NCBI RefSeq assembly: GCF_000092405.1 | Contig: NC_014220.1 | Coordinates: 558,001-622,000 of the forward strand | From: Syntrophothermus lipocalidus DSM 12680 | GTDB taxonomy: Bacteria > Bacillota > Syntrophomonadia > Syntrophomonadales > Syntrophothermaceae | Length of the DNA stretch: 64,000 nucleotides | Reading direction: 5' to 3' | Shown: positions 1 through 64,000 of the stretch, in pieces | How the letters are laid out: each line of letters starts with the position of its first letter | Position numbering within the stretch: position 1 is the first letter of the stretch | Notes under the pieces: model-generated | What the model was told of the DNA's origin: nothing | What the model saw: only the letters and a program-made list of their open reading frames with translations | The model's database searches: none | Made by a program: the position numbers and the translations under genes

Positions 1-114
1 GCAGACTTGATCGTGAAGAGGGAGTCTTATGAGGATCTCATCAGGAACGACGTGATTCCCGAACGTTTGGCCAGAGGCGACGTGGTCAAGATTGCGGCCG
101 GCAAGAAGTTATGA
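1..114 (+). CDS. lysA: Diaminopimelate decarboxylase, C-terminal end (partial)
   Basis: Only the last 37 residues are in the window; the frame is open from base 1 to a TGA at 112-114. The tail reads ADLIVKRESYEDLIRNDVIP followed by ERLARGD, which resembles the conserved end of LysA (V-R-E-S/T-Y-E-D-L-x-x-x-D-x-x-P-E-R). LysA is a PLP enzyme that decarboxylates meso-diaminopimelate to lysine. The call rests on remembered similarity of a short C-terminus, so it is probable rather than certain. A hairpin without a T-tract (arms 152-158 and 169-175) follows. Confidence 0.55.
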   Translation, partial: ADLIVKRESYEDLIRNDVIPERLARGDVVKIAAGKKL

Positions 115-185
115 TGACTGCAAAACAACGCAAACGCTTCAAATGCGAACTAACCGGGTGCTCGAAGCCCCGGTTCTCGCGTTAA

Positions 186-215
186 TTGAGGCTTTTTCCA
201 CGGGTGTGATATAAT
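186..215 (+). promoter_or_regulatory. Sigma-A type promoter of the DHH-CBS-CCA gene
   Basis: TTGAGG at 186-191 and a perfect TATAAT at 210-215 are separated by 18 bp. The start codon lies about 30 bp downstream of the -10 box. Confidence 0.6.
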
Positions 216-247
216 GCGAATGGGCAAGAAATCGCGGGAGAGAAGAC

Positions 248-2887
248 ATGGACATCATAACTTCACATAATGCCTTGGATTTCGATGGTTTGGCGGCCAT
301 GGTGGCAGCAGGGAAGTTATACCCTTCTGCTGTCAAGGTGTTTGCCGGGACGCTTTCTAAGAACGTGAAGAAATTCATGGGTCTGTACAAAGACCATTTA
401 TCCATCAGGTACCCACGAGAAGTGGGCTTGGGTCGGGTTTCGCGCATCATTATGGTGGACACCCGTAATCCTAATCGCCTCGGTCAACTACAGGGTTTAT
501 GCCGGCGGCCTGGCATCGAATTTTACGTTTACGACCACCACCCTGCTTCGCCTGGAGATGTTGCCGGTGTTTTGGAGGAGGTACACGAGGTAGGGGCTAC
601 TACGACTATCCTGGTGGAAAAGCTCATAAGCGAAAAAATTGCGGTTACCCCGTTTGAAGCTACTATCCTGGCCTTGGGTATTTATGAAGATACCGGGAGC
701 CTTTTGTTTTCTTCGACTACTTGGCGGGATGCGGCAGCGGTATCTTTTTTGTTGAGCCGCGGAGCCAATTTGTCGGTTGTGTCTGTTTTTATCGAGGAGC
801 CATTTTCCGACGAGCAGCGTTACCTTTTACACAAACTCATGGAAACGTCCCACCACTACCACGTAAAGGGAGCAGATGTGTTGGTTGCAACAGTCGAGAT
901 CGACAACTTCGTTCCCGGTTTGGACCTAGTTACCCATCGTTTGGCGGAGATGGAACCGGCCGATGCTGTTTTTGTAATAGCCATGATGGAAGGGAAGGCA
1001 AACATCGTTGCCAGGAGCCGGACGAGCAATATCAAGGTAAACGAGGTGTTGTCTTTTGTTGGGGGGCGAGGTCATGAAAAGGCGGCCAGTGCTATGGTAA
1101 AGGGTCGAAGTTTGAGATCGTTGACAGAAGAGGTAATGAAAAGGGTGGAAGAAAGTGCCCGTCCCGGTCTTACCGCCCGTGACATCATGTCAACCCCGGT
1201 CAAGACTGTTTCGGCTCACCTGACCATGGAAGAGGCGGGGCGGATAATGCTGAGATACGGGCACACGGGAATGCCGGTAGTGGACGGGGAAAACGTTGTA
1301 GGCGTTATTTCCCGACGGGATGTGGACAAGGCGCGGATGCATGACCTGGGACATGCTCCGGTGAAAGGCTACATGTCGCGCACGGTGATATCCGTGGTTC
1401 CGGAGACGCCGGTCAAAGAACTGCAGAGACTTATGGTCGAGCACGACGTCGGTCGCCTGCCTGTGATTGAAGAAGGACGTCTGGTAGGCATAGTGTCTCG
1501 TACTGACATCCTTCGGACGCTGCACGGAGAAGACGAAGAAATTGAAGACCATGAGGTGCTTTATGTAAGCGATGAAGCTGGTTCAAGTGATGATTGCCGG
1601 GAGATTTTGTCACATAGATTACCCTCCCGGATCCAGTCACTTTTGGAAATAGCGGGGGTCGTGGCCGAGGACCTCGGATTCATGGTTTACATGGTAGGAG
1701 GTATCGTCCGCGACCTTCTCTTAGGGGTTCCGAATTACGATATCGATTTGGTAGTAGAAGGCGAAGGCCTTGTTTTTGCCAGGGCTTTGGCGCAAAGACT
1801 CGGGGGCAGGGCCCGAGTCCACGAGCGCTTTCAAACAGCGGTGGTGGTGTTGCCCGACGGTTTCAAAATAGATGTGGCTACAGCCCGCACCGAGTATTAC
1901 GAGTTTCCGGCTGCTTTGCCTGTGGTTCATAGGTCTTCGATCAGGGAAGATCTGTACCGGCGGGACTTCACCATCAACACGATGGCAATATGTCTCAATC
2001 CTGGCCGGTTCGGGGAGTTGATCGACTACTTCGGGGGGCGAAAAGACCTGAAGGAAGGTTTGATCAGAATACTGTACAATCTGAGCTTTGTTGAAGATCC
2101 GACCAGGATCTTGCGGGCGATTCGATTTGAACAGCGGTACAAGTTCCAGATAGAGGCTGAGACTTTACGTTTGGCCCGAGATGCTATCGACCGTCGGTTG
2201 CTGGGGAAGCTGTCCCATAAACGTATTCTGCACGAGTTGATTCTTATTCTGGAAGAAAAAGATCCTTTACCTGCACTGAGACGGATGGATGAGATCGGGG
2301 TATGGGAATATGTTATGCCGGAAGTCAGGTTGGATTCCGAGACTTGGATTATGCTCCGCCGGGTACCTAGAGTGTTGGGCTGGCTGGCGGAAAGGTGGCT
2401 TAATATCGGGCTTCGTTCCTGGGTAGTTTATTTGCTGGTGATTCTGCAGAAACTGCCTGACAGCGCGGTGGAAGAGATAGTCCACCGTTACCGGTTTGAC
2501 CGGGATGTGACAGAGATATTATTGATGGGACGCGAAGTGCCCGGGTTGGCGGTGGAAATCGAGGAGATACAAAGCTTAAGCATGAGTGATCTAAACAAAA
2601 AACTGCGAAAATTGAGCGGGGAACACATCGCTTTCTTATTGCTGTGTTTAAACAGGCCTGAGTCGTGGGAAAGGGTAGCTCGGTATCTGGAGCTTAAACA
2701 GGATGTCCGGGTTAAGGTGAACGGCTATGACTTAAAGGCTTTGGGCCTAAGAGAGGGACCGGTCTATCAAAAGATACTCTCTGACTTGTACGATGCTAAC
2801 CTGGATGGTTTGGTCAAGACCTACGACGAAGAGATCGAGCTGGTCAAGAAGTGGATATCTGAGGGGAGAGTAAAGGACGATGGATAG
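248..2887 (+). CDS. DHH-CBS-CBS-tRNA nucleotidyltransferase fusion (CCA/A-adding type)
   Basis: An 879-residue multidomain protein. Residues 1-300 form a DHH phosphoesterase-like domain: H7/D11/D13 motif and the diagnostic DHH at 96-98, with a DHHA1-like part ending near GGRGHEKAAS. Two CBS domains follow (about 304-425). From about 478 there is a class II poly(A) polymerase/CCA-adding head with GGIVRDLLLG, the D-x-D catalytic pair in NYDIDLVVEG, and RRDFTINTMA, then an RNA-binding helical tail. Known relatives repair or add tRNA 3' ends; whether this copy adds CC, A or CCA cannot be read here. It overlaps the next gene by 8 bp, so the two are probably translationally coupled. RBS: gggagagaag before ATG 248. 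Confidence 0.85.
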   Translation: MDIITSHNALDFDGLAAMVAAGKLYPSAVKVFAGTLSKNVKKFMGLYKDHLSIRYPREVGLGRVSRIIMVDTRNPNRLGQLQGLCRRPGIEFYVYDHHPASPGDVAGVLEEVHEVGATTTILVEKLISEKIAVTPFEATILALGIYEDTGSLLFSSTTWRDAAAVSFLLSRGANLSVVSVFIEEPFSDEQRYLLHKLMETSHHYHVKGADVLVATVEIDNFVPGLDLVTHRLAEMEPADAVFVIAMMEGKANIVARSRTSNIKVNEVLSFVGGRGHEKAASAMVKGRSLRSLTEEVMKRVEESARPGLTARDIMSTPVKTVSAHLTMEEAGRIMLRYGHTGMPVVDGENVVGVISRRDVDKARMHDLGHAPVKGYMSRTVISVVPETPVKELQRLMVEHDVGRLPVIEEGRLVGIVSRTDILRTLHGEDEEIEDHEVLYVSDEAGSSDDCREILSHRLPSRIQSLLEIAGVVAEDLGFMVYMVGGIVRDLLLGVPNYDIDLVVEGEGLVFARALAQRLGGRARVHERFQTAVVVLPDGFKIDVATARTEYYEFPAALPVVHRSSIREDLYRRDFTINTMAICLNPGRFGELIDYFGGRKDLKEGLIRILYNLSFVEDPTRILRAIRFEQRYKFQIEAETLRLARDAIDRRLLGKLSHKRILHELILILEEKDPLPALRRMDEIGVWEYVMPEVRLDSETWIMLRRVPRVLGWLAERWLNIGLRSWVVYLLVILQKLPDSAVEEIVHRYRFDRDVTEILLMGREVPGLAVEIEEIQSLSMSDLNKKLRKLSGEHIAFLLLCLNRPESWERVARYLELKQDVRVKVNGYDLKALGLREGPVYQKILSDLYDANLDGLVKTYDEEIELVKKWISEGRVKDDG

Positions 2888-3500
2888 GTTGACCGATTTT
2901 GTTATTTGGTTACCGGCAATATTGGTGGGACTGACTTTTCATGAATACGCCCATGCGCGGGTGGCCGATGCCTTGGGCGACAACACCCCGTATTATCAAG
3001 GCCGCTTAACTTTGAATCCTTTATCGCATATAGACTGGCTCGGTTTCTTGTTACTGGCTTTAGTTCACTTCGGATGGGCCAAGCCGGTACAGGTCAATCC
3101 GTATAACTTCAAAAGGGTCAGCATGAAAACGGGCATGATGCTGGTTTCCCTGGCTGGTCCCCTTATGAACATCTTGGTAGCGATCGTCGGGCTTTTAGCT
3201 ATTAAGTACTTGCCAACCTTCACTGGCGGATCGACATTGTATATAGCTGACCAGCTACTGCAACCGCTGGTGTGGATAAACGTGATACTGGCCAGCTTCA
3301 ACCTCATTCCTATACCGCCTTTGGACGGATACAAGATCCTAGCGGGTTTGCTGCCTGGAAGGCAAGCTGGGTTTATGTACAGCCTGGAACCTTACGGCAC
3401 TCTGATACTGATGTTGCTGATCGTGACCGGGGTAATGGGGACGGTGCTGGATCCTTTTATAAGGCTGGTAATGGGGATTCTTAAACTGGTGGTCGCGTAG
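2880..3500 (+). CDS. Site-2 protease family (M50) intramembrane metalloprotease
   Basis: 206 residues, strongly hydrophobic with several membrane spans. The zinc motif HEYAH follows the first span (LTFHEYAHARVADALGD), and the third ligand motif is PIPPLDGYKI near residue 145. This is the compact YwhC/SpoIVFB-related M50 group found beside tRNA nucleotidyltransferase and trpS in many Clostridia. It lacks a PDZ domain. The substrate is unknown. Start overlaps the preceding stop region, consistent with coupling. Confidence 0.85.
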   Translation: MDRLTDFVIWLPAILVGLTFHEYAHARVADALGDNTPYYQGRLTLNPLSHIDWLGFLLLALVHFGWAKPVQVNPYNFKRVSMKTGMMLVSLAGPLMNILVAIVGLLAIKYLPTFTGGSTLYIADQLLQPLVWINVILASFNLIPIPPLDGYKILAGLLPGRQAGFMYSLEPYGTLILMLLIVTGVMGTVLDPFIRLVMGILKLVVA

Positions 3501-3579
3501 GGGGTTAAGTGATTATCTGTATTTATATAATATTCGTCCTTATCCAGAGAAAGGAATTTTGGCCGAAGGAGTGGATTTT

Positions 3580-4563
3580 ATGCAAGGAACGGTTATGAGC
3601 GGGATGCGTCCCACCGGAAAACTTCATATCGGACACCTGAGCGTACTGCGGAACTGGGTAATGTTGCAGGAGACTTACCGTTGCTTTTTTGCTATAGTGG
3701 ACTGGCACGCTTTAACCACTTCGTTCGACGAAACCGAGATCATCCAAGAGAATATCAGGGACATGTTTTTGGATTGGCTTAGCGTGGGCCTGGATCCGGC
3801 AAAGAGCGCGGTGTTCGTTCAAAGCCACGTAAAAGAGCACGCCGAACTTCACCTGCTTTTGTCCATGGTGACTCCCGTCTCCTGGCTGGAACGGTGTCCC
3901 ACCTATAAAGAACAGATCCAGGAACTGGGAAAAGAAGGCAAGGATATATCTACTTATGGGTTTCTGGGCTACCCGCTCTTGATGGCAGCTGATATACTGG
4001 TTTACAAGGCAGACACAGTACCGGTAGGCAAGGATCAGCTGCCACATTTGGAGTTATGCCGGGAAATCGCGAGGAGATTCAATTACCTTTTCAATGTTAG
4101 TTTATTTCCCGAACCCCAGGCGCTCTTATCCAAGGTACCGGTAATTCCCGGCATTGACGGGCGGAAGATGAGCAAGAGCTACAACAACTATATATCGCTT
4201 ACCGATTCAACGGAAGAAATCCGGGATAAAACCAGGATGATGATAACCGACCCTGCCCGTATCAAAAAGACGGATCCCGGGCACCCCGAAGTATGCACGG
4301 TGTTCGTTTACCACGGGATGTTTAATCAGGAAGAGACAGATGACGTAGAAATCCGGTGCCGGAGGGGCGAGATCGGTTGTGTGGCCTGCAAAGCCAGGTT
4401 GGCACAGCGTTTAGACCAGTTGCTACAACCGATTCGGGATAAGAGAAACGAATTGATGAACCACCCCGGGCAAATCCACGATATGCTGAAAGAAGGAGCA
4501 GAGAAGGCTAGACAAGTAGCTAGCCGTACTTTGGAGGAAGTGCGCGAGGCGATGCGCATCTAA
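3580..4563 (+). CDS. trpS: Tryptophanyl-tRNA synthetase
   Basis: Class I aminoacyl-tRNA synthetase of 327 residues, the normal bacterial length, charging tRNA-Trp. The HIGH signature is KLHIGHLS near the N-terminus and the KMSKS loop is GRKMSKSYNN. The ATG at 3580 is chosen because AAGGAG lies 8 bp upstream; an in-frame TTG at 3559 has no such site. A C-x2-C pair (GCVACKARLAQ) sits in the anticodon-binding region. No T-box leader is visible in the 79-bp gap upstream, so tRNA-sensing control is not evident. Confidence 0.95.
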   Translation: MQGTVMSGMRPTGKLHIGHLSVLRNWVMLQETYRCFFAIVDWHALTTSFDETEIIQENIRDMFLDWLSVGLDPAKSAVFVQSHVKEHAELHLLLSMVTPVSWLERCPTYKEQIQELGKEGKDISTYGFLGYPLLMAADILVYKADTVPVGKDQLPHLELCREIARRFNYLFNVSLFPEPQALLSKVPVIPGIDGRKMSKSYNNYISLTDSTEEIRDKTRMMITDPARIKKTDPGHPEVCTVFVYHGMFNQEETDDVEIRCRRGEIGCVACKARLAQRLDQLLQPIRDKRNELMNHPGQIHDMLKEGAEKARQVASRTLEEVREAMRI

Positions 4564-4569
4564 TTGGTT

Positions 4570-5316
4570 ATGGAATACCGGGTTCAACTGGAGGCTTTTG
4601 AGGGTCCGCTGGATTTACTGCTGCACCTCATCGAGAAGAATAAGGTTAACATTTACGATATCCCGGTGGCGGCTATCACCGAGCAGTACCTGGAGTACCT
4701 TTCTGGATGCCAGGAAATCGATCTGGATCACCTGGCTGATTTCCTGGTCATGGCCTGCACCTTGCTAAGTATCAAGGCGAGGATGCTCTTTGCTCCTACT
4801 GAGAGGGAAGAGGACTCCGGGCAGGACGACGAGGGAGACCCGCGCCAGGAACTGGTCAAGAAGCTGCTGGAGTACAGGAATTACAAGGAACTAGCGGGTA
4901 TCTTGGCTTCTCTTTATCAAGGGGAGAAGCCGAGAGTTTACTATCGCTTGGCTAACGACGAGGACTCGTCGCCTGAAGGCGGGTTGCGGGCTTCGTTGCC
5001 TGAGTTGCTTCGGGCTTTCCGCATGGTGTGGAAGCAGAAGCGAGAAAACGAACTCCAGCTGGTGGTCGCACCGGGCGGTGAGGTCAAAGTCGACCTTAAA
5101 ATGCAGGAATTAGAGCAATTCCTCAAGACCAGACCGCAAGGAATAGTGTTTCAAGATGTTTTCATTAGGGCCGGGACGAGACGGGAGGCTCTGGCCCTTT
5201 TTCTGGCCCTGCTCGAACTGATTAGGCAAAAAAAGGTGGAGGCTATACAGGAACAGAGCTTTGGCCGCATTATCATCCGACTGACAGGAAACGGTGCCAG
5301 AGGCGGTCCCGTCTAA
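4570..5316 (+). CDS. scpA: Segregation and condensation protein A
   Basis: Kleisin subunit of the SMC-ScpAB condensin that organises and segregates the chromosome. The opening MEYRVQLEAFEGPLDLLLHL is the classic ScpA start; a winged-helix C-terminus (KKVEAIQEQSFGRIII) binds the SMC head. 248 residues, normal length. ATG 4570 matches the family start; a TTG at 4564 is possible. The trpS stop lies only 6 bp upstream and scpB begins immediately after, so this is an operon. Confidence 0.93.
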   Translation: MEYRVQLEAFEGPLDLLLHLIEKNKVNIYDIPVAAITEQYLEYLSGCQEIDLDHLADFLVMACTLLSIKARMLFAPTEREEDSGQDDEGDPRQELVKKLLEYRNYKELAGILASLYQGEKPRVYYRLANDEDSSPEGGLRASLPELLRAFRMVWKQKRENELQLVVAPGGEVKVDLKMQELEQFLKTRPQGIVFQDVFIRAGTRREALALFLALLELIRQKKVEAIQEQSFGRIIIRLTGNGARGGPV

Positions 5317-5341
5317 TCCATGGGGAACGGGGGGTTGCCAG

Positions 5342-5857
5342 GTGTTGGCTAGGATAAGCGCAAAGGCAACGATCGAAGCTTTACTGTTTGCCAGTGGCGA
5401 TCCTCTTCCTTTAAGCGAGATCGCCAGGGTCACCGGTTTGTTGCCTGACGATGTCGAGGTTATACTGGAGGAACTTATTTTGGAGTATAATAAAGAGGAG
5501 CACGGGATACAGGTTGTCAAATCGGATGCGGGTTATGCCATGTGTACCAAACCCGCTTTTTTCGAGTATATCAGGGATTTGAACAGAGGGCCAGAAAAAA
5601 GACTTTCACAGGCAGCTCTAGAAACCCTGGCTATCATAGCCTACCGGCAACCGGTAACGAGGACAGAGATAGAGGCGATTCGTGGAGTTAAGGCAGAAAG
5701 AGTTATCAATTCTTTGCTCGAACGGGGGCTAATCGCCGAAGCTGGGAGGAAGGATGCGCCTGGCCGGCCGGTTCTGTATGTTACTACTAACGAATTCATG
5801 AGGTTATTTGGACTCGCCAGTTTGGAGGATTTGCCCAAGGACGTCAGGGGGGCTTGA
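5342..5857 (+). CDS. scpB: Segregation and condensation protein B
   Basis: ScpB forms a dimer of tandem winged helices that binds the ScpA linker. Visible hallmarks are ATIEALLFASGDPLPLSEIA at the start and LAIIAYRQPVTRTEIEAIRG in the middle. About 171 residues from GTG 5342 (TTG 5345 is an equally close alternative); a G-rich stretch at 5327-5334 provides the ribosome site. It is 25 bp after scpA. Confidence 0.93.
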   Translation: MLARISAKATIEALLFASGDPLPLSEIARVTGLLPDDVEVILEELILEYNKEEHGIQVVKSDAGYAMCTKPAFFEYIRDLNRGPEKRLSQAALETLAIIAYRQPVTRTEIEAIRGVKAERVINSLLERGLIAEAGRKDAPGRPVLYVTTNEFMRLFGLASLEDLPKDVRGA

Positions 5858-5859
5858 AC

Positions 5860-6420
5860 ATGGGGGAAGAGAAGTCTTTGGAAGAACAGATCATGATAAA
5901 GGCCCAACAGGTTAGGGGTACGGCTAGGTATATGGCCAGTTTTGAAGACCTGGTGGAGGAACGGATTCGCAAAGCCCGGGAGAAGGGGGCTTTTGATAAC
6001 CTTGAGGGATTTGGTAAACCGCTTCAACTATATGAGAACCCGTTTGAGCCGCCGGAGATGCGGATGGTCTTTAAAATATTGAAGGATGCCGGTTACGCTC
6101 CCTATTGGGTCGAGCTAGGGAAAGATATTGACGGTGCCATGGAAGCTTTTAGAGAGGACGTGGAAAGATTCAAGCGGTACATAGAAGTGGTTTTGGACGG
6201 TAGGGTTAGTCACCGGGCCTGGCAACGCTTTGAAAAGAAAAAAGCTGACTTCTACCAGGACGTTCTAAAGAGGTTGGAGAAGTTGAACAAACAGATTGAC
6301 AATTACAATCTCCATAACCCCATGTTCTGGCTGGGGCGGCACAACATCGACGTCAAGACGGAATATGCTAAAGTAGTCGAAGAAATAGAAGGAGTCGTGG
6401 CCTCCAAAATCAAGAGATGA
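5860..6420 (+). CDS. DUF1992 (DnaJ-C28-like) domain protein
   Basis: 186 residues. The segment from FEDLVEERIRKAREKGAFDN through LEGFGKPLQL is the DUF1992 signature, shared with eukaryotic DNAJC28 and bacterial YhdN-like proteins; no J-domain is present. The function of bacterial members is not established. The ATG at 5860 has AGGGGGG 7-8 bp upstream and lies 2 bp after the scpB stop, so it is co-transcribed with scpAB. The terminator at 6529 ends this operon. Confidence 0.8.
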   Translation: MGEEKSLEEQIMIKAQQVRGTARYMASFEDLVEERIRKAREKGAFDNLEGFGKPLQLYENPFEPPEMRMVFKILKDAGYAPYWVELGKDIDGAMEAFREDVERFKRYIEVVLDGRVSHRAWQRFEKKKADFYQDVLKRLEKLNKQIDNYNLHNPMFWLGRHNIDVKTEYAKVVEEIEGVVASKIKR

Positions 6421-6528
6421 TCACAGTTTGAGATTCCCCGTGATACCTGCGGGGTAGCGGGTAGATGTTAGAGAACTGGCATGCGGTTGTAATGTCAATC
6501 AGTGGCTATTCCTAAAGTATGAGAAAGG

Positions 6529-6551
6529 GCGAGCAAGGCTCGCTTTTTTTC
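6529..6551 (+). terminator. Rho-independent terminator of the trpS-scpAB-DUF1992 operon
   Basis: GCGAGC (6529-6534) and GCTCGC (6538-6543) form a 6-bp stem with a 3-nt loop, followed directly by seven T residues. Confidence 0.8.
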
Positions 6552-6611
6552 TATTTGTATATGGGAAAAGCCTGTGGGGGAAAGATATGGGAAAACGGGA
6601 GAAAACGGGCG

Positions 6612-7250
6612 ATGGTTATAATCTGGTCCTTGGTTGGACTGAGTCTGATCCTTTTCCTGTTCATGGACATAGAAGTGGCTGCGAAATACTTGGAGAATAA
6701 CGATGAAAGTGGTTTGTTTTTAGAAGTTTTTTATCTTAACCGGATGTTTAAGAAAGAATACAGCTACAAGGACCTCGAGCTTGGATTTGGGCGGCTGCTG
6801 CCTTGGTTCGATGTGACCAAGGAAGTGGAGAGCCCGAAAGGAAAAGAATTGTGGGCTGAACGCGGGAGGCTAGGGCTGGTGGATTTGAAAGAGTACTATG
6901 GGAAGATCCGTTTTTTCTTAGCAGGGCTAGATAGGTGGCCTGGGTTAAAACGTTTTTATTTTAGGACCATTCTAATAAAAAGGTTCGAGTGGCATACGGA
7001 GATCGGCGGTGAAGAGCCCATGGAAACCGGTATTAAAGCCGGTCTCTGCTGGGGGGTAAAAGGGTGTCTCGTATCCTACATTACATGGATATTTCCTGTC
7101 AGACGGATCCACGTTCATGTCAGCCCTAGGTTTGATACCAGTTTGTTTAAAACGGTGTTGACCTGTGATATTCAGCTGAAGGTGATCCACGTTCTAATTA
7201 CCATGGGTTTGATTAAACGACTAAACGCAGGGACAACTTTATCTGCTTGA
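6612..7250 (+). CDS. DUF2953 domain protein (YtfI-like), membrane anchored
   Basis: About 212 residues. An N-terminal membrane segment (IIWSLVGLSLILFLFMDIEVA) is followed by a soluble part whose later section (RFEWHTEIGGEEPMETGIKA, then GLCWG) is the DUF2953 signature. In Bacillus the homologue YtfI is encoded next to gerW (ytfJ) and is linked to sporulation; here gerW is 7 kb away. The frame is open further upstream, through the terminator at 6529-6551, so the longer start is unlikely; ATG 6612 has gggaga about 10 bp upstream, ATG 6561 is the alternative. Confidence 0.65.
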   Translation: MVIIWSLVGLSLILFLFMDIEVAAKYLENNDESGLFLEVFYLNRMFKKEYSYKDLELGFGRLLPWFDVTKEVESPKGKELWAERGRLGLVDLKEYYGKIRFFLAGLDRWPGLKRFYFRTILIKRFEWHTEIGGEEPMETGIKAGLCWGVKGCLVSYITWIFPVRRIHVHVSPRFDTSLFKTVLTCDIQLKVIHVLITMGLIKRLNAGTTLSA

Positions 7251-7276
7251 CATGCTGTAGCTTTTTCAAATAGACT
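7247..7276 (+). promoter_or_regulatory. Possible hydA promoter
   Basis: TTGACA at 7247-7252 and TAGACT at 7271-7276 with an 18-bp spacer. The -35 box is perfect and overlaps the previous stop codon; the -10 box is only 4 of 6. Confidence 0.4.
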
Positions 7277-7329
7277 CAAAGGCAGGGGAAAGTGTAATGT
7301 ATACCAAAGGGAGAGGAGAGCGAGATGAC

Positions 7330-9021
7330 ATGGTAAGCGTTGTTATCAACGGCAGCAAAGTGGACGTGCCCGAGGACTTCACAGTAATGCAAGCAGCAGC
7401 CCAAGCAGGTTTTATGATTCCGTCACTTTGCAGCCACCCGGATCTCAAGGTCAAAGAGAACTGCAATGTGTGTGTGGTGGAGGTAAACGGGGAATTAAAG
7501 AACGCATGTGCGGAAAAGGTGTCCCCAGGGATGGAGGTCAAAACCTTTACCCCGCGAGTAATCGAAGCCAAGCGGGAAAACCTCAAGAAGATCCTCAAGG
7601 TTCATCCTCAGGACTGCCTACAGTGTGCCCGCAACCAAAACTGCGAATTGCAGGCCCTCACCGCTACCCTGACTGTTCGTTCTTTCGAACACAAGCCACT
7701 GCAACTGACCAAGGATACTTCAACACCATCCATAGTGCGTGATCCGTCTAAATGTACTCTATGCGGACGCTGTGTGGAGGTCTGCAACGATATCCAAACG
7801 GTTGGGGCATTGGAGATAAAGGACGGGGTAGTGCAGACGGTAGACGGCAAGCCGTTGATCGAGACCAAGTGCGTGATGTGCGGTCAATGCGCCTTGGCTT
7901 GCCCGGTAGGGGCCATCACCGAGAAAGAAGAAATAGACCGGTTCCTAGAGGCGATAGCGGATCCCGAGAAGATCGTGGTAACCCAGATAGCTCCAGCGGT
8001 AAGGGTGGCTGTTGCTGAGGAAGTAGGGATGGAAACCGGCTCTTTGGATATGTTAACGTTTGTGGCGGGTCTCAGACAACTCGGATTCGATTACGTCTTC
8101 CATACCAACTTCACCGCCGACCTCACTATAATGGAGGAAGGCAATGAGCTTTTGAAACGCTTGAAAGAGGGCGGGACCCTTCCGATGCTGACCTCTTGTA
8201 GCCCCGGATGGATCAACTTCATTGAAACGTTCTATCCGGAACAGTTACCTCATCTTTCGACCTGCAAATCGCCGCAGCAGATGTTCGGAGCTTTGGTGAA
8301 GACCTACTGGGCGGACAAGATGGGCATTGACCCGGCCAAGATATTCTCGGTTTCCATCATGCCGTGTACGGCCAAGAAGTATGAAGCTACCCGTCCGGAG
8401 ATGAGAGACAGCGGTTATCAAGACGTGGACCTGGTTCTCACTACCCGCGAAGTGGGAAGGCTTTTCCGCATGTGCGGTGTAGGGTTTGACAAGCTCCAAC
8501 CTTCAAACTTCGATTCCTTGATGGGTGCTTATACAGGGGCTGCGGTTATCTTTGGAGCTTCTGGTGGAGTTATGGAGGCAGCTTTGAGAACCGTTTACGA
8601 AGTGGTTACTGGCAAGACCCTCGAGGACGTAAACTTCACCGCGGTACGCGGTTTCGAGGGTATGAAAGAAGCCGAGGTCGATCTCGACGGCACCAAGGTA
8701 AAGGTTGCGGTTGCCAACTCGCTAGGATGCGCCAGGAAGATTATGGAAGAAATCAAGGCCGGTACCTCACCGTATCACTTTATTGAGATCATGTGCTGCC
8801 CCGGCGGTTGTATCGGTGGCGGCGGGCAGCCGATCCCGTCAACTGTAGCCAAGAGGGTAGAACGCATCAAGGGTATCTACATCGAGGACGAGGGCCTGCC
8901 CTTGCGCAAGTCCCATGAGAACCCGGAAGTCAAGCTCTTGTACGAAGACTTCCTGCATGAGCCGCTGGGACACAAATCGCACGAGCTTTTGCATACCCAC
9001 TACACTCCGAAGAACAAGTAA
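7330..9021 (+). CDS. hydA: [FeFe] hydrogenase, monomeric CpI-like
   Basis: 563 residues. Order of domains: plant-type [2Fe-2S] domain (C-x10-C-x2-C spacing in SLCSHPDLKVKENCNVC), a His-Cys3 [4Fe-4S] site (HPQDCLQCARNQNC), two ferredoxin [4Fe-4S] motifs (CTLCGRCVEVC and CVMCGQCALAC), then the H-cluster domain with all three signatures TSCSPGW, MPCTAKKYE and MCCPGGCIGGGGQP. It reduces protons or oxidises H2, presumably in the cytoplasm. No NuoE/NuoF-like partner genes are adjacent, unlike the electron-bifurcating trimers common in syntrophs, so ferredoxin is the likely partner (inference). Start: ATG 7330 after GGAGAGGAGAG; ATG 7297 also has a purine-rich site. Confidence 0.95.
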   Translation: MVSVVINGSKVDVPEDFTVMQAAAQAGFMIPSLCSHPDLKVKENCNVCVVEVNGELKNACAEKVSPGMEVKTFTPRVIEAKRENLKKILKVHPQDCLQCARNQNCELQALTATLTVRSFEHKPLQLTKDTSTPSIVRDPSKCTLCGRCVEVCNDIQTVGALEIKDGVVQTVDGKPLIETKCVMCGQCALACPVGAITEKEEIDRFLEAIADPEKIVVTQIAPAVRVAVAEEVGMETGSLDMLTFVAGLRQLGFDYVFHTNFTADLTIMEEGNELLKRLKEGGTLPMLTSCSPGWINFIETFYPEQLPHLSTCKSPQQMFGALVKTYWADKMGIDPAKIFSVSIMPCTAKKYEATRPEMRDSGYQDVDLVLTTREVGRLFRMCGVGFDKLQPSNFDSLMGAYTGAAVIFGASGGVMEAALRTVYEVVTGKTLEDVNFTAVRGFEGMKEAEVDLDGTKVKVAVANSLGCARKIMEEIKAGTSPYHFIEIMCCPGGCIGGGGQPIPSTVAKRVERIKGIYIEDEGLPLRKSHENPEVKLLYEDFLHEPLGHKSHELLHTHYTPKNK

Positions 9022-9025
9022 AACC

Positions 9026-9050
9026 GTGACAGGGGACGGTTCCTTGTCAC
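9026..9050. repeat. GTGAC/GTCAC short palindromic repeat unit
   Basis: A 25-bp unit beginning GTGACAGGGG and ending CTTGTCAC, with complementary ends and the core GACGGTTC. I recall near-identical units as dispersed repeats in several Clostridia genomes; only one copy is in this window. Confidence 0.5.
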
Positions 9051-9064
9051 GCTCTGAAAGAAGC

Positions 9065-9095
9065 GAGGCGGGCTTTTAGCCCGCCTCCAATTTTA
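9065..9095. terminator. Terminator between hydA and the toxin gene
   Basis: GAGGCGGGC (9065-9073) pairs with GCCCGCCTC (9079-9087); a short T-run (CAATTTTA) follows on the plus strand. It lies between convergent genes and may serve hydA. Confidence 0.7.
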
Positions 9096-9124
9096 CCCGA
9101 CTTGCATTTTCACGGGGTCACCAA

Positions 9125-9424
9125 TCAAAGCTTCTTCATATATCGTTTCAATTCCTCGTAAAGATTTTGACGAGTACCGGCCAGAATAATGACAACAACC
9201 GTGTTGGTATTTTTCTTAACGATAGTGTAGGCCAGTTCGTAGTTTGTTTTGTTGTAATAGATATCGTAGCAGTACACACCGGATAGATCGCCCGTTTTCG
9301 CATTACCGAGGTGAGGGTTCTGGAGTATTTCATTAACCGCTTTTTGAAAGGCCATTTTAAGGGGTTTTTCTTTTATCTTTTTTAAGTAGCGTGCGGCAGG
9401 GGGGAGAATAACGAGCTCATGCAT
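9125..9424 (-). CDS. RelE/ParE-family toxin
   Basis: 99 residues with the RelE/ParE layout: an N-terminal helix hairpin rich in basic residues (PPAARYLKKIKEKPLKMAFQ), then NPHLGNAKTGDLSGVYCYDI and a beta strand ending VVVIILAGTRQNLYEEL. RelE members cleave ribosome-bound mRNA; ParE members poison gyrase. Which applies is not clear. The start ATG overlaps the antitoxin stop as TAATG, the usual tight coupling of a type II pair. Confidence 0.8.
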   Translation of the reverse strand: MHELVILPPAARYLKKIKEKPLKMAFQKAVNEILQNPHLGNAKTGDLSGVYCYDIYYNKTNYELAYTIVKKNTNTVVVIILAGTRQNLYEELKRYMKKL

Positions 9425-9765
9425 TAGTCGTCCTCCGCACCAAAAACATCTTCGTATGTGGAAAATCGAGCTTGGCCGTCAGCGGCAAGGCGAGCTTCAG
9501 CAAGCAAGCATTCAACAGCAGGACGAATCTGACGGCGCATTTCCTTGAACTTTTCGAGAAGCTGATTGCCGGAAAAACCCTGCGAGATCAAATCTTCTAG
9601 GATTTGTTCGTCAAAATCGCCACTTCTCTCTTGCACAGGGCGAATAATAATGGCATCATTTTGAAGAAAGCACTCGACTTCTTTTTCAATACCGAGCTTG
9701 TTGCAAAACTCAATAGGAATCGTTATTTGACGCTTCCGCGATACGGAGATACGCTTTTTTAACAT
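9424..9765 (-). CDS. AbrB/SpoVT-type antitoxin
   Basis: 113 residues. The N-terminal 45 residues (KRISVSRKRQITIPIEFCNK) form a swapped-hairpin AbrB/MazE DNA-binding domain; the acidic, helical C-terminus probably wraps the toxin. It precedes the toxin, as in most type II modules, and probably autorepresses. ATG 9765 follows the purine tract aaaaggaag. Confidence 0.8.
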   Translation of the reverse strand: MLKKRISVSRKRQITIPIEFCNKLGIEKEVECFLQNDAIIIRPVQERSGDFDEQILEDLISQGFSGNQLLEKFKEMRRQIRPAVECLLAEARLAADGQARFSTYEDVFGAEDD

Positions 9766-9977
9766 AGGAACACTTCCTTTTTTGGGTTATTAGTAAACCA
9801 GGTGGATAAACTTTAACGGTTATACACCAAGTTTCTTTGGATCAATTATTACAAAGAAACAAAGAGCAATCAAGCGAATAGCACGGGCCCAGGAGTCATC
9901 GAATAGATGGGAATATTTAGAACCCGGAATTGAAGGTAGCGGAGGGCTCATCGCTGCGTCGTATTAGGAGAAAAGCT

Positions 9978-10319
9978 GTGAGTACAAGGGTTGTCGGGCT
10001 GGTAATCTTAAACGCTCTTTTCTTGGTAGCTGGCCAGGTTTGCTGGAAACAAGCGGTGGTCGGCGGAGAAGTGGCTTGGTGGAAGCTCCTTTTTTCCCCG
10101 TTGGTATGGGCTGGTTTTGGTTGTTTTGGATTAGCGACAGCTATGTGGTTTTATGTTTTGGCCCGGGTACCTCTTTCTCAAGCCCTTCCTCTTCAGGGTA
10201 TTACCTATTTTCTCGGCGTGTTGGCCGGGGTATTGTTCTTTAAGGAAACGGTTTCTGTAAGTCGGTGGGTAGGGGCAGTATTGATTTTTGTAGGTGTTTT
10301 TCTGGTTGCCCGTTCTTGA
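9978..10319 (+). CDS. Small EamA/EmrE-like membrane transporter
   Basis: 113 residues with four membrane spans, one EamA unit. The last half (LPLQGITYFLGVLAGVLFFK then ETVSVSRWVGAVLIFVGVFL) matches the EamA/ArnE-type repeat, which works as a dimer. Next to a lipid glycosyltransferase and a deacetylase, a role in moving a lipid-linked sugar across the membrane is conceivable (inference). GTG 9978 is chosen because TAGGAG lies 7 bp upstream; the frame is open further back. Confidence 0.7.
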   Translation: MSTRVVGLVILNALFLVAGQVCWKQAVVGGEVAWWKLLFSPLVWAGFGCFGLATAMWFYVLARVPLSQALPLQGITYFLGVLAGVLFFKETVSVSRWVGAVLIFVGVFLVARS

Positions 10320-10372
10320 GATTATGTTCGGGAATTTGTTCTATTCCCCGTGAATAAGGAAAATGTGTAGAA

Positions 10373-11524
10373 ATGTTGAGTATTTCTGCTAGGCATGCGC
10401 AAACGTATGGAAAAACTCGGGTTCTCATCTTAGGTGCGGCTTACGGGGCGGGCCACCTTCAGGCTGGACTCGCTTTACAGGCTGCCCTGGCACACATCAG
10501 GCCGGAATGGGAAGTAAAGACCTGTAACTTTGTCGAGATGGTCAGCCCTGCGTTCGACGTTTTCTCTCGCAAATTTTATCTTTTTATGGTCCGGCATTTT
10601 CCATTGTGTTACCAGTGGTTTTACCACCTTACTGACGCAGTGAAGCCGCGGAAAGGTTACCTTTTGGACCGCTTCGGTTGCAGGCGTTTACAGGGCTTCG
10701 TGGATGAGTTTGGTCCTCGGGTCGTAGTGGCCACTTTTCCTACCCCGGGGCGGGTGGCAGCAACACTCAAACTGGAGGGCAAGTCACAGGTGCCCGTGGT
10801 CATGGTTATAACCGACCATACGGTTCACTCGGAGTGGATTCACCCAGGGGTGGATCTGTATCTGGTCCCAGACGAAGGCGTAAGGGAAATGCTCCTCAAA
10901 CGTGGTATCAGTTCCCATATAATAAGGGTTTCCGGCATCCCGATTCGTCCTGGTTTTGCGGATAACCTGAACCAGACAGCAGCTAGGCACCACTTGGGAT
11001 TGGACGAAAAGGTCCCTGTGGTCTTGTTAGTCGGAGGCGGAAATGGTAGGGTTACGGCAATGGAAGAAATATGTGCCGGTTTGAGCCGCCTCCGGTTAGG
11101 AATGCAGGTACTTGTTATTACGGGGGAGGATGTAACGTATCGAGAGAGACTTTGTTCCAAATTCGAGGGAGACCCGCGGTTCCGTTTTTACGGGTTTGTA
11201 AACAACATGGCGGAGTTTATGACAGCAGCGGATGTTCTTATCACTAAGGCCGGGGCCCTGACACTGGCAGAAGCTGCGTCGGCCGGGCTGCCGGTGATTA
11301 TCTACCGGTGTCTTCCGGCTCAGGAAGAGGCCAACGCGCTATATTATGCTCAGCATCGAGCAGCCTTGCAGGTTCGAAACCAGGAGGAACTCCTGCTTTC
11401 CGTGGAGAAGATACTATTGGATAGGGGTGAGCTGGCGGCATCACTCAGCGCTGCTATTCGCAAACTGGCTCGTCCCCGGGCGGCTTTCGATGCCGCTTGC
11501 GCAATTGCGGAACTAGTTGAGTAA
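10373..11524 (+). CDS. MGDG synthase family glycosyltransferase (UgtP-like)
   Basis: 383 residues, GT28/MGDG-synthase fold. The N-terminal glycine loop ILGAAYGAGHLQAG, the acceptor-domain segment ITDHTVHSEWIHPGVDLYLV and the nucleotide-sugar site TKAGALTLAEAASAGLPVII are all present. Relatives transfer glucose or galactose from UDP-sugar to diacylglycerol, making membrane glycolipids and lipoteichoic-acid anchors at the cytoplasmic face. Followed 17 bp later by a polysaccharide deacetylase, so an envelope operon is likely. Confidence 0.85.
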   Translation: MLSISARHAQTYGKTRVLILGAAYGAGHLQAGLALQAALAHIRPEWEVKTCNFVEMVSPAFDVFSRKFYLFMVRHFPLCYQWFYHLTDAVKPRKGYLLDRFGCRRLQGFVDEFGPRVVVATFPTPGRVAATLKLEGKSQVPVVMVITDHTVHSEWIHPGVDLYLVPDEGVREMLLKRGISSHIIRVSGIPIRPGFADNLNQTAARHHLGLDEKVPVVLLVGGGNGRVTAMEEICAGLSRLRLGMQVLVITGEDVTYRERLCSKFEGDPRFRFYGFVNNMAEFMTAADVLITKAGALTLAEAASAGLPVIIYRCLPAQEEANALYYAQHRAALQVRNQEELLLSVEKILLDRGELAASLSAAIRKLARPRAAFDAACAIAELVE

Positions 11525-11541
11525 AACTGGGGTGGGGGCTG

Positions 11542-12231
11542 GTGGTTGGCAAAGAAGCTTCTGTTCCGGAGCTTTTTTCCGGGCCAGAGATTCGTAGTAA
11601 GAGCTTGAGCGGAGCGGGCAAGGTGGCCTTAACCTTTGACGATGGGCCCGATCCTATTTATACCCCGAGGATACTGGAGATTTTGCGTAGTTACAAAGTA
11701 CAGGCGACGTTTTTCGTGTTGTCGACGAAGGCTAAGCGTTACCCAGAGATAATAGAGGCCATCTTGCGGGATGGTCACCACCTAGCAAGTCACGGCTTAA
11801 GGCATCAGCCCCAACTGACGCTGACGCGGGAAGGTACGTTTTGGGAAATGAGGAAGGCGGTAGAGATTTTAAAGGAAACCACCGGCCAAGCGCCCCGTTA
11901 TTACCGGCCTCCTTGGGGCCTGGTTAACCGTTGGACGGTGGAGGCTGCACGACAGTTGCAGATGGAGGTGGTACGGTGGTCCTGTGACAGCCGGGACTGG
12001 GTGTTGGGAATTAGACCGCAGTACATTATTCGCCGGGTATTAACCTGCCGGTACCTGGAAGGTGGAATTGTCCTCTGCCATGACGGAAGCTTTGTTCCAC
12101 ACCGGCCGAGGGCATTGCTAACTGCTCTGCCTGTGATAATCTCGGAGTTGCGGCACAGGGGGTGGAGATTGGTAGGATTGCCGATGTTATTCTTTCCTGA
12201 ACCGTATGCGAGTTTGTCTTCATCCGAATGA
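11542..12231 (+). CDS. Polysaccharide deacetylase (CE4)
   Basis: 229 residues. The NodB domain shows TFDDGPDPIYTP (catalytic Asp and metal Asp), the metal-binding SHGLRHQP (S-H-x3-H), YYRPPWG and CDSRDW, then the late motif IVLCHDG. Such enzymes remove acetyl groups from N-acetyl sugars of peptidoglycan or other polysaccharides. There is no signal peptide, unusual for a wall-active enzyme; a cytoplasmic lipid-linked or GlcNAc substrate is possible. GTG start. Confidence 0.85.
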   Translation: MVGKEASVPELFSGPEIRSKSLSGAGKVALTFDDGPDPIYTPRILEILRSYKVQATFFVLSTKAKRYPEIIEAILRDGHHLASHGLRHQPQLTLTREGTFWEMRKAVEILKETTGQAPRYYRPPWGLVNRWTVEAARQLQMEVVRWSCDSRDWVLGIRPQYIIRRVLTCRYLEGGIVLCHDGSFVPHRPRALLTALPVIISELRHRGWRLVGLPMLFFPEPYASLSSSE

Positions 12232-12256
12232 GGGGCCTCTTGGGGAGGGAATGAAT

Positions 12257-12778
12257 ATGTTAGGTGAGTTTTTGAGGGGATGGCTTACCAATCACAAACT
12301 GATCGTGGCTCCGCTCACTGCTTGCGGGGTAACCCAGCTTATCAAAGGAGTCTACATGTATCTGAAGGAACGGTGTTGGCGTTGGTACTGGTTGTTCAGT
12401 GATGGCGGTATGCCTAGTGCCCACAGTGCCATGGTCGTCGCACTTGTTGCGGGGATTGGGTTTACGTTGGGCTACAATTCGGATGAATTTGCCTTGGCTT
12501 TGGTGTTTGCACTTATTGTGCTGCACGACGCTATGGGTGTCCGACGGGTTGCCGGAAAACATTCTCAGATATTACGGCAGATAGTCGAGAAAACGGAAGG
12601 AGCCGACCGCCCCACCGATATTCCGCCTTATCCGGTCGGGCATGATCCGAAAGAAGTGTTAGCCGGTGCAGTCATAGGGGTTGTAGTGGCCGGCTTAGTG
12701 TTTGCCAAAGCTCCGGCGGCTTGGCAATTGGCCCGACACATAGGAAGAATGCCTTTCCACTATCACATAGGCCTATAG
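12257..12778 (+). CDS. Divergent PAP2 family protein (DUF212)
   Basis: 173 residues with four or five membrane spans. The motif GGMPSAHSAMVVAL and the later LHDAMGVRRVAGKHSQIL are diagnostic for the DUF212 branch of acid phosphatase/vanadium haloperoxidase-like membrane proteins. Members are thought to act on lipid phosphates, but this branch is poorly characterised. ATG 12257 has GGAGGG 7 bp upstream. It is 25 bp from the deacetylase. Confidence 0.88.
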   Translation: MLGEFLRGWLTNHKLIVAPLTACGVTQLIKGVYMYLKERCWRWYWLFSDGGMPSAHSAMVVALVAGIGFTLGYNSDEFALALVFALIVLHDAMGVRRVAGKHSQILRQIVEKTEGADRPTDIPPYPVGHDPKEVLAGAVIGVVVAGLVFAKAPAAWQLARHIGRMPFHYHIGL

Positions 12779-12828
12779 CACAAAGCGCAAATCAGGCGCA
12801 ACCCGGGTTCTTCGCTTTGCCCAAGAGG

Positions 12829-13536
12829 CTAAGTTTCACTAAGCAAGCGGTAAAGTAGGAGTAGGTCACCTTCATAACGTGGCTTGATTCGCCTTGCTCC
12901 TTCGTTCAGTATTCTCTTCCGGCACAAAAAAGTCTCCATTCCTACTTCCCCAGCTACCAGGTCTTCGGCTACATCGTTACCGACCATTAGACACTCATGG
13001 GGTTGGACTCCGAGAAAGCGACATATGTCCAGGTAGTATTCGTGGTGTGGTTTGCAGAAGTACATGTTCTCATAGGTCGTAACTAGTTCATAAGGGAAAT
13101 CGTGACATTGTGCCCATTTCAAGCGCTCGTTAATGGCAGAGTAGGGGAAAATCGCGTTTGTGGCGATTGCTACTTTAAAGCCTTGTTCGAAAGCTTTGGC
13201 TACCACTTCTTGTGCGCCTTGCATAGGAGCAGCCAGACTCGAAAGGCGGGGGAAGGCCTCTTTGTAAAAATCGTTGAAAAACGCGGCCATAAGGTTCGGG
13301 TCTGCTTCGCAGATCTTGTAAAAGACGCTTTCAAATACTTCCTTATTGGTTCTATTCGGATCCTTGTCTCTTATCATAGCCTCAGTGGCTGTCATAATCT
13401 TCTTCGGCAGATCCTGATAAGGCAGACCGCGGTGCCGAGCCATTTCAACCATTAACTTGAAGTAATTCTGTATAAAGATATCCATGTCGATGTCTAAGAG
13501 AGTTCCATCAAGATCGAACAATACTGCCTTGATCAT
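12829..13536 (-). CDS. HAD superfamily hydrolase
   Basis: 235 residues. Motif I is FDLDGTLLD with the nucleophilic Asp, motif II the T of VAIATNAIF, and motif IV GNDVAEDLVA with acidic metal ligands. A helical cap lies between residues 20 and 100. Probable phosphatase acting on a small metabolite; the substrate cannot be assigned. ATG 13536 has AGGAG 1-5 bp upstream and GGGAG further back. Confidence 0.85.
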   Translation of the reverse strand: MIKAVLFDLDGTLLDIDMDIFIQNYFKLMVEMARHRGLPYQDLPKKIMTATEAMIRDKDPNRTNKEVFESVFYKICEADPNLMAAFFNDFYKEAFPRLSSLAAPMQGAQEVVAKAFEQGFKVAIATNAIFPYSAINERLKWAQCHDFPYELVTTYENMYFCKPHHEYYLDICRFLGVQPHECLMVGNDVAEDLVAGEVGMETFLCRKRILNEGARRIKPRYEGDLLLLYRLLSET

Positions 13537-13653
13537 GCTCCTATATCTCCCGTCTACAGAATCATCTATTGGTATTCGATGCAATGTACAGCCTTCCCAC
13601 CCGGACTCGGGCAAGCATGACAAAAGGCGTTGCCATCAAGACCTATTTGAAGT

Positions 13654-13689
13654 TGGTGAAAGAAGAAAGAAAGGGGGAGCACCCCCCTT
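13654..13689 (-). terminator. Terminator of the nitroreductase gene
   Basis: Read on the minus strand, a 7-bp stem of AAGGGGG and CCCCCTT (13683-13689 with 13671-13677) is followed by a pyrimidine tract TCTTTCTTCTTTC. Confidence 0.55.
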
Positions 13690-13710
13690 GCTGCTCAACG
13701 TTTGTGGAGG

Positions 13711-14283
13711 TTACTCTACCCACAGGACTTTCTCTTTGAGCTCCGGATCCAAGCGGGGTGGAGCCGGTGGTTGAAAGGCGGGGTAGCCTATAGGGGTTAC
13801 AGCTACGATTTCTTTATCGTACGGGATGTTAAGTATCTGCCGCAGCGAGGCCTCGTCTTGGAGAGGACCGGTCATCCAGCAACTGCCTAGCCCTTCCGCG
13901 CAGGCGGCCAAGAGCAGGTTTTCAAACGCCGCGCTCACGCTTTCCAGGTTCATCTTCCTGGTAGCCGGGTCACCAGCAGCGTCCGTGAGTGCCACTATCA
14001 CCACAGGGGCGCCGCCGTATGTCTGGGCAAACTCGATGAACTGCTTGCGGCGCTCGGCATCATCCCACCTGGTCGTGTATCTCTCCGCGATTTTGGCATA
14101 GCTCGCTCCCAGTGCCTTCTTCTTTTCTCCAGAAGCCACAACGAAATACCACTGTTGCCTGTTCATCCCCGAGGGTGCCCAGTTAGCCGCATCCAGTATC
14201 CTCTGCAGCACTTCCTTCGGCACAGGGTCGGGGCGGTACTGGCGAACCGCACGACGGGAATGAATTACTTCGTAGAACTCCAC
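13711..14283 (-). CDS. Nitroreductase family FMN protein
   Basis: 190 residues. FMN-binding residues sit in the N-terminal SRRAVRQYRPDPVPKEVLQR, and NWAPSGMNRQQWYFVV and EGLGSCWMTG are typical of the NfsB/FRP fold. It reduces flavin-dependent substrates with NAD(P)H; the physiological substrate is unknown. Monocistronic, with its own terminator. Confidence 0.85.
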   Translation of the reverse strand: MEFYEVIHSRRAVRQYRPDPVPKEVLQRILDAANWAPSGMNRQQWYFVVASGEKKKALGASYAKIAERYTTRWDDAERRKQFIEFAQTYGGAPVVIVALTDAAGDPATRKMNLESVSAAFENLLLAACAEGLGSCWMTGPLQDEASLRQILNIPYDKEIVAVTPIGYPAFQPPAPPRLDPELKEKVLWVE

Positions 14284-14545
14284 TTCAGACCCCCCTCGTC
14301 TTAGATTCCGCTGAGGTTTCGTCTATCCATAGCATTCAGCCTCATGTCAAGGCCATTTCTATTTTACCAAACCATGGAAGAGTATGACAAGAAACCTTAC
14401 TGCTGTCATTTTCAAATCTCCGCGCAAAATGGGGGTTGCTTTGCAAACAGTAGACGATAATGGAGATAATGGAATACCTACTTTTTTTTAGGCCCATACT
14501 AACCATGAAAGAAAGAGTACGTTTTTGATATTAAGGAGGGCTGCC

Positions 14546-14974
14546 ATGTCTACAAACGAAACGCAAACGCCAATTTTGCGTCCTCATCCCATTGAGGGGC
14601 TGATGACCACTGCTATGGAGAACATAAAGCAGATGGTAGACGTCAATACGGTGGTCGGGGACGCGGTGGAGGCCAACGACGGTACGGTTATCATCCCTCT
14701 ATCTCAAGTCGCCTTCGGTTTTGCGGCAGGTGGGGGGGAATATGAGGTTTCTGACGTGAAAGGAAATGATATTATGCCCTTTGCGGGCGGAAGCGGCGGT
14801 GGGGTTTCGATAAAACCGATAGGTTTTCTGGTAGTTCGCCCTAATAGCGATATCAGGCTGCTATCGGTTAAAGGGAACCAACTGGCCTTACGGCTGATGG
14901 ATCTTGCCCCAGAAGTGCTGAACCGGATAGAGACTATGCTCAGCCGTAAAGAAAAGCAGGTATCTCCGAGTTAG
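14546..14974 (+). CDS. gerW: GerW family sporulation protein (YtfJ)
   Basis: 142 residues. HPIEGLMTTAMENIKQMVDV, VIIPLSQVAFGFAAGGGEY and the glycine-rich GGSGGGVSIKPIGFLVV are the GerW/YtfJ signature. In Bacillus the protein is made in the forespore and is needed for normal germination. Start ATG 14546 follows AAGGAGGG. The 262-bp gap upstream holds no clear sigma-A promoter; a forespore promoter is expected but was not identified. Confidence 0.88.
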   Translation: MSTNETQTPILRPHPIEGLMTTAMENIKQMVDVNTVVGDAVEANDGTVIIPLSQVAFGFAAGGGEYEVSDVKGNDIMPFAGGSGGGVSIKPIGFLVVRPNSDIRLLSVKGNQLALRLMDLAPEVLNRIETMLSRKEKQVSPS

Positions 14975-15156
14975 TGGCATTAAGAGTTCCCGTCGACTTG
15001 TTCGAACTTTAAGGGAACGGACAAGGCAAGTCGGTTGTTGCAAGAGTCTTCTATTCACTCATCACTCAAGTGAGCGAGGCCCGCTAGTTAGCAGTGTTCT
15101 TATTCCCAACTCAGCCTCATAACCTGTAGGGAAGAGAGAGGCTGGGGGGGGTTGAG

Positions 15157-15759
15157 GTGCTTAATGTCATCTGGCTGGCCTTGCTGGCGGGTGGGGTTTT
15201 AGTAGCCGCTTTGGACGGCCAGGTCGAGGTTGTTACCGAAGCGGCTTTGGGCGCTGCTCGGGGGGCGGTCGAGGTCTGCTTTGACCTGGTAGGGGTCATG
15301 GCCTTATGGTTAGGCATAATGCGAATCGCAGAAAAAGCCGGCCTGGTAGAGGCTTTGGCCTGGGGGCTTCGCCCGCTGATGGTCAAGTTGTTTCCTTCGG
15401 TGCCTCCGAGTCATCCTGCTATGGGCGCAATAATTCTTAATCTATCTGCGAATATGCTGGGGCTGGGCAACGCAGCGACTCCTTTTGGAATGAAGGCTAT
15501 GCGAGGGTTACAGGAGCTGAACCGCGATTCCGATGAAGCTTCGGAAGCCATGTGTACCTTCCTGGCACTCAACACTTCGTGCATCACTTTTATACCTGCT
15601 ACCATCATCGGGATAAGGGCCTCTTTTGGTTCTGCCAATCCCACTGAAATCGTGGGGGCCACGATCTTCGCTACTTCTTGCTCGATGTTGCTGGCGGTGA
15701 CGGTGGACTACCTTTTCCGCACCAGGAGCTGCTGGGGGAGGAAAAACCGTGCTGATTGA
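15157..15759 (+). CDS. spmA: Spore maturation protein A
   Basis: 200 residues, membrane protein with a nucleoside-recognition (Gate) domain: GVMALWLGIMRIAEKAGL and NLSANMLGLGNAATPFGMKA are characteristic. With SpmB it supports dehydration of the spore core. GTG start after a G-rich site; it overlaps spmB by 11 bp. The usual neighbour dacB is absent between gerW and spmA. Confidence 0.92.
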   Translation: MLNVIWLALLAGGVLVAALDGQVEVVTEAALGAARGAVEVCFDLVGVMALWLGIMRIAEKAGLVEALAWGLRPLMVKLFPSVPPSHPAMGAIILNLSANMLGLGNAATPFGMKAMRGLQELNRDSDEASEAMCTFLALNTSCITFIPATIIGIRASFGSANPTEIVGATIFATSCSMLLAVTVDYLFRTRSCWGRKNRAD

Positions 15760-16285
15760 CTTTCTCACCCAGGTATCCAAGTGGGCGATTCCTCTTATCC
15801 TCATTTGCATTCCTCTTTATGGCTCGCTAAAAAAGGTTCCGGTTTACGAAGCATTCGTCGAAGGGGCCGAGGAGGGTTTTGTAACCGCTGTTAAGATTAT
15901 CCCATTCTTGGTTGGGATGATGGTGGCGATTTCCGTTTTCAGGGCTTCGGGGGCCATGGATCATCTGGTGAAAGCATTGAGCCCGCTGTTGACAGCAATA
16001 GGTACGCCAGCTGAAGTTTTGCCCTTGGCCATCATGCGTCCCTTATCGGGAAGCGGAGTACTAGGATTGGCAACGGAACTAATGCGGGTTTACGGTCCCG
16101 ATTCTTTTATCGGTCGCTTAGCTTCGACAATGCAGGGTTCAACCGATACGACTTTTTTTGTTTGGACGATTTACTTCGGTTCAGTAGGGGTAAAGCGTTA
16201 CCGTTACTCGATTGTTACGGGCCTAACCGCTGACATTAGTGGTCTATTAGCTTCTATCTATATATGCAATGTCCTGTTTCGGTAG
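15749..16285 (+). CDS. spmB: Spore maturation protein B
   Basis: 178 residues, membrane Gate-domain protein paralogous to SpmA. PLYGSLKKVPVYEAFVEGAE, IMRPLSGSGVLGLATELM and STDTTFFVWTIYFGSVGVKR match SpmB. It is translated from a GTG inside the spmA end, so the pair is coupled. Confidence 0.92.
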   Translation: MLIDFLTQVSKWAIPLILICIPLYGSLKKVPVYEAFVEGAEEGFVTAVKIIPFLVGMMVAISVFRASGAMDHLVKALSPLLTAIGTPAEVLPLAIMRPLSGSGVLGLATELMRVYGPDSFIGRLASTMQGSTDTTFFVWTIYFGSVGVKRYRYSIVTGLTADISGLLASIYICNVLFR

Positions 16286-16445
16286 CATCTCTCGGCAAGC
16301 CCCGTCTGCCCGTTTTCCGGAAACCGCAGAAAAATGGGAAAACGATAACCTGGCTTTAAGCAATTAGACTGCACCCCCCACGATCTGCTAGTATATTTAG
16401 CGGTACAGCTAAACGGATACACTGCAGAAAAAGGGGTTGCAAGAT

Positions 16446-17039
16446 ATGTCTTGGTTTTCGCGCCCGCAAGAGATGCTTCGGGCAGATCTTATAATTGGTG
16501 GTGAGCACCAGTGTTCACTCAAACTTGAGCCTTCGGGTGAAGGCAGAGCCATGGACCAGATGAAGCTCATTCGTATGTTCTATGTCACTTTTTTGGCTAG
16601 ACTTTTGCATGACGCTGGCGAAGGACCAATGGCTGAGCGTATTTTAACCTCGGCTCGGATTCTTTTCAACGGGCTGATAGAGAATAACCAAACGGCCGGG
16701 AGGGAGGAAACTGGGAAAGACTTATGGGAGTATGACCGACTGGCAATAGTCGACCACTTGTCTATGCCAGCGGAGAAACATAGGGTTACGTTGGTTAGGC
16801 AGCGGGACAACAGCGTCGTGTGCAGAGTTAGGAGTTATTCGAGGTCGAAGGATCTGTTGTTGAAAAAGGGGCCTTTGATGGTAGTAAAGTACGCAGACAA
16901 AAGTCTCGGGCCTCGAGTTTATAAGGATCTTTCGGATGCTTTACACCGCATGTGCCGGTTTTATCAAGACACGCCTTATTGGAAAAAGGAAGGCCTGCTC
17001 GCTGTTCCTTGTATGACCTTAGGAATCTTGAGGAAATGA
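16446..17039 (+). CDS. Unknown protein, 197 residues
   Basis: I do not recognise a family. The protein is soluble, mixed alpha/beta and rich in basic residues, with no signal peptide or membrane segment. An Asp/Glu-rich middle (ETGKDLWEYDRLAIVDHL) precedes a basic stretch (CRVRSYSRSKDLLLKKGPLM). Codon use looks like its neighbours. ATG 16446 is chosen over a TTG at 16437; the RBS (aaagggg) is fair. It lies alone between spmB and a terminator. Confidence 0.55.
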   Translation: MSWFSRPQEMLRADLIIGGEHQCSLKLEPSGEGRAMDQMKLIRMFYVTFLARLLHDAGEGPMAERILTSARILFNGLIENNQTAGREETGKDLWEYDRLAIVDHLSMPAEKHRVTLVRQRDNSVVCRVRSYSRSKDLLLKKGPLMVVKYADKSLGPRVYKDLSDALHRMCRFYQDTPYWKKEGLLAVPCMTLGILRK

Positions 17040-17058
17040 GCACAAAAAGAAAAAGACA

Positions 17059-17085
17059 AAAGCTACGGTAGCAGACCGTAGCTTT
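17059..17085. terminator. Bidirectional terminator
   Basis: An 11-bp perfect stem (17059-17069 with 17075-17085, core AGCTACGGT) separates convergent genes. The minus-strand side is followed by TGTCTTTTTCTTTTTG, so it best fits the lamin-tail gene; the plus side also has TTT. Confidence 0.75.
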
Positions 17086-17119
17086 ATGACTTATGGTTGC
17101 GATATATTCTTGATTCTTG

Positions 17120-17548
17120 CTACTCGGTGATAACCTTACTGCTCACCAGCTCGAAACTCTCTTTGTCAACTGTCGGATGGTTGTAACTGTATAGCAAGGC
17201 TTTGTCGCCTGGCTCATTCCAGATAAAATGGTCGAAGTTGCGATAGAAGAAAAATTGACCCGGTCCACTCTCATCCCCTGGTACGAAAGCGTCTTCACCA
17301 TGTCCGGTTATAACGTAAACGGATTGACCCGGTTTCAGCTCCATAGGACGGTTGCCTACACGGGCTGGGAAGTGGAAATGGTAATAGTGCTTGTTGTCAG
17401 GTTTACGGTTCAGGAGGATCCAGTTAGCCATGTTCTCCGTAGTGGTTCCTTCGTTTTTAATGCATACCCACTCGTCGGTTAGCCTGAAGTTAGGGTCTTT
17501 ACCACCGGGTGAATTAGAGATGGCTTTAATGACTATCTTTCTACTCAT
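17120..17548 (-). CDS. Lamin-tail-domain (LTD) protein, single domain
   Basis: 142 residues that look like one lamin tail domain: DEWVCIKNEGTTTENMANWI, FPARVGNRPMELKPGQSVYV with an ITGHG turn, and HFIWNEPGDKALLYSYN are LTD hallmarks (immunoglobulin-like fold). Bacterial LTDs are usually part of larger secreted proteins; here there is no signal peptide and no other domain. Role unknown. ATG 17548 has AAGGAGGTG 6 bp upstream. Confidence 0.65.
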   Translation of the reverse strand: MSRKIVIKAISNSPGGKDPNFRLTDEWVCIKNEGTTTENMANWILLNRKPDNKHYYHFHFPARVGNRPMELKPGQSVYVITGHGEDAFVPGDESGPGQFFFYRNFDHFIWNEPGDKALLYSYNHPTVDKESFELVSSKVITE

Positions 17549-17839
17549 ACATTTCACCTCCTTTCAAGGTAACACGACAGCGATTATAGCTGCCGATTTT
17601 TTGGACTTGTACTATTTATATTTTGACGTATAAAAGAAAAATCCTTTTTCATTCAAAGAGGGTTTAAAAGTTTAGCAGGGTGTAACCTGGCCTTAAACCA
17701 GGCGCTGTTCGATAACAGGGTGGAAGATTGATAAAACAAGGCATAAAATTAAGTTAACGCCGACCGACGATGTCAGCGTATGTCGTAGCGGGACTAGCCA
17801 AAAGCGCAAGCTAGGAAGAAACGGAAGCGGGAGGGTACG

Positions 17840-18526
17840 ATGAGCGGAGAGGAGCTGACACTTTTTCCCGAGATAGAACCGGTACGACCGGAATGGGGAC
17901 AAGACCACTATTTTGCGTTTCTGCCCGGGGTCAAAAGGGAAGAATCATTCTTAGAGATCAGCAGCCTGGAAGAACTGGCTGCCAGGGCGGGAGCCTGCAG
18001 TCGCTGCCGACTGCGTTCCGGCTGCCGGCAGGTGGTCTTCGGAGAGGGGGATCAGAAAGCGGATCTGATGCTGGTAGGAGAGGGGCCGGGGCAGGTTGAA
18101 GACGAGCAGGGGCGGCCGTTTGTGGGGCCTGCCGGGCAGTTGCTGGACCGCATCCTGGAAGCGTGTGCTATCCGCCGGGATGAGGTTTATATCACCAATA
18201 TCGTCAAGTGCCGGCCTCCAGGCAACCGCTTACCAAATCCGGATGAAGTGGCTGCCTGCAGGGGATGGTTAGAGGCCCAGATAAGGCTGATGAGCCCGCG
18301 CATAATCGTCTGTTTGGGGCTTTTGGCGACCAGGACGGTAATAGAGGCCAAGGCTACCATGGCCGGGATCCACGGGCAGTGGTTCAAGCGCGGTGACGTG
18401 TGGATGATGGCCGTTTACCACCCCGCTGCCTTACTCCGTGATCCCAGGCTGAAAAGGCCGGCTTGGGAGGACTTTAAACTGATAAGAGATAAATACCAGC
18501 AGCTAAAACGAGGTGAGCTGGGCTGA
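17840..18526 (+). CDS. Uracil-DNA glycosylase, family 4/5 (iron-sulfur)
   Basis: 228 residues. Removes uracil from DNA. Visible features: four cysteines for a [4Fe-4S] cluster (CSRC near residue 53, then C in NIVKCRPPGN and in AACRGW), the catalytic-site motif GEGPGQVEDEQGRPFVGPAG and the C-terminal HPAALLRDP. An extra 40-residue N-terminal tail precedes the core. It overlaps no neighbour but ends 2 bp before tsaE, suggesting a shared transcript. Confidence 0.92.
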   Translation: MSGEELTLFPEIEPVRPEWGQDHYFAFLPGVKREESFLEISSLEELAARAGACSRCRLRSGCRQVVFGEGDQKADLMLVGEGPGQVEDEQGRPFVGPAGQLLDRILEACAIRRDEVYITNIVKCRPPGNRLPNPDEVAACRGWLEAQIRLMSPRIIVCLGLLATRTVIEAKATMAGIHGQWFKRGDVWMMAVYHPAALLRDPRLKRPAWEDFKLIRDKYQQLKRGELG

Positions 18527-18528
18527 AA

Positions 18529-19038
18529 GTGTTGGTACGAGACACCGAATCCATGCTGCAACTAGGAAAGCTAATAGCCAAAAGGTTAGTGCCGGGAGAC
18601 ACCGTCTACTTGATGGGCGAGTTAGGGGCAGGCAAAACTACTCTGGCCCAGGGTATAGTTCGAGGGCTAGGCTATGCGGGACGAGTGACCAGCCCAACTT
18701 TTGCGCTAATCAACGTTTACCAGGGAAGAATTCCTGTATATCATTGCGATTTTTATCGTCTAGAAGAAAAGGACTTTTATGATATCGGGATCGAAGACTA
18801 CCTGGAGAAAGAAGGTATAGTCCTAATAGAGTGGCCGGAGCGGTTGTCGAGAGAATTGCCCGGCAGGGCGTTACTTATAAAGATTGATTTGGTGGACGAT
18901 GATTACGAAGGACCACGCTTAGTGACTATAACTGGGAAAGGCAAGAGGTATGAGGGTAGAGTGGAGGAGTTGAAGACAATTGTTAGTGTTGGCTTTGGAA
19001 ACTGCGACCCGGGTAGCGGGGGTTGCCCTGATCAGTGA
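18529..19038 (+). CDS. tsaE: tRNA t6A biosynthesis ATPase TsaE
   Basis: 169 residues. P-loop GELGAGKTTLAQGI and the downstream VTSPTFALINVY and YHCDFYRLEE motifs identify TsaE, the ATPase that drives turnover of the TsaB-TsaD complex making threonylcarbamoyl-adenosine-37 in tRNA. The GTG start has GAGGTGA about 12 bp upstream. It overlaps tsaB by 59 bp, which is long; a later tsaB start is not obvious from the family start LVLALETATRVAG. Confidence 0.93.
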   Translation: MLVRDTESMLQLGKLIAKRLVPGDTVYLMGELGAGKTTLAQGIVRGLGYAGRVTSPTFALINVYQGRIPVYHCDFYRLEEKDFYDIGIEDYLEKEGIVLIEWPERLSRELPGRALLIKIDLVDDDYEGPRLVTITGKGKRYEGRVEELKTIVSVGFGNCDPGSGGCPDQ

Positions 19039-19684
19039 GGGGAAGGTGCAAAAGGAGATATTCCTGCATTACCGGCAGACCCATTCCCAGACCCTAATGG
19101 TCATGGTAGACGAGGTCTTAAAGGAGTGCGAAGTTGGCCTGAACCAGATCGATGCGGTAGCTGTCAGCATCGGCCCGGGCTCATTCACCGGGCTCCGTAT
19201 CGGCTTAGCTACAGCTAAGGGGTTGGCTATGGGCAGCGGGAAACCGATCGTAGGGATACCGACCCTCGATGCGTTGGCCTATAATGCTTGTCTTTTCCGG
19301 GGTACGGTTTGCCCGGTGCTGGATGCGCGCAAAGATGAGGTGTATACTGCTTTTTATAAAAGCGATGGGTCATGCATGGAACTGGTGGACAGGTATCGGG
19401 TATGTTCACCCCGGGCCTTGGTCGATGATGTGAGAACCAGGGCAACAGATGGAGTGGTTTTTCTCGGTGATGGAGCTGTCAGGTACCGGGAATTTCTCCA
19501 GCAGACTCTCGGGGATGTAGCTGTATGGGTACCTGGCAACCTGGCTTTTCCCAGGGCTTCAAGCGTGGGGTTGTTAGCTTGGCACAAGTTGCGCGGGGGT
19601 GGGATCGACGATGCCAGGTCGATCGTGCCGGTCTACATAAGACTGTCGGAGGCAGAGACCCGGCTGGGGTTGGGAGCTATGTGA
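18980..19684 (+). CDS. tsaB: tRNA t6A biosynthesis scaffold TsaB
   Basis: 234 residues, ASKHA fold. LVLALETATRVAGVALISEG at the N-terminus and VSIGPGSFTGLRIGLATAKG are the TsaB signature. It forms the core dimer with TsaD. TTG 18980 is used because the family starts here and gtggaggag lies upstream; this makes the gene overlap the tsaE end. Confidence 0.93.
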   Translation: MLVLALETATRVAGVALISEGKVQKEIFLHYRQTHSQTLMVMVDEVLKECEVGLNQIDAVAVSIGPGSFTGLRIGLATAKGLAMGSGKPIVGIPTLDALAYNACLFRGTVCPVLDARKDEVYTAFYKSDGSCMELVDRYRVCSPRALVDDVRTRATDGVVFLGDGAVRYREFLQQTLGDVAVWVPGNLAFPRASSVGLLAWHKLRGGGIDDARSIVPVYIRLSEAETRLGLGAM

Positions 19685-19695
19685 GGTGGTTCTGC

Positions 19696-20148
19696 GTGGA
19701 GATTCGAAAGATGGAGCCCGAGGATCTTGACCAGGTTATGTCAATCGAGGAGGTCTCTTTTCCTACCCCGTGGTCGAGGGAGTCCTATGAAGGGGAGATG
19801 CAGAACCGTTTGGCTCACTATATAGTGGGTGACCACGAAGGACAGGTAGTGGGGTATGCGGGGATATGGCTGATTATCGATGAAGGGCATATCACAAACG
19901 TGGCGGTTCACCCTGACTGGCGGGGGCAAGGAGTGGGAGAGATTTTATTGAATGCTCTTATTGCTTTGGCCATGATTCGCGGAGTCCAGAGAATGACTTT
20001 GGAAGTTAGGCCCAGCAACCTGCCAGCCCTGAGGTTGTACAGGAAGCTAAATTTTTTGCCTATAGGCTTGCGTAGGCAGTATTATTCCGATACAGGAGAA
20101 GATGCCATCGTCATGGAGAAGTTGCTTTTGCCAGATGGGTTCGTGTAG
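19696..20148 (+). CDS. rimI: Ribosomal-protein-alanine N-acetyltransferase
   Basis: 150 residues, GNAT fold. Acetyl-CoA site HPDWRGQGVGEILLNALI, then LEVRPSNLPALRLYRKLNF and the C-terminal RRQYYSDTGEDAIVM typical of RimI, which acetylates the N-terminus of S18. GTG 19696 sits 6 bp after GAGGTGG and is preferred to the longer frame. The tsaE-tsaB-rimI-tsaD order is the common Firmicutes arrangement. Confidence 0.92.
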   Translation: MEIRKMEPEDLDQVMSIEEVSFPTPWSRESYEGEMQNRLAHYIVGDHEGQVVGYAGIWLIIDEGHITNVAVHPDWRGQGVGEILLNALIALAMIRGVQRMTLEVRPSNLPALRLYRKLNFLPIGLRRQYYSDTGEDAIVMEKLLLPDGFV

Positions 20149-20173
20149 ACAGTGGTGGGTGGTGGGATTATAA

Positions 20174-21184
20174 GTGGTGGAGAAAGAACTGGTAATTTTA
20201 GGGATTGAAACGTCGTGCGACGATACCGGGGCCGCGTTGGTCAGAGGTGGGCGGGAGATCCTGGCTAACGTTGTGCAATCGCAGGTGGCAGTGCACCAGA
20301 GATTTGGCGGGGTTGTACCAGAAGTGGCTTCGCGTAAACACATAGAGAATATAGGTCCGGTAGTGGAAGAATGCATGAAAAAATCCGGCCTTAACTATCA
20401 GGACGTAGACGTCATCGCGGTTACCAACCGTCCTGGGCTGATCGGGGCGTTGCTAGTAGGTGTGTCTTTCGCGAAAGGCCTTGCCTACGCGTTGGATAAG
20501 CCTTTGCTGGCTATAAACCATTTGGAAGGGCATATTTATGCGAATTTCTTGGAACATGAAGGGATAGAGTTCCCCTTGGTGTGTTTGATAGTCTCGGGTG
20601 GACACACCAGCCTGGTTTATATGCGAACCCACGGGGATATGGAGGTGATGGGACAGACCAGGGACGATGCTGCGGGCGAAGCTTTTGACAAGATTGCCCG
20701 CTTTTTGAATTTGGGCTATCCTGGGGGGCCGGCGATAGAGAAAGCGGCCCAGCAGGGAAGCGAAGGGGTTTACCATCTCCCAAGGGCATACCTGGGAAAA
20801 GACGAGTTCGAATTCAGTTTCAGCGGGCTTAAAACCGCCACCATGAACCTTTGGACCAAATTGAAGAAATCGGGGCAAGAGCTTAACGTCAATCACCTGG
20901 CGGCCGAGTTTCAAGCGGCCGTGGTCGAGGTCTTGGTAGAGAAGACGGTAGCCGCAGCCAGGTCTCGAGGGGTTAGGACCGTGCTTTTGGCCGGGGGGGT
21001 AGCGGCCAACAGATTGCTGCGGGAAAGGCTGTCGAACCGGTGTCAGGAAACGAGTCTGAACTTGTTTTATCCTCCGATTGCCCTGTGTACTGACAACGCG
21101 GCCATGATCGCATCCTGTGCTGCATATCGGCTGGAACTGGATAAACCTGCGGCGTTGACTTTGAATGCATACCCAGGACTTTGA
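20174..21184 (+). CDS. tsaD: tRNA t6A transferase TsaD
   Basis: 336 residues. Transfers threonylcarbamoyl to A37 of ANN-decoding tRNAs. LGIETSCDDTGAALV is the N-terminal phosphate site, HLEGHIYANF holds the two metal-binding histidines, and the C-terminal CTDNAAMIASC is conserved. GTG start. Ends the t6A operon; two DnaA-box-like 9-mers follow. Confidence 0.95.
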   Translation: MVEKELVILGIETSCDDTGAALVRGGREILANVVQSQVAVHQRFGGVVPEVASRKHIENIGPVVEECMKKSGLNYQDVDVIAVTNRPGLIGALLVGVSFAKGLAYALDKPLLAINHLEGHIYANFLEHEGIEFPLVCLIVSGGHTSLVYMRTHGDMEVMGQTRDDAAGEAFDKIARFLNLGYPGGPAIEKAAQQGSEGVYHLPRAYLGKDEFEFSFSGLKTATMNLWTKLKKSGQELNVNHLAAEFQAAVVEVLVEKTVAAARSRGVRTVLLAGGVAANRLLRERLSNRCQETSLNLFYPPIALCTDNAAMIASCAAYRLELDKPAALTLNAYPGL

Positions 21185-21201
21185 TCCTTGTGAGGAAAGT
21201 C

Positions 21202-21219
21202 TGTGGATACTGTGGATAA
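21202..21219 (+). promoter_or_regulatory. Two tandem DnaA-box-like 9-mers
   Basis: TGTGGATAC (21202-21210) abuts TGTGGATAA (21211-21219). The second is the exact reverse complement of the consensus DnaA box TTATCCACA; the first differs at the last base. They are head-to-tail with no spacer in the 162-bp gap between tsaD and lgt. DnaA binding is inferred. Confidence 0.5.
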
Positions 21220-21346
21220 CTCTGTTAATAACTCTTGTTGGCTATTGGCAAAGACTTTGGGACAGTGTTTTTCACTAAACAGTCGTTTGCCCAGTAATGT
21301 AGGGATTTTTGCCTGTGAATATCTGTGAAACAAAGGAGTATCTGAG

Positions 21347-22093
21347 ATGCACCCCATCTTGTTCAGAATAGGAAAGGTTTCCGTTTACTCGTACGGCTTC
21401 ATGATGGCTTTAGGCATTGCCGTGGCTGTTGTCGGGATGCGGAGGATGTTCAAACAGAACGGGTATCCGGAAGAGAAGCTTTATGACCTGGCTCTGGTTG
21501 CGGTTATAAGCGGGTTAATCGGTTCTCGCCTGTTCTACGTCGTTTTTTACGCTTGGGACGCTTTCTTAGAAAACCCGCTGATGTTTTTTAATTTGCAAGG
21601 GGGAGGGCTGGTGTTTTACGGCTCCTTCTTAGGTGGTCTCGTTGGTGGGATTGTCTATCTTTGGAGACAAAAGATGCCCTTCTGGGAGGTGGCCGACATG
21701 GCTGCTCCTTATCTGGCTCTGGCTTATGCTATCGGACGCGTAGGGTGCTTTTTAAACGGATGCTGTTACGGCAAGCCGACCAGTTTGCCGTGGGGGGTCG
21801 TTTTCCCGGGGATTGGTGGAGTAGCGCGACACCCGACCCAGATCTACAGTTCCCTAGCGGCCTTGGGCCTTTTCGTGTTTCTTTCTTGGCTCTACTCCCG
21901 GCGACATTTCTCCGGACAGGTATTTCTTTGCTACGTGGCTGGCTATGCCCTGATAAGGTTTATTATCGAGTTCTGGCGAGAGAACCTGGTATTGTGGGCA
22001 GGTTTGACCGTAGGCCAGGTTATGGGCTTGGCGGCAATATTGTTAACGCTGCCCTTTTACATGGTGCTAAAGCGGGGCATTCGGCATGGCTGA
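21347..22093 (+). CDS. lgt: Prolipoprotein diacylglyceryl transferase
   Basis: 248 residues, seven membrane spans. Lgt attaches diacylglycerol to the lipobox cysteine of prolipoproteins. The family markers are HPILFRIGKVSVYSYGFMMA at the start, GGGLVFYGSFLGG and AYAIGRVGCFLNGCCYGKPT, a Clostridia variant of the GRxGNFxNxE signature, and RHPTQIYSS. ATG start after caaaggag. Overlaps the following gene by 8 bp. Confidence 0.88.
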   Translation: MHPILFRIGKVSVYSYGFMMALGIAVAVVGMRRMFKQNGYPEEKLYDLALVAVISGLIGSRLFYVVFYAWDAFLENPLMFFNLQGGGLVFYGSFLGGLVGGIVYLWRQKMPFWEVADMAAPYLALAYAIGRVGCFLNGCCYGKPTSLPWGVVFPGIGGVARHPTQIYSSLAALGLFVFLSWLYSRRHFSGQVFLCYVAGYALIRFIIEFWRENLVLWAGLTVGQVMGLAAILLTLPFYMVLKRGIRHG

Positions 22094-22667
22094 AAACAGG
22101 CGACAGAGCATACGCGGCGAAAAACGGCGGCTGCGCGAGGGTTTATCTACGACGGAAGTTGAAAGAAACAGCCGGGCCGTGGTTGAGCACCTATCACACA
22201 TGACACCCCTGCTCAAGGCTTCTGTCATCATGGGATATATCGCCATCGACAACGAGATAGATGTCTGGCCTTTTTTGGAGCAATGCTTGAGTCAGGGTAA
22301 GGTGGTCGTTTTGCCGCGAATAGAAACGGTCACGAACCGTTTGGTGGCGGTGAGATTCATCGGCGAAGAGGGCTTGAGAAAAGGAAGGTTTGGTCTTATG
22401 GAGCCTGAAGGGGATGCTTTTCCGCCAGAATTGATTGATGCCGTCATAGTACCTGGGCTCGCTTTTGATATGCGCGGGTACCGCTTGGGTTATGGCAAGG
22501 GTTATTATGACCGTTTCCTTCCCGAGTTAAGACCAGGGACTCTGACCATAGGGGTGGCCCACAGCCTGCAGGTAGCCGACGAGATTCCTTACTATCCCCA
22601 TGACCACCGCTTGGCTTATCTGGTCACCGAACGGGGGGTAATTCCGTGCGAAAATGGACATCGGTAG
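22086..22667 (+). CDS. 5-formyltetrahydrofolate cyclo-ligase
   Basis: 193 residues. Converts 5-formyl-THF to 5,10-methenyl-THF with ATP. Basic N-terminus (RGEKRRLREGL), KVVVLPRIE and the ATP-binding GYRLGYGKGYYDRFLPEL are diagnostic. Start overlaps the lgt end, so it is translationally coupled. Confidence 0.92.
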   Translation: MAENRRQSIRGEKRRLREGLSTTEVERNSRAVVEHLSHMTPLLKASVIMGYIAIDNEIDVWPFLEQCLSQGKVVVLPRIETVTNRLVAVRFIGEEGLRKGRFGLMEPEGDAFPPELIDAVIVPGLAFDMRGYRLGYGKGYYDRFLPELRPGTLTIGVAHSLQVADEIPYYPHDHRLAYLVTERGVIPCENGHR

Positions 22668-22757
22668 GCGTAGCATGGACGACATGTGATTTCAAACACC
22701 ATAGCGTCAGAAAAAGAAAGTCGCACAAGGCCATAACCAAGACTCAGTAAAGCCTGC

Positions 22758-23912
22758 CTAGTTACAACCAAACCTCACATTGATCACGACAATCTCAGGG
22801 TGGTTGCCCACGCGTATAGGAGGCCCCCAAGTCCCGAAGCCACAGGACACTATAACCTGAAGATTGTCCTTACGCAGGTAGCCCCAGTCGACTTCATACA
22901 CCCTGCGGGTTACAAACCGGTTGGGAAACAGCTGACCCAGATGGGTGTGGCCGGAAACTTGCAAGTCAACCCCTTCATTTAAGGCCTCGTCCAGGTCAAT
23001 GGGCTGGTGGTCCATCAGGATTATCGGGCGAGAACGGTCAATTCCGGCAAGGATCCGGGCCAAAGGAAGGCGGGTTTTGCCAGCCATTATCCGGGCAAGT
23101 TTTTCATTACGCCCGGCCAGATAAAAGCTGTTTTTGACCAGGACGACATCATCGCAGAGGACAGTTATTCCAGCCTTTTCGAGGAGATTGATGGTTTCTT
23201 CAACCCTACCTCCGATGTATTCGTGATTGCCCAGAACCGCGTAGGTTCCGTACCTGGTCTTAAGCTGGCTCAGTAATTCTACTACGTTGTGCTCGGGCCA
23301 AGGTCCAGGATGGTCATCGACAATGTCTCCCGGGAGAAGGACAAGGTCGGGATCTAAGTGGTTGACCGTAGTTACCAGATGGGAGAGCCTTTTGGGACCG
23401 ATTATGGTTCCCAGGTGCACATCTGATACCATCACTATACGCAGTTTATCGAGCTCAGGACTAGCTTTAGGGATTCTTACCTCATGATAGGTGACGCGTG
23501 GGTTCTGAGCATTCCAGACCCCATATCCTACAATTCCTAAGGTCATAAAGAGGGCAACCGAGGTAGTAAGGTGAGCTTCGGAGGGTGACGGGCTAACAAA
23601 TCCGGCGTAGGATCCTATCAGGCGAATTGTATCCCCCAGTCCCAGGAGGAGAAAGAGGTAAAACATGGCAGCCAACCAGTACGAACCGACGATGACCAGA
23701 GCAGACGCAAGGCGCGGGGGCAGGTACGGGCCAGCTACCCGGGCCGCAAGATAGGAGAAGGCAACCAGCCAGAAAAATGACCAGAAAAGTACCGGGGAAC
23801 CGGGTGAAAGTAAAGGGGACGCAAGCGCCCAGAGCCGCTTGCCGATGTAATAGTTCATAATCCCGTAAAGCAGGATAATAACCGCTATTATCAACAGACG
23901 AGTTGTCCTCAT
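22758..23912 (-). CDS. Membrane-anchored metallophosphoesterase (YkuE/YaeI-like)
   Basis: 384 residues. The first 140 residues contain four or five membrane spans; the C-terminal calcineurin-like domain has the full metal motif set: SDVHLGTIIGPKRL, LLPGDIVDD, LGNHEYIGG, DHQP and SGHTHLGQLFPN. Relatives hydrolyse UDP-diacylglucosamine-like or other phosphoesters at the membrane; the substrate is not known here. ATG 23912. Confidence 0.88.
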   Translation of the reverse strand: MRTTRLLIIAVIILLYGIMNYYIGKRLWALASPLLSPGSPVLFWSFFWLVAFSYLAARVAGPYLPPRLASALVIVGSYWLAAMFYLFLLLGLGDTIRLIGSYAGFVSPSPSEAHLTTSVALFMTLGIVGYGVWNAQNPRVTYHEVRIPKASPELDKLRIVMVSDVHLGTIIGPKRLSHLVTTVNHLDPDLVLLPGDIVDDHPGPWPEHNVVELLSQLKTRYGTYAVLGNHEYIGGRVEETINLLEKAGITVLCDDVVLVKNSFYLAGRNEKLARIMAGKTRLPLARILAGIDRSRPIILMDHQPIDLDEALNEGVDLQVSGHTHLGQLFPNRFVTRRVYEVDWGYLRKDNLQVIVSCGFGTWGPPIRVGNHPEIVVINVRFGCN

Positions 23913-24102
23913 AAAGTATCAACTACTCCCACGCAGCCAAAATTCCTATCCTACCCTGCAGAGAGGCTTGCCTTCGCTTTTTCATCTTTGAGGGTCTTTG
24001 GGCCTCTCAAACTTATACCGATAGTAGCTGCTATCGATATTCTAAGGCTGGTGGGCAGGATAATCAACTCGAGGGCAGTCAGGACTCATTTTCGGGTTTG
24101 GC

Positions 24103-24131
24103 TTGGGCCAATCCGACTTTTGTAGTATAAT
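24103..24131 (+). promoter_or_regulatory. Sigma-A promoter of the molybdenum-cofactor locus
   Basis: TTGGGC (24103-24108) and a perfect TATAAT (24126-24131) with a 17-bp spacer. The predicted start of transcription, about 24138, lies directly before the riboswitch P1 helix. Confidence 0.75.
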
Positions 24132-24142
24132 GCAGAAAAATG

Positions 24143-24284
24143 GATACTCGGTCTCCGACCCGGTGGTCCTAAGGCGGGTGCCTTGCCGCTATGGCAACCG
24201 GGCGATAGGGTTTACCTGGAAACGGGTAAGCCTCCCATATGGAAAGGAGCCGCTGGTAAACTGAGGGCGCTCTTTCCGAGTGTC
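24143..24284 (+). ncRNA. Moco-type riboswitch (molybdenum/tungsten cofactor RNA)
   Basis: Nine bases at 24143-24151 pair completely (one G-U) with 24276-24284, closing a 142-nt domain. Inside are several stem-loops, including GTTTACC-TGGAAAC-GGGTAAGC and the conserved-looking AAGCCTCCC and GGAAAGGAGCCGC stretches of the Moco motif. The Moco RNA precedes molybdopterin genes in many bacteria, and that is the context here. A T-run (7 T) follows the 3' P1 strand and a strong RBS follows that, so either termination or ribosome access could be controlled. Whether it prefers molybdenum or tungsten cofactor is open. Confidence 0.75.
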
Positions 24285-24309
24285 TATTTTTTTGCAAGGA
24301 GGGTAAGGA

Positions 24310-24486
24310 ATGGACAGGAAAGCCGAGATTGCCCAAAAATTGAGGGAAGTAGCTCCCGGCGGGCGGATTAGCTGTACCCAGGCCCGTAAGGTGGCAGAAG
24401 AGTTACAGGTGTCTCCGCGGGAAGTAGGGGAGATATGCGATGAACTCAAAATAAAGATCTTCGCCTGTGAACTGGGATGCTTTTAG
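24310..24486 (+). CDS. 58-residue conserved protein linked to Moco genes
   Basis: Short gene from ATG 24310 to TAG 24484-24486 with AAGGAGGG just upstream. Helix-turn-helix-like middle (CTQARKVAEELQVSPREVGE) and a cysteine-containing end (IKIFACELGCF). I recall similar small proteins ending in xLGCF beside molybdopterin genes in sulfate reducers and Moorella; the function is not known. It is the first gene after the riboswitch, so probably controlled by it. Confidence 0.7.
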   Translation: MDRKAEIAQKLREVAPGGRISCTQARKVAEELQVSPREVGEICDELKIKIFACELGCF

Positions 24487-24699
24487 TGTAGCGTTACAGC
24501 AAGAGGGATTAGGTCAGCGTATAAATCGAAGTGAAGGTGGCTGCCTATTAACGTGGTGTGCATAGTAAACCAGATGGAATCGGCGTTAGTCTGGTTGACA
24601 TTGGGCCAGACCAAGGCACAGATTATTTGGGCATGAAACGTTAATAATTGTTCACGTCGGTGCAAATCAGCGTTCATCTGCCCCAAAAATCGATTGGCG
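24487..24699. other. Non-coding stretch before the nested inverted repeat
   Basis: No convincing gene. A small hairpin (GTCTGG with CCAGAC, about 24586-24608) is the only structure noticed. Confidence 0.5.
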
Positions 24700-24983
24700 G
24701 GAGGAGTGTTAGCCAGCTCGCTCCAAGACTCCTCGCCTGCAACACATCGGCTCACTTCGGTGCGAAGCGGACCGCTCGGGATTCGTCCGGCACTCAGGGA
24801 ATGGCATGCTCCGGGAAATCGCTGCTTACGAAAAGGTCTCCCAAGCCAGACTCATCCTGAGTGCCGGAACTCAGTCCCTCGCTGCTCGAAACCTCCTGTT
24901 TCTCGCTCCGCTTCGCAGCCCTCAGTTTCACCGTGTGTTGCAACGGCTCGTCATACGTCGCTTCGCCCGGCTAACACTCCTCC
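24700..24983. repeat. 284-bp nested inverted repeat (fold-back element)
   Basis: Four pairs of perfect arms nest inside one another: 24700-24714 with 24969-24983 (15 bp, GGAGGAGTGTTAGCC), 24738-24746 with 24934-24942 (9 bp), 24762-24771 with 24907-24916 (10 bp, GCGAAGCGGA) and 24786-24798 with 24856-24868 (13 bp, TCCGGCACTCAGG). The segments between them pair poorly. No transposase or open frame with family features is inside. It could be a non-autonomous mobile element or a large structured RNA between the 58-residue gene and moeA. Confidence 0.75.
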
Positions 24984-25078
24984 ACGGTCGCATTTTCGTT
25001 CTCTAGCGGTGACTCGGATAAGAGTCATAAAGGTCTGCGTCTATCAGGTGCTAATTCAAGCAGAAAGGTGGACAAGAG

Positions 25079-26287
25079 TTGCCGGAGTTTTTTAAGGTGG
25101 TCCGGATTGAGGAAGCTCAGGCCTTATTAAGATCGAGTTTCCCTTCCCCGAGGATAGAAGAGGTTGAGTTAGGCGAGGCCTTGGGGCGGGTTTTGGCCAC
25201 GGATGTTGTCAGCCGGGAGAATATTCCTTCTTTTCCAAGGTCGACCGTAGACGGGTATGCAGTGAGAGCACAAGATACCTTCGGGAGCAGCGAATCGATG
25301 CCCGGCTTTTTGACTTATAAGGGAGAAATTCTTATGGGAGCGGAACCGGATATCGCTGTCGAAACCGGCGAGTGTGCCTGGATACCGACAGGCGGTATGT
25401 TGCCACCTGGAGCAGATGCGGCGGTGATGGTGGAATATACCGAGCGTTTGGGAGACGACACGGTTCTGATCAACAGGCCGGTTGGTCCCGGCGAGAACGT
25501 GGTTAGAGTAGGAGAGGACGTCAGGCAGGGGGAGGTTGTTTGTCGGGGAGGGCACTGGCTACGACCGCAGGATTTAGGTGTCCTGGCCTCGTTAGGCATA
25601 GTGCGCGTCTCCGTTTTTTGCCGGGAAGGCGTGGGCATAATATCGAGCGGTGACGAGATCCTACCAATAGAGGAAGTACCGGGGCCGGGCCAGGTTAGGG
25701 ACGTCAACTCTTACAGCTTGAAGGGAGCGGTCCTGGAGGCTGGGGGTCGCCCACAATTGTATGGCATTATCCCAGACGATGCGGGGAGACTGCGCGAGGT
25801 GTTGGGCAAGGCTCTACATGATAACCGCTTGGTGCTGTTATCTGGCGGGAGTTCCGTGGGGTACCGCGATCTCAGCTTGGAAATCCTGATGTCATTACCT
25901 GGAGCGGAACTTTTGTTTCATGGCATAGCCGCTCGCCCCGGTAAGCCGACCATGGCGGTACGGGTCGATGATAGACTGGTGGTAGGGTTGCCAGGTCACC
26001 CAGTCGCTTGCTACATGATGTTCTTGTTGCTATGCCGGCCGCTTCTGGGAGCACCTGATCCTGTAAAGGTGCGGGCTGTGATGAAATCTGCCGTAGCTTC
26101 TCAGGCCGGTCGAGACGATTACTTGCGGGTATCACTGAGGGATGAAAGCGAAGGCCTGGTGGCTGCGCCGGTTTACGGTAAATCGGGTTTGATCAAAATC
26201 ATGGCCCGGGCAGACGGATATGTACATATTCCGTATGAGAAACAAGGGATTAAGGCGGGGGAGCCGGTTGTGGTGACCTTGTTTTAG
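25079..26287 (+). CDS. moeA: Molybdopterin molybdotransferase MoeA
   Basis: 402 residues. Inserts molybdate (or tungstate) into adenylated molybdopterin. RSTVDGYAVRAQDTF, GAEPDIAVETGECAWIPTGG, the MoaB/Mog-like domain with SGDEILPIEE and LLSGGSSVGYRDL, and PGKPTMAV are all in MoeA order. TTG start after aaaggtgg. First of two MoeA homologues in a row. Confidence 0.92.
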   Translation: MPEFFKVVRIEEAQALLRSSFPSPRIEEVELGEALGRVLATDVVSRENIPSFPRSTVDGYAVRAQDTFGSSESMPGFLTYKGEILMGAEPDIAVETGECAWIPTGGMLPPGADAAVMVEYTERLGDDTVLINRPVGPGENVVRVGEDVRQGEVVCRGGHWLRPQDLGVLASLGIVRVSVFCREGVGIISSGDEILPIEEVPGPGQVRDVNSYSLKGAVLEAGGRPQLYGIIPDDAGRLREVLGKALHDNRLVLLSGGSSVGYRDLSLEILMSLPGAELLFHGIAARPGKPTMAVRVDDRLVVGLPGHPVACYMMFLLLCRPLLGAPDPVKVRAVMKSAVASQAGRDDYLRVSLRDESEGLVAAPVYGKSGLIKIMARADGYVHIPYEKQGIKAGEPVVVTLF

Positions 26288-26321
26288 GTTGAACCAACAC
26301 TGAAAGCAGGGAGACGGACTT

Positions 26322-28244
26322 ATGGTTAGAAGAGTGTACATCGACAACAAGCCGCTGGAAGAAGCATTTGCGCTCTTATGGACGGAGTTAGAAAATGCGG
26401 GCTTTTTTGTGCTTGAGGGAGAAGAGGTTGATGTAGAGGATGCTCTGGGGCGTATTACCGTTGTTCCTGTGGTTGCCAAAAGATCTTCCCCACACTACAG
26501 CGCGTCAGCCATGGATGGTATCGCTGTTAAGGCGAAGGATACCTTTTCCGCGTCCGATACCAGTCCGATTGTCCTTAAGCGGGGAGAACAGTTCATAGAG
26601 GTTGATACGGGAGACTACGTTCCTGGAGAGTTTGACGCGGTCATAATGATCGAAGACGTGAACTTTTTAAGCCATGATGAAGCAGAGATCATAGCCCCTG
26701 CTGTTCCTTGGCAGCATATCCGTTCCGTGGGCGAAGATGTTATCGCTTCTCAAATGATTATCCCTTCTTTGTACGTTATTGGAGCTTACGAGATCGGAGC
26801 TATGCTCACTTCAGGAGTGACAAAAGTTCAGGTAGTGAAGAAACCGCGGGTAGGCATAATCCCCACAGGAACCGAGTTGGTCGAACCAGGAGGGAAGGAA
26901 CCGGAGCCAGGAGAGATTATCGAATCGAACAGCCGCATGCTGGCCTCGTTGTGCAGAAAATGGGGAGCAGAACCGTGCCGCTATCCACTGGTGGCTGATG
27001 ACAAGGAAAAGATAAAGGAAGCCGTGTTAAGATGTGCCAGCCAGACGGATATCATCGTAGTCTGTTCTGGTTCTTCTGCGGGGCGAGAGGATTTTACCGC
27101 GGAAATAGTCCAAGAAGCGGGACGGCTTCTCGTGCACGGGTTAGCTACCAAACCGGGGAAACCGGCAATTTTGGGCTTGATTGAGGGAAAACCGGTTATA
27201 GGGGTTCCGGGTTACCCGGTCTCGGCGGCATTGGTTTTTGAGCTTTTGGCTCGTCCTCTTATCTACCGTAAACAAGGCTTGCGAACGCCTCCCAATCAGG
27301 AGGTCGAAGCCAAGATCTCCAGGAAACTGGCTTCGAGCATGGGGGTGGATGAATTCGTTCAGGTAAACTTGGGGAAGGTAGGAGGGGAACTGATAGCGTA
27401 CCCGCTGGGACGGGGGGCAGGTTTGACCACCACTTTGGTCAAAGCCGATGGGGTTGTACGGGTTCCACGAGGGGTCGAGGGGTTCGAGGCCGGGGAAAAA
27501 GTGGCTGTGAGTCTGAAGCGCGACTGGGACATTATAGAGAAGACGTTGATCGTAATCGGGAGCCACGACATCGCTGTCGACTGGTTAGGTGACATCCTCA
27601 ACCGTAAATTCGGGCTCAGGCTGGCTTGTACCAATGTAGGGAGCATGGGCGGACTAGTAGCTTTAAAGCACCGGGAATCCCATTTTGCCGGGATGCATCT
27701 TCTTGATCCCAAAACGGGAGAATACAACGTGAGTTATGTAAACAGGTATTTGGGTGGGAGCAAACCTGTGTTGGTAAACCTGGTACTGCGAGAACAGGGG
27801 CTCTTGGTGAAGAAGGGAAATCCTCTGGGCGTTCGAGGAGTGGACGATCTGGCCGGGTCAGGTGTCAGGTTCGTTAATCGGCAAAGGGGGTCAGGGACCA
27901 GGGTCTTGTTCGACCACCTCTTGCAGCAGGTGGGAATTGATCCCGGCCTCATCAACGGTTACGACCGGGAGGAGTTCTCCCACCTGGCAGTGGCGGCGGC
28001 GGTCAAAAACGATGCGGCTGACGTAGCCGTTGGCATATATGCGGCTGCCCGAGCCCTGGACCTCGATTTCATTCCCCTGCTGCAGGAAAGGTATGACCTT
28101 TGTTTTTTGAAGGGGGCAATTGAGGAGGAGACATTGGACGCACTTTTACATACCATCAGCAGTCCGGAATTCAGGGAAGAAGTCATGAAGTTCGGCGGGT
28201 ATGATATGAGCCTGGCAGGCCAGGTGATATGGGAGGGCGACTGA
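26322..28244 (+). CDS. MoeA fused to a periplasmic-binding-protein-like domain
   Basis: 640 residues. Residues 1-405 repeat the MoeA architecture (SAMDGIAVKAKDTF, GTELVEPGGK, VCSGSSAGREDF, PGKPAI). Residues about 410-640 form a type-2 substrate-binding-like domain (PF12727 kind): IVIGSHDIAVDWLGDIL, NVGSMGGLVALKHRESHFAG, VNRQRGSGTRVLFDHLL and DVAVGIYAAARALDLDFIPL. There is no signal peptide, so the binding domain is cytoplasmic and may sense or hold molybdate, tungstate or the cofactor. 34 bp after moeA and overlapping moaA by 16 bp. Confidence 0.9.
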   Translation: MVRRVYIDNKPLEEAFALLWTELENAGFFVLEGEEVDVEDALGRITVVPVVAKRSSPHYSASAMDGIAVKAKDTFSASDTSPIVLKRGEQFIEVDTGDYVPGEFDAVIMIEDVNFLSHDEAEIIAPAVPWQHIRSVGEDVIASQMIIPSLYVIGAYEIGAMLTSGVTKVQVVKKPRVGIIPTGTELVEPGGKEPEPGEIIESNSRMLASLCRKWGAEPCRYPLVADDKEKIKEAVLRCASQTDIIVVCSGSSAGREDFTAEIVQEAGRLLVHGLATKPGKPAILGLIEGKPVIGVPGYPVSAALVFELLARPLIYRKQGLRTPPNQEVEAKISRKLASSMGVDEFVQVNLGKVGGELIAYPLGRGAGLTTTLVKADGVVRVPRGVEGFEAGEKVAVSLKRDWDIIEKTLIVIGSHDIAVDWLGDILNRKFGLRLACTNVGSMGGLVALKHRESHFAGMHLLDPKTGEYNVSYVNRYLGGSKPVLVNLVLREQGLLVKKGNPLGVRGVDDLAGSGVRFVNRQRGSGTRVLFDHLLQQVGIDPGLINGYDREEFSHLAVAAAVKNDAADVAVGIYAAARALDLDFIPLLQERYDLCFLKGAIEEETLDALLHTISSPEFREEVMKFGGYDMSLAGQVIWEGD

Positions 28245-29227
28245 AATTGTTGGACAGTTTGGGGCGGGAGATAAACTACCTGCGGGTCTCGGTTACCGAC
28301 CGCTGTAACCTGCGCTGTCGGTATTGCATGCCTGAGGCAGGGGTGGAGCTGAAACCGCACTCCGAGATACTGAGCCTAGAAGAGATCCACCGGATAATTA
28401 AGGTCGGAACCCGGGTTGGCATACGCAAAGTCCGGCTGACCGGTGGTGAGCCATTGGTCAGGCGAAACCTGTCCCGTTTGGTGCAAATGATCCGCACCAT
28501 CGACTTGATCGACGATGTCGCGATTACCACTAACGGCCTTCTGTTTCCGGAAATGGCAGGCGAACTTAAGGAAGCGGGTTTACACCGTTTGAATGTCAGC
28601 CTGGACACCATGAATCCCGAAAAATACAGTTTTATTACCCGTAACGGCAGCTTGAAACAGGCCTTGAGAGCGATCGAAACCGCTCTGGCGTTGGAGTTTC
28701 ACCCGGTGAAGATTAATACGGTAGTGATGAGAGGCATAAACGATGATGAGATCATGGACTTTTGCCGGTTGGCATACAACCACCGTCTTCATGTCAGGTT
28801 TATCGAGTTCATGCCAGTGGGCGAGCTTGGTTTTTGGAGCAGGGACAAGGTTATAACCTGTGACGAGATTCAGGAGATGATTAAACGGGAATACCGGCTT
28901 AGCCCCTGGAAACTCTCGCGGGGCAACGGGCCGGCCAAATCATACCGTCTCGAGGGTGGACAAGGATCGATAGGGTTCATATCACCGATGAGCAACCATT
29001 TTTGTCACGAATGCAACCGCCTGCGACTCACGGCGGATGGCAAACTGCGCGGGTGTTTGTATGACCGGACGGAAATAGACCTGAAACAGGTTTTGAGACA
29101 GGGCGGGAGCGATGAAGAAATACTCCAGCTTTTCATCAAGGCTATCAACCTTAAACCGAACGAACACAAAATGGGACAAACCAGCTGGGGGTCAAAAAAC
29201 CGTAAGATGTACCAGATAGGAGGGTGA
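28229..29227 (+). CDS. moaA: GTP 3',8-cyclase (MoaA)
   Basis: Radical SAM enzyme for the first step of molybdopterin synthesis. N-terminal cluster motif CNLRCRYC, GGEPL, and the C-terminal second [4Fe-4S] cluster C-x2-C-x13-C in FCHECNRLRLTADGKLRGCL. The usual C-terminal GG is replaced by an end ...YQIGG. The ATG at 28229 gives 332 residues; TTG 28247 after GGGAGGG would give the family-like start MLDSLGREINYLRVS and may be the true one. Confidence 0.95.
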   Translation: MGGRLKLLDSLGREINYLRVSVTDRCNLRCRYCMPEAGVELKPHSEILSLEEIHRIIKVGTRVGIRKVRLTGGEPLVRRNLSRLVQMIRTIDLIDDVAITTNGLLFPEMAGELKEAGLHRLNVSLDTMNPEKYSFITRNGSLKQALRAIETALALEFHPVKINTVVMRGINDDEIMDFCRLAYNHRLHVRFIEFMPVGELGFWSRDKVITCDEIQEMIKREYRLSPWKLSRGNGPAKSYRLEGGQGSIGFISPMSNHFCHECNRLRLTADGKLRGCLYDRTEIDLKQVLRQGGSDEEILQLFIKAINLKPNEHKMGQTSWGSKNRKMYQIGG

Positions 29228-29230
29228 CCT

Positions 29231-29725
29231 TTGCAACTGACTCACATCAACCGACAGGGAAGGGCCCGGATGGTGGACGTTACCGAAAAGAGGGATACCG
29301 TAAGGGTGGCAGTGGCTCAGGCCATGGTGGAAATGCAGCCGGAAACCCTGCGGTTGATAATGACTGGAGGGGTAAAGAAAGGAGACGTGCTGGCCGTTGC
29401 TCAGGTAGCGGGCGTTATGGCGGCTAAAAAGACGCCTGATTTGATACCGATGTGCCATCCTCTCATGCTGACCGGGGTTGATATCACGTTTAGTTTTGAC
29501 GAGCAGAACTCACGGATACTGATAACCGCAGAGGTCAAAACCACAGGCAAAACAGGGGTAGAGATGGAGGCGCTTACCGCTGCGGCGGTTGCGGCTCTGA
29601 CCGTCTATGATATGTGCAAAGCGGTGGACAGGTGGATGATTATAAAAGAAGTCAAGTTGATAGAGAAAACGGGTGGAAAGAGCGGGCACCTTGTACGCGG
29701 GATCGATAACAACGAGGATGGTTAA
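29231..29725 (+). CDS. moaC: Cyclic pyranopterin monophosphate synthase
   Basis: 164 residues. [33 protein letters not shown] and [20 protein letters not shown] are the MoaC signature, including the active-site Lys in KAVDRWM region. Converts the MoaA product into cPMP. TTG start 3 bp after the moaA stop. Confidence 0.95.
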
Positions 29726-29825
29726 GTCATAGGTTTTCGAGAAGGGTTGGGATTGGAAATGGAAGAAACCACAAGAACCGTCCTGTGGTTTAGGGTGGGG
29801 AAAGAAGCGAAAAGGAGGTATTGAG

Positions 29826-30269
29826 GTGCAGGGGAAGATCTTAGCAGTGTGCCGGAGCGAGGAAAAGGGCGTAAAAAAGAACGACATAGGTGAAGGATTT
29901 TTCAAAAAGGACCACGGTTTAGCAGGCGACGCTCACAGCGGGTCCTGGCACCGGCAGGTCAGTTTACTGGGGATCGAGAGCATCAACAAGATGAGGGCCA
30001 AAGGGGTAGATGTGAACCCGGGCGATTTTGCCGAGAACCTGACTGTAGAAGGGATCGACCTGTTTCACTTGCCGGTCGGGACCAGACTGCGGGTGGGGGA
30101 AAGGGTGCTTTTGGAGGTTACCCAGATCGGCAAGGAGTGTCACCAAGGTTGCGCCATAAGGGTGCAAGTGGGTGACTGTGTAATGCCCCGCGAAGGTATA
30201 TTTGCCCGGGTGTTGGAGGAAGGCTGGGTCAGGACCGGCGATACAATTGAGGTGATTCAAAATGTTTAA
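29826..30269 (+). CDS. MOSC domain protein
   Basis: 147 residues. HGLAGDAHSGSWHRQVSLLG, VNPGDFAENLTVEGIDL and GKECHQGCAIRVQVGDCVM define the MOSC fold with its conserved cysteine. Small stand-alone MOSC proteins in Moco operons are thought to handle sulfur or the cofactor; this is not shown here. GTG start after aaaggaggtattgag. It overlaps moaB by 8 bp. Confidence 0.88.
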   Translation: MQGKILAVCRSEEKGVKKNDIGEGFFKKDHGLAGDAHSGSWHRQVSLLGIESINKMRAKGVDVNPGDFAENLTVEGIDLFHLPVGTRLRVGERVLLEVTQIGKECHQGCAIRVQVGDCVMPREGIFARVLEEGWVRTGDTIEVIQNV

Positions 30270-30753
30270 AGCAGGGATTTTGGTTTTAAGCGACAAAGGG
30301 GCAAAAGGAGAGAGGGAGGACAAGAGCGGCCAGGTTATTAAAGAAATGATAAGCTCGATCGGGGCGGAAGTGGTGGCTTATGAGGTTCTTCCCGATGAAA
30401 AGGAGCTCATAGTCAATAAACTCATTGCCTGGTGTGATCAACTTGGGTTAGATATCATCCTAACTTCCGGCGGGACAGGGTTATCCCCGCGCGATGTCAC
30501 CCCGGAAGCGACGGCGGAAGTGGTGGAGCGAACGATTCCGGGGATAGGGGAGGCGATGCGAGCCTACGGCCTGCAAAAAACGCCTAGGGCTATGCTTTCA
30601 CGAGGAATATCCGGGATCCGCAAAAAAACCCTGATAATAAACCTGCCGGGCAGCGTTAAAGGGGCCAGGGAATCACTGGAAGCTGTCATACCGGCTTTGG
30701 ATCATGCCTTGGAAACTTTACAGGGACGGGCAAACGAATGCGGGCAAGCGTGA
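30262..30753 (+). CDS. Molybdopterin adenylyltransferase MoaB/Mog
   Basis: 163 residues. ILVLSDKGAKGEREDKSGQV, LTSGGTGLSPRDVTPEAT and MLSRGISGIRKKTLIINLPG with PGSVKGARE are the MoaB/MogA core. It adenylates molybdopterin before MoeA acts. Ends the Moco operon; no clear terminator was found before the groESL promoter. Confidence 0.92.
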   Translation: MFKAGILVLSDKGAKGEREDKSGQVIKEMISSIGAEVVAYEVLPDEKELIVNKLIAWCDQLGLDIILTSGGTGLSPRDVTPEATAEVVERTIPGIGEAMRAYGLQKTPRAMLSRGISGIRKKTLIINLPGSVKGARESLEAVIPALDHALETLQGRANECGQA

Positions 30754-30863
30754 TCGACGACAGAAAAAACTTAAAAGAAGAAGTTAAAAGAAGGTATAAC
30801 GAGAAAGAATTAGGTACAAAATAGTAATCGAGAGTATCAAAGAGATAAAAGAAAAGCAATAGG

Positions 30864-30892
30864 TTGCCAGGTTTTCGCGGGTAGTCTAATAT
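30864..30892 (+). promoter_or_regulatory. Sigma-A promoter of groESL
   Basis: TTGCCA (30864-30869), 17-bp spacer, TAATAT (30887-30892). The CIRCE element begins 12 bp downstream, the normal arrangement for HrcA control. Confidence 0.7.
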
Positions 30893-30904
30893 TATTAGTG
30901 AATG

Positions 30905-30931
30905 TTAGCACTCAAGTTAAATGAGTGCTAA
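30905..30931 (+). promoter_or_regulatory. CIRCE operator (HrcA site)
   Basis: TTAGCACTC (30905-30913), nine bases, GAGTGCTAA (30923-30931): the perfect consensus inverted repeat bound by the heat-shock repressor HrcA. Confidence 0.97.
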
Positions 30932-30978
30932 CAATAATGTTATGAGATCATCAAAGAATCAGCGAAGGGGGTATAGCA

Positions 30979-31272
30979 GTGAACCTCAAGCCATTAGGCG
31001 ACCGTATTGTTCTGAAGGTTATCGAAACAGCGGAGGAAAAAACCGCAAGCGGGATCGTCCTTCCCGACACCGCCAAGGAGAAGCCCCAACAGGGTGAGGT
31101 ATTGGCAGTCGGCCCAGGGAGAATCCTGGACAACGGCGAGCGGATTCCGATGGAGGTTGCTGTTGGGGACAAGGTCATTTACTCAAAGTATGCAGGTACT
31201 GAGGTAAAGATCGACGGACAGGAGCTGCTGGTAATCAGCGAAAGAGACATTCTGGCTAAGGTCGAAGCCTAA
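30979..31272 (+). CDS. groES: Co-chaperonin GroES
   Basis: 97 residues. [15 protein letters not shown] at the start, the mobile-loop region [20 protein letters not shown] and the end [10 protein letters not shown] are typical. Caps the GroEL ring. GTG start with GGGGG upstream; followed 30 bp later by groEL and controlled by CIRCE. Confidence 0.97.
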
Positions 31273-31287
31273 TGAGACGAGAAGTGA

Positions 31288-32916
<1,629 letters not shown>

Positions 32917-32950
32917 AGGCTCCCTCCCCTCATAGGAGAATATAAAGACA

Positions 32951-32980
32951 AAAAAGAACCCCGTTCCGGGGTTCTTTTTT
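32951..32980 (+). terminator. groESL terminator
   Basis: AGAACCCCG and CGGGGTTCT form a 9-bp stem with a tiny loop, flanked by A5 and T6, so it also could work on the minus strand for the TIGR04076 gene. Confidence 0.92.
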
Positions 32981-33050
32981 ATAGGCGGCTTTGGTGGTTT
33001 CTTGTCTCAGATTTTATACTTTTGTTTAAACCCTACTTGTTTACAGCTGT

Positions 33051-33317
33051 TTACGGGGTTTCTGTTCTTTTTATCGAAAACAACACGGCATTAGCGCTGT
33101 CGGGACACTGAAGTTCAACAACCGAGTTGATCCAATCTTCTGGGGAAGTTTGCCGGCAAGCGGCTGCTAGATACGGGAACATGGCCGACAATGCATAAAG
33201 GCAAAGGGGAGATTCACCTTGAGGAACTACCAGTGGGTCTTCGAAGACAAATTTTTGCCCTACTTGATACCCGGCGGAACAAAATCCTTTGACTTTCGTT
33301 ACTTGTATCTCCAACAT
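33051..33317 (-). CDS. TIGR04076 family protein
   Basis: 88 residues. The pattern V-x-V-x-G-x-C-x-A-G-x-x-V-G-x-x-F (VKGFCSAGYQVGQKFVFEDP), the LCLYALSAMFPYLAAA block and the CPDSANAVLFSIKR end match this small uncharacterised family of Clostridia and other anaerobes. ATG 33317 has AAGGAGG upstream. A consensus sigma-54 promoter lies 175 bp upstream on the same strand, tying it to the regulators of this region. Confidence 0.75.
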   Translation of the reverse strand: MLEIQVTKVKGFCSAGYQVGQKFVFEDPLVVPQGESPLCLYALSAMFPYLAAACRQTSPEDWINSVVELQCPDSANAVLFSIKRTETP

Positions 33318-33491
33318 ATTCCTCTACCTCCTTGCTCCTACATAGTAAGAATATTCTTCACCCTGAGACGGCATCTCCTGCTTCACCAGTTAAACATAAA
33401 ACAACGCAACCAAATAATTCTCCATTTTGGACAGAATAGCGACCACACGTTCGTCTTGTAATCTAGCAGGGCATCTCTGGACCAATGTAAA

Positions 33492-33507
33492 AGCAAGATT
33501 CGTGCCA
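33492..33507 (-). promoter_or_regulatory. Sigma-54 promoter facing the TIGR04076 gene
   Basis: On the minus strand the sequence reads TGGCACGAATCTTGCT: the -24 box TGGCACG and -12 box TTGCT, with exact GG-N10-GC spacing. It lies in the 374-bp gap between the TIGR04076 gene and the regulator gene. Confidence 0.85.
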
Positions 33508-33596
33508 CGCCTTGATATAACGTTCACAAAAAATAAAAAAGCCTGGTTTCCCTGATACACCTCGGCTTTCGAACAAAACTTGATTTGATGTTGTTG

Positions 33597-33634
33597 CCTC
33601 AAGTAGCCGATGCTACATGAGGTTGTCAGGAACC
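33597..33634. promoter_or_regulatory. Palindromes, possible enhancer sites
   Basis: CCTCAAGTAGC (33597-33607) faces GCTACATGAGG (33612-33622) with one mismatch. Next to it AGGTT and AACCT (33619-33634) flank GTCAGG. They lie about 90-127 bp upstream of the sigma-54 promoter at 33507, the usual distance for enhancer-binding proteins. Part of the first palindrome could instead be a weak 3'-end structure for the regulator mRNA. Confidence 0.4.
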
Positions 33635-33691
33635 TACGAGTTTAGGTATCTAAACCGGTACACTGTATCGAGTAAGCAACTTTATACCGTC

Positions 33692-35098
33692 CTAGTCTCT
33701 TAGTTTTCGGTAGAGCACTGTGCGGTGAATTCCCAGCAGTTGTGCTGCTTCGCTTATCCGACCTTCACATTCCGATATCACCTGATTTATATACTCCTTT
33801 TCCACCATTTGCAATACGCTCTTTAGGGTTCCTCTGTAGACTGTACTTGTCTGGCGTAGGTGGCTCGTATCGCTTGAACGACGACTGCTATTTGGCAGGG
33901 ATTGATCGCCCTCAAAATTCAAATAGTCACTGGTGGAGGTAACAACTAGTCTTTCGACAACGTTGCGCAACTCGCGCACGTTTCCGGGCCAGTTGTAATT
34001 CGTGAATGCTTCGAGTGTTTGCTTGGTAAATGTCTTTTTGAAAGAGTACTTCCTATTCAATTCATCCAGAAACTTATTAGCGAGAATAGGGATGTCCTCG
34101 GGTCTTTCCCTCAGAGGCGGCAGCTTTATCGGTACCACATTGAGACGGTAATACAAGTCTCTTCGAAACAGACCTTGTGCCATCATGGTTTTTAGGTCTC
34201 TATTGGTGGCGGCGATAAGGCGCACATTAGTTCTGTGAATACTCGTGCTGCCCAATCGTTGCACATCACCTGTCTCTAGGACTCTCAGCAGCTTGGATTG
34301 TACGGGTAACGGCAATTCCGCGACTTCATCGAGAAACAGTGTTCCTTTATGGGCGATCTCGAACAGTCCTGGTTTCCCTTGGGTGCTGGCACCTGTAAAC
34401 GCGCCAGCAACATACCCGAAAAACTCCGACTCCATAAGTTCACTGGGTATTGCAGCACAATTCACCGGAATGAACGGTTCTTTAGCACGTAGACTGTTGC
34501 GATGTATATACCTTGCCATTACTTCTTTACCGGTTCCTGATTCCCCGAACAGCATTATTGTGCTGTCAGTTTTGGCAGCGGCACTGGCAACAGTCATGAC
34601 CTGCTGCATTTGGGGGCTTTCAGCCACTATCTCCTTCCCTTCGGAATCTGCTTCTGCTAAATATTCCATCGCCTTTTTATATCGATTAGCGTTGGATCTT
34701 TCACGTTCCAGAAGCTCCATAAACTTATCGAACAAGTGTTGATCTCGTGAGTTGGTGATAACCATAACAACGTCGCCATTCTTGTCCAATACGGGCGTGC
34801 TGGTGGCCATCAGAGTAGTCCCGTACTTGCTCCTGATGAGGCCGGTAACTACTGAGCGAGTTTCGGTAGCCTCCCATGCTGTCGAGCGATCATACAACCC
34901 TTCTTTAACCAAATCCCTGACGTTTTTCCCTACCAGCTTCTTATGATCAACTCCTAGCAATCTTCCCGTGGAGCGGTTAGCCAACAGTACATTGCCGGAC
35001 TTATCGGTAACAAGTATGGCGTCGTAGGAATTGATAATAACCTGAATCAATTCTTCTCGTGAACAGACTACTGCGACTTCCGAGCTTTCCCAAGCCAT
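33692..35098 (-). CDS. Sigma-54 enhancer-binding regulator with PAS domain (1)
   Basis: 468 residues. Residues 12-120 are a PAS sensor (ILVTDKSGNVLLANRSTGRL), then a short coiled linker, an AAA+ domain with Walker A GESGTGKE (185-192), the sigma-54-contact loop GAFTGA (232-237), Walker B LFLDEVAELP, and a Fis-type helix-turn-helix (RISEAAQLLGIHRTVLYRKL) at the end. There is no phosphorylation receiver domain, so a ligand probably binds the PAS domain (inference). RBS AACTCCTCC complement upstream of ATG 35098. A close paralogue is at 48641. Confidence 0.95.
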   Translation of the reverse strand: MAWESSEVAVVCSREELIQVIINSYDAILVTDKSGNVLLANRSTGRLLGVDHKKLVGKNVRDLVKEGLYDRSTAWEATETRSVVTGLIRSKYGTTLMATSTPVLDKNGDVVMVITNSRDQHLFDKFMELLERERSNANRYKKAMEYLAEADSEGKEIVAESPQMQQVMTVASAAAKTDSTIMLFGESGTGKEVMARYIHRNSLRAKEPFIPVNCAAIPSELMESEFFGYVAGAFTGASTQGKPGLFEIAHKGTLFLDEVAELPLPVQSKLLRVLETGDVQRLGSTSIHRTNVRLIAATNRDLKTMMAQGLFRRDLYYRLNVVPIKLPPLRERPEDIPILANKFLDELNRKYSFKKTFTKQTLEAFTNYNWPGNVRELRNVVERLVVTSTSDYLNFEGDQSLPNSSRRSSDTSHLRQTSTVYRGTLKSVLQMVEKEYINQVISECEGRISEAAQLLGIHRTVLYRKLRD

Positions 35099-35359
35099 AT
35101 AACTCCTCCTTTTTCAAAAAAACCTTCTAAAAGTCTTTGTTTGTTGAATTCGAAAAATTACTCCATTCCGATCTGTAAATCATACTGTTTGCTGACACGA
35201 ATTGTTCACACATGATCTAGAGCGGTTTTCTTGTATTGCCGCAGCGGTTGACTTATACTGATATTGCTTAACCCCCTCCTTCCCCAAAATATGTAGAGTC
35301 CACCAGGAACAAATTCCCTTATCTTTCTAAATGGGAAATCCAGCATGTCTTGGTTGCCG

Positions 35360-35377
35360 TTTGTGTCCGAACACAAA
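35360..35377. promoter_or_regulatory. Palindrome TTTGTGT-N4-ACACAAA
   Basis: Seven-base arms (35360-35366, 35371-35377) around CCGA, ending 3 bp before the -24 box of the promoter at 35381. It resembles the palindrome at 36874-36896 (shared centre TGTC(C)GAACA). Possible operator. Confidence 0.45.
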
Positions 35378-35380
35378 AAC

Positions 35381-35396
35381 TGGTACTATTCTTGCT
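35381..35396 (+). promoter_or_regulatory. Sigma-54 promoter upstream of the MBL-fold gene
   Basis: TGGTACTATTCTTGCT, with GG-N10-GC spacing and a full TTGCT -12 box. The leader to the MBL gene would be about 350 nt; no gene is seen in it. Confidence 0.65.
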
Positions 35397-35756
35397 TGAT
35401 TCGCTTACTGGTGGTATTCTTTTCGTAGGTGCAACTTCCCTATTGAGTGGTGTTGGGGCTATTTCCAAATTTTCCAAGATAGTCGTGCGTTCCTTTTTCT
35501 TGGCCGCTAGTTAATCACTTCTTATAGGGGCGTATAAGACGTCACCGAATACTTTACGATTACTCCAAAAAGCTTATCCAGTGGTAGACGGCGGAACAAC
35601 AGTATAATAAATGTTGAGTGATACTTCAGGTATACAGTATGGAACACAGTGTTTGAGTTCACGGCACGACTATGTACTTTTGCCTGTAGACAAAAGCCAT
35701 AGTTGGAGCTTCTCAAAGCCGATACGAATCCTGATAGTAGGGGGCATTATATAATT

Positions 35757-36728
35757 ATGATAAAACAGCTTTTGCCTGGCATTTATCAGTTGAAGGTGCC
35801 TTTGCCCAGGAATCCTCTTAAAGCCATTAATTCCTACCTGATTGGAGGCCAGGCGAGGAGTCTCCTCGTCGATACTGGTTTCAACTGGCCTGAGTGTAAG
35901 GAAGCCCTGCTTAAGGGAATTGAAACCCTGGGAGTAGATTGGGCAGAGATAGACTTTTTTGTAACTCACTTACACGGGGACCATTTCGGGCTGGTCTATG
36001 ACCTGGCAAGACAGGAATCAGTAGTTTATTGCAGCGAGGTTGATGCCAACATAATCAAGGCCAACAGGTCCACCGCTTATTGGCAAGAGATTAATTCATT
36101 TTATCTCATGCATGGTTACCCACCCCATGAACTAGATCAAGGAGATACCCTTAGGAGCTATGTCTCTGGAACCGACATCAATTTTAAATATGTAAATGAA
36201 GGCGACTGTTTGGAATACGGCGGTTATCACCTAGTCTGCATAAGCACTCCAGGGCACACTCCGGGGCACATGTGCCTTTACGAGCCTGAACGTAAGTTTC
36301 TGATATCGGGTGATCACATTCTCGCTGACATTACCTCCAATATCACTGGTAGGCCAGGGTGGAACGATTCTCTCGGACAGTATCTCAAGAGCTTGGAAAA
36401 AATAAATGCTATGGATATAAATTTGGTTCTGCCCGGCCACAGAAGTATTATAAGAAACCATCACCGAAGAATTGAAGAACTTAAGCTTCATCATAAAAAG
36501 AGGCTGGAAGAGGTTCAGACCATTCTTCAAGATGGTCCCATGAGTGCCTACCAGGTTGCGAGCCTCATGCATTGGGACTTGACATACGATTCCTGGGAAC
36601 AAATTCCCAGTTTTCAAAAATGGTTCGCCACCGGCGAGGCTATTGCTCACTTGGAGCATTTAGTACATGTGAATGTATTGCGAAAAATTGAGCAAGACGG
36701 AGGAGTAATTTATGCACTACCTGACTAA
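35757..36728 (+). CDS. MBL-fold metallo-hydrolase with C-terminal winged-helix-like part
   Basis: 323 residues. Zinc motif HLHGDHFG (71-78), further ligands in TPGHTPGHMCLY, SGDHIL and LPGHRS. The C-terminal 90 residues (SAYQVASLMHWDL... AHLEHLVHVNVLRKIEQDGG) resemble the extra domain of LACTB2-like enzymes. Such proteins near acyl-CoA genes may be thioesterases or other hydrolases; the substrate is unknown. ATG 35757 fits the family start; the RBS (ggggg) is distant. The 658-bp gap upstream holds a sigma-54 promoter. Confidence 0.85.
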   Translation: MIKQLLPGIYQLKVPLPRNPLKAINSYLIGGQARSLLVDTGFNWPECKEALLKGIETLGVDWAEIDFFVTHLHGDHFGLVYDLARQESVVYCSEVDANIIKANRSTAYWQEINSFYLMHGYPPHELDQGDTLRSYVSGTDINFKYVNEGDCLEYGGYHLVCISTPGHTPGHMCLYEPERKFLISGDHILADITSNITGRPGWNDSLGQYLKSLEKINAMDINLVLPGHRSIIRNHHRRIEELKLHHKKRLEEVQTILQDGPMSAYQVASLMHWDLTYDSWEQIPSFQKWFATGEAIAHLEHLVHVNVLRKIEQDGGVIYALPD

Positions 36729-36873
36729 ATGTTTCGTCCTCCGCAGGAGGGGAAAAAGCCCCTCATTGTGAGCAATGTGTAACGGTTTTGTTGCTTGCTC
36801 TCCTAGTCTGGATCACACTGTTTTGGAGTTTCATATATCTTGTCTACCTAATATTAATTATAGCTGGCGATGT

Positions 36874-36896
36874 CGGATTATGTCGAACATAATTCG
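36874..36896. promoter_or_regulatory. 23-bp palindrome upstream of the beta-oxidation promoter
   Basis: CGGATTATGT (36874-36883) and ACATAATTCG (36887-36896) pair along all ten bases (one G-T) around CGA. It is about 220 bp upstream of the sigma-54 promoter at 37113. Likely a protein-binding site; the binder is unknown. Confidence 0.5.
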
Positions 36897-36937
36897 TAAT
36901 CCAGAGAAGGAATGATCAACAGCAAGCAAGAGTAAGG

Positions 36938-36979
36938 AAGGTTGCGCTGCGGATACACCATGACACAGAGTGCAACCTT
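36938..36979. promoter_or_regulatory. AAGGTTGC / GCAACCTT inverted pair
   Basis: AAGGTTGC (36938-36945) and GCAACCTT (36972-36979) are perfect complements 26 bp apart, 134-175 bp upstream of the sigma-54 promoter. A third GCAACCTTT follows at about 36996. The half-site recurs before other sigma-54 promoters here. Confidence 0.45.
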
Positions 36980-37049
36980 GCGAATAGACTTTCTGCAACC
37001 TTTATTGGCAATCAACTCTCAGACTTCTGAGTAATTGAATGGGAAAGAG

Positions 37050-37092
37050 AGTCCGAATTCCCCTTATATTAAGGGGGATTCGGGCTTTTTCT
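37050..37092 (+). terminator. Terminator upstream of the beta-oxidation promoter
   Basis: A long stem (CCGAATTCCCCTT with AAGGGGGATTCGG, one mismatch, loop about 4 nt) is followed by CTTTTTCTTTT. It insulates the operon from the MBL transcript; the sigma-54 promoter starts 21 bp later. Confidence 0.88.
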
Positions 37093-37112
37093 TTTGGGGT
37101 GAGGTAGGTCTG

Positions 37113-37128
37113 TGGCATGCATTTTGCT
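37113..37128 (+). promoter_or_regulatory. Sigma-54 promoter of the beta-oxidation operon
   Basis: TGGCATGCATTTTGCT with exact GG-N10-GC spacing. The predicted leader runs about 265 nt to the thiolase ATG at 37403. Confidence 0.8.
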
Positions 37129-37402
37129 CCAAAGACAAAAATGAAAGCATACCAGACGAAGGTATGCCGAGTAAAAGGGGATCTCAGGAAAGGGGGGGTC
37201 AACTAGACAAATCAGTTGATACGTTATCAAGATGAGCTAAACGTCAAAATCGGCCTGTTTGTCAACGCGAAGATGGTTAACGAACAAGTCCCTGCATGCA
37301 GTGTCTTCCTCGCTCTTTTGGCGGTTATGAAGTAATCGTTCAGTCTAGGGGTCTGTGTCCGACAATTATCTTCGCCCAGAGAAAAGAAGGAGGTATTTCG
37401 AT

Positions 37403-38599
37403 ATGCCGTATACCAAAGCTTTTATCCCCTACGGAGGATATTATTCAACGCCATTTGTCCGCTGGAATGGATCGCTGAAAGGGGAAAACCCTGTTGTACT
37501 AGGGGCTGCCACTGCAAGACGCTGGTTTGTGGAAAAGAAGATCGACCCGACCGTGCTTGATTTTCTGTACTATGGGCAGACAGTTACCAGTCCCCTAACG
37601 TTTTTTGGCCATGTTTATGCTGCTGCAGTGATTCTCGATCGGGTGAAAGATATACCCGCCATGGGCTTGAATCAAGTTTGTACAACGTCGGTAACAAGCC
37701 TGGCGTTGGCAGCTAACGATGTTGAGCTTGGAATGCACGAAGCAGTCTTCTGCCTTTCCAGTGATCGTACTTCAAGTCACGCTATAGTACTGACGCCCAA
37801 CCCCAAGACTGGCGGAGTGGACATAGAGAACATCGTTCTCGACAACTTCGACCGTGACCCTTCACCGGGGGCAGGTTTGAAGATGTATCAGACGGCTGAG
37901 GCAGTGGCTAAAGAAGTTGGTATTACCAGAGAAGAATGTGACGAAGTAGCTTTGTTAAGGTATGAGCAGTATAACGACGCGCTAGCTAATGATCGGGCAT
38001 TCCAAAAGAGATATATGTTCCCGGTGGAAATAAAGGCTGGCAAGAGCGTGAAGCTGATCGAGGAGGACGAAGGGATAACGTCTACTTCGAAAGAGGCACT
38101 TGCTAAGTTAAAACCCATGGAACCCGGCGGAGTGCTGACCTTCGGCAGCCAGACTCATCCTGCCGACGGCAATTGTGGGATTATAGTCACAACCCAAGAA
38201 AAGGCCAAAGAATTGAGTTCGGATCCGAATATAACCGTACAAATCCTCTCGTACGCGGTAGTAAGGGTTGCTCCGGGACGTATGGCAGGGGCACCGGCAC
38301 CTGCATTAGCGGCAGCCCTAAAGAACGCGGGGTTAAGCGTAAGCGATCTCAGTCAAGTAAAAACCCATAATCCGTTCATCGTAAATGACATAAATACCGG
38401 CAGGCAATTAGGAATAGACCAGAAGATGATTAACAATTACGGATCCTCAATGGTTTACGGGCATCCCCAGGCACCGACTGCTGGAAGGGCCATTATCGAG
38501 CTGATCGAAGCATTGGCGGTGCAGGGCGGAGGTTATGGCGCGTTCACAGGATGTGCAGCAGGCGATATAGCCGCCTCAATGGTAATAAAAGTGAGCTAG
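37403..38599 (+). CDS. Thiolase family acyl-CoA acetyltransferase
   Basis: 398 residues. Catalytic Cys in LNQVCTTSVTS, His in YGHPQAPTAGR and the second Cys in GYGAFTGCAAGD form the thiolase triad; THNPFIVND replaces the more usual NEAFA loop, so it belongs to a divergent branch. It would cleave 3-ketoacyl-CoA to acetyl-CoA plus a shortened acyl-CoA. ATG 37403 follows AAGGAGG. First gene of the operon, behind a sigma-54 promoter. Confidence 0.9.
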   Translation: MPYTKAFIPYGGYYSTPFVRWNGSLKGENPVVLGAATARRWFVEKKIDPTVLDFLYYGQTVTSPLTFFGHVYAAAVILDRVKDIPAMGLNQVCTTSVTSLALAANDVELGMHEAVFCLSSDRTSSHAIVLTPNPKTGGVDIENIVLDNFDRDPSPGAGLKMYQTAEAVAKEVGITREECDEVALLRYEQYNDALANDRAFQKRYMFPVEIKAGKSVKLIEEDEGITSTSKEALAKLKPMEPGGVLTFGSQTHPADGNCGIIVTTQEKAKELSSDPNITVQILSYAVVRVAPGRMAGAPAPALAAALKNAGLSVSDLSQVKTHNPFIVNDINTGRQLGIDQKMINNYGSSMVYGHPQAPTAGRAIIELIEALAVQGGGYGAFTGCAAGDIAASMVIKVS

Positions 38600-38646
38600 G
38601 AGCCGGAGTCAAAACACGGGATTTCGCCACCAAGCTTCGCAGGTGA

Positions 38647-38717
38647 GGAGCGTAAATGAGATTGTCCTTGGCGCCGAGTTGTCCAACGAGGCGCGAGGCG
38701 CTAAGGCGAAACGCTCC
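38647..38717 (+). other. Structured intercistronic RNA element
   Basis: Three stems nest: GGAGCGT (38647-38653) with ACGCTCC (38711-38717); CTTGGCGCC (38667-38675) with GGCGCTAAG (38697-38705, one G-U); and an inner GTTG-CAAC. It occupies the 233-bp gap between the thiolase and CoA-transferase genes. No T-tract, so not an ordinary terminator. Confidence 0.6.
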
Positions 38718-38832
38718 ACACACGTACAAGTGTAACGGAACTGCGGTCAGGATGTCGCCGGAATTAATGTAAACCAATGAACGTATAGCATGTGCTCCTA
38801 TTACTGTCTTTTTCGAAGGAGGAGATGAAGGT

Positions 38833-40122
38833 ATGCCAGCGAGATGGGAGAAACTGGAGAGAATTCCAGCACCACATTTCATCCCCACATTTGGACCCCT
38901 ATCGGGGATGAGGTTGCTGCTTTCCGGTAGTATAGTAGCGGCACCGTTTGCTGCCCAGTTGTGCGCCGACTTTGGCGCGGAAGTAATTCACATTGAAATG
39001 CCCAGAATAGGAGACACCTATCGTACTCAGAAACCAGTGATAACAAGTGAAGACGGAACAAAGGCCATGGCTGCAGCATATTGTCAGAAACGCAATAAGT
39101 TGAGCTTTGCCCTCAACCACAATCTTAGCATCCCGGAATCCAAGGAAATATTCTATTCATTGATCAAGCAATGTGACGTATGGCTTGAGAATATGGTGTG
39201 GCTAGACAAACTGGGTGTTGACTGCAAAGAGCTATTGGAAATAAACCCCAAACTTATCATCGTGCATGTCAGTGGTTTTGGACGTCCTCAGTTTGGTGGC
39301 GACCCGCGCATATGCAACCGGCCCTCCTATGACCCGGTTGGTCAATGCGAGGGTGGACTGGCTAATATGATTGGTTTTCCAGACGGCCCGCCGATGTACG
39401 CACAACCCTTTGTCAATGACTATCTGACTGCTACCTATGCGTTTGGAGCAATTTGTGCCGCCTATATCCACGTGCTTAAAGGCGGAAAAGGACAGGAGAT
39501 TGACATAGCGCAGGTAGAGACCCAGGCACGTAACCTTGACGATCACTGGGCTGCTTATATCAACCTTGGAGTAGAGAAAAGCCGTGTCGGCAACCGGGTT
39601 CCCATATTCCAGCCTGCTTCGATGCACAAGTGCAAGGATGGTCGCTATGCGTTCATAGGGGCCTTCGGTGAAGCGGCCTATTACCGTGCCATAGATGGCT
39701 TGGGTTTGAAGCGCGAGGAATGGAAGTGGGAGGAGTGCGGTCAGTCAAAGGAGGCGCTCGAGTCTGAAAAAGGCCGGGCTCTGTATGAATATATAGACAA
39801 GTGGTTCAGCGAGCGCACCGCGCAAGAGGCTCAGGACCACATGGACAAGTATAAGACGCCAGTGGCTATCGTTAAGACTCCAAAGGATATCTATGCCGAT
39901 CCCCACTGGCATGCCAGGGGGAACTTCATTAGGTACTACGTCCCTGCCATTGACAGAGAGGTCGAAGCGTTCGGTTTCGTTCCAAAGTTCATGGACACTC
40001 CAGGCCAGGTGTGGCGCGGGCAGGTGGACATCGGTTATGACACCGAGAGGATACTCAGCGAACTTCTCGGCTACACCGACGTCGAGATCGAATCACTCAA
40101 AGGGAGAGGCATAATCGACTAG
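38833..40122 (+). CDS. CaiB-like class III CoA transferase
   Basis: 429 residues. Family III CoA transferase: FGPLSGMRLLLSGSIVAAPF, ADFGAEVIHIE, the catalytic Asp in AQPFVNDYLTATYAF and the end KFMDTPGQVWRGQVDIGYDT. The layout resembles E. coli L-carnitine CoA-transferase CaiB. It moves CoA between carboxylates, so it could activate the growth substrate at the cost of an acyl-CoA. RBS GAAGGAGGAG before ATG 38833. Confidence 0.88.
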   Translation: MPARWEKLERIPAPHFIPTFGPLSGMRLLLSGSIVAAPFAAQLCADFGAEVIHIEMPRIGDTYRTQKPVITSEDGTKAMAAAYCQKRNKLSFALNHNLSIPESKEIFYSLIKQCDVWLENMVWLDKLGVDCKELLEINPKLIIVHVSGFGRPQFGGDPRICNRPSYDPVGQCEGGLANMIGFPDGPPMYAQPFVNDYLTATYAFGAICAAYIHVLKGGKGQEIDIAQVETQARNLDDHWAAYINLGVEKSRVGNRVPIFQPASMHKCKDGRYAFIGAFGEAAYYRAIDGLGLKREEWKWEECGQSKEALESEKGRALYEYIDKWFSERTAQEAQDHMDKYKTPVAIVKTPKDIYADPHWHARGNFIRYYVPAIDREVEAFGFVPKFMDTPGQVWRGQVDIGYDTERILSELLGYTDVEIESLKGRGIID

Positions 40123-40245
40123 AGTCGGCGCAAGGGAAACTGACGTGATGTCGTGCGAACCACCATAGGGGACAGTTGCACCGGGGGAACTTAGCGGAGG
40201 TTGAATCGTCTGGGAGTTGGCTTTCGGAGCGTGAGCTCATTTAGG

Positions 40246-40268
40246 CCTGAACCGCCAAGAGGTTCAGG
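40246..40268 (+). other. Intercistronic hairpin before hbd
   Basis: CCTGAACC (40246-40253) and GGTTCAGG (40261-40268) form a perfect 8-bp stem with a 7-nt loop, 50 bp before the hbd start. No T-run. Confidence 0.55.
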
Positions 40269-40317
40269 TAGGGTAGCTGACTGTAAAGTCACAAACAAAT
40301 GATAGGGGGTATTTATC

Positions 40318-41175
40318 ATGACAATCAAGAAAATAGGCGTGTTGGGAGCCGGCGCAATGGGGACAGGTATAGCCCAGGTTGCGGCACAGGCCGGTTATGA
40401 AGTAGTCCTGGGTGATGTTGAGATGGCCTTCGTCGAGAGGTCGGTGGCCAATATAGGCAAGCTTCTGGACAAGAACGTAGAAAAGGGCAAAATGACCGCT
40501 GAACAAAAGAATGCTATCATGGGCCGCTTCACTCTTACCACGAACCTAGATGATTTTGCCACCGTTGACTACTTCATAGAAGCCATTGTCGAGGACCTCG
40601 AGATCAAGAAATCTACTTTAGCGAAGGTTGACAAGGTATTAAAACCCGATGTCGTCATGGCTAGCAACACTTCCTCAATGTCTATCACGGTTCTGGGATC
40701 TGCCACCAATAGGCCGGAAAAATTTGTGGGTATGCATTTCTTCAATCCAGTTCCGGTTATGAGGCTTTGCGAAATCATCCGCGGCTACAAGACCAGCGAT
40801 GAAACCGTGAAAATAGCTTCTGAGCTTGCTCAGGCCTTTGGCAAGACCACTGTTGAAGTCAAGAAGGACACCCCAGGATTCATCGTAAATCGGGTAATGA
40901 TGCCTCAGTTCCTGGAGGCTATTCGCCTGGTTGAGGAAGGGGTTGCTACTCCGCAGGACATCGACACCGCAGTGACCCTGGGTCTCAACTATCCGATGGG
41001 GCCTTTTACCTTGATGGACTTCACCGGAATCGATATCTCAAAGTTCGTTCTCGATTACTTCTACGAGGAAACCAAGAATCCGTTCTGGGCTCCTCCCTAT
41101 ACTCTGAAGGCTATAATCAGGGCTGGTAAGCTGGGCAGGAAGACCGGAGCGGGATGGTACGACTATAGCAAGTAA
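40318..41175 (+). CDS. hbd: 3-hydroxybutyryl-CoA dehydrogenase
   Basis: 285 residues. Rossmann loop GVLGAGAMGTGIAQVAAQAG, catalytic His in GMHFFNPVPVM and the C-terminal domain (NRVMMPQFLEAIRLVEEGVA, TLGLNYPMGPFTLMDFTG) are typical of the clostridial Hbd. Oxidises 3-hydroxyacyl-CoA with NAD(P). ATG after ataggggg. Third gene of the operon, preceded by a 195-bp structured gap. Confidence 0.95.
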   Translation: MTIKKIGVLGAGAMGTGIAQVAAQAGYEVVLGDVEMAFVERSVANIGKLLDKNVEKGKMTAEQKNAIMGRFTLTTNLDDFATVDYFIEAIVEDLEIKKSTLAKVDKVLKPDVVMASNTSSMSITVLGSATNRPEKFVGMHFFNPVPVMRLCEIIRGYKTSDETVKIASELAQAFGKTTVEVKKDTPGFIVNRVMMPQFLEAIRLVEEGVATPQDIDTAVTLGLNYPMGPFTLMDFTGIDISKFVLDYFYEETKNPFWAPPYTLKAIIRAGKLGRKTGAGWYDYSK

Positions 41176-41241
41176 GGGTTCATCTTTGACTATTAAGAAG
41201 GGTTCAGGGAAAGGATAGAGAGTTGCAAGGGGTGCACTGAC

Positions 41242-41320
41242 GGGCTGGAGAGCCCAAGGGATAGAGAATAGACTGAATAGATTAGGAGGAGAGGCCCTTT
41301 TACATGGAAAGGGCCCTCCT
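41242..41320 (+). other. Two hairpins between hbd and enoyl-CoA hydratase
   Basis: GGGCT/AGCCC (41242-41255) and a longer stem centred on GGCCCTTT (41293-41300) with AAAGGGCC (41308-41315), extended by AGGAG/CTCCT. No T-tract follows the larger one, so processing or stability control is more likely than termination. Confidence 0.55.
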
Positions 41321-41390
41321 GCTAGGAATTAGTGCAGCACTTGCAATTGGGGCGAAATCTAGGATCTGACGAACGAAAGGGGAGTTGCCC

Positions 41391-42170
41391 ATGTCCTACG
41401 AAGCGATTCAGGTAACCAGAGAAGGCAAGGTGGCGGTCATCACCCTGAACCGCCCTCCCATGAATCCCTTGAACAGCGCGGTATTCAGGGATTTAGCTAA
41501 AGCAGCGGACGAATTCAGCACCGATGCCAGAGTGAAGGCGGTTATTATTACTGGGGCTGGAGGTAAAGCATTTGCGGCTGGGGCAGACGTCTCGGAAATG
41601 GCTACTCTTACCCCTGTGGAGGTATACAGTTTCTGCCAGGGCTCGAAGATAGCCTTTTCGAAGCTGGAGAACCTGAATAAACCTGTTATTGCCGCTGTAA
41701 GCGGGGTGGCGTTTGGTGGTGGTTGCGAGTTAGCGTTGGCTTGCGATTTTCGTATTGCGGCGGACAACGCGAAGTTTGCCTTTCCGGAAACTGGCCTAGG
41801 TATAATTCCCGGTGGTGGTGGGACACAGAGACTGCCTAGGCTGGTCGGGGCGACCAAAGCCAAAGAACTAATCTTTCTGGGCGACATAATTGACGCTGTT
41901 ACAGCAGAGAGAATCGGGCTAGTAAACAAAGTGGTGCCGGCGGATGCCCTCATGGAAGAGGCCATGAGGATGGCCAATAAATTGGCGGAGAAGCCCTTAG
42001 TTGCCATACAGATGGCTAAGGCCGCTATTAACCTGGGGGGGAATGTTGACCTTACCTCTGGCTTGGAAGCGGAGATTCAGAATTTTGTCATCGCTTTTGC
42101 CAGTGCGGATGGCAAGGAGGGCCTATCAGCGTTCGTGGAGAAGCGAAAACCGAACTATACGGACAAGTAG
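41391..42170 (+). CDS. Enoyl-CoA hydratase (crotonase)
   Basis: 259 residues. Oxyanion-hole motif AAGADVSEM and the catalytic glutamates in GGGCELALACDF and PETGLGIIPGGGGTQRL are in place, as in clostridial Crt. Hydrates 2-enoyl-CoA. ATG 41391 is preferred over ATG 41385 because GAAAGGGGAG is 7-8 bp upstream. The acyl-CoA dehydrogenase follows directly. Confidence 0.95.
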   Translation: MSYEAIQVTREGKVAVITLNRPPMNPLNSAVFRDLAKAADEFSTDARVKAVIITGAGGKAFAAGADVSEMATLTPVEVYSFCQGSKIAFSKLENLNKPVIAAVSGVAFGGGCELALACDFRIAADNAKFAFPETGLGIIPGGGGTQRLPRLVGATKAKELIFLGDIIDAVTAERIGLVNKVVPADALMEEAMRMANKLAEKPLVAIQMAKAAINLGGNVDLTSGLEAEIQNFVIAFASADGKEGLSAFVEKRKPNYTDK

Positions 42171-42209
42171 ATGATAGACAATACACGATGGAAATGTGAG
42201 GTGAAGGGA

Positions 42210-43964
42210 ATGAGCGAGTTACCCAAAGGGGGAACCTTTCTCTTCGGTCAGACCGATCCTCAAAGCGTGTTTACTCCGGAGGACTTTACCGAAGAGCACA
42301 AGATGGTCTATCGGACGGCGTTAGGGTTTGTTAATGACAAAATCCTGCCCGTAATGGATGACCTTGAAGCCAAGAAGGAAGGCCTTAACAGGGAACTTCT
42401 ACTAATGGCTGGAGAACTGGGACTTCTGGGGACCGATGTTCCGGAGGAATACGGCGGATTCGCCATGGACAAGATCAGCACCAGCATTGTGGCGGAGTGC
42501 ATGGGACGTGCGGGTGGATTTGCCATGACCCATGGGGGGCAGACGGGTATTGGTCAGTTGCCTATTGTCTATTTTGGCACCCATGAGCAGAAGATGAAGT
42601 ACCTGCCAGGGATTGTCAGCGGCGAAAAAGTTACTGCGTACGCCCTGACTGAACCGGGGGCAGGTTCAGACGCTTTGGCTGGAAAGACATGGGCGGTCCT
42701 CAGCCCGGATGGAAAGTACTACATCTTGAATGGCACCAAACAATTCATCACCAACGCCGGATTTGCTGACCTGTACATTGTCTTTGCCAAGATAGACAGG
42801 GACAAGTTTACGGGCTTCATCGTAGAAGCCGACTCCGAAGGCCTTTCTACCGGTCCCGAGGAACACAAGATGGGGATCAAGGGCTCGTCGACCAGGACGG
42901 TGATACTTGAAGACGTAAAGGTTCCGGTTGAAAACGTTCTTTTCGAGATTGGCAAGGGACACGTAATCGCCTTCAATATTCTGAACATGGGACGCTATAA
43001 GCTGGCGGGCAATGCCGTAGGTAACTGTAAGTTCGCCATTGAGCTGTCTGCACAATATGCAAATGATCGCAGGCAGTTCAACCAACCAATCGCTGAGTTC
43101 GGTCTTATAAAGGAAAAACTAGCCGAAATGAATACCAGGACGTACATCGCCGAGAGCATGGTCTACCGTACGGGAGGATTGCTGGACCAGATGATGCACA
43201 CGTTGGATTTGTCTGGTCCTGACAGCGGCCAGGTGGCAGCCAAAGGGATTGAGGAATATGCATTGGAGTGCTCAATGAACAAAGTTTTTGCCACTGAGGT
43301 TCAAGGTTATGTTATGGACGAAGGCGTACAAATTCATGGAGGGTACGGATTCACGTCGGAGTACACCATTGAAAGGCTGTACAGAGACTGCAGGGTATAT
43401 CGGATATTCGAGGGCACTAATGAGATTAACCGGACTGTCATAACGAGTACCTTGGTCCGCCGCGGACTGAAGGGAGACATTCCGCTCAAGGAGGCCATTG
43501 AAGGATTACGGGCCAGGTTAGCATCCGGAATTGGACCACGGCAAAACGAAGGCGAATTGGTACAGGCTGCGAAAGACATGCTGCTGTTGAGCTTGGGTGT
43601 GGGCATTGATAAGTATGGTCAGGGTCTGCTCAAGCATCAAGAGATTGTCGGGAAAATCGCGGACATGGCCATGCTTACCTTTGGAATGGAGAGCGGTTGG
43701 CTCCGTGCCCAGAAGGCATTAGCCAATACTGGCGAGGCGGACGCAAGAATTAAGCTAAACATGGCGAGAGTCTTTATCAATTCCGCTATTGGCACCATAT
43801 TTAACTTGGCCAGAGAGGTCTTGGCAGGACTTGCCAGCGGTGAGGAATTAGCTGGGCTCCTGGCGGACTTGCAGAAGTTGTGCCAGTACACGCCGAGCAA
43901 CACCATAGCTATGAGACGGGAAATTGCGGCGGCTGTCTCGGCGGCGGCTAGGTATGTTGCGTAG
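42210..43964 (+). CDS. Long acyl-CoA dehydrogenase (YusJ-type, about 584 residues)
   Basis: FAD enzyme oxidising acyl-CoA to 2-enoyl-CoA. YALTEPGAGSDALAG, GIKGSSTRTVILEDVKVP, the catalytic Glu in RIFEGTNEINRTVI and HGGYGFTSEY are conserved. At 584 residues it has the extra 180-residue helical C-terminus of the YusJ/FadE group, not the 380-residue butyryl-CoA type. ATG 42210 has AGGTGAAGGG just upstream; ATG 42171 abuts the previous stop. No EtfAB genes are adjacent, so electrons must go to ETF encoded elsewhere. Confidence 0.93.
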   Translation: MSELPKGGTFLFGQTDPQSVFTPEDFTEEHKMVYRTALGFVNDKILPVMDDLEAKKEGLNRELLLMAGELGLLGTDVPEEYGGFAMDKISTSIVAECMGRAGGFAMTHGGQTGIGQLPIVYFGTHEQKMKYLPGIVSGEKVTAYALTEPGAGSDALAGKTWAVLSPDGKYYILNGTKQFITNAGFADLYIVFAKIDRDKFTGFIVEADSEGLSTGPEEHKMGIKGSSTRTVILEDVKVPVENVLFEIGKGHVIAFNILNMGRYKLAGNAVGNCKFAIELSAQYANDRRQFNQPIAEFGLIKEKLAEMNTRTYIAESMVYRTGGLLDQMMHTLDLSGPDSGQVAAKGIEEYALECSMNKVFATEVQGYVMDEGVQIHGGYGFTSEYTIERLYRDCRVYRIFEGTNEINRTVITSTLVRRGLKGDIPLKEAIEGLRARLASGIGPRQNEGELVQAAKDMLLLSLGVGIDKYGQGLLKHQEIVGKIADMAMLTFGMESGWLRAQKALANTGEADARIKLNMARVFINSAIGTIFNLAREVLAGLASGEELAGLLADLQKLCQYTPSNTIAMRREIAAAVSAAARYVA

Positions 43965-44127
43965 GGTGGCCGTAGCAAAGGATTCTCTCATTCGGCTCAG
44001 TCTGAGAGGTAGAAAGAGAGACCCCAAGGGTAACCCGTCGAGAATAGCTTGGGGCAGTAGCCTAGGCATGTGTTGGCGTTGGTTTAGTTCACTGGGAGTC
44101 GAATAAATGTGAAGGGGGAGATGGAGA

Positions 44128-44730
44128 ATGTCGGGAAATAATTCGGGCGCAGGATTCGCTAATCCGACCCCTGCGGGTCTGGTGGCACTATCAATGGCTT
44201 GCTTCGCGTTCTTTGCACTGTTAACGGGAAGGGTAGACCACTCGACCACACCGGTTATGGCTTTTTGGCTGCTCGGCGGGTTCATTGTACAGATAGTGAC
44301 AGGCGTCATTGAGCTGAGAGAGGGTAATCTTCCGGGAGGTAACATATTCACTTGGTTCGCCGCATTCTTTATGTTCACTACCGGGTGTGTCTTCCTTTTT
44401 GAGTATCTCGGGCATTCTCTTAACTGGCATATGAGTGGTGCCGTAGAAGGGTGGGCCTGGGCAGCATTGACGTTATCGTTATTATTCTGGACACCGGCTT
44501 ATCTCAAGGCGCCGCTGTATTTGTTCGCAGCGATAGTGTTTATGGATGTTGCTTGTCCAATGCTTACTCTGATGAAGCTAGGCATCCTGGCTCCGACGGT
44601 TGCTCCTATTATTGGGTGGCTCATGCTAATCGCGGGTTTACTCGGTCTGTGGCTAGGGGCCTGCATAGTCGTCAACGGGGTCTTTGGACGAGAGGTATAT
44701 CCCTGCCCGGGACCCATTTTAAAGGATTAA
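44128..44730 (+). CDS. GPR1/FUN34/YaaH (SatP) acetate carrier
   Basis: 200 residues, six membrane spans. FANPTPAGLVALSMACFAFF carries the NPxPxGL signature of the AceTr family, which moves acetate or succinate with protons. In this operon it may export acetate produced by beta-oxidation or import the substrate acid. ATG after aagggggagatggaga. Follows the dehydrogenase by 163 bp. Confidence 0.88.
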   Translation: MSGNNSGAGFANPTPAGLVALSMACFAFFALLTGRVDHSTTPVMAFWLLGGFIVQIVTGVIELREGNLPGGNIFTWFAAFFMFTTGCVFLFEYLGHSLNWHMSGAVEGWAWAALTLSLLFWTPAYLKAPLYLFAAIVFMDVACPMLTLMKLGILAPTVAPIIGWLMLIAGLLGLWLGACIVVNGVFGREVYPCPGPILKD

Positions 44731-45082
44731 GGTGAAAGGTGTACTCAGGAACCGGATCCTAGAGGACTAACGGTAGGCGCTCGTGCATCGGTCTTTAGGA
44801 AAGCTTAGTGGCAGGAACGTTGTAGTAAGGAGTAAGTCGCCCCCCGCGGGGTTGGCTGGCGAGTCAAATGAAAGGGGCGTATGCCTTAGGGAGACCAGGG
44901 CAGTGTTATGGGAGTGTGGCTGCGATTGTCCGAGTTTCGCGGCGCGAGAAGGTCCTATAAAGTACCGGGTCCTTGGCCTGGCCGGGGTATGGACACCTAG
45001 CCCCTGAAGCGAAGTCGGCGCGGAATCAGATTGAGCGAATGAGAAATATGCGATTCTGACGCAATTATGTCCCTAACTACGA
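44731..45082. other. Non-coding stretch, nothing recognised
   Basis: About 350 bp between the acetate-carrier gene and a terminator. No gene with a credible ribosome site and no strong stem was found. A sigma-54-like sequence at 44809 lacks the -12 GC. Confidence 0.5.
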
Positions 45083-45114
45083 GGGCACCGGTCTTAGGAC
45101 CGGTTGCCCTTTTT
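45083..45114 (+). terminator. Terminator after the acetate-carrier gene
   Basis: GGGCACCGGTC (45083-45093) and GACCGGTTGCCC (45098-45109) form an 11-bp stem, followed by T5. The acyl-CoA ligase downstream may therefore need its own promoter or readthrough. Confidence 0.88.
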
Positions 45115-45343
45115 GTTTTATCTCGCTAGGGCAAAAGGTTTGTCACGAACGCCGGGGACAGGGGAGAATTGTGGATATTTTTTCGGTGGTGAGGTAACCA
45201 CGAGGGCTATCGGGGATTGGGCTTCGGTTATCTTTCGTAGAGCGCTTGAGAGGGGGGAAGGTAGCGGCGATCACGAATCGGGTGTGTTAAAGGTTGGAGC
45301 GGGTAACTGGTCTTATCATTGAGGGTTGGAGGTGAAAATGGTA

Positions 45344-46849
45344 ATGAACGTCTGCGGGCTAGTAAGTAGAAATGCCTCGCTTCGCCCGCACAGTAAGGCT
45401 ATTATTTGCGGTGATGACGGGAGGATATATAGCTGGTCCGAGTTTGAGAAGATGGTCACGAGATTCAGCAATGCCCTGGCAAGTATGGGGGTGGAAAAAG
45501 GGGATAGGGTGGCAATTTACCTGCCGAATTCGCCGGAGTTTTTATTCACGTATTTCGCAGTAGCAAGGATAGGAGCCATAGCCGTTCCGTTTAACATTTT
45601 GTTCAGAAGCGGAGAAATAACGTATGTCCTCAACAATTCAAGGGCCAAGGTGCTGGTTGGTGCTTCGGCCGAGACGAGAGAGTACCTTGCCGGCGCCGGG
45701 GGTGACGTGCCTCATCTAGAAAAGGTCATTACAGTGGGGGAACGGATAAATGGAAGCCTCGATTTCCATGCGTTGGTGTCGCGTGCTCCAGAAGCGTTCG
45801 ATGTGGTTGACTGCAGCCCTGATGATATAGTATCTATACTTTACACCTCGGGCACCACCGGACAGCCGAAAGGAGCTATGCACAGTCACGGGAATTTGAT
45901 GGCCATCGGGACACTGAGCTCAAGAATCTTACGAATTGACGACCAAGACGTTCTGCTGACGCCGACTCCCTTCTGTCATATATGTTTTGTGTTGAGCGCG
46001 CTGGGGCCTCTGAATGTAGGAGCCTGCTCAGTGACTATGCGGAGATTCAGTCCGGACAAGGCACTGGAGCTGATATCGCGCTACCGGGTCACTCACTTCA
46101 CCGGTGTTCCTACCATGTTTATATACATGCTGCATCATTTCGAAGAGGATAAATACGACCTCACGTCTTGGAAGTATGCGTATGCTGCGGGAGCTTCTAT
46201 GCCGGTCCAATATATTAAGGAAGTAGAAGAGAAGTTCGGAGTAGAGTTTGCAGAACTGTACGGTCTCACCGAGACTACCTCCACGGTAACGTATAATAGG
46301 ATCGGACACGGTAAGAAGGGATCAGTTGGGCTCGCGGCTGAGGGGACCGAAGTGAAGCTGGTGGACGAGGCCGGAAACCAGGCCCGGGTCGGTGAAGTTG
46401 GCGAGATACTGGTGAAGGGACCCGGAGTTTTCAAGGGTTACTGGGAAATGCCGGAGGCAACCAGGGAGGCATTCGACGGGGAGTGGTATCGCACTGGTGA
46501 CCTTGGGAAATACGATGAGGAAGGGTACTTGTACATTGTTGGAAGGAAGAAGGAGATGATAGTTTGCGGTGGATACAATGTCTATCCTCGGGAGATCGAA
46601 GAGGTTATTTGCCAACACCCAAAGGTCGCGGAAGCTGCCGTTGTGGGCGTTAGAGATTCGGCTAGAAACGAGATTCCCAAGGCCTTTGTCCGACTGAACG
46701 AGGGCGAGGAGATGACGGAGCAAGAACTACTAGAATTCTGCGCGCAGAGAATGGCTTCTTATAAGGTACCGCGTCAGGTGGAATTTGTACCCGAGTTGCC
46801 GAAGAGCCCCTCAGGGAAAATCCTAAAGAGATTGCTACCCGCAAGCTAA
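45344..46849 (+). CDS. Acyl-CoA synthetase (AMP-forming), FadD-like
   Basis: 501 residues, ANL superfamily. P-loop SILYTSGTTGQPKGAMHSHG, YGLTETTS, hinge YRTGDLGKYDEEGYLYIVGR with KKEMIVCGGYN and the C-terminal lysine in SPSGKILKRLL. Activates a carboxylic acid to acyl-CoA with ATP. Size and sequence fit medium- or long-chain, or aromatic, ligases; the acid is unknown. ATG 45344 is 9 bp after GGAGGTG. Separated from the operon by a terminator. Confidence 0.93.
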   Translation: MNVCGLVSRNASLRPHSKAIICGDDGRIYSWSEFEKMVTRFSNALASMGVEKGDRVAIYLPNSPEFLFTYFAVARIGAIAVPFNILFRSGEITYVLNNSRAKVLVGASAETREYLAGAGGDVPHLEKVITVGERINGSLDFHALVSRAPEAFDVVDCSPDDIVSILYTSGTTGQPKGAMHSHGNLMAIGTLSSRILRIDDQDVLLTPTPFCHICFVLSALGPLNVGACSVTMRRFSPDKALELISRYRVTHFTGVPTMFIYMLHHFEEDKYDLTSWKYAYAAGASMPVQYIKEVEEKFGVEFAELYGLTETTSTVTYNRIGHGKKGSVGLAAEGTEVKLVDEAGNQARVGEVGEILVKGPGVFKGYWEMPEATREAFDGEWYRTGDLGKYDEEGYLYIVGRKKEMIVCGGYNVYPREIEEVICQHPKVAEAAVVGVRDSARNEIPKAFVRLNEGEEMTEQELLEFCAQRMASYKVPRQVEFVPELPKSPSGKILKRLLPAS

Positions 46850-46977
46850 ACCAGACAAGTGTATATGGTTTCTTATGTCCGGCGGTGGTAAGGGTCAAAT
46901 TTGTTCGGGTACTCGCGAGCTCAAGCTCAGGGGAACACCAGGGGAACTTCCCGCAAATTCAATTAATTTATACGTAA

Positions 46978-47010
46978 GACGTACCACTACAAACATGGTA
47001 GGGGTACGTC
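46978..47010. other. Palindrome after the acyl-CoA ligase gene
   Basis: GACGTACC (46978-46985) and GGTACGTC (47003-47010) continue inward through CTAC/GTAG for a 12 of 13-bp stem. No T-tract. Possible 3'-end structure or binding site. The rest of 46850-47160 shows nothing else. Confidence 0.5.
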
Positions 47011-47160
47011 ATTCTGTGATCTCACTACCAACCCGCGATTGGGCGTCCTTAATCCAGGGGGGGTAGAATTTTTCATGGAAAGATGGCCCTTACGCCGTAT
47101 CCAAAGATGGAGCCTTCTTCTTGACTTGAATGGCCTGTCGGTCGGTCCCGCCGATGAACG

Positions 47161-47200
47161 CAAAAAAGTACGGCGACAAGATGAAGGATATCGCCGTACT
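47161..47200 (-). terminator. Terminator of the MFS carrier gene
   Basis: On the minus strand a 10-bp perfect stem (AGTACGGCGA and TCGCCGTACT, 47191-47200 with 47167-47176) is followed by TTTTTT. Confidence 0.85.
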
Positions 47201-47275
47201 ATTATATGGAGGAGGTAATTTTAGGATGGGCTACTTCGTAATGGTACAGGCTACTGTAATGATATCGCTATTGAT

Positions 47276-48511
47276 CTATGCACTGAGTGCGTCGGCTTCG
47301 TGGTTAAGCGGGTTGTCGACCGGTTTCTTGAGGAACCGCAACATGACCAAAGCGATAGCCAGGAATGCAGCCGCCACCAGGTATGCTCCATTATACGAAT
47401 TCGTATAATCGACGATTCGGCCGCCCGTGATTGGACCGATTACTCCGGCGATTCCATATGCGGTAAACACTAGGCCGTAGTTCATACCGCTATGCTTTAG
47501 GCCATAATAATCGTACGTCATAGCAGGGAAAATACCGAGCAAAGAACCCCAACATATCCCGCAGGCTGTGATGCCACACACCAAGAGGCTGAAGTTAGTG
47601 TAGAACCTGAACAGTAGCATGTTTATCATCTGAACCATGAAGACAAGCATCAGGGTTTTCTCGCGCCCGAGATTGTCCGATAACCATCCGCCCAGGAAAC
47701 GGCCCAAGCAATTGCAAACAGCGAGGAGAGAAACGAGGGCGAATCCCCATTCGATGTTGGCTTGCATTTTCCCAATCATGGCTGCTTGACTCGTTACCAT
47801 AAGGCCTGCTACGACACCGAAAGCGTACATGCACCATATGAGATAGAATTGATAAGTAGAAAGCATTTCAGAAGGGGTATATTGCCGCTGCGGATTGGGG
47901 AGTACACTTGGCGAGGAATCTGAAGCTTCTTCTGCTTTGTAACCAGCCGTCGGCCGGGAGAGGAATTGCGCGAATATGAGGATTGCGATCATGAAGGCAA
48001 TTCCCTCGATAATAAACGTCTTTTGGATGCCGACGTTACCTAACAGATACTGGGTCAACGGGGCGACGTAAACTGAGGAGAAGCCTAGCGCAGCAACCAC
48101 TAACCCTCCGATCATGCCCCTCTTCTGCGGAGGGAACCAGCTCACTGCTGCGGGTATCGTGCCTGCATATCCTACTCCTAACCCTATGCCAAATATCAAG
48201 CCAAAGGAAACGACCAGCATGGGCAGAGAGGTCGCGTAGCCGGAGAGCAGGAACCCGATTCCAGTACATATACCGCCTATTACCCCGCATACCCTAGGCC
48301 CATATCTGTCAAAAATACGGCCTCCGGGTACCATCATCAGTGCAGACAACAGGATTAGGGCAGTAAAAGGGAGTGATGCTTGGGTTTTCGTGTAACCGAG
48401 CTCTTTAACGAGGGCCGCCGCGATTATGCTCCATGAATAGAAACAACCTAGGGCGAGGTTGACTCCCATCGCGCCGACCGTCACTATCCAACCCTTGTTT
48501 CTTTTATTCAT
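47276..48511 (-). CDS. MFS transporter of the oxalate/formate antiporter (OFA) family
   Basis: 411 residues, 12 membrane spans. GAMGVNLALGCFYSWSIIAA at the first span, GGRIFDRYGPRVCGVIGG and YAGTIPAAVSWFPPQKRGMIGG are OFA hallmarks; relatives exchange small carboxylates. Here it may carry the substrate or a product acid (inference). ATG 48511 is preceded by AGGAGGAG; the gene follows the second regulator by 129 bp on the same strand and may share its sigma-54 promoter. Confidence 0.9.
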   Translation of the reverse strand: MNKRNKGWIVTVGAMGVNLALGCFYSWSIIAAALVKELGYTKTQASLPFTALILLSALMMVPGGRIFDRYGPRVCGVIGGICTGIGFLLSGYATSLPMLVVSFGLIFGIGLGVGYAGTIPAAVSWFPPQKRGMIGGLVVAALGFSSVYVAPLTQYLLGNVGIQKTFIIEGIAFMIAILIFAQFLSRPTAGYKAEEASDSSPSVLPNPQRQYTPSEMLSTYQFYLIWCMYAFGVVAGLMVTSQAAMIGKMQANIEWGFALVSLLAVCNCLGRFLGGWLSDNLGREKTLMLVFMVQMINMLLFRFYTNFSLLVCGITACGICWGSLLGIFPAMTYDYYGLKHSGMNYGLVFTAYGIAGVIGPITGGRIVDYTNSYNGAYLVAAAFLAIALVMLRFLKKPVDNPLNHEADALSA

Positions 48512-48640
48512 AGAATAACTCCTCCTCATGTTGTGATATGATAATTCATAGTATCAACTTAACGCTTGAGAACTTCCACTTGTTACCGAGAGGGTTATCC
48601 GCTAGTGGAAAACCAGATCAACCCAAGTAGCCACAGGACG

Positions 48641-50149
48641 TCATTTTTTGCCTTTGTTTATTTCTTTTGCCCTCATTTTCCGGTAAAGGACAGTCCGGTG
48701 GATGCCCAAACGCTTGGCTGCCATGCCAATGCGTCCGCCACACTCCTCTAAGACCTGTTTGATGTATTCCTGTTCCACTGCTTCGAGCACACTTTTCAAT
48801 GTCCCGGAGTGTGTTGAGGGAAGCCTGGTTGGAGACTTCAATAAGGAACTAACACGACCTACTTCTTCGCTTTCATCAACATTAGCTTTGGGTGCAAACT
48901 GAACGCCTTCGATTCCAAGTAGATCGCTGACAGACGTTACTGCCATTCGCTCAACTACATTACGCAGCTCTCTGACATTGCCAGGCCAGTTGTATTTGAG
49001 AAATTCCTGAATAGCTTGCAGGCTCAGCTTTTTGTTGAAGCCGTACTTCCTGTTAAGCTCTTCCAGATACTTGTTGGCTAGAACAATTATGTCTTCCGGC
49101 CTCTCTCTGAGCGGTGGGATGTGTAAAGGAATTACGTTTAGACGGTAGTACAAATCGCTTCGGAAGACCTTTTGCTCTACCATTGATTTTAGATCCCTGT
49201 TGGTGGCGGCAATCAGGCGCACGTCAACTTTTTGGAGAGACGTTCCTCCGACGCGTTGGACTTCCTGTGTTTCCAGCACTCTTAGTAACTTAGACTGCAT
49301 CGAGAGAGGTAGTTCTCCGATTTCGTCTAGAAAAAGAGTGCCCTTGTCGGCCATCTCAAACAACCCCGGCTTACCCGTGCTGCTTGCTCCTGTGAAGGCT
49401 CCGGGGGCGTAACCGAAGAATTCGGATTCCATCAATTCGTGAGGGATGGCCGCACAATTAACAGGGATGAAAGGTTCCTGGGCCCGAGCGCTGATGCGGT
49501 GGATGTATCTCGCGAGGACCTCCTTGCCGCTTCCGGTTTCACCGACGATGAGCACTGTGCTGTCCGTCCTGGCCACACTATCACAGACGTTCAACACCTG
49601 GCGCATCTTGGGGCTCTGGGCGACGATGCTCTTAGTATCACCAGCCACGGCACTTGAGAGGTACTCCAGTACCATTTTGTAACGGTCTGATTTTGCCTTC
49701 TCTAATTCCAGTGCCTCGATGTAGTTATCTACCAAACTCTTAAAACGTGTGTTAGTTACCACCCATTGCACTTCCCCTTGAGGGTCGAGAACAGGAACAC
49801 TTGTGGCTACAAGAAGGTTTCCGTTACGAGCTTTTAACAACGCCGTTACCACAGAACGGGTCTTGATTGCTTCCATCGTGGGCGACGGGCTGTACAGCCC
49901 GCTCTTGACCAAGTCATTAACATTTTGTCCTATAAGCTCTTCGACTTGCACTCCCAGGCAATCAGCAGTTGCTTGATTCACCAGTACGACTGTACCGTGA
50001 CTGTCGGTTATAAGAATGGCGTCGTAGCTGCGCATCAAGATATTTACCAGGTCTTCTTTAGTAATGTTGTCGGCATCTGATAAATCGGCTTTTCCTTCCA
50101 CAGCTTCTAACACGTACCCGCTTTGGTTAAGAAGTTGCTCTGCATACAA
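48641..50149 (-). CDS. Sigma-54 enhancer-binding regulator with PAS domain (2)
   Basis: About 502 residues, same architecture as the regulator at 33692: an extra 35-residue N-terminal part, PAS (ILITDSHGTVVLVNQATADC), Walker A GETGSGKEVLARY, GAFTGA loop in YAPGAFTGASSTG, Walker B LFLDEIGELP and a Fis helix-turn-helix (RIGMAAKRLGIHRTVLYRKM). No receiver domain. TTG 50149 is taken as start with GGGGGG upstream; TTG 50176 is possible. A sigma-54 promoter 400 bp upstream faces the gene, suggesting control by an enhancer-binding protein, perhaps itself. Confidence 0.93.
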   Translation of the reverse strand: MYAEQLLNQSGYVLEAVEGKADLSDADNITKEDLVNILMRSYDAILITDSHGTVVLVNQATADCLGVQVEELIGQNVNDLVKSGLYSPSPTMEAIKTRSVVTALLKARNGNLLVATSVPVLDPQGEVQWVVTNTRFKSLVDNYIEALELEKAKSDRYKMVLEYLSSAVAGDTKSIVAQSPKMRQVLNVCDSVARTDSTVLIVGETGSGKEVLARYIHRISARAQEPFIPVNCAAIPHELMESEFFGYAPGAFTGASSTGKPGLFEMADKGTLFLDEIGELPLSMQSKLLRVLETQEVQRVGGTSLQKVDVRLIAATNRDLKSMVEQKVFRSDLYYRLNVIPLHIPPLRERPEDIIVLANKYLEELNRKYGFNKKLSLQAIQEFLKYNWPGNVRELRNVVERMAVTSVSDLLGIEGVQFAPKANVDESEEVGRVSSLLKSPTRLPSTHSGTLKSVLEAVEQEYIKQVLEECGGRIGMAAKRLGIHRTVLYRKMRAKEINKGKK

Positions 50150-50217
50150 TACGGGTCCCCCCTCTCTAGTCAACAATGGAAAGCAATAGAAAACTTATCT
50201 CCCCGTTGTTTGAAGAC

Positions 50218-50255
50218 CGATGTATCTTGGAAGAAAGAAGACATAAGATACATCG
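50218..50255. promoter_or_regulatory. Inverted repeat CGATGTATCTT / AAGATACATCG
   Basis: Perfect 11-base arms (50218-50228, 50245-50255) with a 16-bp spacer, 70-105 bp before the second regulator's start and inside its predicted leader. It could be an operator or an mRNA hairpin. Confidence 0.6.
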
Positions 50256-50547
50256 TACCCCTTTTCGGAGAATTTTTGTCGGGACACCAACTTTTGACAA
50301 CACCGGTTGTTTAGAGTAACGTAGGACCTAACGGTCCTACCCGTCCCGGAGATTCTAGATACCTGGCAGCTTTGTTCTTGGTAAACGTTAAGACCTAGTC
50401 TGCACCTCCTTATCAGGCATATAGGCCTGCCCGTGCTCCGAGTCAAGAGCATTTCAGAACTTGGGGCAAGCCCTCTTCCAATACCAGGTCAACCCCATAC
50501 CCGTCTCTGACTACTCAGGGCTGATTGTCCTCTGTTTGAGTCGTAAA

Positions 50548-50563
50548 AGCAATAATTGTGCCA
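50548..50563 (-). promoter_or_regulatory. Sigma-54 promoter facing the second regulator and MFS gene
   Basis: On the minus strand TGGCACAATTATTGCT: full -24 TGGCAC and -12 TTGCT with GG-N10-GC. The leader to the regulator start would be about 390 nt; the stretch 50256-50547 contains no convincing gene. Confidence 0.85.
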
Positions 50564-50679
50564 AAGAAAGCGCGGATTATTGGATATGCCTCAATGACCG
50601 ACAGAAGGCATGCGGACCGATATCTTTTTAGCAACTCCTCTTGGAAGAGGACCGGAGATAGCTGCATGGGTGCAAAATA

Positions 50680-50694
50680 GCAACCAACAGTTGT
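50680..50694. promoter_or_regulatory. GCAACC-aaca-GTTG-like dyad
   Basis: GCAACC and GTTGT around a short spacer, 117-131 bp upstream of the minus-strand promoter at 50563. Possible enhancer site; see the matching dyad at 50919. Confidence 0.35.
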
Positions 50695-50918
50695 CGCAGA
50701 TAGGGTAAGCCGTAGCAAAACAACAACTGACGTGTCCCTCTTGGGTTGGGATGTGAAGGTTAGAACATGCGCGGCCGCCGAAAATTTCGGTACGACTCGT
50801 TCGGCATGACGTCATGGCATCTTGCTGCTGTCGTTTCAAAGCGAGTTTTCGGCCAGAGGGCCTTGCGGTAATGGGACTAGCATGGTCATAACGGGTTAGG
50901 GATGGGAGTTGGCGGCCG

Positions 50919-50936
50919 GCAACCGAACATGGTTGC
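50919..50936. promoter_or_regulatory. GCAACC-N6-GGTTGC dyad
   Basis: Perfect 6-base arms (50919-50924, 50931-50936) around GAACAT, about 141-158 bp upstream of the sigma-54 promoter at 51077. Candidate enhancer-binding site. The remainder of 50700-51076 shows no gene. Confidence 0.45.
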
Positions 50937-51076
50937 TCAATGTGAAAGTTGTTGCATGCACGGGACCTTTTGAACGGCTGTTTCGGTTTTCGGGGGTAAC
51001 AGTATGTACCCTCTATCGCCCGGTAGCATCTGCCATGTAAAATCGGCGGTGCAAATTTGAGGTGATTAGAAATCGC

Positions 51077-51092
51077 TGGCACGTTAATTGCA
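51077..51092 (+). promoter_or_regulatory. Sigma-54 promoter of the radical SAM gene
   Basis: TGGCACGTTAATTGCA matches the consensus at every defined base (TGGCACG-N4-TTGCA). The gene starts 127 bp downstream. Confidence 0.92.
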
Positions 51093-51218
51093 AGGAACAG
51101 TACCTAAACACACAATCTTTGAGGTATCTGCCGCTAAACATGGGAGCAGGCAAGGAATCGGTATCGCCGCTGCAATTAAGAACTACAATCGCTGTGATTG
51201 GGGAGGAATTGAGAACGC

Positions 51219-52097
51219 ATGAGATACGAAGGCGACATATACCGCCCACCTAGTGAAGCACGTAGCTATATATTGCAGTGCACAATAGGATGTTCGCACA
51301 ACGGGTGCACATTCTGCGGTTCATACAAGGGGAAGAAATACCGGGTAAGATCCCTAGAAGAAATCAAAACCGATATACGCATGGCAAAGATATTTTATGG
51401 AAATGTTAGAAAAGTATTCTTAGCTGATGGGGATGCGATGGCTATGGACACACCTGACCTCCTAGAGGTTCTTGAGTTTCTGTACAGCACCTTTCCTAGC
51501 CTATATCACGTCGGCATCTATGCAGGGCCTCAGAGTATTCTCCGAAAGTCGAAAGATGAACTGCGAGCCCTAAGGGATGCGGGGCTTACGATAGCTTATC
51601 TAGGAGTTGAAACGGGAGACGAGGAGCTACTGCAGGAAATCAATAAGGGAGTAACTTATGATGAAATGGTCGAGGTCGGGAAAAGGATAGTGGAGGCGAA
51701 GATCAAGTTGTCCGTTACGGTGTTGCTGGGCCTGGCTGGATCCGGTGAAAGAGCTCATGCGCACGCAGCAGGAACGGCCAGAATTTGCAACGAAATAAAG
51801 CCTGATTACTTGGCGGCTCTGACCTTGATAATTGTTCCGGGGACTGTGTTACATAAGAAGGTCCAGGCTGGAGAGTTCAAGGTGGCATCTCCCATGGATA
51901 TTATAAAGGAGATGAGAATTCTAATCGAAGGCCTAGAGATAGATGGGTGTGAGTTCAGAAGCAATCATGCTTCAAACTATCTGCCAATTAAGGGGAGACT
52001 GCAAGAAGACAAGCAAGCGATGCTGGCAATTGTCGACTACGTTTTGGAAAAGAAGAATGGAAGCCTGCTCCGGCCCGATTCGTTTAGGGCATTGTGA
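51219..52097 (+). CDS. Radical SAM protein with C-x4-C-x2-C cluster motif
   Basis: 292 residues. The N-terminus IYRPPSEARSYILQCTIGCS then HNGCTFCGSYKGKKYR resembles radical SAM proteins of the YgiQ/HemN-like group; the three cluster cysteines appear as CSHNGCTFC (x4 then x2) or, with the earlier cysteine, CTIGC. VFLADGDAMAMDTP, IAYLGVETGDEELLQEINKG and VTVLLGLAGSGE continue the TIM-barrel pattern. The reaction is unknown. ATG 51219 follows tggggaggaattgag. It is directly behind a consensus sigma-54 promoter. Confidence 0.85.
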   Translation: MRYEGDIYRPPSEARSYILQCTIGCSHNGCTFCGSYKGKKYRVRSLEEIKTDIRMAKIFYGNVRKVFLADGDAMAMDTPDLLEVLEFLYSTFPSLYHVGIYAGPQSILRKSKDELRALRDAGLTIAYLGVETGDEELLQEINKGVTYDEMVEVGKRIVEAKIKLSVTVLLGLAGSGERAHAHAAGTARICNEIKPDYLAALTLIIVPGTVLHKKVQAGEFKVASPMDIIKEMRILIEGLEIDGCEFRSNHASNYLPIKGRLQEDKQAMLAIVDYVLEKKNGSLLRPDSFRAL

Positions 52098-52243
52098 ATA
52101 AATGCAGACTCAGCTGCCGCCGACTGGCCGGCGTGTTGCGAAGAGAGGATCGCTTATGGGTGATTGTGTATGTTTTCTTCTCAGCCTACGTTTGTCTCTA
52201 ACCGAGACTGCCTTCTCAATTACTAGAGTAATTCAAGATACGC

Positions 52244-52255
52244 GGTTGTAACACC
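52244..52255. promoter_or_regulatory. GGTTGT-AACACC near-palindrome
   Basis: Near-symmetric 12-mer about 175 bp upstream of the sigma-54 promoter at 52426; weak candidate for the same enhancer site family. Confidence 0.25.
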
Positions 52256-52425
52256 ACTACAGTGTGCCAAATCAGCAACGACCTGGAGTAGGAGTTATGC
52301 AGCTATATTGTCAGGAAAACACAACAACTGGGTATTTGCGGACCTAATGGCGGGTGCTTGTCAAGACATGTAATGCAGGGATGGCCGACGTTTACACACA
52401 TCCGTCCTAGTTTTTGCGGTCATTC

Positions 52426-52441
52426 TGGCACGGTTATTGCT
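52426..52441 (+). promoter_or_regulatory. Sigma-54 promoter upstream of the chemoreceptor-like gene
   Basis: TGGCACGGTTATTGCT, all consensus positions met. The next gene starts 550 bp downstream; the 892-bp gap 52098-52989 has no other recognisable gene, so either a long leader or a non-coding transcript is made. Confidence 0.88.
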
Positions 52442-52609
52442 ACTCACACAACAATAAGTTGATAGGTAACAGTATTCGTTTTCCTTCCATTGGTATGGAT
52501 CTTATCAGCTTGGGACTCTAATAAAACTAGGGTTGAACTTTTTTTGTATTCAAAATCGGTTTCCAATTATTCAAAATGGGCTGAGACGCGATGGTTTTGT
52601 TTCCACTTT

Positions 52610-52631
52610 ATATGTACGTAATATGTACGTA
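52610..52631. repeat. Tandem 11-mer ATATGTACGTA x2
   Basis: ATATGTACGTA at 52610-52620 is repeated at 52621-52631. Each copy contains the palindrome TACGTA. Located in the leader between the sigma-54 promoter and the chemoreceptor-like gene. Confidence 0.6.
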
Positions 52632-52718
52632 AGTATTCGAAGCTGAATAAAGTAGGCCCGAAGTATAGACTGGACTAGAGTCACGAATTGAAGTAGCGAA
52701 CTCCCTCGCCTAGCCCTT

Positions 52719-52754
52719 GGGGGGCTTAGGCTCCCCCCTGGGGCGATTCTTTTT
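52719..52754 (+). terminator. G6/C6 hairpin with delayed T-run, possible terminator or attenuator
   Basis: Six G (52719-52724) face six C (52733-52738), with T5 at 52750-52754. The T-run is 11 nt from the stem, so termination would be weak. It would end a transcript of about 300 nt from the promoter at 52426. Confidence 0.35.
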
Positions 52755-52989
52755 GATACTCGAAGGGGCCAAGAAGACTCAGTACAGTCGAACGGTCCAC
52801 AACTGCCGTAACTTAGATTAATGCGATAGCTTTACCAGGATTTGAGTTCCAGTTCTACCACTTACCTCCTTATCCTTCTTAGTTTCAAGGGCGATGGCAT
52901 GGTGGTTGCCGTCGCCTGCATTCTGTTTGGTACATGATCTCCGGTATGACGAGTTACAAGCTTTTATCTGTCTGGTTAGGAGGGTTTGC

Positions 52990-54936
52990 ATGAAACGAAC
53001 ACTTGAGACACCTGAAGGAACCGCAGAAAGAACTGGGATTATTTCAAAAACCCAGGGACGTACCGAGGCTTCAGAGCGTGATCTTGGAGGCAGAATGCGC
53101 AAAGAAAAAGCACGGGCTCGCGCGATAGCCAAGCGACAGGCGACTGCCGAGAGAATTGCTGCTGCCTCCGAGCAGCTTTTAGCTGGGATTGAGGAAATTG
53201 CAGCTTCTTCGAGTCAGTTCGCCCGGCAGATGGAGGTGTTGGCGAAAAGCACAGTCGAGTTGGCTGAAACTGCAGAATCTGCTCAAAACACTACCGTTCG
53301 CCAGAGCAATGCTTGTGACGAGATTATGAACACCTCGTCAGAGCTGCGTGGTTTCGTTGACGAGGCGGTTACGTCTATGCAACAGTCAATAATTGCCCTT
53401 GATGCAACGCTTACCGACCTTGCTGAAGCGGCTCAAATGAGCGCGAGGCTGGGTGAGCGAGTGGGTGAGTTGGAACAGAATTCCTCGGAAATAGGGGAAA
53501 TTGTGCAAACAGTGGTGATGATTGCCGACCAGACAAACCTTTTAGCCTTAAACGCTGCCATAGAGGCTGCGCGGGCAGGCGAACACGGACTTGGCTTTGC
53601 GGTTGTGGCAGATGAGGTGCGTAACTTGGCGGAAGTTTCGGACAGTGCTGCTCGTGAAATCACGACGGTAGTCCAAGAATTTCAGAAGGAAGTCAGCGAC
53701 GTTGTCGGAATTATCAGGAATATGGTACAGCAGTTTCAAAGCATACACGATCGAACAGGAAGGAATAATCAAAACTTTGCTCGGGTCGCTGAATTGTTCG
53801 AGTTATACGCTAAGATAATGGGCGATGCACTTCAGGTGATAGAGGGCTTGAAGGCCAGAGCCGACGAATTATCCAGCAATTGCAGCACAGTAGCAGTGTC
53901 ATGCGAGCAGATCAAAGTAGGCTGCCAGGAGTCGGCAACGGCGATAAAAGAACAGAGCAAGGCGATGGCGGAAATCAGTAACGGGACGCAGGCTTTGGCT
54001 GAAATGATGGAGGAATTAAAGAGCACCATTGATCTAGACAAACTGGCTGAAGAAGTAGCAGCGACGGCGGAGCAGTTGTCGGCTAGTATCGAGGAAGTCG
54101 GGGGGACGGCGGATGAGATCGCGGGAGCTTTGACCGAAATATCCGGCGCCATTGACAGCGCTTCGAGTCGAATACAAGCTTCTGTCCGGCTCACACAAGC
54201 TAATCAAGAAGGGGTTAAGAACATGAGGTCTTACATAGAGCAGTCCAGCCAAGTCCTGGAGGAACTAGAAGAGCTTTTTAAGGCAACGCGAAAGGACGCG
54301 CGACAAGGAGTATGGGGGGACTTACGAGCATGTATAGAACGTTACCCCGAAATCGCAAAATCGATCGCGGCTCTAAGCGAGCGGATTAGACTAATTGGCA
54401 AGACTGTTAATTCAATCGAGAATGTCTCTATTCAGACAAACATGCTTGCTGTTAACGGCTTCATCGAGGCGGCAACGGCTGCGGAGCACGGGCGTGGCTT
54501 TTCAGTGGTGGCTGGCGATATTCGTAGCTTGGCAAGTGAGACTGCAGACAATGCCGAGAGAATTAAAGACTTGGTAGAAGGGCTCGAAAACCAAATAAAT
54601 AAGATTAGGGACGAGTTGATGCAATCGGAGGAAATTGCGCGTAAAGCGGATAAGGCTATAATGGCGGCTGGCAAGAGAAACGATGTTGTCGAGCAATCGC
54701 TTGCTCTAATCAATTCACATCGCCCTAAGGTAAAAGCAGCTACAGAAGATATGAGCGCGGCCATTGACGAGGCGACAGAGGGGATAGCCTTGCTGGCGAA
54801 GAAGATAGCTGATCAGGCCATTCAGATACAACAGGCTTCACGAACCGCGACAGAACAAAACCAGGCTATCAACCAGATTGCCGGTTCTGTTGAGGAAATT
54901 GCTTCTACGGCTGATGAAATGCAGAGCCTTCGGTGA
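52990..54936 (+). CDS. Soluble chemoreceptor-like protein with two signalling domains
   Basis: 648 residues, no membrane span, no HAMP and no ligand domain. Heptad-rich coiled coil throughout. The first MCP tip at about 175-215 is canonical ([34 protein letters not shown]). A second at about 472-512 is degenerate ([34 protein letters not shown]): the conserved Arg of EAAR is Thr. Each tip is flanked by methylation-helix-like sequence, so the chain folds as two antiparallel hairpins. No cheA or cheW is nearby. ATG 52990 follows TTAGGAGGG. Probably sigma-54 controlled. Confidence 0.88.
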
Positions 54937-55084
54937 GAACAGAAGCGGGATTCGGAGTGCTCCGCTCAACAGTATGAACAAAGCATAATGGTCTACGCCT
55001 TAATGGAATTCTATCCATGTCTATAAACCGGTTATATTCCGGCAGTCACGCTAATACAATGTAGCAAAAAGAAGGGCGGGGGCT

Positions 55085-55774
55085 ATGGGCAAGAGATGGC
55101 GCTGGTTGTTGATTGGATTTATAAGTCTTGCAATAATCGGGGTCATTTACTGGTTGTATTTGGCTAAACAGGAAAGGGACATTGAGCCCCAGACGTTACT
55201 AGAGGAAACCCTACAAAATATGGCCGCGGCTAAAAGTTTTAGATACAAACTAGAATCCACCTTAACCATCGACGACCGAAGGGAGGTGGTAAGCCGGATA
55301 CAAGGGGAGAAAGATGACTCCGGAAGTACTCATATAAAGGGGGAGATGGTAAAGACACCAATCGACATTTATCACATCAAAGACACCACTTACAACTGGG
55401 ATAGTTCTAGTAAGAAATGGCTAGTCATTAAAGATGCAGAAGCCGATACCAGGGACGTTTTAATAGCAGAACTGGATCCACTGTCGAACCTCAATTTTAA
55501 GAGTATTTCTCAGGTGGAGAAGTTGGGCTTCGAGAAGGTTGGAGGTACCAGGTGCTTCATCATAAGCTGCAGGCCTAGCATCGAGAATGAGCTGATGGAA
55601 GTCGCATTGAAGGATTTCCGTTACAAACTCTGGGTAGACTACAGGCAAAAATATATCAGAAGAGCTACTTTAAGCGCGGTCAGCAAGAATAACCCCAACG
55701 CTCGTCTAACCATGAAAGTGGAGTTTTTTGATTTCAATCAAGATATACGAGTACAGAAGTCTGAATTGAATTGA
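55085..55774 (+). CDS. Membrane-anchored LolA-like protein, function unknown
   Basis: 229 residues. One N-terminal signal-anchor (RWRWLLIGFISLAIIGVIYW) without a lipobox cysteine, then an extracellular beta-rich part (ESTLTIDDRREVVSRIQGEK, FRYKLWVDYRQKYIRRATLS) that resembles the LolA/LppX lipoprotein-carrier fold. In Gram-positive anaerobes such proteins bind lipids or act in the wall; no partner is visible. ATG 55085 follows gaagggcggggg. Confidence 0.65.
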   Translation: MGKRWRWLLIGFISLAIIGVIYWLYLAKQERDIEPQTLLEETLQNMAAAKSFRYKLESTLTIDDRREVVSRIQGEKDDSGSTHIKGEMVKTPIDIYHIKDTTYNWDSSSKKWLVIKDAEADTRDVLIAELDPLSNLNFKSISQVEKLGFEKVGGTRCFIISCRPSIENELMEVALKDFRYKLWVDYRQKYIRRATLSAVSKNNPNARLTMKVEFFDFNQDIRVQKSELN

Positions 55775-55798
55775 GGCCAAACCGGCCTCAATTTTTTT
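55771..55798 (+). terminator. Terminator overlapping the LolA-like gene's stop
   Basis: TTGAGGCC (55771-55778) and GGCCTCAA (55784-55791) followed by T7. The stem includes the stop codon, and the T-run overlaps the hpt -35 box. Confidence 0.9.
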
Positions 55799-55826
55799 GA
55801 CACTTTCAAACAGGGGTTGATATAAT
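55797..55826 (+). promoter_or_regulatory. Sigma-A promoter of hpt-guaA
   Basis: Perfect TTGACA (55797-55802) and TATAAT (55821-55826), spacer 18 bp. No purine riboswitch is visible in the short leader. Confidence 0.88.
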
Positions 55827-55852
55827 CCAGGCAAAAGGAGTGGACTTGGCTT

Positions 55853-56401
55853 GTGGGTGCTTCCAAAGTCTTGCTGACCAAGAAGCAGATTCAATCGCGA
55901 GTAAGAGAACTCGGACAATCCATAACCTACGATTATGCTGGGCACGAACTGGTGGTTGTCGGTATCCTCACAGGTTCGTTTATTTTTTTGGCCGACCTGG
56001 TGAGAACTATTGATGTGCCTGTGGTCATCGATTTCATGAGTCTATCGAGTTACGGGGCCTTGACCGAGTCCTCAGGAGAAGTCCGGATATTGAAGGACCT
56101 GGAGATGCCGGTAGAGGGCAAGAACGTCTTGGTGGTGGAAGACATCGTGGATACGGGACTGACGCTCACATACGTGGTCGAAGTCCTTAAGAAAAGGCGC
56201 CCCCAGAGTCTTAAGGTGTGTGTTCTTTTGGACAAGCCTTCGCGCCGAAAAACCGCGTTTGTTCCGGATTACTGCGGTTTTGTTATTCCCGACGAATTTG
56301 TCGTGGGCTACGGGCTCGACTACGCAGGGAAGTACCGGAATTTACCGGATATCAGGATACTAGAGTTGAAGAAGGCCAAGGGCCAGGGAGGGGATGAGTG
56401 A
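55853..56401 (+). CDS. hpt: Hypoxanthine phosphoribosyltransferase
   Basis: 182 residues. PRPP-binding loop VLVVEDIVDTGLTLTYV, LTGSFIFLADLVR and the C-terminal FVVGYGLDYAGKYRNLPDI are typical of HPRT. Salvages hypoxanthine and guanine. GTG start with AAGGAG 13 bp upstream. guaA begins at the next base, so purine salvage and GMP synthesis are co-expressed. Confidence 0.95.
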   Translation: MGASKVLLTKKQIQSRVRELGQSITYDYAGHELVVVGILTGSFIFLADLVRTIDVPVVIDFMSLSSYGALTESSGEVRILKDLEMPVEGKNVLVVEDIVDTGLTLTYVVEVLKKRRPQSLKVCVLLDKPSRRKTAFVPDYCGFVIPDEFVVGYGLDYAGKYRNLPDIRILELKKAKGQGGDE

Positions 56402-57934
56402 GTGGAACGGGAAACAGTCTTGGTGCTTGACTTTGGTGGCCAGTACAATCAATTGATCGCGCGGAGGGTCAGGGATCTATCGGTATACAGCGAAATGATA
56501 CCTTATTATACCCCACTGGCCGAAATCAAGGTCAAAAACCCGCGAGGTATTATATTTTCAGGAGGTCCGGCCAGCGTACATGTTCCCGGTGCTCCGGTGT
56601 GCGACCCCGGGATTTATGAACTGGGAATTCCGATACTGGGCATCTGTTACGGCATGCAACTTATGGCGTCGCAACTGGGGGGGGAAGTGAGAGCGGCTGC
56701 GGTGAGGGAATACGGAAAGTCGTTCCTGGAGAAGTGCCGGGAAGACGCGCTTTTTTTTGGCCTGCCGACTCAAATGCAGGTATGGATGAGTCACGGGGAT
56801 TTGGTAGTCAATATCCCCGAGGGGTTTCAAGTTACTGCCCGCACCGGGGATTGCCCGGTGGCGGCGATGAGCGATCCTGAACGAAAACTTTATGGTGTTC
56901 AGTTTCATCCCGAGGTAAGGCATACTCCCCTGGGGGACGAGATACTGAAGAATTTTTTGTTTCGAATTTGCGGATGTAGCGGCAGTTGGAATTTGCAGGA
57001 TTTTGTTCAGGAGACGGTTGAGGAGGTAAAAAGGCGGGTAGGGCAGAAAAAGGTGCTGTGTGCTTTGAGCGGGGGTGTGGATTCCTCGGTAGCGGCGGCT
57101 CTGGTGGATCTCGCCGTGGGTAAAAACTTGACCTGTGTTTTCGTAGACCACGGGCTTTTGCGTAAAGGGGAGGCCGAACAGGTGGTTAGGACTTTCCGTG
57201 AGGAAAGAGGGATGAACCTCATATACGTGGATGCGGCCCAGCGGTTTTTGGACAAACTCCAAGGAGTAGCGGACCCCGAGCTCAAACGAAAGATCATCGG
57301 ACACGAGTTCATTCGGGTCTTTGAAGAAGAGGCGCGAAAGCTCGGCCAGATCGATTTCCTGGTACAGGGCACCCTGTACCCTGATGTTATCGAAAGCGGA
57401 ACTGCTACCGCTGCCACCATTAAGACCCACCACAACGTGGGGGGGCTGCCGGAAGATATGCAATTCGAATTGATTGAGCCTTTGCGGTTACTGTTCAAAG
57501 ACGAGGTTCGTCGTATAGGCGAACAATTGGGGCTCCCGCCTGAGATAGTTTGGAGACAGCCTTTCCCAGGTCCAGGCCTGGCGGTGAGGGTGCTGGAAGA
57601 GGTAACTCCCGAGAAAGTCGCGATTCTCAGGGAAGCAGACGCCATCGTCACTGAGGAGATAAGAAAAGCCGGGCTGGATCGGGAACTATGGCAGTATTTT
57701 GCGGTTTTGCCCCCCGTGCGCAGCGTAGGAGTAATGGGAGACGAAAGGACCTACGCTTATCCTATCGTGGTCCGGGCGGTGGTGAGCGAAGATGCCATGA
57801 CCGCGGACTGGGCTCGCCTTCCCTATGAGGTTCTGGACGTAATAGCCCGCCGCATAGTGAACGAGGTCAAACACGTCAACCGCGTAGTATATGATATTAC
57901 CTCTAAGCCCCCCGGCACTATAGAGTGGGAATAA
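56402..57934 (+). CDS. guaA: GMP synthase (glutamine-hydrolysing)
   Basis: 510 residues. Glutaminase domain with GGPASVH, the nucleophile in GICYGMQL and the His-Glu of FHPEV; ATP-pyrophosphatase loop [14 protein letters not shown]-terminal dimerisation domain ending [13 protein letters not shown]. Converts XMP to GMP. GTG start, directly after hpt. Confidence 0.97.
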
Positions 57935-57997
57935 GCTCGGCCTAAGTATGATTTCTGGCTCTTGCGCAGAATTTCTTATAATCAATGTAAATCTGCG

Positions 57998-60103
57998 TTA
58001 ATCAGCGTCAAATAACGCTACTGCCGACGGCGTTACTGGTAGGCACGCTTCGACCAGCTGCCGGTGCCTCCTGGCTGCCCGGGGGTCGGCGATTATTACC
58101 ATCCCGGTATCAGATTCGGTCCGGATAAGCCGGCCGATGCCCTGTTTCATTGCCAGGGAAGCCTGGGGGACGAACACCTCTTGCCACCAGCGGTGACGGG
58201 CAAAGTAGCACTCGGCCTGGACATCAGGATCATCGGGGACAGGAAAGGGTATGCGGGCTATGATCAGGGTTCTTAATGCATCTCCGGGCACATCCACCCC
58301 TTGCCAGAAACTGGCTACTCCTACCAGCACAGCCTGGCCGTGGTCACGAAACTGCTGCAGCAGTTCTGACTTCCCCGCTTCTCCCTGCACGAAGAGGCAC
58401 CTCGTCTTGGGCAGGTGCTGAGCCAGGTGCGCGGCCACTGCTCTGAGCTCGGTATACGAGGTGCACAGGACGAGAACCCCGCCTTCGGTAGCTTCAACCG
58501 CTTTAAGAACTGCCTGCCCCAGGGCTTCGAGACGGCGGGGATTTGTTGGGTCTGGCATTAGAGCACCGTCGGTCAGGATAAAGGCCTTCATCTGCCTTTC
58601 GTAGTCGAAAGGACTCGAGACGCGGGCAATCTTTGCCTTCAAGCCGGGGATGCCGCTTCTTTTCAAAAACCATTCGACACCAGCGGGAGATGCAGAAGGA
58701 AACAAGGTGGCGCTGGTAAAAACAACCTTGTCGTAAAGCTCGTACAGAGCCTGTAAAGCGGGTACGGGGTCAAAAGGCCAGGACACAAACCGGATACCCT
58801 GGCTTCTTTCCACGCAGCAGACATCACCTGAGCTCCCGGAGACCAGGTAGTGGTTCGAGGTCCTGACCCCGCGTTCGAAAGCACTGGCTATGTTTTCGAT
58901 TTTTTCCGCGAGGCGATCAAGCCGGTTGAGGATCTTTAGCTTTTCTTCGTTTATACCGCTTTCCTCGAAGTCCACTTGACCGGAGTCTAGAGAGTCCAGC
59001 TCCTGGCGGAAGCCCTCCACTCTCTCTTGTACCATCTGCAGGAAGGTTTGCAGCCGGGCTTGGAGTTTATTCATAATATTTGAAGGAACAAGCCCCGGTT
59101 TCAACGGTTTTATCGCATTGGAACCCAGGAAGGTTCCAGCCCAATCCTCGAGCTCGTAGACTGCCTGGGAAGCTAAATCCCAGGCTTGGCGCGTTTCGCC
59201 CGTGATATGTTTTGTTGGAACAGGCATTCGCTTTTCAACCTGCTCCAAGCCTTGGAGGATAAGCCCGAGATAGCTTTGCGAAAACACCATTTGTCCCGTC
59301 ATCTTTACGACTTCCCTGAAATGGTGGGCTTCATCGACGACCAGAACCGCAGGCTTAACTTCACCGAACAGGCGGAGGTCGGCTTCGGAGAAAAGCGCGA
59401 GATCAGCGGCCGCCAGCCAGTGATTGACCACCACTATCTGGGCCGAAGCAGCCCGCCTTCGGGCTTTCAACCACGGGCACTCTGGTTCTTCGCAGCCTGC
59501 GCAGAGGGCATCCTCCGAGTCAGCGCATATCTTTAACCAGTACCTCCTCTTTTTATCAGAGATACTCGGCAGGTCTTCCCAGACTCCGCTTCCCCCTTCA
59601 CCCAACCACTCTGCCAGATCCAAGTAGAACTCGGTTTCGTGGTCTTTCACCAACTGTAAGGTTGCTTCTTGCTTGTCGAGTTCTTCGTTGAGCAGCCTGG
59701 GACAGAGGTAGTTGGCCCTCCCATAGAGCAGAGCAAAACGCAAGCATTGGCCGGTCACGGCAGCAAAAAGCCTGGTGACGAAAGGCAGGTCTTTATCGAT
59801 AAGCTGCTGCTGCAGGGCCTTGGTTCCGGTCGATACTACCGCTCTTTTACCCTCGGTCAGGCAGTGGTGGCAGACGGGGATGAGGTAGGCGTATGTTTTG
59901 CCAGTTCCGGTGCCCGCTTCTATGATTCCGAACTTTTCTTCGCCTTCTATGACCGCGGATACGGTCTTTATCATCTCGCGCTGTCCTGGCCGCCGGCGCA
60001 GGCCAAGTTCTTTTTCGGCGTATTCGAGGACGTATTCTGATTTCAGTGTCAGGTCTGCTTGGTATGCGGAACTAGCGGCCCGAGGGTTAACTTCTTTTGG
60101 CAT
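57998..60103 (-). CDS. DinG/XPD-type ATP-dependent DNA helicase
   Basis: 701 residues, superfamily 2. Walker A GIIEAGTGTGKTYAYLIP, DEAH box VVDEAHHFREV, and motif VI GIGRLIRTESDTGMVIIADP. Four cysteines between motifs I and II (YLCPRLLN, then CADSEDALCAGCEEPECPW) probably bind the [4Fe-4S] cluster of DinG helicases. There is no exonuclease domain as in the B. subtilis protein. ATG 60103. Unwinds DNA during repair or of R-loops, by family knowledge. Confidence 0.92.
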   Translation of the reverse strand: MPKEVNPRAASSAYQADLTLKSEYVLEYAEKELGLRRRPGQREMIKTVSAVIEGEEKFGIIEAGTGTGKTYAYLIPVCHHCLTEGKRAVVSTGTKALQQQLIDKDLPFVTRLFAAVTGQCLRFALLYGRANYLCPRLLNEELDKQEATLQLVKDHETEFYLDLAEWLGEGGSGVWEDLPSISDKKRRYWLKICADSEDALCAGCEEPECPWLKARRRAASAQIVVVNHWLAAADLALFSEADLRLFGEVKPAVLVVDEAHHFREVVKMTGQMVFSQSYLGLILQGLEQVEKRMPVPTKHITGETRQAWDLASQAVYELEDWAGTFLGSNAIKPLKPGLVPSNIMNKLQARLQTFLQMVQERVEGFRQELDSLDSGQVDFEESGINEEKLKILNRLDRLAEKIENIASAFERGVRTSNHYLVSGSSGDVCCVERSQGIRFVSWPFDPVPALQALYELYDKVVFTSATLFPSASPAGVEWFLKRSGIPGLKAKIARVSSPFDYERQMKAFILTDGALMPDPTNPRRLEALGQAVLKAVEATEGGVLVLCTSYTELRAVAAHLAQHLPKTRCLFVQGEAGKSELLQQFRDHGQAVLVGVASFWQGVDVPGDALRTLIIARIPFPVPDDPDVQAECYFARHRWWQEVFVPQASLAMKQGIGRLIRTESDTGMVIIADPRAARRHRQLVEACLPVTPSAVALFDAD

Positions 60104-60284
60104 AGAAAATGACTCCTCATTTGACTTCGTCAGTGCCAGTATCTTCGTGTTACCTGGTTGAAGGTAATAGCGGTTTCAAATTCGAAAATTCAAAACGGCT
60201 CGAGTTAAGAAGGATTGGGTTTTCATACTGATATTATACCTGAAGAAAGGCCACAATGAATCGATGCTGTAAGTCCCGAACAGT
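60104..60284. other. Gap with no recognised feature
   Basis: 180 bp between the helicase start and the terminator at 60285. No promoter with a good -35 and -10 was found on the minus strand. Confidence 0.4.
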
Positions 60285-60318
60285 AAAAAAAGACCCTTGA
60301 ATCGAACACCAAGGGTCT
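60285..60318 (-). terminator. Terminator of the stalk-domain gene
   Basis: AGACCCTTG (60291-60299) and CAAGGGTCT (60310-60318) form a 9-bp stem; on the minus strand it is followed by a run of seven T. Confidence 0.9.
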
Positions 60319-60386
60319 TCTTTGTTTTCGCGTATACTCGCAAAAGCTTCTTATACTGATGGGGTATCCTTTAACAAGCAGGAGAC

Positions 60387-61235
60387 CTAAGGATTGATAG
60401 CGACTATCTGCCCTTCGGGGTAGTAGTTCACCTGAGCTTTCAAGGTTTCGGCAACGAAACGTAAAGGAACTATAACTCGGGAAGCGCTGATCTCGGGTGG
60501 CTGATCGAGTTTATACTCTTTTCCGTCAACGATGGCCACGCGCTTACCTAATTGCAGGTTGATTACGATATCGCCTTTGGTAATGACTATTATCTGCTGG
60601 TCTGCTTTCCACTCAACATTTGCTCCTAGAGACTGGGTTACAGCCCGAATAGGGACAAGAATTCGTCCGGTTTTGATCACCGGGGGCACTTCGGTATAAA
60701 CCTGTTTGCCCACACACCAGAGTTTAGGTTGGGTGTCACCGCAACTGCGGAAGAGTTGCCCCAGTTCCTGGTAAACCGAGGCATCGATTGGATCCATTTC
60801 GGCCAGCTCTCTCAGCCACTGCTCGGCTTCTTGGATCCTATTCTGTTCCCGGGCTAAGCGAATGGCGGCCTTAAACATGTTTTTGATCTCTTGCCGAGAC
60901 TCTTGCTGGATCGTATACTGGTGCCTCAAGCTTTGTAACTCCTGTTTGAGGACTTTCCAGCTTTCCTGAGTCCGGTCACGATTCATTTGCATTGATTGAA
61001 TTCTCTCGCGGAGAGTAGCTCTCAAACGTTCTGTTGCCTCTTGGTCCGGGTTTGATAGGTCTTGGTCACTAGCTGTCGAATCTTGCGGGGCCAAGGCTTC
61101 GGTTTCGGTCTCGGAACTTACGGCAACAGTTCCCGCAACCTTATCCGGACCGTTGTGCCCTGCCGGCCTAGCCCATGCCGCTCCGTTTCCGACCAGCAGC
61201 AAGACCAACGCGACGATAAACACACGCTTCAACAT
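60387..61235 (-). CDS. Secreted protein with copper-amine-oxidase-N (stalk) domain
   Basis: 282 residues. Signal peptide RVFIVALVLLLVGNGAAWAR, then a 90-residue coiled stretch rich in Arg/Glu/Gln (ATERLRATLRERIQSMQMNR), a short helical region and a C-terminal stalk domain: GRILVPIRAVTQSLGANVEW and SRVIVPLRFVAETLKAQVNY are the paired motifs. Such domains occur in many surface proteins of Firmicutes; the role is probably structural. It follows the rsgI gene and may share its regulation. Confidence 0.82.
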   Translation of the reverse strand: MLKRVFIVALVLLLVGNGAAWARPAGHNGPDKVAGTVAVSSETETEALAPQDSTASDQDLSNPDQEATERLRATLRERIQSMQMNRDRTQESWKVLKQELQSLRHQYTIQQESRQEIKNMFKAAIRLAREQNRIQEAEQWLRELAEMDPIDASVYQELGQLFRSCGDTQPKLWCVGKQVYTEVPPVIKTGRILVPIRAVTQSLGANVEWKADQQIIVITKGDIVINLQLGKRVAIVDGKEYKLDQPPEISASRVIVPLRFVAETLKAQVNYYPEGQIVAINP

Positions 61236-61353
61236 ACCGATTTGTCATCTCCTTTTCCTAGAATTACCACACCTCTGTTGGGTGGTTCTATTAATTACTT
61301 CGTAGACGACAGCTAATTTTGGGGCCCCGGCCAATACAGAATGTTCCCAAGAC

Positions 61354-62325
61354 TCAGTCTTGAGCATTCTTCTTGATTAACCGGGGACGGCCTGGCTCCA
61401 TGTTTTGCGAAGCCCGTTTCGTGAAATTTTCTATGGCATTGCGCCTCAAGCCTTTACTCTTTTCGAGCGACTCCTTTTTCAGGATCAACGGCTGTTCGCC
61501 ACGGGTTAGGGGCTTTTTCTGCGTGGTATGGTTCTGTTTGCCTTTCTTGACCCTTACAGACGAGTCTTGTTCCTGGACGCGTATCTTAGTTGCTGTTTTG
61601 CGGGCAATTCTTTCAACCGACGGGTTGTGCAAGCTCACGTCCTTTTGCTGCAGGGACAGACCTTGCTCTCGAGCCTTCTGCCGAAGAAGATAGCGAACCG
61701 GGGACACCTTCTCTTTAATCGCTTGTTCCCTGGTTTTTTTATCGATGGTGAAGTAGTAGATTTTAGCTTGACTGCGGTTTGCGGCTAACTCCTGCTCTAG
61801 ATCCCGGTCAATTCTAGCCAAAAGTTCCGCGCTTTTTTCAGGCTCGGAGTACATGCTGAGGCCGATCCCGATAACGTTACCGCTTTGCCGGAGGTAGCCG
61901 GCGGTCTTAGACTGGCGGACAACAGCGGCCAAGACAGTTCCCAGTTCCTGGCCTTTGGGCTTGACCGCAGCTATGATCCTGTCTCCGTCCTGGTTGAAGG
62001 ACCTGGCTTCGACTACTTGCAAACCGCGGTCTACGCTCAGCTCGAGGCTGGGGTTTATATCAAGTCCTATACAGGCATAAAGCCTTCCCGTCATCAAGCG
62101 TCCGGTTACCGAGTAGATCAAAAGGAAGAATAGGATAAAAGAGGCCGCCCAAGCCAAGGCTATAGTCGCTCGCCGGTTGACGAAGATGTCGGACCTGTTG
62201 TATTCGATTTCTTCTCCTACTTGAAGAGGCCGGGTGGTCTTGATTTCTTTGAACTCGCATTCTTCTGTCATGATAACTGCCCGGCCTGGATAAGTTTCAA
62301 CCACCATAGCTTTAGGCATGAGCAT
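61354..62325 (-). CDS. rsgI: Anti-sigma-I factor RsgI
   Basis: About 323 residues. Cytoplasmic RsgI N-terminal domain (AMVVETYPGRAVIMTEECEF, PLQVGEEIEYN), one membrane span (IALAWAASFILFFLLIYSVT), then an external RsgI middle part (YACIGLDINPSLELSVDRGL). The C-terminal 110 residues are basic and Lys/Arg/Gln-rich with no carbohydrate-binding or hydrolase domain as in clostridial cellulosome RsgIs. ATG 62325 follows GGGGAAAGG and lies inside the sigI end. Confidence 0.85.
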   Translation of the reverse strand: MLMPKAMVVETYPGRAVIMTEECEFKEIKTTRPLQVGEEIEYNRSDIFVNRRATIALAWAASFILFFLLIYSVTGRLMTGRLYACIGLDINPSLELSVDRGLQVVEARSFNQDGDRIIAAVKPKGQELGTVLAAVVRQSKTAGYLRQSGNVIGIGLSMYSEPEKSAELLARIDRDLEQELAANRSQAKIYYFTIDKKTREQAIKEKVSPVRYLLRQKAREQGLSLQQKDVSLHNPSVERIARKTATKIRVQEQDSSVRVKKGKQNHTTQKKPLTRGEQPLILKKESLEKSKGLRRNAIENFTKRASQNMEPGRPRLIKKNAQD

Positions 62326-63037
62326 CACTGCCTTTCCCCAGGCCCTTTACATACCGCTTCATCGTTTCCAGATCACTCAGCAGTACCAGGCAAAGGGCGA
62401 TTATGTACTTGCGATGGCGCTTCACCGTTTTGGGGCTGATACCGCTCGCTTCAGACAGCCGTTGTACCGGGATGGTACCATATTTGGTGAAGTAGTCGCG
62501 CATATCAGGTCTGTCGGTTATGGTTTGGGCTAGTTGCGCACACAAACGGCGCGAATCAAGGTGTTTAGGAGTCACTTGCACCAGGTCCCGTAGGCTTACA
62601 CCATACTGAGCAAGCTTTTGCACAAAGTCTTTCATTTCCATGCGGATTTCGAGTTCTTCCCCGTTTACCAGAGCATCTTGGTCGGGCAGAGGGTTGCTTA
62701 TATCGTCTACGTATATGATGCGCTTTCGATGCTTTTCCGTTGAACGCCGGTAATCGATGAGCCTTCTTTTTATCACGTCTGCTGCAAAGGACTGGAACGA
62801 CCGTAGGCCTGGTTTGTAGGAACTGATGGCTTCGTTAAAGGCAATGAGAGCTACACTGTACTCATCCCGGTTTATTATATCTTCGTTAGAAGCCACGTTT
62901 TTCAGTACCAGCGCTTTTATGAACCCCAAGTGCTGGGAAATGAGAAGCTCCCGGGCTTGGGTGTTCCCGTCCTGTGCCTCTCGTATTTGTTTTAATGTCT
63001 TTTCCTGTTCCGAGCGTGATCTCGCCGCTGTCACCAC
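62312..63037 (-). CDS. sigI: RNA polymerase sigma factor SigI
   Basis: 241 residues. Region 2 (NRDEYSVALIAFNEAISSYK, SFQSFAADVIKRRLIDYRRS) and the SigI-specific C-terminal helix-turn-helix (RLSEASGISPKTVKRHRKYI) are present. In Bacillus it responds to heat and wall stress and is held by RsgI. GTG start after agaggggg. Overlaps rsgI by 14 bp. Confidence 0.9.
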   Translation of the reverse strand: MVTAARSRSEQEKTLKQIREAQDGNTQARELLISQHLGFIKALVLKNVASNEDIINRDEYSVALIAFNEAISSYKPGLRSFQSFAADVIKRRLIDYRRSTEKHRKRIIYVDDISNPLPDQDALVNGEELEIRMEMKDFVQKLAQYGVSLRDLVQVTPKHLDSRRLCAQLAQTITDRPDMRDYFTKYGTIPVQRLSEASGISPKTVKRHRKYIIALCLVLLSDLETMKRYVKGLGKGSDAHA

Positions 63038-63162
63038 CCCCTCTTTTAACTGTTCTTTCTCCTGTTGCTCTGTTCCTGCTTCCGATGACCATGAGTTGGT
63101 CTGGGTAGCGGTTTTTGGGGAATACTATGTATCAGGCAAGAAGCCACTTGAGGAGGGAAACG

Positions 63163-63336
63163 ATGCAATTGGAGTACCGGGTATTAGCTCGACTTTTGGC
63201 TCGGCAGGTAGCTGAGCTTGAGGAGGAGGTGGAAAAGCTGAGGCGCAAATGGGGGAGAGTTGCAGGCGCAACAGATGACCTCGAGGAAGCGAAGAGGGAG
63301 TTGCAGGCCCTGAAGAACCGCCTTGAAAGCTTATAA
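63163..63336 (+). CDS. 57-residue coiled-coil protein
   Basis: Starts at ATG 63163 with GAGGAGGG 5 bp upstream. QLEYRVLARLLARQVAELEE and EAKRELQALKNRLESL form a charged amphipathic coiled coil of about 55 residues, with no other feature. Divergent from sigI and 18 bp upstream of the purE promoter. Function unknown. Confidence 0.65.
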   Translation: MQLEYRVLARLLARQVAELEEEVEKLRRKWGRVAGATDDLEEAKRELQALKNRLESL

Positions 63337-63353
63337 GGCCTGCTGTCGAATCG

Positions 63354-63383
63354 TTGACAGAGGTTCCGTGCTTTTGCTAATAT
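63354..63383 (+). promoter_or_regulatory. Sigma-A promoter of purE
   Basis: TTGACA (63354-63359), 18-bp spacer, TAATAT (63378-63383). Transcription would start just before the PRPP riboswitch. Confidence 0.8.
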
Positions 63384-63400
63384 CAGGGTGTAAACAAATA

Positions 63401-63513
63401 TGGCGAAAGTGTGCCTAGGGTTCCGCGTGCTTTGGGCACGGACTGGTCCAAGTGGCACAGACGCACGCTGCGTTACACCGGAGGGATAGAAGCCCAGGCG
63501 GGTAGGTTTCGCT
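63401..63513 (+). ncRNA. PRPP riboswitch (ykkC subtype 2b)
   Basis: The conserved ykkC-class core is plain: GCCTAGGGTTCCGCG, GACTGGTCCAAGTGGCACAG, and ACACCGGAGGGATAGAAGCC leading into CAGGCGGGTAGG. The GGGTTCCG and GGAGGGATAGAAGCCC blocks are hallmarks of the family, and this version resembles the PRPP-binding subtype I recall from Thermoanaerobacter. Its position before purE, the committed purine pathway, fits PRPP rather than guanidine or ppGpp. High PRPP would allow transcription. Confidence 0.85.
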
Positions 63514-63557
63514 AAAGAAAAGGCGATGCGAACTCTACCTGCGTGGGCTAAATGTTT
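63492..63557 (+). terminator. Riboswitch-controlled terminator
   Basis: The 3' part of the aptamer (63492-63512) pairs with 63528-63548 over 19 of 21 positions, two as G-U, and is followed by TAAATGTTTTAT. This hairpin and the folded aptamer exclude each other, so ligand binding would prevent termination. Confidence 0.75.
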
Positions 63558-63624
63558 TATACCCTCGGTTTCAAGCTGAGGCAAATAAGGTGAATTATCG
63601 ATACTTGACACAAGGGGTGAAAAC

Positions 63625-64000
63625 GTGGCTAAGGTCGGTATCGTTATGGGCAGTGATTCCGATCTCGAAGTGATGAAACCGGCGGCTGAGATCCTGGACG
63701 AGTTTGGGGTTGCTTACGAGGTCACCGTGTGTTCGGCTCACCGTCTTCCCCGGGAGACCGCTAAGTATGCGGAAACGGCGATTGACCGGGGGCTTGAAGT
63801 AATTATCGCCGGGGCAGGGGGTGCAGCTCACCTGCCGGGGGTGATTGCTTCTTTTACCACGCTTCCGGTTATCGGAGTACCGATTAAAACCAGCACGCTT
63901 TCGGGGGTAGATTCTCTGTATTCCATCGTTCAGATGCCGAGGGGGATACCTGTGGCTACAGTGGGTATAAATGCCAGCGCCAACGCAGCTTTGCTGGCAG
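63625..64000 (+). CDS. purE: N5-carboxyaminoimidazole ribonucleotide mutase (partial)
   Basis: 125 residues up to the window edge. [20 protein letters not shown] and [17 protein letters not shown] with [15 protein letters not shown] are the PurE signature, and [20 protein letters not shown] follows. Interconverts N5-CAIR and CAIR in purine synthesis. GTG 63625 after caaggggtgaaaac. Controlled by the upstream riboswitch. Confidence 0.95.

Follow-up and report, generated by a model that had tools for sequence, protein, structure and literature searches.

Results

Genomic setting of the double-headed receptor gene

The window, the whole 64-kb stretch of DNA analysed here, corresponds to bases 558001–622000 of the single 2,405,559-base chromosome of Syntrophothermus lipocalidus TGB-C1, a syntroph that oxidises fatty acids, carries flagella and is weakly motile (PMC3035303). 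Its relevant features are a gene for a double-headed chemoreceptor of the DosM type, a beta-oxidation operon, and a number of sigma-54-type sites and sigma-54 activators:

33492–33507, minus strand: exact sigma-54-type site
33692–35098, minus strand: second sigma-54 activator in the window
37113–37128, plus strand: exact sigma-54-type site, 242 bases upstream of the thiolase gene at the head of the beta-oxidation operon
37355–43964: beta-oxidation operon (thiolase first, CoA-transferase, 3-hydroxyacyl-CoA dehydrogenase, enoyl-CoA hydratase, acyl-CoA dehydrogenase)
48641–50176, minus strand: regulator with PAS, sigma-54 activator (AAA+) and Fis-type HTH domains (domain search)
51077–51092, plus strand: exact sigma-54-type site before a radical-SAM gene
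52426–52441, plus strand: exact sigma-54-type site TGGCACGGTTATTGCT, further upstream of the DosM gene
52895–52910, plus strand: sigma-54-type promoter TGGCATGGTGGTTGCC, one mismatch, ending 80 nt before the ATG
52990–54936, plus strand: orphan DosM-type double-headed chemoreceptor, 648 aa (two MCPsignal matches above cut-off; identity to operon DosM paralogues)
53128–54024, plus strand: head 1 hairpin, about residues 47–345, tip near residue 196, canonical tip (AlphaFold2 model; alignment to T. maritima MCP 2ch7)
54025–54033, plus strand: helix break, residues 346–348, midway between the tips (AlphaFold2 model, pLDDT lower there)
54034–54927, plus strand: head 2 hairpin, residues 349–646, tip near residue 497, variant tip (MCPsignal 79.6 bits; AlphaFold2 model)

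S. lipocalidus lives by fatty-acid breakdown in partnership with methane producers, and the initial annotation placed the receptor gene next to a fatty-acid locus. The locus is real and the surroundings are, roughly, a metabolic neighbourhood, but the two are not adjacent: the beta-oxidation operon lies at 37.4–44.0 kb, an AMP-binding acyl-CoA-ligase-type gene ends 6.1 kb upstream of the DosM gene, and an MFS gene, the PAS-type sigma-54 activator and the radical-SAM gene intervene.

Domain content and predicted structure of the protein

The mechanical open reading frame of the DosM gene opens at 52894; the ATG at 52990 was chosen as the start because a good ribosome-binding site (GGAGGG) precedes it and the resulting N terminus agrees with the M-x-x-x-LE(T/K)P pattern of the paralogues described below. 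Translation of 52990–54936 gives 648 residues. The Pfam MCPsignal profile matched each half separately, head 1 with 124.3 bits (5e-36) and head 2 with 79.6 bits (1.6e-22), both above the cut-off and far beyond chance. No HAMP, ligand, sensory or other domain exceeded its Pfam cut-off, and no membrane span was found, the mean hydropathy never rising above 1.13 in any 19-residue window; the initial annotation had likewise seen no membrane span, HAMP or known ligand domain. Four methylation-type motifs, compared with 0.3 in shuffled sequences, suggest that adaptation is retained.

An AlphaFold2 model of the monomer, built on 35 DosM-type sequences, has a mean pLDDT of 88.8 and consists of two hairpins (residues 27–345 and 349–646). 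Foldseek searches with this model returned MCP cytoplasmic domains, and head 1 aligns to the T. maritima MCP 2ch7 across residues 65–345. The profile matches and the modelled hairpins thus agree with the initial annotation in describing a single soluble chain with two MCP hairpins, and place the second region in the MCP family rather than in another coiled-coil family. The tips are at residues 181 and 482, a separation of 301 residues, the first being canonical, as originally read.

A known receptor family, with two further copies in the genome

That the protein might represent a new architecture was ruled out, as it is a known DosM receptor of F9-class cytoplasmic arrays. DosM, with its two tandem signalling domains, and a triple CheW are the signature genes of the F9 class, and 98% of DosM homologues are cytoplasmic and lack a transmembrane or sensory domain (PMC9321776). 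The V. cholerae DosM is an extended rod that carries its signalling domains at opposite ends and spans both CheA/CheW layers in a cytoplasmic array (PMC7534058). The search for other proteins with two MCP domains and for their gene neighbours, proposed in the initial annotation, returned 477 relatives from 84,980 species genomes, with CheW3-like genes adjoining DosM in nearly all of the best 80 of these 477. In some F9 clusters the frame of CheA, Hsp70 or DosM is split, as where DosM is in two pieces (L044; L031; G347:C38); these are perhaps frameshifts or assembly errors.

S. lipocalidus itself encodes two more DosM proteins, DosM-1 (645 aa) and DosM-2 (652 aa), which are 50% and 42% identical to the window copy, respectively. 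Both are encoded in an F9 cluster at 1.796–1.813 Mb, about 1.2 Mb from the window DosM, together with a HEAT-repeat protein, CheR, CheY, CheA, a ParA-type ATPase, Hsp70, the triple CheW, CheB, CheY and CheX-type proteins. The triple CheW of this cluster (CheW3) contains three CheW domains, and the F9 partners of DosM, triple CheW and CheA, are encoded in the genome at 1.80 Mb. The window DosM does not stand beside CheW3 in the F9 operon and is in this sense an orphan, that placement being usual rather than defining for the family.

FliM and two CheA genes are also present in the genome. The position of the window gene outside the F9 cluster, the existence of a second CheA and further CheW proteins, and the hybrids with flagellar-type CheA/CheW that have been proposed for other bacteria with partial F9 sets (PMC9321776) together raise the alternative that the window DosM has as its partners not the F9 set but the flagellar-type CheA/CheW encoded in a cluster near 1.01 Mb; as the same genome holds a complete F9 set with CheW3, we regard this alternative as unlikely.

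The two tips differ throughout the family

All 75 DosM proteins in which the spacing was measurable have their two tips 300 or 301 residues apart, and N489–G490 and a canonical head 1 with R195 are found in all 72 complete proteins. As the first scan for relatives had been selected partly on TNMLAVNG, the search was repeated with a full-length profile against 299 genomes of the phylum, 31 of which gave a match at E ≤ 1e-80. In the DosMs recovered in this way the second tip mostly reads QTN[ML]LAV[NST]G, with a few variants and with a glycine after N/S/T in every case, and the spacing is again 300 or 301 wherever both tips were located. The family pattern of tip 2, VxIQTN[ML]LAV[NST]Gx, thus differs from tip 1 and is lineage-conserved.

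The second tip of the window protein does contain EAAT and VNGFIE, as first noted, but the accompanying statement that it had lost EAAR does not hold: the variant is inherited and kept, T496 (of EAAT) being present in 18 of 18 complete Syntrophomonadales DosMs, operon copies included, with R or, once, G in the others. Phe491 and Thr496 are a lineage trait. This bears directly on the proposal that one head docks with CheA/CheW while the second is a degenerate tip that acts as a decoy or sensor. Head 2 indeed lacks the arginine present in head 1 and has G-F in place of A-A; however, the operon DosMs and all complete Syntrophomonadales copies carry the same residues, the two tips show a similar degree of conservation within the family, and published tomography has DosM tips in both baseplates (PMC7534058). 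The variant tip being constant across the family, we reject decay of the second tip and consider a decoy or sensor role very improbable.

The most interesting part of the finding is that the tips differ throughout the family. The lineage-conserved difference could mean that in every DosM each head is adapted to partners of its own, such as particular CheW3 domains or receptor trimers, giving a polar array of which the window copy would be one more case. As the two tips may nevertheless share their binding partners, we hold head specialisation to be possible but doubtful; it is compatible with the explanation favoured below, for which it would supply a function for the asymmetry.

Sigma-54-type sites upstream of the orphan gene

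Four exact sigma-54-type sites occur in the window, compared with 0.01 expected. With a −24/−12 element upstream and RpoN encoded in the genome, the DosM gene is a candidate member of the sigma-54 (RpoN) regulon, and its placement behind a sigma-54 promoter in the initial annotation is well matched by the predicted elements, one with a single mismatch and one exact, at 52895 and 52426. No site with one mismatch or fewer was found in the 29 kb around the F9 cluster, which covers both operon DosM paralogues. When all DosM upstream regions were scanned, the only matches beyond the orphans came from two Heliobacterium operon DosMs, in H. mobile and H. chlorum, where a perfect site lies just upstream of the gene (L054 6851–6866; L056 6852–6867); by chance, approximately 0.001 sites would be expected per region. 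The PAS-type regulator at 48641–50176 is, by its position, the natural candidate activator of the DosM promoter.

The leader of the DosM gene gave no Rfam match to an RNA element, and a search for regulator-binding repeats common to the upstream regions yielded nothing convincing. Approximately 290 nt after the exact site at 52426 there is a terminator-like hairpin (52730–52744, followed by a T run), with no convincing open reading frame between the two on the plus strand of 52426–52760; this interval may possibly encode a short sigma-54-driven RNA.

A second orphan DosM and the origin of the window copy

One other DosM was recognised without F9 genes beside it, that of Syntrophomonadaceae bacterium AS23ysBPME_21 (L035), on a 7.5-kb contig with no F9 gene; in L094, too, they are missing, but there the contig stops at the DosM gene itself. 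Immediately upstream of the L035 gene lies a sigma-54 activator, and a perfect sigma-54 site, TGGCATGGTTTTTGCA, ends 80 nt before its TTG start, the same distance as in the window copy. A 229-aa lipoprotein-like protein of unassigned function is encoded at 55085–55774 (plus strand) in the window and, beside hpt and guaA, in L035. The lipoprotein-like/hpt/guaA block was ruled out as an orphan-specific neighbourhood, as the 229-aa gene is present in 50 of 63 genomes of the order.

The shared promoter spacing, A498 and location hinted that the two orphans might be orthologous. In the tree, however, the window DosM pairs with DosM-1 from the same genome (100/99), and a clade uniting the orphans is rejected (p-AU 0.0014, to be read with caution because of long branches). 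Two separate origins of the orphans would explain this; alternatively, they may have a single origin that is masked by gene conversion from the operon copy or by long-branch error.

The window copy is the fastest-evolving DosM in the tree (branch 1.46–2.24). In head 1 it carries L201, where all others have R, K, S or N, and its stalk contains Pro453 and a one-residue insertion at 439. Such long-branch divergence, with features that are unique or rare, would be expected if the gene were a duplicate of the operon DosM drifting towards loss of function. We nevertheless find this improbable: the frame is open, both tips are intact, the 301-residue spacing is kept, the gene has its own promoter, and a second orphan in another genus shares the promoter spacing.

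Discussion

Taken together, the results are best explained if the window gene is an orphan third DosM that provides the F9 array with an additional scaffold, switched by sigma-54 and linking two CheA/CheW3 plates; we consider this likely, its array role being assigned by homology. As in V. cholerae, DosM dimers would make a straight rod whose two ends each bear a signalling tip; because the AlphaFold2 model is of a monomer, the rod form of the window protein would follow by homology. Were both hairpins collinear, simple arithmetic (300 × 0.15 nm) would put the tips about 44–45 nm apart. The tips would insert into a pair of opposing CheA/CheW3 baseplates and so keep the two layers of the cytoplasmic array joined; for this the window DosM would need the CheW3 and CheA of the 1.80-Mb cluster. 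A sigma-54 activator would cause it to be made, probably in response to metabolic state, as its promoter suggests, and it would then join, replace or rebuild the array of the two operon-encoded DosMs. As the protein has no sensory domain, input would come from other soluble receptors of the same array. Given L201, Pro453 and the insertion at 439, its fit into a standard array is not assured.

More tentatively still than head specialisation itself, we propose that the ends of DosM are non-equivalent, with the conserved tip 2 giving the array polarity or a choice of partners at the two plates, and that in syntrophs a separate sigma-54-controlled DosM re-tunes the array according to fatty-acid or energy status.

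Within the literature examined, the sigma-54-linked orphan DosMs and the explicit family-wide tip asymmetry are new, the priority of the latter being uncertain; the architecture was already known. The function of F9 cytoplasmic arrays is poorly understood, and an orphan DosM with a sigma-54-type promoter in two genera offers a handle on when these arrays are built or altered. The tip difference and the near-fixed 300-residue spacing likewise make it testable whether the two baseplates of the double-layered array are the same or different.

Among the closest known systems are DosM-1 and DosM-2, which share the VNGF...EAAT second tip and have a spacing of 300 residues against 301 in the window copy, but which are sited in the F9 cluster without a nearby sigma-54-type site of one mismatch or fewer. 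L035 shares Ala498, the nearby lipoprotein-like/hpt/guaA block and the sigma-54 site at 80 nt, but is 40% identical and lies in another part of the tree. Compared by description, the V. cholerae DosM (VC1403; F9 class, cluster I) resembles the window DosM in its soluble tandem MCP domains, in lacking a sensory domain and in its F9 set with a concatenated triple CheW; unlike it, the window DosM gene stands apart from the F9 operon, behind a sigma-54-type promoter.
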